From a virus: a stretch of 23,787 nucleotides of DNA. Shown here in pieces: positions 1-23,787 of the stretch. Below the pieces are notes generated by a model. The model was not told the origin of the DNA, made no database searches, and was given only the letters and a program-made list of their open reading frames with translations. The position numbers and the translations under genes are program-made. The stretch lies in the IMG/VR virus record IMGVR_UViG_3300037961_000502, positions 1 to 23,787 of that record. One strand, 5' to 3'. How positions within the stretch are numbered: position 1 is the first letter of the stretch; each line of letters starts with the position of its first letter.

Positions 1-803
1 GCATCCCAGTCTAAGTAGTCGCCCGAAGCGTTTAACGAAAGCTTAGCGGGTGTAACACTACCAGTCCCAAGCTTAGCTTCTGTAACACCGCCATCTTTTA
101 TGGATACTTTGTTGCTTGTATCATCAACCTCAAGAGTGACGTCATCAACTGTTGAGGCAATACTGCTAGAAGCAAGAGTTACAACAGTAATAACCGAACT
201 AGCAGGGGGCGCAGAAGCAAACGTAATGGTGCTTGGCGCACTTATAGCGATTGTGTAAGCGTCTGGGGCTTGCACCGCACCGTCAATAGAGACCAGATAA
301 GCTTCTGGGGTCTCTGTTGCAGGTGTAAACGTCAAGTTAAACGCTGTAGTTGTGCCGTCACCAGTCAAATCTGTGTGTTTAAAGCTCGCTATATTAGTCA
401 GAGCGGTGTCTGTTAAGTTCTTTTGTAGCTTAAACTGGAACGTGTTGGCATCCTCGGTCACTTCTTGAGCAACGTAGAGACTCTGCTGATAAGCATTGTC
501 CAAGTCTGTAGCTGTGAGACGTGAGCCATTTTCAAAATCAACAAGCTGAGTGGTGCTTGTGGCACGATAAATACGAAGAGTGTTGTATGAGCCCGCACTA
601 TTCCAACCAGAAGAAAACGTTACCGTTCCTCCTTGGTTGTTAGCGTTAGCTGTAACTTCCGCCGCGCTATCTAAGTTTACGTATGCCAAAGTGCTTTCGT
701 TGAAGCCAAGTACGTGGACGTCTCCCAGTGCTATAAAGCGAAACGGAAACGTAAACGACGTATCTGTCGGGGTGTTTGTGTATTCGAAGTATGAATCTGC
801 CAT
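1..803 (-). CDS. Tail fibre protein, N-terminal part (T7 gp17-like), truncated by the window edge
   Basis: The frame opens at an ATG 12 bases after the gp16-like stop and stays open for 267 codons to the window edge, so the C-terminal receptor-binding part is missing. The first ~125 residues fit the Phage_T7_tail N-terminal family, which attaches the fibre to the tail: MADSYFEYTNTPTDTSFTFP, FPFRFIALGDVHVLGF, then LRIYRATSTTQLVDFENGSR and LTATDLDNAYQQSLYVAQE. The rest is rich in Ser, Thr, Ala and Val, as expected for beta-structured shaft (for example LTGDGTTTAFNLTFTPATET and ISAPSTITFASAPPASSVIT). The leader before the ATG is A-rich (AGAAAAATAAA) with no clear Shine-Dalgarno site. Its position last in the ejection/tail module matches T7 gene 17. 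Family assignment is firm; receptor and host cannot be inferred. Confidence 0.92.
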   Translation of the reverse strand, partial: MADSYFEYTNTPTDTSFTFPFRFIALGDVHVLGFNESTLAYVNLDSAAEVTANANNQGGTVTFSSGWNSAGSYNTLRIYRATSTTQLVDFENGSRLTATDLDNAYQQSLYVAQEVTEDANTFQFKLQKNLTDTALTNIASFKHTDLTGDGTTTAFNLTFTPATETPEAYLVSIDGAVQAPDAYTIAISAPSTITFASAPPASSVITVVTLASSSIASTVDDVTLEVDDTSNKVSIKDGGVTEAKLGTGSVTPAKLSLNASGDYLDWD

Positions 804-815
804 TTTATTTTTCTA

Positions 816-3800
816 TTAAGGTTGTTTGAGATAATCGTATCTTCCTTTGAAGATTTCTTTTTGTGCTTGTTTAAGTTCTGGATACTCTTCAACTAAGTCT
901 CTCAGTGCCGTCGCTCTGTAAGCTCCTATTAACTGACTGACTGCGTTAATTCGTGGGGTTTTGCGTCCGAGTTCGTGCTTCATGCTGTATTCGGGCAACT
1001 TTTTGTATGTGTCACTGGTAACAAGAGCTCTTAGACGTTCCCTAAGAGTCTTTCCTCCTATTTTACGAGTGCTAACAAGCTCTTGAAGTCTGTCATACGC
1101 TTGGCGTCCATCTTGTTCGACGTTCTTTAAGCTTAGTCCGCTTCCCATGAATTTATGAGAAGGCTTGGTGAAACCATGAGCTAGTAGGGCAAGCTCGCGG
1201 TCTACAGGGTCTTTACTTTCTGAGCTAAAGAAGAAGGGGTCTATAAGTCCTCGCACTCCTCCATGTTGCTCCATCTTAATAGGCTCACCAAGAAAGTTAC
1301 GCTTCAACGGCATATTTGAGGCTTCTGCTCCGCTAGGAATACGCTTAAGCATATGGTCAAAGATGTTTCTAGTTTCGTAAAGCTGTCTGCTTTCTTGAAA
1401 GTTCATTGATTGATTAACAATGTTGGGAACTAATCCACCCATCATGCCTCCAATGAAACGCTCACCTCTGTTTTCAGCGTCAAAGATAGCCTTCATAGCT
1501 TTATCTAAACCGTCGAGATAAGATTTACTGAGAATGTTGTTTGAAAGTGAAGTACAGAACAACGAAAACATACGTCCTAACTCATCTGTCTCAAGCTCAT
1601 CGTAAGTCTGAGCGTCTTTGATGTCAGCTATAAGACCAATAGACGTAGCAACGGGGTCAAGTCTCTTATAACTCCACCACTTGTCGCCCACTTTGATTGA
1701 ATAAGGTCTCCACCCTGTCAACTGAAGTGCTTTGTTCTGTTCTAAGTTAGAAGGACCACCGCCAGTGATAACGTCGGGGTTGCTATTCATGTAGTGGAGC
1801 ATCATTGCACCCACGCCTACTGAAGTTGCTATTTTTCCTCGTGCTCTGGCGGCATCCATTGGGTTGTCGCTGTGAACGCCTTTTCTAACTTTATCGGTAA
1901 GCAACGCTTTTGTGTCCACTATAGGCTGAACTAGTCCGAGAGGAGAGCGTTCAATACCTGCGCGGAGGATGTTTGTGGGCGTGTTAAGGAACGGAACAAC
2001 GAAGCGTAGTAAAGGTAGCTGTTGTAAGCCGTAACCAACAACAGAACCAACTTTATTAACAACACCTTCATTACTTCTTGTTGTGAATGTGTTTTCTTTC
2101 GCTTGCGCCATGCTTCGTTCAGCAAGTATTCCCGCGTTTTCATCGAATACGTGGTCTTTCTTATACTGCTTTACGAAATCAGCTTGCGCTGTGCCAAATG
2201 TTAATCCTTGGGCGCGGGCTTGTTCAAAAGCTTCGCGGGTTATAGCGGCTTCCGAGTAAGCGTGACCGCCTTCAGTAATTAAGTCGTTAAACTTAGAGTC
2301 AATATATTTAGCTATGTCGTGACCGTCAGTTAGTCCTTTATTCATTGCTTCTAAAGCAAGCTCAGTCTTAGCATTTGAGCGGTAGGAAAGTTGCTTAAAG
2401 AACTCATCCCCAGTCAAAAGACCACGAGTAGGTAGGCGGACAAAGTGACCAACCATATTAACAGCCTGTCCTATTCCATCCAGTCGGTCAGAGTGAATAG
2501 CGTATGTACGGAATTGGTCGTCATCAAATACACGACTGCCTTCCATCAACATAGAGTCGTCATTCTTAAACGCTTTACCTGCGTATCTTAAGGACTCCCT
2601 TATCATTTCCATGTCAAACGCATACTGGAAAGCCGCTCTTGCTACCTTCCAATTACCTTGGGTTATTCCTCCTATTACGCCCCCACCAACAAGCTCTAAC
2701 TGTCTCATTGTTATGTTAATGACGTTACCCATAATGTTAATTGCTTGGGTTGTAGGACCAGAAAGCAAGGAGTTAATCCAATACTCCATAGTCATTTCCA
2801 TCATCTTGTTGCCTTTAACCTTACGGTTTGTGGCGGCGACAGACTTAACTAGTTCGTCAAAAGCTTCATCCTTTTGCCCTGCGCGGCGTAAAGCGTCGGA
2901 TACGTGTTGCTGACTGTCAGACATGACAAGTAGTCTAACTAACTTGTCCATCTTCATTTGACCAATAACACCCGTCATTCTTTGGTTACGGTATTTGTAG
3001 ACATCTTCTGAGCTTTGGTTGGCAGTGTCGATGCCTATCTTTTTCTTTACGTTAAACCCAAAGCGACCTCCGAGGAGTTTACGTTGCACTAAGTTTAGTC
3101 CTGCATCTTTACCCATCAAAGACCATACGCGCTGTGCTTCTACCATCTGGTCGAGCAACGACATTAACTCAGCCTCTAACACTTGCTTGTCTTTCTTGGC
3201 TATGTTGGCTGTTTGCTTTGCGTGCGCGTCGATTTCTTTTGCTTTGTCTACAGCCATCCGAGCAAACGAACCGATGATTTCTTTAGCGGCGGCTTGGTCA
3301 CTACGGAACTGCTCCATAGCTTCTTGGTTGTTTTTCATCTTTTCGATGTGACGTGACATTGCCGCCGCGTCTCCGCCCAAAATGTCGGCATACTCTTCTG
3401 TAGCTGTATTAAGCTCTTTGGCTGTTACTGGCTTTGTTTTTGTGCCTACTTCATCTAGGTGTGTAGACATTGCCTTCATCAACGCCCAAGCCCCGTTAGT
3501 AGACTTTAAATTCTTACAAGCACTGTGGATTGCTTGTGTACCGCCAGTGATTTTACCATCGCCAAGTTTCATAAACTTAGCTAGTCCGTTGATTTCTTTG
3601 AGAAGCTTTGCTCTTTCTAGGGCGGCATCCTCAAGAATCTCACCAGTAGTTTCTCCTCTAGGTGTTGCAGAATAACGACTTCTAGAGTGCATCCTTGATA
3701 CCTCTGCGGCGGCATCCGCTACGTTTTCAGCCTCGTCAATAGCCCGCTCTGCGTTCATCTTTTTACCAGTAAGAGGGTCGGGAATGTCTTTTAGGTCTAT

Positions 3801-5432
3801 TCTTCGCAGGTCGTTAGTGAACTGCATGACATCATCAAGAACTGATTGTGTGCCTTCGTCCGTCCCTCTGACTAGTGTTTTTGCGGCGTTTTTAAATTGT
3901 TTCCACAATGAACTCTGGTCTATTCCTGCTGTAGCGTTTAGTTCGCGGGCGAAAGCGGTGTTAGTCATCGCCTCGGCAACAAACTCGTGGACAGTGAAAA
4001 GGTTAGCCGCGCTTGCGGGGTCGAGAGCGTGAACAACATCGTCGTTAGCCGCGTTGAGCATCCCTCTGCCTCTGAATACGGCTGTCCTACCTGTTCCTTT
4101 TTCGCGTAGTTTATTCTCTACTTCTCTAAAGGATGGAAAGTCTTTAATATTCTTGTATTCAGCCTTGGTAAGTATGTTGTAAGCTCTGTTGCTTTCAATC
4201 ATTCCAAGGTAATTAGCTACAAGCTTTTGTATTCCTTCTGTCTCTGGCGTTACCTTTTTATTAGCAAATTCTATTAGAGCGTTGTAATACTCTTCGCCCT
4301 TCAATTTTTCTATTCCGCCGAGTGCTTTAGATAACTTTTTAGCTGTAATAGCGTGAATAACTTCGTGAGTAAGAACACGTGAGTTACTTATTGATTTATT
4401 CTGCCTTGGAAGAGTTATAGCGTTGTCGTTGATGTCGTAGTAACCCGCGCTATGGTCGGGGATACGGTCGGTAAGTCTGAAATCTACGGCACTGAGGTCT
4501 TTGCCGTGTACATCTAATAATCTTTTTAAAAGTGGGGTATACCTAGATTCTTCTGAGATGGGGCTAGTTGTAAATGCCCTTACTACAGAAGCGGCGTCTG
4601 TTGTATCGCTACCGCCTCGGAACGCTGTATTAGCAACGGCTTCAAAGTTTTGATTGAACGCCTCTATTTCTATCTCATCTCCTTTAGCAAACGGAGCAGA
4701 GTCATCATAATCAAACTTGTCTTGAATGTCTTTTCTATATTCACCGAGGAGCTTTGTGTAAGTGTCTTTTTCGGTCTCGCCTATCTTAACCATCTTTCTT
4801 TGTTTCTTAATATTCTTAAGACCAAAGAGTAACTCTTTTGCATATGAGGCGGCTTTAAATGCGCTTCCTACTCCTGCTTCTAATAGCAATCCTTCTGCTA
4901 CGTTCTTAAAGCGTCCTTCAATTTCTCCGTCATCTTCATCAGCGGCAAGATACTCGGTAATGGCATTTTCAAAGAAAGGATGAGATTGAACTAGGTTAGA
5001 TAAACGTTCTTCGTTGCCCTCAAAAGATATAAAGTCACTTGCCGCTCCTGCCGCCGCAAACTTAGAGTATTTAGCTACGGTCGGGGCTACTTTAGAGACA
5101 TTGGCTAATCTACCTAGTTTACTTACCTTACCCGCTATTCCGAGAGCAGGGATAAAGCCTGTAGCAAACTGAGTGATACCGTTAGTTAGCTCACCTGCCC
5201 AAGTCTTACTATGTCCTAGTAATCGTTGTTCGTCCCAATCGGGTAGGGTGTCATAAGAAAAATAATCAGCAAGATTATAAACGCTGTGTGCAAAATCTTC
5301 CACACCGCGAGGCACGCCTAAAACGGCATCGGCTATTAAGCTAGGGCTTTCTTGTTCTTCTTCTTCTCCCATAGGGGAGAAAGTGCGTCCTATTGATGTA
5401 ACTGGGGTAGGATTAAATACTTTTGATTTCAT
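816..5432 (-). CDS. Internal virion / DNA ejection protein in the gp16 position, with a metallopeptidase-like HExxH domain
   Basis: This 1538-aa protein fills the T7 gp16 slot between the gp15-like gene and the tail fibre, and is likely packaged in the capsid and ejected with the DNA. The N-terminus contains an acidic patch (EEEEQE, residues 23-28) and Gly/Ala-rich hydrophobic stretches (about 85-130). A zinc-peptidase motif HEVIH lies at 356-360 and is followed by VHEFVAEA, with EFVAE at 483-487, a spacing compatible with a gluzincin whose third ligand is a Glu. T7 gp16 instead has an N-terminal lytic transglycosylase; I see no E...GLMQ-type motif here. The C-terminal half resembles large phage ejection proteins: LLSGPTTQAINIMGN near 885, VVPFLNTPTNILRAGIERSP, and WRPYSIKVGDKWWSY near 1240. 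The ATG overlaps the upstream stop (ATGA), implying translational coupling; AAAGAAAAATAA precedes it. Role as ejection protein is well supported by order; peptidase activity is inferred. Confidence 0.85.
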   Translation of the reverse strand: MKSKVFNPTPVTSIGRTFSPMGEEEEQESPSLIADAVLGVPRGVEDFAHSVYNLADYFSYDTLPDWDEQRLLGHSKTWAGELTNGITQFATGFIPALGIAGKVSKLGRLANVSKVAPTVAKYSKFAAAGAASDFISFEGNEERLSNLVQSHPFFENAITEYLAADEDDGEIEGRFKNVAEGLLLEAGVGSAFKAASYAKELLFGLKNIKKQRKMVKIGETEKDTYTKLLGEYRKDIQDKFDYDDSAPFAKGDEIEIEAFNQNFEAVANTAFRGGSDTTDAASVVRAFTTSPISEESRYTPLLKRLLDVHGKDLSAVDFRLTDRIPDHSAGYYDINDNAITLPRQNKSISNSRVLTHEVIHAITAKKLSKALGGIEKLKGEEYYNALIEFANKKVTPETEGIQKLVANYLGMIESNRAYNILTKAEYKNIKDFPSFREVENKLREKGTGRTAVFRGRGMLNAANDDVVHALDPASAANLFTVHEFVAEAMTNTAFARELNATAGIDQSSLWKQFKNAAKTLVRGTDEGTQSVLDDVMQFTNDLRRIDLKDIPDPLTGKKMNAERAIDEAENVADAAAEVSRMHSRSRYSATPRGETTGEILEDAALERAKLLKEINGLAKFMKLGDGKITGGTQAIHSACKNLKSTNGAWALMKAMSTHLDEVGTKTKPVTAKELNTATEEYADILGGDAAAMSRHIEKMKNNQEAMEQFRSDQAAAKEIIGSFARMAVDKAKEIDAHAKQTANIAKKDKQVLEAELMSLLDQMVEAQRVWSLMGKDAGLNLVQRKLLGGRFGFNVKKKIGIDTANQSSEDVYKYRNQRMTGVIGQMKMDKLVRLLVMSDSQQHVSDALRRAGQKDEAFDELVKSVAATNRKVKGNKMMEMTMEYWINSLLSGPTTQAINIMGNVINITMRQLELVGGGVIGGITQGNWKVARAAFQYAFDMEMIRESLRYAGKAFKNDDSMLMEGSRVFDDDQFRTYAIHSDRLDGIGQAVNMVGHFVRLPTRGLLTGDEFFKQLSYRSNAKTELALEAMNKGLTDGHDIAKYIDSKFNDLITEGGHAYSEAAITREAFEQARAQGLTFGTAQADFVKQYKKDHVFDENAGILAERSMAQAKENTFTTRSNEGVVNKVGSVVGYGLQQLPLLRFVVPFLNTPTNILRAGIERSPLGLVQPIVDTKALLTDKVRKGVHSDNPMDAARARGKIATSVGVGAMMLHYMNSNPDVITGGGPSNLEQNKALQLTGWRPYSIKVGDKWWSYKRLDPVATSIGLIADIKDAQTYDELETDELGRMFSLFCTSLSNNILSKSYLDGLDKAMKAIFDAENRGERFIGGMMGGLVPNIVNQSMNFQESRQLYETRNIFDHMLKRIPSGAEASNMPLKRNFLGEPIKMEQHGGVRGLIDPFFFSSESKDPVDRELALLAHGFTKPSHKFMGSGLSLKNVEQDGRQAYDRLQELVSTRKIGGKTLRERLRALVTSDTYKKLPEYSMKHELGRKTPRINAVSQLIGAYRATALRDLVEEYPELKQAQKEIFKGRYDYLKQP

Positions 5433-8400
5433 TTATTTTTCTTTTTGTATTCTATTGCGGCTTTAATTTGTTTAACAACACGTCTGATGTTACTTGGCTG
5501 TCTCTTCCAAGCGTTTTGCTCCTTTGCGGTCATACTAGCTAGGTTTACTTCATCCCTTGCATTAGCCATTCGAAGCTCTTTGTTCATCATTGAGTCAAAC
5601 TTATCTTTGGATATTTTATGCAATATTTCTTTTTCGTTCTTAGGAACGCCAACAAACTTACTAGCCCAATCTTTGTTAGATTTTATGACGCCCGTATCGC
5701 CTACGGGTATATTCTCCTGTGGAGTACCCATGCTTATTAGCTCATTATCTCTGTCTTCCCTCCGTTTACCTGCAATAAGGGTCGTAGTGGCATCCCCAGT
5801 TTCCCGCGAGGCGGCTCGTGTGACATCTTGGTTAGCTTGCTTTACGCTCGTATCGTTATAGTCCGCTTTGACAACACGTCTATTTGGGTAAGTGATGATG
5901 TTGTCATCTGCTTCAGAAAACGCCTCCATCATTTTTTGTCCTTCAAGCTTAAGTTTTTCGGCTTTTGCTCTGAAGTTTGCTTCTTCTCTTTGCTGAGCTT
6001 TAGCTTCGCGTTGTTTTGTAGGACTTATGGATGTTGCCTTGTCTGCGGCGGTTCTCTCACGGGTAATAACTTCGCTACCATCTAAGGTGCTCTTGTGTTT
6101 AAACACACCGTTACCGTGATTAACGTATCCTGCTTTCTCTAGCTTAGCGATGAGCTTCTCGTGTCCATCCATTTGCTTCTGCCAGAAGTCTTGAAGCTTG
6201 TCTTTGCCTTCTTCTCTGGCTTTGTTTCGTTTGGTTGTCCAAGCTTTTCGACTGCTGATTGGGTCGGTAACAACGCGAGCAACTCTTCTCTTAATTACTG
6301 CGTTAATTTCCTTTGCACTTCCTTGATAAATATTATCAAAGAAAATACCTACTCCGTCTTCTGGTTCATATTTACCTACGTTAGTAACAGACTGGAACTT
6401 ATCGTATATCTTGGAGATGTTACCCATAGCTCGCTTCGTCTTTTGAGCGGGCATACCTACAAGTTTATTGACGTTTTCAAAAGCTTCTGTAAGAGGACCA
6501 AACTTCGGACTCATGATAGTAGACTTACTCCAGTTGATAGAGCTAATGTCTATTGTGTTGTCAAACGAAGTAGCCTTTGCAGTTCCGTCCGCAATTGCTT
6601 GCGCTTCTTTGTAGGTCTTAGCGTCTGTATTTATGTGTCTAAAGTTAAATATAAGCGTGTCGTTTTGTTTATTTGTAGCACGATTGAACCACTCTTGGCT
6701 TAAACCTGTGGTTTTTCTCCACCGTGTTACCTGTGCGTCCGTAAAGCCCTTTCCGCCTTTAACAAACTCTGTCTTAGTCTTTTGAAGCCATATAGATTCG
6801 CCAGTAGGGTTGCCCTCGTAGTCTCTGATGTCAAACTTAACCACGCGCCCGTTTTGGACTTTGTGAAGAGCTTGTCTAAACCCGTCCTGTGGTCTGAACC
6901 CTTTGTTCATAGGAATAGCTGTAACTTGACCGTTCAAAATGTTTTGAAGCGTGCTACGATTATATCCCTTTTCGGTGAGGTAGCCTTCCTTGCTTATATC
7001 GGTGTGCGATATTGAGCCTCTTATTTCTACTGTTTCACCCATTCCTTTGACGGAATACCTGTCGCTTGTCCTGCCGCTTTCGTCAAACTTTTTGCCGTAG
7101 TCAGGGTCTCTGTTGTATTCTATATCCCTTGCGTCACCTGTGCTTGACTGCGATGTTTTTGATTTCATCTCAGCCATTTCATCCATCGTCTTCTTAATTG
7201 AAGCTTCTTGTGCTTCCAATTCCTTCACTCTGTCTGGAAAGTTTGCACGAACCTCCGCTTCTGTCATTCCTGCTCTCTGCGCTAGCGTCTGGACGGCTGT
7301 AGGCTCGGCGGTTTTTACAGGTCGAGAACCTTGTATAAACAAGTCTACGCCTTGCTCTGAGGGCTTTGGCTTTGGCTTGGGCTGTGCGGCTTTCTTAATC
7401 GGACTGCCGCTTTTTCTGAAAGCAACAAACTCCGCTAAAGCTTCAGCGTGGTTAGGTGATTTACGATTATAATAAAGAAGAGTCTTATTATTTAAAACTC
7501 CTGCATCTACTTGTTCTAATATCCACTCACGTTGTTTCGGGCGGACATCTTGAAAGTCAGTACCCGCTAACCACTTCTTGTAGTTATTCACTGCTTCTTG
7601 AACTGTGTCTACTCTTATAGCGGAGCTATTAAACTGTTTGAGGTGGCTAAATGGGTTTCCGTAGTGCTCATCGGTGTTTAACTTGCGATGTACGTCAATT
7701 CCTTTGCCATCTGCCTCCATCCTCTGCGCTCCAACTATGCTTTTGGAGTGTTTAACCGTCGGCTTAAATTCTGAAGTTATACTTTTTAAATCAAGTTCAC
7801 CCACGTTTATTGGTTCTTGGGGTGTTTTAGGCTTGTAGTTAAACCCTTCTACTGGGATTAAATCACCAGTATTTTCAGAAGAACTACCAGTTTTTGCTCT
7901 ACGGGCTGTCTCGTTACTAATGGCGTTAGCTGTATCTACCGCTCTAGCAAAAGTTGCGTTGGTCTTATCCAGTGTGCCTCTGTTCGCTTTAATAAAAGCC
8001 ATTGCCGCGCTCTTGAGGAAAGAAAGTTGGTCTTCTGACAGTTCGCTAATCTTTTCTCCTTTTATTTCGAAGTCGGGGCTCTTAGGGTCTTTTGCCTTTA
8101 GCTTAAAGTTAAAACCCTCTACTGGGATGGGGTCTTGTTTAGGCTTGAAGTTAAATCCTTCTACTGGAATTATTTCTGGCTCTGGGGTGTTTTTAGGTAT
8201 TCCTGCGGCATCTTGGGCTTCCTGTATCCTTACAATCTGGTCGGCTTTAGCTTCCATCTCAAGATATAAATCGCGGTCACCAGTCCTAAACCTATACTCT
8301 TCACCTGTAGCTTTACGGTATAACTTGTTAGCTACATCTTGACGTGCAAAGATAAACTCAGCGGTTTCTTTGGGTTTTGAATCTAGGTCTATACGCCATC

Positions 8401-11400
8401 CTCCCTTTTCCCATTTATACCCATCTACTTTTTTAGGGAGACCTCCACGCATAAACCAACCTTCGATTCTTTCAAAAAGGCTTTCTTTGTCGCCTGTTTC
8501 AACCTCATCAATTACCTCATCAATATCTTTTTTCGGAGTAGGTGCGTCGGGCTTTGGCTTGTCGGGCTTTGGTGCGCCACCACCATCGGGAGGTGGAGGA
8601 GGAGGAGGGGTGTCATCTCCGTCTGGCTTTGGACCGTCACCGTCTGGCTTTGCAGTAGGCTCTAGGTCAATGTGCCTGTCGTTTTTATTGATGCCCTTAA
8701 ATCTGTTGTAACCTTTTTGGTAATCTTGAAGTCTTTGCGCAAATTCGTTGCGTTTATCTAGGGTGTCTAAACTTTCGTAGTGCTTCTCAATTATTTGGGA
8801 TAAATCTTGACGTGACTTACCTTGACGGAACGCCTCATCCATAAGCGGTATATCTATTCCCTCTTTTCTCATTTGTCTGCTAAGAGACTCATAAGCTTCC
8901 TCTAGGAGTGGGTTAACGCGCTTATCTCCATTGAGCACTTGCCTAACTACGTTAGTCTCGCGTGCGCTTAATTCTTCTAGTTCTAGGAGTTTGTTTTGTC
9001 GCGCTAGGTCTGCATCAAATTGACCGATAAACTTCTTTTGGTCATTGACGGTCATTTTGTTAAATTCGTCAAAGACCTTTTTTCTATAATTTTTATAATT
9101 TAAAAAGTTACCTGCATTGTCTATTCGGCTGATGTTAAACGCCGCGCCCATTTCTATAATAAAAGCATCGTTAAACGCGGCAGAGCCTTGACCACCAAAC
9201 AAGTATAGCTCAGCGGTCTCTCTGCGTATCCCCTTGTCGTTCATCATGCCGTCGTTAATGAGTTCCATGACTCGTTTACGGTCGGCGGGGAGTAAGTTTT
9301 CTGGGTCAACACCAAACTCTCTTAAGGTGTCTATGTCATAACGACGTGCCAATACTCCGAGTTCTGGGACTGTTAAATCTTCTAAATTAAAATTACCTCT
9401 TTTGTTTAGTCTTCCTATTCCAATTAGAGCTTCTCTTTCCGCTTTTGTGAACTTACCGTTAAGAAGCATTTCTGCTACTTCTGGACCAGACTTACCCATC
9501 ACCTTTGCTCTTAAGCCCGCATACCCATAAAACTTTTTACTGGTTAACGTTAGGGCGGTAACTCCACCAAAGAAGGCACTGGCTACTTTACCCATGCCCT
9601 CTACGTCTTGTGATTCAGCAATTTGCTCTCCTGCCGCCGCGCCCACTGCAACCATTGCTTCGGTTCTAAAGTCTTTTCCTGCGCGTTTTTGCCACCAAGC
9701 TAGTGCGTCGTCCGTTGTTTTAAGACCTATTTTACTTATTGCTTTTGTTGCCCAACGCCCGCCGCCGCTTGCCACTTCTGTACCGTATCTTAGTACTTTT
9801 TCAGTGATGTAGGGGGCGTCGTCCAAACGAGGGTCGGTGAGGTCTACGCCAAACACGTTGTCAGTTATGACGTTCAAACCTTTTTCAAGAGCGTCACGAC
9901 GGGCTTGCACGCCTTTGTTTATTTGTTCTTCTCTTGTAGGCAGGGGATTACCGTCTTTGTCTACCGCACCTTCTGGGGTTTGTATTCCGCCGCCTGTCTC
10001 TGAAATTAGCTTATCAAAGAAAGCAACTATGTCTAAAAATCCCTGTGAAGGTTGACCTATGAAAGCGTCCGCGTTCCCCAGTCTAGCTCGTTTACCAAAC
10101 TGGAAGTTATAGGCTTCCATCGACATGATTTTTCCAACTTCATCAACGAGTTGGTCAGCTTCTTCTCCGCCTACATTTTCTATTTCTGTTTTAATCAGAG
10201 TTTTATAAATCTTTTCTTCTTGGGGAAGGTGACCCGTGCCGTTATAGCCTCCGTCTTTGGCGGTTTCTTCTCTATTGTCTAAGAGCTTATCGTGTATTTG
10301 CCCTAGGCTCATATTCGCGCCAAGAGGCACGTTGTCGTTACCATAAATCTCTCTAGCAACGTCCATGAGGTATTCGTCCTCTCCCATTGTTTTTTCAAAA
10401 TCAATGTCTGGATGAAGGACAAACTGACGTCCTGCTAAAACATCTTGTAAAAGAAAGTCTCGCGTTGGGAGTTCTGGGATTACAACGCCGTTGTGCTCAT
10501 ATAATCCTTCTTCATTGGGAACGAGTAGATTTGAGGGAACTCCAACATTTTCAAATCTTCGCTTGAGTTTAGCGTTTATTACATCGGCTTCATCTGAACT
10601 AAGAGGGACAAGAGTTCTGCCCTTTCCTGCGCTCTTACCCCTAGTCAACGAAATAATATCTTTAACTAATTCCTCTCCCGCTTTGTTTTTATAAACATGA
10701 GCACCGTAATAATTATTGGCTTCGATTATGCTTTCGTCGTCTGCCTGTCCCGCAATGTTAGCGTCAAACGCTTCTATATCCTCCAAAGCTTTCGCTGACT
10801 GGTCTTTATTGGGATTTAGCTCTCTAGGAAGCCCTACTCTGTTTGTGCCTTTTTGAGTTGGAGAGGGTATTGGGTTGTATTCTTTAGGCACTGAGCCTAA
10901 TCTAGCTTTTTGTAGCTCTGCAAATTTAGCATCAAAACGCGACTCTCCTCCTTGGAGATAAGCGTCTTTAAGTAATTTTTCTTCAGTCTCATCTGGGTCA
11001 AAGTCTTTTATTACTTGCTGAATTTTTGCGTCTCCGCCATAAGCGTTTGAAGCCTCTTCCATCATTTTCCCGTAAAGAAGTTTGGGAAACTTTTCTTTCA
11101 TGAATACAGGCATACCCTCACGCGCCCACATAGTTCCAATTTCTTGAGCCGTTGGAATAGGCTCGCCTTCTGCGCGTGGTTGTGATAGTTTTTCTCTAAT
11201 AAACGCGTTGAGGTCTTCCTGCATAATTGCGCGTATCTCTCCAGTTTTGAGAGCAAACGAGCCTGTAGGCGTGTAATGAGGGACATCCTCGCCCGTAGTC
11301 GAGTTTATCTTCATACGAGTGGTAAAATAATTACTAAAATCTAGTCCATTCTCTGAGGACATTGTGTCTATGACGCTGGGCTCAAACTGGGCTTCTAAAG

Positions 11401-12814
11401 TCTCTGAAGTGGCAGTCAAAGCGGCATTAGTTGCTTGTTCTATCTGGGATTTTAATTGTCTGTCTTCGGCATCCTTTTTTTGTTCTGCTAGCCGTGCTTC
11501 TCTTTCTTCTTTCTCTTCAATGCTTGTTGCACGCTGTAAATCGGCATATTCAATATTTGCACGAGTAGCAAACAAACCCTTAGCTATTCTTAGCTTTTGA
11601 GGGTCATCCTTATACATCTCCTCAAGCTTGTCATTAGTTTCGTCAACGAATCCCGATAAGCCTCTAGGGTCTGTGCCTATGTTGGGGTTTGTGTAGGCGT
11701 CTGCGTCCTCGTCAAACTTATTTAAAAGTTCTTCTACTTCGCTTTGTACCGCTACTTTTGCGTCGTATTCGTCTTGTTCTTGTTTTTCTCGTCCAAGCTG
11801 TTCGATGGTAGCAAGCAACTGTAGGTATGCAGGGTCGTCCGCTTTAAGCTTGCGGTTGCCGTATTGTAAGCCTCCTACAAGTGCTTCTGCGGCGGCTACT
11901 GCGGTAAGATTATCAAAGACAACTTTATTGTTAATTTCCTTGTAAAAGTGTTTGGGAAGACCTTTAAGAACCTCGTCTGTTTCTGCTTTTGTCCAAGTGC
12001 TAGACATATCGAAGCTTTTCTGCAAAGCTTGAGTTATTAGGGTAGACTTACCCACCATATCAGGCATGAACAGCACGTCAGATACGCTTTGACCGAACAT
12101 CCCTTGAGCGGTGGTTTTTATAATGCCATCTAACTGACTCGGAAAACTTTCGATAAGGTTTTCTTGAGCTTGCATCAAGCCCTCTATAACACCCGCTTGT
12201 CTGTTAACATTTGACAATACGTCGCCTTTTTCGGCTAGAAAACGAGCGTTAAAGTCCGCGTTAATCTGGCGTATTTGGTCAGCGTTTAAAGTCCCCGTTC
12301 CTTTACCAATTCCATAGCTGTCTATAATAGCTTGGTTCTTTTTATTCTTTACGGGATTTCCAGACGCTACCCTGCCAAAGTCTTCGTAGAGTTCATTCAG
12401 CATATCAGCGGCTTCTGGAATATACGCCGCGCCTTGTGACTTCTCTATAGCGTTACGAGCAATAGGGTTGAGACCAAAGATTCCCAACTTGCGATAATAA
12501 TCGTCTAGTGTTTGCTTATTTTCTGCGTGCTTGCGCTTCTGCTCATCTGTAAGTTGATTATATGTAACTATTTGGTTCTCAGCTTCTTGAGTGTAACCAC
12601 GAGCGATGTTTTGGACGCTTTCAGATGCAAACTTACCCAAAGAATTAGCTAGTTCTGTCCATTGTTTAGCTTCGACGTTGTAAGGCTCAACGTAGTTGTT
12701 TCCTGCTCCACCTGCTACTTCTGTAGCTCTTAGTTGAGCTTTAGGTAGGGGACGAGGTATTACTTGCCCTTCGGCTTGTCCGAGGATGTTTTGAAGTTCT
12801 TTTCTTGTACTCAT
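5429..12814 (-). CDS. Giant internal virion / DNA ejection protein in the gp15 position (2461 aa)
   Basis: The gene follows the gp14-like gene by 3 bases and overlaps the gp16-like gene by 4. At 2461 aa it is more than three times T7 gp15 (747 aa). Residues 1 to about 950 are mostly helical and resemble gp15-type internal core protein, with a charged coiled-coil-like stretch near 430-455. A Gly/Ala-rich, possibly membrane-active segment lies near 1050-1100 (MVAVGAAAGEQIAE). A Pro/Asp/Lys hinge with seven consecutive prolines covers 1389-1429. The motif IPVEGFN(F/Y)K occurs at 1549, 1563 and 1653. A globular domain with GNPF at 1719-1722, a W-containing middle and HAEALAEFVAF at its end (about 1690-1798) resembles DUF4326-like domains. 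A Pro/Lys linker (PKPKPKP) follows; the rest, to the basic C-terminus (KAAIEYKKKNK), is unrecognised. A Shine-Dalgarno site GAGGGG lies 9 bases before the ATG. Ejection role rests on order and the N-terminus; extension functions are unknown. Confidence 0.85.
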   Translation of the reverse strand: MSTRKELQNILGQAEGQVIPRPLPKAQLRATEVAGGAGNNYVEPYNVEAKQWTELANSLGKFASESVQNIARGYTQEAENQIVTYNQLTDEQKRKHAENKQTLDDYYRKLGIFGLNPIARNAIEKSQGAAYIPEAADMLNELYEDFGRVASGNPVKNKKNQAIIDSYGIGKGTGTLNADQIRQINADFNARFLAEKGDVLSNVNRQAGVIEGLMQAQENLIESFPSQLDGIIKTTAQGMFGQSVSDVLFMPDMVGKSTLITQALQKSFDMSSTWTKAETDEVLKGLPKHFYKEINNKVVFDNLTAVAAAEALVGGLQYGNRKLKADDPAYLQLLATIEQLGREKQEQDEYDAKVAVQSEVEELLNKFDEDADAYTNPNIGTDPRGLSGFVDETNDKLEEMYKDDPQKLRIAKGLFATRANIEYADLQRATSIEEKEEREARLAEQKKDAEDRQLKSQIEQATNAALTATSETLEAQFEPSVIDTMSSENGLDFSNYFTTRMKINSTTGEDVPHYTPTGSFALKTGEIRAIMQEDLNAFIREKLSQPRAEGEPIPTAQEIGTMWAREGMPVFMKEKFPKLLYGKMMEEASNAYGGDAKIQQVIKDFDPDETEEKLLKDAYLQGGESRFDAKFAELQKARLGSVPKEYNPIPSPTQKGTNRVGLPRELNPNKDQSAKALEDIEAFDANIAGQADDESIIEANNYYGAHVYKNKAGEELVKDIISLTRGKSAGKGRTLVPLSSDEADVINAKLKRRFENVGVPSNLLVPNEEGLYEHNGVVIPELPTRDFLLQDVLAGRQFVLHPDIDFEKTMGEDEYLMDVAREIYGNDNVPLGANMSLGQIHDKLLDNREETAKDGGYNGTGHLPQEEKIYKTLIKTEIENVGGEEADQLVDEVGKIMSMEAYNFQFGKRARLGNADAFIGQPSQGFLDIVAFFDKLISETGGGIQTPEGAVDKDGNPLPTREEQINKGVQARRDALEKGLNVITDNVFGVDLTDPRLDDAPYITEKVLRYGTEVASGGGRWATKAISKIGLKTTDDALAWWQKRAGKDFRTEAMVAVGAAAGEQIAESQDVEGMGKVASAFFGGVTALTLTSKKFYGYAGLRAKVMGKSGPEVAEMLLNGKFTKAEREALIGIGRLNKRGNFNLEDLTVPELGVLARRYDIDTLREFGVDPENLLPADRKRVMELINDGMMNDKGIRRETAELYLFGGQGSAAFNDAFIIEMGAAFNISRIDNAGNFLNYKNYRKKVFDEFNKMTVNDQKKFIGQFDADLARQNKLLELEELSARETNVVRQVLNGDKRVNPLLEEAYESLSRQMRKEGIDIPLMDEAFRQGKSRQDLSQIIEKHYESLDTLDKRNEFAQRLQDYQKGYNRFKGINKNDRHIDLEPTAKPDGDGPKPDGDDTPPPPPPPDGGGAPKPDKPKPDAPTPKKDIDEVIDEVETGDKESLFERIEGWFMRGGLPKKVDGYKWEKGGWRIDLDSKPKETAEFIFARQDVANKLYRKATGEEYRFRTGDRDLYLEMEAKADQIVRIQEAQDAAGIPKNTPEPEIIPVEGFNFKPKQDPIPVEGFNFKLKAKDPKSPDFEIKGEKISELSEDQLSFLKSAAMAFIKANRGTLDKTNATFARAVDTANAISNETARRAKTGSSSENTGDLIPVEGFNYKPKTPQEPINVGELDLKSITSEFKPTVKHSKSIVGAQRMEADGKGIDVHRKLNTDEHYGNPFSHLKQFNSSAIRVDTVQEAVNNYKKWLAGTDFQDVRPKQREWILEQVDAGVLNNKTLLYYNRKSPNHAEALAEFVAFRKSGSPIKKAAQPKPKPKPSEQGVDLFIQGSRPVKTAEPTAVQTLAQRAGMTEAEVRANFPDRVKELEAQEASIKKTMDEMAEMKSKTSQSSTGDARDIEYNRDPDYGKKFDESGRTSDRYSVKGMGETVEIRGSISHTDISKEGYLTEKGYNRSTLQNILNGQVTAIPMNKGFRPQDGFRQALHKVQNGRVVKFDIRDYEGNPTGESIWLQKTKTEFVKGGKGFTDAQVTRWRKTTGLSQEWFNRATNKQNDTLIFNFRHINTDAKTYKEAQAIADGTAKATSFDNTIDISSINWSKSTIMSPKFGPLTEAFENVNKLVGMPAQKTKRAMGNISKIYDKFQSVTNVGKYEPEDGVGIFFDNIYQGSAKEINAVIKRRVARVVTDPISSRKAWTTKRNKAREEGKDKLQDFWQKQMDGHEKLIAKLEKAGYVNHGNGVFKHKSTLDGSEVITRERTAADKATSISPTKQREAKAQQREEANFRAKAEKLKLEGQKMMEAFSEADDNIITYPNRRVVKADYNDTSVKQANQDVTRAASRETGDATTTLIAGKRREDRDNELISMGTPQENIPVGDTGVIKSNKDWASKFVGVPKNEKEILHKISKDKFDSMMNKELRMANARDEVNLASMTAKEQNAWKRQPSNIRRVVKQIKAAIEYKKKNK
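7826..8170 (-). repeat. Three copies of an IPVEGFN(F/Y)K motif inside the gp15-position protein
   Basis: The peptide IPVEGFNFKPK is encoded at residues 1549-1559, as IPVEGFNFKLK at 1563-1573, and as IPVEGFNYKPK at 1653-1663. The DNA copies differ mainly at third positions, so the peptide rather than the DNA appears to be conserved. The copies sit in low-complexity linker between a helical segment and the GNPF domain. Short repeated linear motifs in a linker suggest docking sites, processing sites or register repeats; the sequence alone does not decide which. Confidence 0.85.
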
Positions 12815-12817
12815 AGT

Positions 12818-13429
12818 TTAATACCCCTCATCGGCGGGGGGTGAGGGCGGTGTTAAAGCACCTATTTGCAATTCGTTTCGAACGTTGGTTTGGTATTGGG
12901 AGTAAATGCCTGTAGCAGTGTTTGCTAAGCCAAGAAGAGTTGCCCCGTAGTTAGGCTGAGCGATAGGTTTGTTAATGTTTCCAACTTCATTAGAGAACGC
13001 CATTGCTTGTTGTTCTAATCCAAAGTCGCGAGATATATTGCCAAACTGAGCTTGTCTTACTAAGCCAAAAGCGGTGTCTCCTTCTTGTCGGGTGTAGTCA
13101 GCAAGCATGGCATTTACGCTTACGCCGCTTTTGTTGTTTTCAATCGCACTGGTAGCGGCGGTAGCACGAGCGGCTTCGGCTCTTTTAGTGTTTTCAACTA
13201 ACTGTTGTGTTAAGACTTCGTTTTCCATGCCTTGCTTAACACGCGAAGCTGTGATGTCTGCTAAGTGTTTTTGACGGGCTCGCTCTGTTGCGGCGGCTTG
13301 AGCCTGTCTTTGAGCTTTGGCGGCTACTTGTTGCCCCCGAATGGAGAGCATAGCAGACCCAATCGCCGTAATAGCAGAGGTAGCCGCACCCACTTGGGCG
13401 GCGGTAAATCCTGCAATTGCTACACACAT
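12818..13429 (-). CDS. Internal virion protein, gp14-like
   Basis: The protein has 203 aa, close to T7 gp14 (196 aa), and lies between the gp13-like and gp15-like genes, exactly as in T7. The N-terminus is Ala/Gly-rich and hydrophobic (AGFTAAQVGAATSAITAIGS, residues 6-25), followed by a long Ala/Gln/Arg-rich helix (RGQQVAAKAQRQAQAAATER). This fits the known family: gp14 is ejected from the T7 head and forms the outer-membrane pore of the ejection channel. The C-terminus is Pro-rich (TPPSPPADEGY). The start ATG follows an A/T-only leader (AAATAAAATAAT) with no visible Shine-Dalgarno site. The assignment rests on size, composition and strict synteny. Confidence 0.85.
   Translation of the reverse strand: MCVAIAGFTAAQVGAATSAITAIGSAMLSIRGQQVAAKAQRQAQAAATERARQKHLADITASRVKQGMENEVLTQQLVENTKRAEAARATAATSAIENNKSGVSVNAMLADYTRQEGDTAFGLVRQAQFGNISRDFGLEQQAMAFSNEVGNINKPIAQPNYGATLLGLANTATGIYSQYQTNVRNELQIGALTPPSPPADEGY
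12825..12847 (-). promoter_or_regulatory. Short hairpin whose 3' arm holds the ribosome binding site of the gp15-position gene
   Basis: On the minus-strand RNA, CCCTCA (12847-12842) can pair with TGAGGG (12830-12825) across an 11-base, C-rich loop. The Shine-Dalgarno candidate GAGGGG (12829-12824) overlaps the 3' arm and sits 9 bases before the ATG at 12814. The hairpin covers the last gp14-like codons, so ribosomes finishing that gene would open it. There is no U-tract, so it is not a terminator. The pairing is seen in the sequence; the coupling role is inferred, and a 6-bp stem is modest. Confidence 0.4.
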
Positions 13430-13439
13430 ATTATTTTAT

Positions 13440-13913
13440 TTATTTTGAAATGATTATAAATTGGAAAAAGGGGTGACTATTGATATGACATTTTTTGATA
13501 AATACAGCCCCGCAGTATTTGAGCCATTTAATGGCAATTTCGTTTTCTTGATGGACATAATTAAAAGTTGCTCCAAAAGGTTTTGTTAATTGTTGTATCC
13601 ACTTGCGGGAAGATTTTAGGAACTGACGACCATTTACTTTTATTTCTGGAGTTCCTAAACACCAGATGTAGGCTTCTTCTCCTACCTTACCTACCCCAAA
13701 CATAGCCATAGGGTTACCTTCGGGCGTTAATGCGGTGAGGGTGGTAGTGTCATTCTTTAAGCCACCTTTGAGGGCGTTAATCGGAGTAGCCCCTAAACAA
13801 GCTGTCTCTAGCTCATCTATTCTACGTATATTCTTTGCGATATACTGAGCGTGTTCTTCTGTGGCTTTTACAACAGAACAACTACCCTCTTGGGATATGA
13901 AGTTATTGGGCAT
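13440..13913 (-). CDS. Internal virion protein, gp13-like
   Basis: I choose the ATG at 13913, giving 157 aa and an 11-base overlap with the end of gp12. The frame could also start at a TTG at 13946 (168 aa), but neither start has a strong Shine-Dalgarno site and ATG is preferred. T7 gp13 has 138 aa and stands between gp12 and gp14. The C-terminal part shares the family's pattern, an acetyltransferase-like fold end with ALKWLKYCGAVF-type sequence (here AIKWLKYCGAVFIKK) followed by FFQF near the end. In T7 this protein is needed for morphogenesis of the internal core proteins; catalytic acetyltransferase activity is not established. Synteny and the C-terminal motif give good confidence. Confidence 0.8.
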   Translation of the reverse strand: MPNNFISQEGSCSVVKATEEHAQYIAKNIRRIDELETACLGATPINALKGGLKNDTTTLTALTPEGNPMAMFGVGKVGEEAYIWCLGTPEIKVNGRQFLKSSRKWIQQLTKPFGATFNYVHQENEIAIKWLKYCGAVFIKKCHINSHPFFQFIIISK

Positions 13914-16900
13914 ACCTGCTTGCGCGTCCGTGAACGAAAGATTCAAATTCAGCGGCGGAAAAGTTACTGGGGAGTGCGGTGTTGTTTTCGATGGTGATAG
14001 TAGTGTCTTTAGCCGAGCTCATCACAGGGAAACGGAAAGCTCCGTCACTGAGGGCTAGTTCACCTATAACCGAGCTACCCACATTATACGGAACATAATC
14101 ATTATTGTAAGTCTTGCGGTATTGTGGGGTAACTTTCACTCTAAACGATTGTGTATCGTGAAAGAATACAACACCGTGGCGAACTTGCATTTTGTTAAAA
14201 TCTGTTGGTGTTTTGCCTTTTCCTGCGGCGGCTTTAAACAACACGTCAGAGAATGTGTAGGTCATATTGTAGGGTAATCCTACCCAAACATCGGTATCTT
14301 CGTCAACATTCAGAGGCAAAGATACAACACCTGCTGTTGTGTTTGTGGCATTTAGGCGAGTTCCATTTTTGGTGTAAACCTCTAGCTCGTTCTCTAAGGG
14401 CGCATAGGGCAAAGTTGTGTTAGTGGTGTATTCGCCGTCGTCATCAGCAAAACAAACTACTGACGTGTCCGCTTTTACTAGACCTTGGACTCGCATATCT
14501 AACAGCGTTACGTGGTCAATTATCGTAGTATCATCTTCGGGTGTAGGGTCTACAAGCCCCGAACTAATTTGCATTTCTAATAGTGAAGTTTCACCGTTAC
14601 GGGCAAGAACTACTCTTAACGATGAGTCGAGGAAACTAAGTCCTATAATCTCACCATCTAGCTCAAACTTAAACCAACTACTCATAACCTTGTTGTTTCC
14701 ACTATAAAAATAGCGGTAACAATATATACTTGACGGGTCTGCCTCGGTTACAACAGTAATAAAGTTTTCAGAAGTAGAACCGCTTAATAGTTTAATTCCG
14801 CTAGGTATATAATGCGGTATATGCTCTGTAATTTCAGTAGAACTAAAAGTGTCGTTAGTTCCTGTTTTTTCTAGCTGTTTAACACCAGTAAAACCCGACC
14901 TTTGAAAAGGAAACAGAACAAAAGAACCCACAGATATTGGGTCAACAGCATCGTCAAAGTCGAAGTTAGTTACTGGGTTTATGCTGACTGTTTTAGGAGT
15001 TAAGATTTCGTCTCCCTTTAATATGAATTGATTGTTCTCGGAGAAGAGCACTAAGTCTTCTTGGAAGCCTATAGCTGAGCGTAGGTTAGTTACTTTACTA
15101 GCCGCTACATTTATGTCTATTGGGTCTGAGTCTAGTAACTGGGTAACTGTGGTTCTCCCAAAGTTATACTCCATAATACCAGAATCTTCATTTGTTAAAC
15201 CAAAACCCGCCTCAGACATAACAACGTTAGAGCCACTAAGAAAGCCAAGTCTTCCTTTGTAGAAGAACATATTTGATATAGTTTTTCCAACAAAAGAAGG
15301 AAGTGGGTTTGTTTCATCATCTCCAACTAGTTTATCCGCAAAACTCATGTTTCTCAGTTTAAACACATTAGGAGAAAGATTTATCAACTCTTGCGGCATA
15401 GTGTCGGGGTCGATGCCTTTTTCTTGTTCAAATCCTACCGTTTCAACATAAGACCCTTCACCATAAACACCCCCACTATTTGTTTTAAATTCAACAAAAT
15501 AATCATCTGAGCCTGTCTCCGCATCTCCTCTTATTTTAATTTTAAATCCATTTTTATTAAACACGGGCAGGTTGGCAATGCTATCTACCTCTTTGTAAGC
15601 CGCCGAAAGACCAGTACCAGACAAAGAGTCTGAAGTAGTAATTGAAAAGTCTATGTCATCAGCCACTGAACTTTTTGCTGAAATAAAAATACTACTGCTA
15701 AATGTGGGTTGGTGTCCGTTAAAGTATTTGTCGTAACGATTACCTACGTCGGAGTGGTCGGAGGCAGGAAACATTTCGTCTTTTAAATTTCCTGCTATTA
15801 CGTCCGTGTTAGCTTCTTTGTTTGGTGAGTCTGCGTCGGAAGGTCCACTTAAAGTGCTTTGACTTAATCCAGAGGCATCGCCACCAATAATTTCTAGTGC
15901 TCCCCCTCCTTTTAACACTTCTTCTATGTTGGGTGCTGTTTCTCCAAGATAGTAATTATTCTGTCGGTTTCCGCCTCGGTGATATCCCAACCTTTCATGG
16001 CGATTTCCCGACCCTTTAAAGTGACCGCCATCGTGCAAAACGATATTAGCTAATCTAAAATAAGTTTGTGATTCGCCATTATTGTCGTTGGCGTTATAAC
16101 TCGCCATAACCAATGTAGCTTTTGGAGCTCTTGCTATCCCTAAATTGCTTTTAAAAGTAACTTTTAATGGTCCTTTTAAATATGCGCCCGTGCTAGTGAA
16201 ATCTAAATTTGTTATCCTATACCCGTAAGTGGTTGTTGCCCCAATTAATGTGCCTTTACTATTCCAGTGTTGTCTAATTCCAGTTTTATATTTTGGCACA
16301 TAATCAGCGACGAACTTCTGTACTGTAAAGGTAAGGGTTGGGAGTTCTGCGGCAGGGTCATTGTTACCTTGTATATCGTCTCCACTCTCTACGCTAACAA
16401 CCTCGCACTGTACGCTATAGTCTTTTGAATAAGCACCTTGGTCTATTGTAATAACAGCATCTTTTGCCAAGCTACCTGTTTTGTCTAACACAACCTCGGT
16501 AGTTGTATTGCCCTCTGAGTCAGTAACTTCAGTTGATGTGCTCTTAGGCTGAGTTATCGTTGCTTTGTTTAAAAGAAAAGTAGAGTCAGCAACAGTCAAC
16601 GCTTTGATTACGCTTGATGGTTCTGAGAATGATAAATTGTTACCAGTTAACTCTAGTCCGTTAGACTGGTCGTTAATCGTACATTCAGTCCCATCGAACA
16701 TATTAAATATTCGTAGCTTACTAGCTGTAGTTTCGGTGACATTGAGGTTATTCTCATCTCCATCAATTTCCGTTTCAGTCTCAACGTTAGGGGTAATTAA
16801 AACAACATATTGCTCAGTGTCACTTCTGTTAATAAAATGAACGAAAGTTTTTTCATCTATTGCTTCTTGAAGAAGACGAGCGATAAAACGGGTGTTTGGA

Positions 16901-17034
16901 CGCTTTTGAAGTCCGTCAACTACCGAACTAATAGCGTTCGTTTGTTCTGAGCATTGCCCGTCAAACCTAATAGCGTCTGGCTGTTGTGAGACGCCTTGAA
17001 CAAGATTAGGTAGAGCGGTAGTGATTAATCCCAT
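13903..17034 (-). CDS. Tail tubular protein B (T7 gp12-like)
   Basis: The N-terminus is the recognisable gp12 signature: LPNLVQGVSQQPDAIRFDGQ and then an NAISSVVDGLQKRPNT segment. This protein forms the nozzle of the short podovirus tail, below the gp11 gatekeeper ring. At 1043 aa it is longer than T7 gp12 (794 aa); the additional length appears to lie in the middle, where residues about 300-520 are rich in Asn, Gly, Ser and Asp and may form inserted surface domains. The start codon overlaps the gp11 stop as TAATG, so the two tail-tube proteins are probably translationally coupled. The last residues are HGRASRYAQ. Assignment is firm. Confidence 0.93.
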   Translation of the reverse strand: MGLITTALPNLVQGVSQQPDAIRFDGQCSEQTNAISSVVDGLQKRPNTRFIARLLQEAIDEKTFVHFINRSDTEQYVVLITPNVETETEIDGDENNLNVTETTASKLRIFNMFDGTECTINDQSNGLELTGNNLSFSEPSSVIKALTVADSTFLLNKATITQPKSTSTEVTDSEGNTTTEVVLDKTGSLAKDAVITIDQGAYSKDYSVQCEVVSVESGDDIQGNNDPAAELPTLTFTVQKFVADYVPKYKTGIRQHWNSKGTLIGATTTYGYRITNLDFTSTGAYLKGPLKVTFKSNLGIARAPKATLVMASYNANDNNGESQTYFRLANIVLHDGGHFKGSGNRHERLGYHRGGNRQNNYYLGETAPNIEEVLKGGGALEIIGGDASGLSQSTLSGPSDADSPNKEANTDVIAGNLKDEMFPASDHSDVGNRYDKYFNGHQPTFSSSIFISAKSSVADDIDFSITTSDSLSGTGLSAAYKEVDSIANLPVFNKNGFKIKIRGDAETGSDDYFVEFKTNSGGVYGEGSYVETVGFEQEKGIDPDTMPQELINLSPNVFKLRNMSFADKLVGDDETNPLPSFVGKTISNMFFYKGRLGFLSGSNVVMSEAGFGLTNEDSGIMEYNFGRTTVTQLLDSDPIDINVAASKVTNLRSAIGFQEDLVLFSENNQFILKGDEILTPKTVSINPVTNFDFDDAVDPISVGSFVLFPFQRSGFTGVKQLEKTGTNDTFSSTEITEHIPHYIPSGIKLLSGSTSENFITVVTEADPSSIYCYRYFYSGNNKVMSSWFKFELDGEIIGLSFLDSSLRVVLARNGETSLLEMQISSGLVDPTPEDDTTIIDHVTLLDMRVQGLVKADTSVVCFADDDGEYTTNTTLPYAPLENELEVYTKNGTRLNATNTTAGVVSLPLNVDEDTDVWVGLPYNMTYTFSDVLFKAAAGKGKTPTDFNKMQVRHGVVFFHDTQSFRVKVTPQYRKTYNNDYVPYNVGSSVIGELALSDGAFRFPVMSSAKDTTITIENNTALPSNFSAAEFESFVHGRASRYAQ

Positions 17035-17624
17035 TAGATACTGTAGTTTCTGTTAATGCCAATCCTAGACGCTACGTCTGGGCTGTCAAATATAGTGCGG
17101 TCAGAGGTGTTGCCGTCTGCGTTCATTAGGCGTGCTCTTGCTTGGAACTCATCGCGTGCGATAAGAGCCTCAAGCTCCCTAGAGCCTACTACTCGACCTT
17201 GGAAAACTCGTGAAGCGCGTAGCGTTATGTAACGTCTAGCGACTTCGGGAAGACTGTCCCAATCCAACAAACGGATTAGGGATACAGTGATTTTGTCTTT
17301 GAATGTTGTTGTGTTGGTTCTTCTGTCAAATAAACTAAGACCTCGCTGAACGACATCGATTGTCTTGTCAGCTACATCTAGCTCAATAATATCCTCTGGT
17401 ATTGTGATGATACCTTGAGAGTCGGGGGTGAGTTCAACGTTGTTTTCTGTGTTGAAGTGCCACCCCTCGGCTTGTACTTCTCTGCTCACTTCGTCAACAA
17501 TAGTCACCGCCATCGCCGCTGATACAGGAAGAGCATTTGTGTCTGCTATACTGTTGACAGGCGTTTCGCCTATATGTCCGAGCATGGAGTTCACGGTTTC
17601 TAATTTTGTTGTGAGGGTGGGCAT
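17034..17624 (-). CDS. Tail tubular protein A (T7 gp11-like)
   Basis: This 196-aa protein matches T7 gp11 in length and order, between the capsid region and gp12. The N-terminus TVNSMLGHIGETPVNS is the family hallmark, and the sequence continues with VSREVQAEGWHFNTENN and the conserved arginine-rich helix PEVARRYITLRASRVFQGR. In T7 this protein forms the ring that binds the portal and gates DNA exit. The ATG lies 2 bases after the stop of the 42-aa gene in the TAA-TT-ATG arrangement. Only a weak A/G-rich tract (AAGAAGAAAAAATAATT) precedes it. Confidence 0.93.
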   Translation of the reverse strand: MPTLTTKLETVNSMLGHIGETPVNSIADTNALPVSAAMAVTIVDEVSREVQAEGWHFNTENNVELTPDSQGIITIPEDIIELDVADKTIDVVQRGLSLFDRRTNTTTFKDKITVSLIRLLDWDSLPEVARRYITLRASRVFQGRVVGSRELEALIARDEFQARARLMNADGNTSDRTIFDSPDVASRIGINRNYSI

Positions 17625-17626
17625 AA

Positions 17627-17755
17627 TTATTTTTTCTTCTTTTTAGGAAAACCTTTCTTCATATTTGAATAGGATTTCTTAGATACTGTGGATTTTGACT
17701 TGGAACGACTGATTCCGAGCCGACGTCTGCGATTGATATTTTCGTATAAACTCAT
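17627..17755 (-). CDS. Small basic conserved phage protein, 42 aa (MSLYENI type)
   Basis: This short frame reads MSLYENINRRRRLGISRSK, continues through SKSTVSKKSYSNMKKGF and ends PKKKKK. It fits between its neighbours with no slack: its ATG is 1 base after the stop of the 80-aa gene and its stop is 2 bases before the gp11 ATG. Without it, about 130 bases would be empty in an otherwise gapless operon. Proteins beginning MSLY.NIN+R and ending in a lysine tail recur, from memory, beside capsid genes of marine T7-like phages, with no assigned function. It is extremely basic (RRRR at 9-12, five terminal lysines) and has no acidic residue after Glu5, so nucleic-acid or capsid-interior binding is plausible but unproven. 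Confidence 0.8.
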   Translation of the reverse strand: MSLYENINRRRRLGISRSKSKSTVSKKSYSNMKKGFPKKKKK

Positions 17756-17756
17756 T

Positions 17757-17999
17757 TTAGCATTTCCATTTTCGAAGGGCTAAAGCCTTGCGGGTAGGGC
17801 GACCCTTGGAGTCCTTCATCGGTCCTTTTACGCCACTCATTCGGGCGCAGAATGACCTCTTACGAGCTCCGCCTTTTGGTTGGGGTGCTTTCAGATTAGA
17901 GCCTGTCTTTCGGTTGTAGTATTCACGTCCTTTTTTGGACAAACCACCAGTCTTAGACTTGTGCTCTTTTCTTAGGCTTACACCTTTTCTCTTTGCCAT
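17757..17999 (-). CDS. Small basic conserved protein, 80 aa (DUF6321-like)
   Basis: I start at the ATG giving MAKRKGVSLRKEHKSKTGGL, which matches the usual N-terminus of this family; an in-frame ATG 33 bases upstream lies inside the terminator hairpin and is rejected. The motifs GSNLKAPQPKGG, KRSFCARMSGVKGPMKDSKG and the end RPTRKALALRKWKC are typical of DUF6321-type proteins in phages and environmental bacteria. The protein is very basic with two cysteines (51 and 80). No function is established. It is the first gene after the capsid terminator, so it needs read-through or its own promoter. The only Shine-Dalgarno candidate, GGGGGAG, lies 12 bases upstream inside the terminator's 3' arm. Confidence 0.85.
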   Translation of the reverse strand: MAKRKGVSLRKEHKSKTGGLSKKGREYYNRKTGSNLKAPQPKGGARKRSFCARMSGVKGPMKDSKGRPTRKALALRKWKC

Positions 18000-18041
18000 A
18001 ATAAAAAAAAACTCCCCCAAGGGATTAACCAAGGGGGAGTT
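18000..18041 (-). terminator. Intrinsic terminator after the major capsid gene
   Basis: On the minus-strand RNA, AACTCCCCC (18041-18033) pairs with GGGGGAGTT (18018-18010) as a 9-bp stem over a 14-base loop that can add an inner CC/GG pairing. The stem's final bases run into an unbroken nine-T tract (18011-18003). It lies 11 bases after the capsid stop codon. This is analogous in place to T7 TΦ, which follows gene 10 and lowers expression of downstream tail genes while letting capsid protein dominate. Some read-through is needed because no other obvious start signal serves gp11 to gp17. Confidence 0.9.
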
Positions 18042-18052
18042 GAATTTAGGGG

Positions 18053-19147
18053 TTAGGTGTCGGAAGCTGTTTCTTCAACTTCGACCGCAACAGCGCACTC
18101 TGGGCGGAGAACTCCGTGACCCATCATGTACTTAGCCACGAATAAGTGACCTTGGCGTTCGATTTGATACTCGGACTCTGTGGCGAGGTCGAGCAACTTA
18201 ACAGTACCGATAGCTTCCTTTGTACCTGCAAGGATACCATACTTGTATGGGCTTGCGGCTGTACCTTCTCCAGAGCGGAGCTTACGGAAGTCACCATTGT
18301 AACCACTGCCATCTGTGCCGAACGGAGAGTTCCTTACAGAACTTGAACCGTCTCCAGTAGTTACTGAAGAGTCATCAAGACCGTCAGCGATGTCAGCTAG
18401 GTGGTTAGACTTGTAGATAGTGATACCTGCAACCTGTGCAATCTTACCAGTTGCAATAGAACCGCTTCCCTTCGCATCAGCATTGATAGCGATAGAAACA
18501 GCGTTATTGTCGGCTGTGATTAGGTTGTAGTATTCACGAGGAGTTAGAATCGCAAAGCGACCTTCGTCTGGTGCATCATTCTTATCCAATGCTTCAGCAA
18601 CTCCGTAGAGTGCATCAACGATACCTTGAGCAGTGTCAAGGGTTGTGGATAGGACTGTCGAACCACTCTTACCACCGTCAGAGGCGGCAAGGTTGCTGTC
18701 AGACAGAGCGGCGGCGTAAAGTGTCTTCATCGTAGCGATGTCGAAACGTTTAGCCAACGCCTTACCTAATTCCGTAGCGTAGATAGAGCGTACATCGTAA
18801 TGCTGTTTAAGCTCGTCTACATTCGGGAGGAAGGTAGATGCAAGGAGGACGTCATCAATGTGGATGACCTTCTCCGTCATAGCAATCTTAGATAGGTTGC
18901 TTTCGATTATGGAATTACCTGCGGTGTGGTAAGAGGCTTCTGCAATACCCGAAACTGGGAATTGGGCTGACTTACCAGAGCTAATGGTGCGGACTGTGTG
19001 TAGTCCTTTCATTATGTTGTTCTCGGCAAAGCTAGTGAGAATTTCACCGCTAAATACCTTGAGGAACAAATCATTAGCTTCTGGACTGCTAGCCCTAGAA
19101 TCCATACCACTACGAGTTAATCCCGTTGAGGGGACTTCTAGTGCCAT
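18053..19147 (-). CDS. Major capsid protein (T7 gp10-like)
   Basis: This 364-aa protein has the HK97-fold podovirus capsid pattern: a polar N-terminus with TGLTRSGMDSRAS, then LFLKVFSGEILTSFAENNIM, GLHTVRTISSGKSAQFPVSG, and KVIHIDDVLLASTFLPNVDE followed by the conserved TELGKALAKRFDIATMKTL segment. Length is close to T7 gp10A (345 aa). Its place after the scaffold is as expected, apart from the lysis pair in between. It is the only gene with a sizeable upstream gap (90 bases) and a strong terminator directly behind it, so it is probably transcribed at the highest level. The leader AGAAAGAAATAACT precedes the ATG. Confidence 0.95.
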   Translation of the reverse strand: MALEVPSTGLTRSGMDSRASSPEANDLFLKVFSGEILTSFAENNIMKGLHTVRTISSGKSAQFPVSGIAEASYHTAGNSIIESNLSKIAMTEKVIHIDDVLLASTFLPNVDELKQHYDVRSIYATELGKALAKRFDIATMKTLYAAALSDSNLAASDGGKSGSTVLSTTLDTAQGIVDALYGVAEALDKNDAPDEGRFAILTPREYYNLITADNNAVSIAINADAKGSGSIATGKIAQVAGITIYKSNHLADIADGLDDSSVTTGDGSSSVRNSPFGTDGSGYNGDFRKLRSGEGTAASPYKYGILAGTKEAIGTVKLLDLATESEYQIERQGHLFVAKYMMGHGVLRPECAVAVEVEETASDT

Positions 19148-19237
19148 AGTTATTTCTTTCTAATGAGGGTTTATGTTTATGTTTAGGTATTCTGTGGTTT
19201 AACTACTTTGCTTGTGTTAGTTATCCAACGCATTGGG
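19148..19237 (-). other. 90-base intergenic leader of the capsid gene, likely promoter region
   Basis: This is the longest non-coding stretch in the window. It is A/T-rich and holds a short tandem repeat, AAACATAAACATAAACC on the minus strand (plus-strand TTTATG repeated at 19170-19185). I see no convincing sigma-70 pair. In T7-like phages a promoter for the phage RNA polymerase usually precedes gene 10, so this gap is the best candidate in the window, but the polymerase gene and its consensus are not present here to compare. Confidence 0.35.
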
Positions 19238-19750
19238 CTAACGGCTATTTTCGTCTTGCACGGAAAGTAAGTGAGGCAACGCTCGTTCATAATAGCGAAG
19301 TAGATTCCTCTGTTTTGGGTCGTTAATTGGATTATGAACACGACGCCAAGCACCACCTCCACCGTTCCAGATGAACAGGAGGTGCTTATGAGTTACTGTA
19401 TGTCCAAACGATTCAATATGTCTCGCATAGTGCGAGAGAACCGTGCGACATACTTCTTCAGCAACTTCTGGAATGAAGACAGCTTCAAGGCTAATTGTTT
19501 TCCCAGAGATTCTAGCGTAGTCCATAGCCATAATGAGGTGGATTTGATAAAGCCCATAAGCTTTACCATTGTCGCCTCGGATGGTCGGAGGACTACCGAT
19601 AGGAACTTCGATTTTAGGGATAATTTCAACAACTTCATTTATAATCTTTTCTTTATCGTTTGACCATAGAGCTACCAAAGTAAAAAGAAAGGAGAGCAAG
19701 CATACCTTGACGGACTTCGGGAAGTAGGACAAAACCTTGAACATTTTCAT
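19238..19750 (-). CDS. Membrane-anchored endolysin, lytic transglycosylase-like
   Basis: I start at the ATG at 19750 (170 aa): AAAGG lies 6 bases upstream. A longer frame would use a TTG at 19807 with no site and is rejected. A hydrophobic segment follows a short basic lead (residues about 16-29, VCLLSFLFTLVALW), consistent with a signal-arrest-release or signal-anchor endolysin. The catalytic domain shows KIE with Glu48 as the likely catalytic acid, then RGDNGKAYGLYQIH (58-71) and FIWNGGGGAWRRV (126-138), the usual transglycosylase/lysozyme-like landmarks. The spacing between Glu48 and GDN is about two residues longer than the common ESxGxxxAxGDxG pattern, and the loop reads VPIGSPPT, so activity should be treated as likely rather than certain. 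The gene overlaps the holin-like gene by 98 bases. Confidence 0.75.
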   Translation of the reverse strand: MKMFKVLSYFPKSVKVCLLSFLFTLVALWSNDKEKIINEVVEIIPKIEVPIGSPPTIRGDNGKAYGLYQIHLIMAMDYARISGKTISLEAVFIPEVAEEVCRTVLSHYARHIESFGHTVTHKHLLFIWNGGGGAWRRVHNPINDPKQRNLLRYYERALPHLLSVQDENSR

Positions 19751-20063
19751 AAGTAACCTTTGAGCCAAAAATAAATTTAAATATTCCTCCGCTGTGTTGG
19801 CTCTCAAGGGCTAGGGGAACGTTAATAAATGCAAAGATGAAAGGAGCAACAATCACAGCAAACAGGATGAGGATGGCAATCATTCGCCTTACCCAAACTC
19901 CCGCTGTACGTGATGCCGCTCTGTCGGCTGAGTCGTCGGAGGCTTTCTGTTTCTGGAGCATCGATTCCAGAATACGACTCTGACTTTCTGCTTGAGCACT
20001 TATTAAGCGCATAACGAAGCCTGTGACTCCGCCCCCTAGCATAGACAGTAATTCAATACTCAT
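19653..20063 (-). CDS. Holin-like membrane protein
   Basis: This 136-aa protein has a hydrophobic N-terminus (ELLSMLGGGVTGFVMRLI), a polar Gln/Ser/Asp-rich helix at about 22-55, a clear membrane segment at 61-81 (MIAILILFAVIVAPFIFAFI) and a second near 110-131. Similar proteins in marine podoviruses and myoviruses are annotated as holin or as unknown membrane protein. Adjacency to an endolysin, with the reading frames overlapping, is the main reason to call it a holin. The ATG follows the scaffold stop in the TAA-TT-ATG arrangement and no strong Shine-Dalgarno site is seen. A structural or host-envelope role remains possible because it sits among head genes. Confidence 0.6.
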   Translation of the reverse strand: MSIELLSMLGGGVTGFVMRLISAQAESQSRILESMLQKQKASDDSADRAASRTAGVWVRRMIAILILFAVIVAPFIFAFINVPLALESQHSGGIFKFIFGSKVTYENVQGFVLLPEVRQGMLALLSFYFGSSMVKR

Positions 20064-20065
20064 AA

Positions 20066-20824
20066 TTATATTACGTTAGACATAGCTATTCGGTCTTGAA
20101 CCTCTTGACGATATGCAGGGTCATTAGCATACCGAGGGTCACTCATCGCTTTTGTAATTTGCGAGGTGGAACCAAATGGTATGACTGAGGGTCCTTTTGT
20201 GCCACCTTGGGTTATTGTAGGAGGTTTGCCTCCCGCTGATACCATCTGAGCGTACAATCCTTTAGCCGCTACTTTAGCTTGCGCTAGGTTGCCGCTTTCG
20301 ACCATTGAGTTATAAGCGTCTTGCTCGTCGGCAGACAGGTTTTGCTCTGCCCAAGTAAGCATAGAATTGTAAGCTTCTTCTCCGCCTACCTCGTTGCGTA
20401 CTTGGTCAGCTTCGTTAGAAACTAGAGCCGCTTGTCCTGCTATAAAACTCTCTACAATCTCGCGAGGTATACCCGCCTCAGCCAGTGAATTAAATGATTC
20501 CTCGGTAAGATTCCCAGTTTCAGTCCACTCGTCTGTGGCAGAAGAAATAGCCTCAGACATAGATGACTCACTTACAGCGTCTATTTCTTCGTCTGTAAGC
20601 TCTTCTTCTACTTCTTCGGTCTCTCCTCTGGATTGCTTAGCCTGTAGCTCTTGATAAGCTTTAGCTAGGTCTTCTGGAGATTCAAACTTCTCATCAAGCC
20701 ACTCTGGGCGGTCGCCCTGTTGTGCCTCGGTATTAGCGGCGTCTTGTTGCGCCGACTGTTCTTCCAAGGAGATATTTTCTCCTTCTGTTTTCTCGTTGAT
20801 TTCAACGGACTGGTACTCTGCCAT
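20066..20824 (-). CDS. Capsid assembly scaffold protein (T7 gp9-like)
   Basis: The 252-aa protein is strongly acidic, with runs such as EEVEEELTDEEIDAV, as scaffolds of this family are. The N-terminal DRPEWLDEKFESPEDLAKAY segment is the typical opening of gp9-type scaffolds, and the C-terminus carries TKAMSDPRYANDPAYRQEVQ, the conserved capsid-interacting end. It follows the portal gene directly (stop TAA, two bases, ATG) and has a good Shine-Dalgarno site, GAGGAA, 8 bases before its start. In the T7 pathway it drives procapsid assembly and leaves before DNA packaging. Confidence 0.92.
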   Translation of the reverse strand: MAEYQSVEINEKTEGENISLEEQSAQQDAANTEAQQGDRPEWLDEKFESPEDLAKAYQELQAKQSRGETEEVEEELTDEEIDAVSESSMSEAISSATDEWTETGNLTEESFNSLAEAGIPREIVESFIAGQAALVSNEADQVRNEVGGEEAYNSMLTWAEQNLSADEQDAYNSMVESGNLAQAKVAAKGLYAQMVSAGGKPPTITQGGTKGPSVIPFGSTSQITKAMSDPRYANDPAYRQEVQDRIAMSNVI

Positions 20825-20826
20825 AA

Positions 20827-22371
20827 TTACTGTTCCTCGCTAGGGTTTTGTTTCATTTGGTCGGATATAGCTTTAATACCCGCAGGTCCAAGCTTCTCAA
20901 CCATCATCTGCTGTTGCTGAGCTTGTTGAGCGGCTTGTTGCTCCTGCTGAAGCTGTTCCGAGGACTTTATAAGCCCTTCTGTTTTGATACCGAGAGCGGT
21001 TGCTCTGCGTGTAAAGTATTCGTTAGGCATTACATATTGTTGTAATACCTCTGGTCCAAACATCTGAGCCGCACCACTGAGGAACATATCTAATTTATTT
21101 AGGTCGTTACCTCGTCCAAGAGCTTCAACGCCTGTAATAATAACGGGTTTGACCGTATCTTTAGGAAGCTTGGGCATAGAGTCGTTCTTGCCCATGACTG
21201 CCATCAACCGATTTACCATTGGTAGTTGTAGTTCTGTACTTAACAAAGAATACAACCCACCTAGAGCGGCTTCTAGCTCTTGTCCGAGCATACGTATCTC
21301 TTCTGCCGTAACACGCTCAGCGTTACGCACGGTATTCGAAGTGAGTAAGAAAGCGTGAGAAAGGCGGTCTTTGATGGCTTCAATAGTTTGCTGAGCCACC
21401 TGTAGGTCAGCCTGTTTGTTTACCTGTAGAACGGTAACGTCTTGGACATTACCATTAACAATTGCGCCATTAGGAGACTCTGCGAGGGTACGGGCGTTGG
21501 TAGTTCCGTTCGGATTAACAAGGAACAATACCTTTGCGGACGCGGCAGAGCCTTCGACGATTGCTTGTGTAAGTTTCTCTAAGGATTGTAAGTCGCCGAG
21601 ATACTCTTCAATATAGCCGCGCCCGTAAGACTCACCGTCTATGCGGCAGAAACGTAGGGGGATATATGGGCATTTATCTTTCTTGTATGTACCACGCGAA
21701 TTTGGGATAGGAACACCATTGATGTCTTGCCAAACTTCCCACTTGTTGTCGATTAACTTGATTGCAGTGTACAAATTACAATTATCGTTAGGCGTCTCAC
21801 TCTTAGTGCCAACAGCTTGTTTCATCTCATCGGATAAAACCGAGTAAGCTATGGTCTCTTTGGTCGCCATAGATACAGGTTGCCCCATCGGGTCGCGCTC
21901 GACAATGTATCTGTCAAGACTGAAGACTCGCATACCCCCTTCGTCTGGCAGATATACAAGCGCGTTGCCTGTAATTATAAGGTCTTTAAGGGTCTCGTGG
22001 AGAACGGTTCGGTAAGTCTCGCGGCTTATTTCGTCCATTACTGCCTCTTCCATTTTCTGAAGAGCAGACTCAATTTCAGTAATCATCTCGTCTGGTGCGC
22101 CTTCTTCTTTAAGGGCATACGAATCTACGTTCAGACGAAAGAAGGGGGCGTTGGGTGGTAGGAGTGCTAACAGTAATTTAGATGCGAGGTTATTTACTCC
22201 GCGAGCCCCAACGCCCTGAAATGGTGTATCTAACCGCGAATGAGGACCAAACCCTTCCTCTGGTTGTATATAAGGTAAGGTTAATTTAGAACACTGACGC
22301 GCCCTGTCTAAGTACTGGTAGCGATTTCCGACTGCCTGTTCGTAGCACTCTTGCGCGGTTTTATATTCCAT
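20827..22371 (-). CDS. Portal / head-tail connector protein (T7 gp8-like)
   Basis: This 514-aa protein (T7 gp8 has 536) shows the head-tail connector family pattern: a YLDRARQCSKLTLPYIQPEE N-terminus, PFQGVGARGVNNLASKLLLA, LPPNAPFFRLNV, and AFLLTSNTVRNAERVTAEEI further on. The dodecameric portal is the DNA channel, the docking site for terminase and the nucleus for capsid assembly. The C-terminus is Gln-rich (SSEQLQQEQQAAQQAQQQQM). Start and stop both use the TAA-TT-ATG junction, with the gene before and the scaffold after. No clear Shine-Dalgarno site precedes the ATG. Confidence 0.95.
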   Translation of the reverse strand: MEYKTAQECYEQAVGNRYQYLDRARQCSKLTLPYIQPEEGFGPHSRLDTPFQGVGARGVNNLASKLLLALLPPNAPFFRLNVDSYALKEEGAPDEMITEIESALQKMEEAVMDEISRETYRTVLHETLKDLIITGNALVYLPDEGGMRVFSLDRYIVERDPMGQPVSMATKETIAYSVLSDEMKQAVGTKSETPNDNCNLYTAIKLIDNKWEVWQDINGVPIPNSRGTYKKDKCPYIPLRFCRIDGESYGRGYIEEYLGDLQSLEKLTQAIVEGSAASAKVLFLVNPNGTTNARTLAESPNGAIVNGNVQDVTVLQVNKQADLQVAQQTIEAIKDRLSHAFLLTSNTVRNAERVTAEEIRMLGQELEAALGGLYSLLSTELQLPMVNRLMAVMGKNDSMPKLPKDTVKPVIITGVEALGRGNDLNKLDMFLSGAAQMFGPEVLQQYVMPNEYFTRRATALGIKTEGLIKSSEQLQQEQQAAQQAQQQQMMVEKLGPAGIKAISDQMKQNPSEEQ

Positions 22372-22373
22372 AA

Positions 22374-22790
22374 TTATCTGTTAAGTGCGAGGTACTCGAC
22401 GGCGTTTTTAACCTGTACCTTGTGTGAGGGGTCATCAAGAGTTGACCAAGGGTCACCATTATCTTTAAATGTAAACCAATTATAACCATTGTCTGTTTCA
22501 CCGTATGGGTCATAATCGTCGTCATCATAGACAAACCACATTTGGTAGTTCGACTCTGAGTTCCAACCCTGTGTTCCAATTCTCCCATCAGCACCGTCTT
22601 GCTCCCACTCATTAGAGCCGTCAAAAATATACAGTCCATCAAGGTTAGAGTGTCCATCAACTGTCAGTTCTACCTGTGCAGTGCGCACGCTAGGCGTGTT
22701 TCGTATCGTCATAGTGTTCGTACCACTATAGGTGCGTTCTATGTCGCGGGTCTCGGAGACGCCATTTTGGGTTATAGTTATTGTGCTCAT
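22374..22790 (-). CDS. Unknown 138-aa acidic, aromatic-rich protein
   Basis: I do not recognise this protein. The first 70 residues look like a beta-strand-rich small domain with alternating polar and hydrophobic residues (MSTITITQNGVSETRDIERT, then TAQVELTVDGHSN). The second half is unusually rich in Asp, Trp, Tyr, Gly and Asn, including WFVYDDDDYDPYGETDNGYN followed by WFTFKDNGDPW. No signal peptide or membrane segment is visible. It begins as TGATG at the stop of the gp7.3-like gene and ends 2 bases before the portal, so it is co-translated with virion genes and could be a head decoration, fibre-associated or Ca2+-binding virion protein. This is inference from position and composition only. 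Confidence 0.8.
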   Translation of the reverse strand: MSTITITQNGVSETRDIERTYSGTNTMTIRNTPSVRTAQVELTVDGHSNLDGLYIFDGSNEWEQDGADGRIGTQGWNSESNYQMWFVYDDDDYDPYGETDNGYNWFTFKDNGDPWSTLDDPSHKVQVKNAVEYLALNR

Positions 22791-22999
22791 CAGTAATTAA
22801 CGTTTGCTCCGCTTCCACCGCTGTTTGTGCGAGCTCCAGAACCACGACTTACAGTCAGCGCGGATGTACCCCTGCGCTTTGCTCTAGTACCTTTAGTTGG
22901 GCGAGGACTTTTTACCGCCTTTGCCTTCTCTGTTGGAGGAGGAGGTGGAGCGGGTGGTGGAGGAGCTTCTGGTATCTCTGGAGACTTTGGCATACACAT
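22790..22999 (-). CDS. Small Pro-rich virion protein, gp7.3-like
   Basis: This 69-aa protein starts MCMPKSPEIPEAPPPPAPPP and is followed by a Lys/Arg-rich middle. The C-terminal pattern RRGTSALTVSRGSG...GSGANVNY parallels the end of T7 gp7.3 (KKSLSVARSSGGGINI from memory), and T7 gene 7.3 also precedes the portal gene. T7 gp7.3 is a virion protein that is ejected early in infection. Similar short Pro-rich proteins next to portal genes are common in marine podoviruses. The start is 4 bases after the preceding stop and has no clear Shine-Dalgarno site; a second Met is at residue 3. The homology is a motif-level judgement. Confidence 0.7.
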   Translation of the reverse strand: MCMPKSPEIPEAPPPPAPPPPPTEKAKAVKSPRPTKGTRAKRRGTSALTVSRGSGARTNSGGSGANVNY

Positions 23000-23003
23000 G
23001 ATA

Positions 23004-23204
23004 TTACTTTACGTTTGGGTTTAATACGGATTCATTTTGATAATTATATTGGTGACGTAGCATCTCCACTATTTGTCTTTGACCACTATAAAACATCACT
23101 TGTTCAATGGTTTGTGAAGGGGTGAAAACTTTCGCAGGGAATTGTTTCTCTAAGTGTTCTAAGAGAGCCTTTGAAATTGGAGGAAACTCATCGTTCATAT
23201 TCAT
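23004..23204 (-). CDS. Small conserved hypothetical protein, 66 aa (gp6.5/6.7 region)
   Basis: The sequence contains PPISKALLEHLEKQFPAKVF and then MFYSGQRQIVEMLRHQYNY. Short proteins of the form F.PIS..LL..LE+.FP followed by a GQR-V--LR helix are, from memory, common just before the gp7.3/portal genes of T7-like phages. The predicted shape is two helices with no membrane segment. T7 gp6.5 is in the same place and also has a LxxxF...GxxxG layout, but I cannot establish homology. Met1 (23204) and Met3 (23198) are both possible starts; neither has a Shine-Dalgarno site. Function is unknown. Confidence 0.7.
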   Translation of the reverse strand: MNMNDEFPPISKALLEHLEKQFPAKVFTPSQTIEQVMFYSGQRQIVEMLRHQYNYQNESVLNPNVK

Positions 23205-23221
23205 ATAATAGACAAGTTAAA

Positions 23222-23578
23222 CTATAGGTCGTTAAGTTCGGATGGAAGTTTACCGTCTTCAATCCATTTTTTAGTCTGAAGCATACACATGACGTTCCAT
23301 ATTATAGCACCACCGTGGTCTTCATCTTGTTCGTCTTCCATCCATTGCCAGAGGTGTCGATACAGGCTGTCAACGTATCGGCTTAGAGGGATGCCCTTTT
23401 GCCAGTTGTTGCGTCCGTAGTGAACTGCGCCATCCTCAAAGCGTTTAGCGGCGGCTCGCAGAGCGTAGGGAGGCATTAAGCTAGGAAGCCCGTTGCCTAT
23501 CTTAGAATCTCTTATAGCTCCTGTTTCGTACTCTGCGTGCTTTCCAGAGTTTGGGAGTCTTGGTTGCTCGGTAGCCAT
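23222..23578 (-). CDS. Putative dATP/dGTP diphosphohydrolase (DUF5664, MazG-like)
   Basis: The protein has 118 aa and the DUF5664 pattern: KIGNGLPSLMPPYALRAAAK, then EDGAVHYGRNNWQKGIPLSR (residues 48-67), LYRHLWQW at 72-79 and a Glu/Asp-rich helix start EDEQDEDHGGAIIWNVMCML (81-100). This family is annotated as an N-terminal domain of dATP/dGTP diphosphohydrolases related to MazG, all-helical with metal-binding acidic residues; the candidates here are Glu81, Glu83, Asp85 and Asp87. The likely reaction is hydrolysis of a purine dNTP to dNMP and pyrophosphate. The start is well supported: AAAGGA lies about 9 bases before the ATG. The gene overlaps the exonuclease by 67 bases. The substrate is not provable from sequence. 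Confidence 0.75.
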   Translation of the reverse strand: MATEQPRLPNSGKHAEYETGAIRDSKIGNGLPSLMPPYALRAAAKRFEDGAVHYGRNNWQKGIPLSRYVDSLYRHLWQWMEDEQDEDHGGAIIWNVMCMLQTKKWIEDGKLPSELNDL

Positions 23579-23787
23579 AGTTTTATTTCCTTTGTTTTTT
23601 CGTTATAATCTCCATCTTGTAGGATATAAGAAAGACGCGCTGTTAGGAGAGCATCATCTTCTGTTAAGTCTTTAGCCTCGTATAGTTCCACTATATTAGC
23701 CCACGATGTACCACCTTTGTGTAGGTGTTTACGGGCGGTCACAGGACCAACCCCTTTGATGCCCTCAAAGCCATCTACTGAGTCTCC
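23512..23787 (-). CDS. 5'-3' exonuclease (FEN-type, T7 gp6-like), C-terminal part
   Basis: The frame enters from the right edge with 91 residues. It opens GDSVDGFEGIKGVGPVTARK, the helix-hairpin-helix (H3TH) DNA-binding motif of FEN/5'-nuclease proteins, where the Gly-x-Gly-x-Lys/Arg turn grips the DNA backbone. The rest (LTEDDALLTARLSYILQDGD, then KLWLPSNQD) is the usual C-terminal tail. In T7 gene 6 removes RNA primers and degrades host DNA, and it likewise precedes the small genes before the portal. The N-terminal catalytic residues lie outside the window. Confidence 0.88.
   Translation of the reverse strand, partial: GDSVDGFEGIKGVGPVTARKHLHKGGTSWANIVELYEAKDLTEDDALLTARLSYILQDGDYNEKTKEIKLWLPSNQDSQTLESTQSTKQEL

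Follow-up and report, generated by a model that had tools for sequence, protein, structure and literature searches.

The locus described here raises the question of whether the machinery by which a T7-like phage brings its DNA into the cell carries a zinc peptidase and, if so, whether such an enzyme stands in for the cleavage of glycan strands. The gp16 protein of T7 bears an N-terminal lytic transglycosylase, with which it crosses the peptidoglycan. For the protein at the corresponding position of the present phage, the first-pass annotation had pointed out an HExxH motif followed at a distance by EFxxE, as in gluzincin peptidases, and, seeing no transglycosylase in this protein or in its giant neighbor, had proposed that proteolysis might take the place of glycan cleavage during DNA entry.

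The ejection cassette and the motif in its gp16-position protein

The window, i.e., the whole stretch of 23,787 bases of a virus record that was analyzed, bears a T7-type structural cassette on its minus strand (Table 1). The connector, a tail protein (PHROG 446), the genes at the gp13, gp14 and gp16 positions and a tail fibre gene were recognized by family matches (Pfam, PHROGs), and the remaining genes of the cassette are named by position alone. The gene order is that of a T7-type ejection cassette: the genes at the gp14, gp15 and gp16 positions come first and the tail fibre gene after them. Among named phages, the connector gene is closest to that of the uncultured Ayaqvirus S45C18 (64.5% identity). 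In turn, the gp16-position protein matches 71 named phage records, mostly Pelagibacter, Roseobacter and cyanobacterial podophages, and many of the 40 listed are annotated as internal virion protein D; its hydropathy presents a single weak peak, at residue 1131. Its N-terminal module is matched by one IMG/VR relative (L017) at 50% over residues 19-213. The giant gp15-position protein resembles its counterpart in another relative (L070) at 25% over residues 1-254 (blastp, E 1.9e-8), and beyond these N-terminal ~250 residues no relatives were found among named phages or in IMG/VR. Whole-protein IMG/VR scans with either of the two window ejection proteins (P0001, P0002) returned nothing useful.

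Table 1. Features of the window discussed in the text, with the evidence for each.
Feature	Position	Strand	Evidence
gp16-position ejection (internal virion) protein, 1538 aa	816..5432	-	ORF; PHROG 6651 'internal virion protein', E 3.6e-57
N-terminal conserved module, residues ~20-245	4698..5375	-	alignment to complete relatives; conserved columns
Zincin-type metallopeptidase domain (almost certain), residues ~275-535	3828..4610	-	domain profile (which includes the window's own domain), AlphaFold2 model, fold matches to zincins and podophage internal core proteins
HEVIH, residues 356-360: two candidate zinc ligands and predicted catalytic glutamate	4353..4367	-	sequence, alignment
E483, candidate third zinc ligand	3984..3986	-	E-F pair invariant in 14 aligned domains, not selected for it
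C-terminal conserved module, residues ~640-1538	819..3515	-	alignment to relatives
gp15-position protein, 2461 aa	5429..12814	-	N-terminal ~250 aa resemble a relative's gp15-position protein
gp14-position internal virion protein	12818..13429	-	Pfam T7_gp14, E 1.9e-13
Tail fibre N-terminal part, cut by window edge; marks T7-like gene order	3..803	-	Pfam Phage_T7_tail, E 5.2e-10

Translation bears out both motifs, HEVIH at residues 356-360 (the codon of H356 starts at 4367) and EFVAEA from residue 483 (codon at 3986), the former being the sole HExxH across both window ejection proteins. An HExxH arises in 3.2% of 5000 composition shuffles of the gp16-position protein, and an HExxH with EFxxE 15-140 residues downstream in 0.08% of 5000. 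Taken alone, the motif is suggestive.

It is the relatives that settle the reality of the domain. A scan of IMG/VR with the conserved C-terminal module gave 331 relatives, the best 80 of which were used; 79 of these were translated, L088 being left out without a usable frame. Within this set, an HExxH lies upstream of the C-terminal module in 35 of the 79 and, among the relatives complete at the 5' end, in 21 of 48, against 0.22 of 48 predicted by shuffling, which rules out a chance motif; the other 27 of these 48 lack it. Two classes are found among the 79 loci, one similar to the window (17/79) and another with HELWHSLSRY and DEYFAEEMTD (18/79), which responds weakly to the profile of the window class (domain E-values about 2e-4 to 3e-2). 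The named relatives align to residues ~60-245 and to the C-terminal part (from ~610-930 on); HExxH is absent from all seven full-length ones examined, and none was found when it was looked for in the N-terminal part of the Ayaqvirus gp16-position protein. With the domain alone, a distant blastn search gave no result, tblastn against named phages returned nothing at E up to 1, and the Pfam matches, SprT-like (0.072) and DUF6782 (0.11), both fell below cut-offs.

Predicted fold and candidate zinc ligands

An AlphaFold2 model covering residues 271-581 has a mean pLDDT of 66 and a pTM of 0.68, with values of about 87 in the two helices bearing the candidate ligands and below 50 in much of the 122-residue insert between H360 and E483. 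In model numbering, a helix (29-44) is followed by three strands (47-51, 61-63 and 68-72), then by helix 80-101, so that the helix carrying the HExxH (86-90, i.e., H356-H360) follows a three-stranded sheet and its preceding helix, and E483 (213) lies on a later, C-terminal helix (211-220). Foldseek gave no match of this model in the PDB at E <= 0.001. In a second look with VIA-align, zincins rank at the top, at Z values below 8, which can reflect a common arrangement: lethal factor with its metallopeptidase domain (Z 6.8 over 150 residues, rmsd 4.2), the C1 region of the N4 virion RNA polymerase (vRNAP) gp50 (Z 6.3, 180 residues, rmsd 4.5) and next SPRTN, PprI/IrrE and PPEP-2, with the aminopeptidases ERAP2 and IRAP at Z 4-5 and many rows within 1-2 units, without a clear preference for gluzincins over other zincins. 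Among predicted viral structures (BFVD) there are six matches at E <= 0.001, from the internal core protein of Ralstonia phage RSB3 (1.8e-5, the best) to the internal protein D of Bordetella phage BB8 (8.6e-4, the sixth), followed by a phiKMV-like core protein (Ab05, 1337 aa) at 3.7e-3. For the C-terminal module, a profile search against the PDB returned nothing useful, its AlphaFold2 model had no Foldseek match in the PDB at E <= 0.001, and the best VIA value in the second look was Z 4.5.

Fourteen domains of the window class, every one picked for its HExxH, were aligned; the near-duplicates L014, L075, L076, L083 and L084 and the 18 loci of the HELWH class were left out. H356, E357, H360, E483, F484 and L498 are invariant in this alignment and, given how the domains were chosen, E483, F484 and L498 alone constitute an independent conservation result. 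The first-pass annotation had left the choice of the third ligand between E483 and E487. The former is kept in 14 of 14 domains and in its equivalent in LUZ19 gp37 (ELVAWG), whereas several have M, A, G, H or W at the position of the latter, and therefore E483, and not E487, is the candidate ligand. Accordingly with the alignment, H356, E357, H360 and E483 would form the predicted site of the metallopeptidase domain. The spacing from H360 to E483 ranges from 52 to 122 residues across the 14 domains, the window being the longest, and seven residues before the glutamate, where 13 of the 14 have a tyrosine, the window protein has an alanine. When the HExxH columns are masked, the profile continues to detect the domain, and HExxH is kept in every complete window-class copy found, the match in L072 being cut at a contig end; this test leans toward retention, because the profile was trained on HExxH copies. 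As to the conservation of the site residues in close homologues, on which the first-pass annotation had made its reading depend, loss of single residues was not seen, while several homologues are devoid of the whole domain.

Altogether, the sequences of relatives and the predicted fold support the proposal that the gp16-position protein contains a zinc-metallopeptidase domain whose glutamate ligand lies far from the HExxH in the sequence: residues ~275-535 are almost certainly a zincin-type domain (a predicted zinc endopeptidase) of the kind found in polyvalent proteins of phages and plasmids. Like the polyvalent zincin-like MPTases (Iyer et al., 2017; PMC5512222), it has an HExxH helix, a glutamate on a later helix and a long variable insert between them, it lies in the middle of a very large phage protein, and in its family it has an ART-PolyVal domain as a neighbor. 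The passages of that paper on these MPTases take their examples from N4 vRNAP, P1 DdrB and conjugative proteins, without mention of T7-type gp16-position proteins. The N4 C1 region (PDB 9pnt, 9pnr), whose HExxH is noted in the text of its authors (PMC12633501), aligns over 180-181 residues and also belongs to an ejected protein. Unlike N4 vRNAP, the window protein has no RNA polymerase module detected by Pfam or PHROGs, and identity over the aligned region is 18-19%.

A variable slot and the same domain in annotated ejection proteins

The zincin sits between the conserved N- and C-terminal modules, in a variable slot. In one relative (L043) it is accompanied by ART-PolyVal at residues 318-454 (1.5e-10), and in another (L056) there are two zincins; the slot of L013 contains DUF7831 (4.5e-35) and a deoxyribosyltransferase/DprA-like segment, and those of L024 and L070 contain SAP domains. 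Such a variable slot fits the polyvalent-protein idea as presented by Iyer et al. (2017; PMC5512222). Roughly half of the complete relatives have no HExxH in this slot, and the zincin would therefore be an accessory, outside the core entry machine.

PDB sequence searches with single proteins gave no credible match. The 14-domain profile, in turn, matches four PDB sequences: 9sfn_G, an internal virion protein of 1337 aa (E 1.7e-12), 8vb2_A, gp48 (E 1.4e-6), 23sg_S, gp10 (E 4.8e-6), and 11fw_A, a virion RNA polymerase (E 7.2e-5). Neither 8vb2 nor 9sfn is among the matches listed in the Foldseek or VIA-align searches of the PDB. LUZ19 gp37 and several other phiKMV-group proteins match the 9sfn stretch at 100% identity. 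The motif is HEAVH at 423 in LUZ19 gp37, HELIH at 420 in Vibrio FE11, HEMLH at 673 in Xanthomonas phage GF1 and HEISH at 577 in the gp16-position protein of Bordetella BB8, whose N-terminus we take to be lysozyme-like. Residues 415-562 of LUZ19 gp37 also match a virion RNA polymerase family (PHROG 2206, 6.8e-17). The 8vb2 entry corresponds to the PhiM1 ejectosome (PMC11440229); PhiM1 is matched through the stretch after the HExxH, and HEAAH is nonetheless present at 385.

LUZ19 gp37 (9sfn_G) and the tetrameric ejection protein of PhiM1 (8vb2) thus share with the window protein the gene position and, by profile, the same zincin. They differ in their N- and C-terminal backbones, which gave no hmmsearch match and, by hhalign, a best E of 0.01 at a probability of 4%, so that orthology with the phiKMV gp37 backbone is not shown. 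As no homology is detected between the backbone of the marine family and that of phiKMV gp37, either the module moved between backbones or these diverged beyond recognition.

Many of these proteins bear GenBank/RefSeq names such as 'internal virion protein with endolysin domain' or 'peptidoglycan lytic exotransglycosylase'. In the endolysin-named PHROG 342, the matches of LUZ19, PhiM1 and FE11 begin only at profile positions 168, 192 and 189, respectively, while the GF1 match begins at position 7, in a region where this protein also has matches of its own to transglycosylases. We infer that the endolysin label was carried over from proteins possessing the N-terminal enzyme. In the PhiM1 study, residues 268-528 were assigned to an endolysin/exotransglycosidase-like domain through BLASTP and DALI, and the terms 'HExxH' and 'metallo' are absent from the main text (PMC11440229). 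This label looks wrong, because the segment holds the HEAAH and the match to the zincin profile; judging from these two features, it would be a zincin. Our searches of open-licence papers found none linking podophage internal virion or ejection proteins to a metalloprotease, a metallopeptidase or HExxH; among the papers listed in a broader search was the N4 study (PMC12633501) noted above.

Possible roles at the start of infection

The window protein resembles T7 gp16 in gene position and in a probable role in DNA entry, and differs from it in that its zincin lies mid-protein and that an N-terminal transglycosylase is not detected (Pfam, PHROGs). The absence remarked on in the first-pass annotation holds for both ejection proteins at E up to 1 in Pfam and up to 0.1 in PHROGs: these sequence searches, of limited sensitivity, detected neither lysozyme nor transglycosylase. 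It weighs little, because Pfam also finds nothing in LUZ19 gp36, whose lysozyme motif is found by PHROGs. Moreover, local phmmer searches with the lysozyme parts of LUZ19 and PhiM1 and with the GF1 transglycosylase recovered their own sources only (among 41 and 72 entries), so that a lysozyme in the window proteins could well escape searches of this kind. Among 31 gp15-position proteins (window, LUZ19, 23 from IMG/VR and six from named marine and other phages), those of relatives being taken by position only, as the ORF ending beside the gp16-position start, Pfam finds a lysozyme in one, L018 (residues 951-1070), a phage without zincin that, as a single case, provides no test. No lysozyme or transglycosylase match (Pfam, E <= 0.01) occurs in 30 gp16-position proteins (window, 26 IMG/VR relatives, LUZ19, HTVC011P and ProddE).

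The proposal that proteolysis takes the place of glycan cleavage is left unsupported by the phages in which both activities are predicted. GF1 presents, in a single chain, a predicted transglycosylase (PHROG 13449, residues 49-226) and the zincin (609-827); in the phiKMV group, as in LUZ19, and in PhiM1, the zincin of the gp16-position protein coexists with a lysozyme motif in the gp15-position partner (for PhiM1, PMC11440229). On these grounds replacement is rejected, and the zincin does not appear to substitute for peptidoglycan hydrolysis but to add to it.

The best explanation, in which our confidence is evenly balanced, is that of an accessory zincin, housed in the variable slot and delivered to the host, which cuts a protein, most likely of the host, in addition to the hydrolysis of peptidoglycan. 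Packaging and injection of this large multi-module protein are suggested by its gene position and family annotation. From gene order and the same annotation, the two conserved modules flanking the slot would probably form the ejection channel, and the zincin would travel with the ejection protein into the host envelope or cytoplasm; there, binding zinc through H356, H360 and E483, it may use E357 to cut, as infection begins, a substrate that is most likely a protein of the host.

The main rival, which we consider rather unlikely, is that of a processing protease acting on its own chain or on a partner among the ejection proteins, e.g., that of 2461 residues, before packaging or after ejection, thus releasing or activating domains. 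Processing was proposed for such domains by Iyer et al. (2017; PMC5512222), where that of P1 DdrB is cited; furthermore, the length of the neighboring gp15-position protein stands against 505-1085 residues in the 30 others compared, and in L043 and L013 the domains beside the zincin could in principle be released. Nevertheless, the same source describes N4 vRNAP as packaged unprocessed, the window slot has no other recognized cargo to release, and more than half of the complete relatives do without the motif. This last point, together with the fact that the slot takes an ADP-ribosyltransferase, leads us to prefer an accessory enzyme with host proteins as its targets to a processing step at the core of entry.

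An endopeptidase for the peptide crosslinks of peptidoglycan, replacing the missing transglycosylase, seems improbable. The lack of a detected glycan-cleaving enzyme in either window ejection protein and the partly periplasmic location of T7 gp16, as described in PMC8954989, would agree with it, but the former is weakened by the LUZ19 gp36 case, the top fold matches are protein-cutting zincins, and GF1, LUZ19 and PhiM1 are predicted to combine both kinds of enzyme. Equally slight are the prospects of a zincin fold retained as a structural element or for guiding DNA within the packaged ejectosome, with no need for peptidase activity. It would be in line with the DNA density reported in a PhiM1 groove formed partly by the zincin domain (PMC11440229), with the statement in PMC5512222 that N4 encapsidation needs the region of its zincin, and with the loss of the near-invariant tyrosine in the window protein; such a role would not, however, require the HExxH and the distant glutamate, which are kept in very diverged copies (LUZ19, PhiM1, FE11, GF1).

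Returning to the accessory enzyme directed at host proteins, a broader view, to which we give slightly less than even confidence, is that the cargo slot of T7-type ejection proteins is interchangeable and delivers, with the DNA, effector enzymes such as zinc proteases and an ADP-ribosyltransferase, and that the delivered protease has been mislabeled as endolysin or exotransglycosylase in the phiKMV group and PhiM1. This would correct a functional label that is spreading in databases, since gp37-like proteins so named carry a zinc-protease fold, which occupies the very region that one cryo-EM paper gave to peptidoglycan cleavage. It would also offer, in LUZ19 and other phages that can be cultured, a concrete and testable case of enzyme delivery by the machinery of DNA ejection.

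The gp15-position protein of the window

At 2461 aa, the gp15-position protein stands against a span of 505-1085 aa among the 30 compared counterparts (LUZ19, 23 from IMG/VR and six from named marine and other phages). The counterpart in the IMG/VR relative L070 resembles only its first ~250 residues, beyond which no relative was found in the phages and IMG/VR records searched. Within the protein there is a weak likeness to DUF4326 (E 0.0027, under the curated cut-off), and the short motif PVEGFN(F/Y)K occurs three times.

Coordinates of the features in the window, and of the proteins that bear them in its IMG/VR relatives (L0xx)
Feature	Coordinates	Strand	Residues
gp15-position protein, 2461 aa	window 5429-12814	-	
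DUF4326 likeness	window 7505-7711	-	~1702-1770
PVEGFN(F/Y)K	within window 5429-12814	-	1550, 1564, 1654
Phage_lysozyme, gp15-position protein	L018:21-3278		951-1070
Second HExxH class, example	L028:4625-9100		
SAP domain	L070:6700-11181		
Two zincins	L056:2909-8323		HESTH 453, HEILH 746
ART-PolyVal, zincin	L043:6127-11052		318-454, HELLH 587
Zincin, DUF7831	L013:5035-11121		

Other domains in the ejection proteins of relatives

The variable slot that holds the predicted zinc-metallopeptidase (zincin) in the window's gp16-position protein is filled in 18 loci, between L026 and L066, by a second HExxH class (HELWHSLSRY ... DEYFAEEMTD), whose profile kinship with the window class is weak only. 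In L070 a SAP domain (1.6e-7) lies at the slot position, together with a stretch that weakly resembles a methyltransferase. The gp15-position protein of L018 ends in a Phage_lysozyme domain, and HExxH is absent from its gp16-position partner.

Zincin-bearing relatives with additional domains

Among gp16-position relatives, one bears two window-class zincin domains, another has ART-PolyVal ahead of the zincin, and in a third the zincin is followed by DUF7831 (4.5e-35) and a deoxyribosyltransferase/DprA-like segment.

Follow-up and report, generated by a model that had tools for sequence, protein, structure and literature searches.

A marine T7-like virus encodes, between its gp14 and gp16 homologs, a cysteine-free protein of 2461 residues in which a gp15-homologous N-terminal part is followed by ~1,750 added residues carrying a DUF4326-like domain. 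With moderate confidence, we consider this gp15 a carrier and the added residues an ejected cargo of the polyvalent type that would act on NAD/ADP-ribose products, probably in counter-defence. The basis of this reading is homology, domain context and the exclusion of cysteine. Delivered cargo is the best reading of the added length because the clade of the domain recurs, cysteine-free, in giant proteins of the injected type.

The gp15-position gene and its neighbors

The window (the whole stretch of DNA analyzed, 23,787 nucleotides) is a 23.8-kb virus contig, IMG/VR record IMGVR_UViG_3300037961_000502, whose minus strand carries T7-type late genes. The features are as follows.

816..5432, minus strand: gp16 homolog, 1538 aa (phrog_6651, E 3.6e-57; 80 IMG/VR relatives)
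3933..4475, minus strand: zincin-like region of gp16, residues ~320–500, by motif (HEVIH at residue 356, HEFVAE at 482)
5429..12814, minus strand: gp15-position giant, 2461 aa, cysteine-free (ORF and composition)
5432..7387, minus strand: residues 1810–2461 of the giant, with the basic end (relatives not found)
7388..7765, minus strand: DUF4326-like domain of the cysteine-free clade, residues 1684–1809 (profile, AF2, Foldseek)
7826..7858, minus strand: motif copy 3, IPVEGFNYKPK, residues 1653–1663 (sequence)
8096..8128, minus strand: motif copy 2, IPVEGFNFKLK, residues 1563–1573 (sequence)
8138..8170, minus strand: motif copy 1, IPVEGFNFKPK, residues 1549–1559 (sequence)
8525..8647, minus strand: Pro/Asp-rich hinge, residues 1390–1430 (39% Pro)
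8648..10705, minus strand: extra region before the hinge, residues 704–1389 (relatives not found)
10706..12814, minus strand: gp15 core, residues 1–703, firm for 1–369 (hhalign, hmmsearch --max, blastp)
12818..13429, minus strand: gp14 homolog, outer-membrane ejection protein (Pfam T7_gp14, 51.2 bits against a cut-off of 27; phrog_805)

The gp15-position ORF is a single intact frame of 2461 codons with a 270-kDa product, and T7 gp15 has 747 aa, which bears out the oversized gp15 of the preliminary description. The gp14 homolog lies directly upstream, tightly joined, and the gp16 gene, whose T7 counterpart encodes the partner co-ejected with gp15, overlaps that of the giant by 4 bases. GC and GC3 stay level over the gp15-position gene (GC3 0.35–0.42; 0.40 in gp16), and there is therefore no sign of a chimeric join. 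That assembly fused gp15 with a foreign gene is very improbable: although a fusion could not be seen twice because the contig has no close relative in the collections, the frame is intact, GC3 is even, both junctions are tight and cysteine is absent throughout.

The N-terminal 1382 residues gave no tblastn match among 50,697 phage records, as was also the case for the extension and for separate segments, and relatives were therefore gathered via gp16, yielding 80 IMG/VR relatives; 48 gp15-position proteins were compared. Residues 1–369 match the gp15 profile of these relatives (hhalign E 4.7e-7, probability 92.6), residues 49–703 match it weakly (hmmsearch --max), and blastp matched the window protein to the gp15 of one locus (L042; E 2e-7). 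The giant has both the position of gp15, between gp14 and gp16, and its sequence homology, which is weak beyond residue 369. The gp15-position proteins of the relatives have 543–1130 aa (n = 48), and a review gives 431–982 aa across 14 podophages (PMC8954989).

An extension of ~1070 residues, beginning at the hinge, had been proposed. Given that the gp15 homology ends at residue 369, or weakly at 703, the extra part instead begins at ~700 and comprises ~1,750 residues, so that the hinge falls within it. The segments 600–1400, 1390–1700, 1690–1830 and 1830–2461 match the profile of neither gp15 nor gp16.

The landmarks reported in the preliminary description are real: the hinge contains 22% Asp/Glu in addition to its proline, the motif IPVEGFN[FY]K.K occurs three times (at 1549, 1563 and 1653), YGNPF occupies residues 1718–1722, and the C-terminal tail is basic in composition, Lys/Arg making up 17% of the extension. 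The IPVEGFN motif was not found in any of the loci searched for it. Scanning IMG/VR for the extension, the region 1895–2260, gp16 alone or the N-terminal part revealed no close relatives, PHROGs and NCBIfam yielded nothing useful on the giant, and the AF2 model of residues 1867–2461, built without relatives, was not interpretable (pLDDT 40). The domain-wise search after the hinge named one segment, the DUF4326-like domain; residues 1431–1683 and 1810–2461, which make up about 900 of the ~1,030 post-hinge residues, have no detectable relatives, and neither has 704–1389. The whole architecture of gp15 plus extension was seen once in the collections searched.

HExxH, the motif of the zincin-like region, is present in 39 of 60 gp16s against 0.26 expected, and twice in that of L055. 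The virion RNA polymerase (vRNAP) of N4 also has an HExxH zincin-type domain (PMC12633501). Another gp16 (L017:7891-13830) carries a different insert, whose match to DUF7831 is strong (E 1e-35).

A DUF4326-like domain in giant phage proteins

A leave-one-out profile, from which the window was excluded, gives the window domain 148 bits, with 0 matches in 200 shuffles. Pfam DUF4326 (PF14216) scores residues 1680–1815 at 20.4 bits, short of the 25 bits that it requires, and we therefore call the domain DUF4326-like rather than a member. Its predicted structure (AF2, pLDDT 87.4) has the DUF4326 fold: the best Foldseek matches in BFVD are DUF4326 proteins (E 6e-5, probability 1.00, TM 0.5–0.6). The PDB gave nothing significant for the domain, by sequence or by fold. 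No relatives were found in 84,980 prokaryote genomes, in a scan that relies on short patterns and is thus no proof of absence.

The window domain shares with DUF4326, of the rhodanese-phosphatase clade, the predicted fold, GNPF[ST]H, Y..W and the final His. It differs in being embedded in a giant instead of standing alone and in lacking the C-x-C-x4-CH of the stand-alone phage members, in place of which it has YYNRKSPNH. Seven stand-alone DUF4326 proteins keep this motif, whereas the window domain and those of 20 sampled giants have other residues there.

Residues 1687–1797 match the interior of gp16 in two T7-like loci, L020 (48%) and L022 (38%). A scan with the alignment of these two found 12 loci and a second scan 29, and in 27 of the 29 the domain lies within a long protein (846–4665 aa), a count that takes in several proteins cut by contig ends and a few near-copies; in the other two (L134 and L138) it stands alone. 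The clade was sampled in 22 giant proteins of phages, most of which resemble gp16 or virion polymerases. In L094, a DprA/SLOG-like domain comes after the DUF4326-like one; in L096, a NADAR-like domain and a SLOG motif flank it; in L103, it has a T7-type RNA polymerase and a zincin-like domain on one side and a helicase on the other. Among these neighbors, the helicase exceeds its Pfam cut-off, NADAR, polymerase and zincin score under theirs, and the SLOG assignments are based on PHROGs and a motif. The L103 protein (L103:5684-13015) has 2443 aa and is cysteine-free over its polymerase-like, zincin-like, DUF4326-like and helicase domains.

Alternatively, the extension may be a structural enlargement, providing a larger core, a longer tunnel or DNA binding via its basic end, with the DUF4326-like domain recruited as a catalytically dead structural or binding module. 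This is a possible reading, although not one we would expect to hold. It is consistent with the wide variation of gp15 length among podophages (PMC8954989) and among the relatives compared here, with the missing C-x-C-x4-CH and with the Lys/Arg-rich composition, but unrelated giants carry the domain at differing positions and next to enzyme-like neighbors. In addition, HYGNP, His45 and His110 (numbering of A4) show conservation among the giants, a pattern that suggests a kept site.

Exclusion of cysteine

The window gp15 contains no cysteine in 2461 residues. Likewise, cysteine is absent from the gp15s of the relatives (0 of 39,573 residues) and from their gp16s (0 of 120,401; 88 sequences), from gp15 and gp16 of T7 and from gp50, gp51 and gp52 of N4; T7 gp14 has Cys2 only. 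For comparison, the cysteine content of gp12 is 0.35%, a rate at which the extension alone would be free of cysteine with P of about 0.02. The 22 giants with the domain contain two cysteines in 55,006 residues. The absence of cysteine from the giants' domain matches that from gp15 and gp16. For N4-type polymerases, the lack of cysteine is already published, together with an explanation by passage through the tail and periplasm (PMC3715699, PMC5795418); for T7-type gp15 and gp16, we found no such statement in the literature searched, although one may exist elsewhere.

In the tree, a fully supported branch sets the giants apart, so that one loss of cysteine suffices; the counts cannot be taken as independent of each other, and the loss in their domain may have been a single event. 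The stand-alone protein of L134 (L134:340-669, 109 aa) bears the giants' signatures HYGNPFSHL and R.WIL, yet its cysteine motif GCFCAPLYCHG is intact. Because the cysteines are lost, a cysteine mechanism is out. What remains is binding, some other chemistry or a dead domain of structural use, and the domain may be inactive if its catalysis depended on the cysteines now missing.

The window scaffold protein (20066-20824) is cysteine-free, as are those of T7 and 18 relatives (0 of 4,356 residues), and the absence of cysteine is therefore not specific to ejected proteins. The window gp16 (816-5432) has two cysteines, at residues 639 and 1293, unlike the 88 homologous sequences. In the window gp14 (12818-13429), the only cysteine is residue 2 (MC...), as it is in T7 gp14; this residue is a possible modification site.

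An in-frame ATG at gp15 residue 1699 (window ~7720), with GGAG upstream, stands at the start of the DUF4326-like domain and is a possible internal start. The extension might then be made separately, or be cut off at the Pro-rich hinge, and act in the producing cell or stay un-ejected. We regard this as unlikely. The Pro-rich linker, the ATG and the zincin-like motif of the gp16 partner, which could be a peptidase, fit such a scheme; however, the start is the only one among 420 codons by a loose motif, which is within chance, and zero cysteines over the full length fit a shared fate of core and extension.

Proposed cargo delivery and related systems

The preliminary description also proposed that the extension delivers effector or anti-defence domains, with DarA/DarB of phage P1 as precedent; the likeness to DarA/DarB lies in the idea of defence-blocking proteins delivered with the DNA, and no link in sequence or domains emerged, the extension having had no tblastn match at all among the phage records. 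The delivery proposal has indirect and partial support: one module belongs to a clade of giant ejection-type proteins, with SLOG-like, NADAR-like, zincin or RNA polymerase domains in some, and cysteine is excluded as in ejected proteins, whereas most of the post-hinge length is without relatives. We also count the known polyvalent virion effectors in favor of the cargo reading (Iyer et al. 2017, PMC5512222).

In the mechanism that we propose, the N-terminal ~370–700 residues would form the core stack and later the periplasmic tunnel, and the ~1,750 added residues, divided by the Pro-rich linker, would be co-ejected. T7 gp15 forms a periplasmic tunnel, and its C-terminal region is on the inner-membrane side in the proposed models (PMC8954989); from this, we infer the topology of the extension, with the cargo presented at, or passed into, the cytoplasm. 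By the same analogy with a periplasmic tunnel, the extension may stay out of the cytoplasm. As to the ligand and the anti-defence role, our guess is that the likeliest targets of the DUF4326-like module are ADP-ribose/NAD-derived ligands, which it would bind or process, thereby blunting host defence during DNA entry. A role as stoichiometric sponge of a small-molecule signal is unlikely, since T7 carries only about eight gp15 copies, a number derived from PMC8954989. More tentatively, ejection through tail and periplasm could keep all delivered domains free of cysteine, and the domain could represent a resulting cysteine-free branch of the DUF4326/rhodanese-phosphatase fold that uses non-cysteine chemistry on ADP-ribose-type ligands and is interchangeable on gp15, gp16 and vRNAP-type carriers; we would not rely on this broader proposal.

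The order gp14-gp15-gp16, the N-terminal homology and the lack of cysteine are common to the window protein and the gp15s of T7 and marine Autographiviridae, but these have 431–1130 aa and the window protein has the long extra part with its DUF4326-like module. Like the polyvalent proteins (Iyer et al. 2017), which are multidomain and predicted to be packaged in virions, it has a domain of the NAD/ADPr conflict network; unlike them, its cargo would ride on gp15 and has only one named domain, the other polyvalent-type element here being the zincin-like motif in gp16. The virion RNA polymerase of the N4 type (gp50) is giant, cysteine-free and ejected and has accessory domains including a zincin. 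The window gp15 resembles it in being giant and cysteine-free but has no polymerase domain (no Pfam or PHROG polymerase match) and is not of this family; L103 joins an N4-type polymerase with the window's DUF4326-like clade.

A carrier role is thus suggested for a T7-like tunnel protein too, beyond gp16 or the giant polymerases. The domain family offers a natural experiment, with cysteines conserved in free-standing proteins and none within the giant ejection-type proteins. Long cysteine-free stretches may serve, with caution, as a cheap hint for injected phage proteins in metagenomes. A cysteine-free giant of 4665 aa with a staphylococcal-nuclease-like domain (L122:2307-16304) was also observed.
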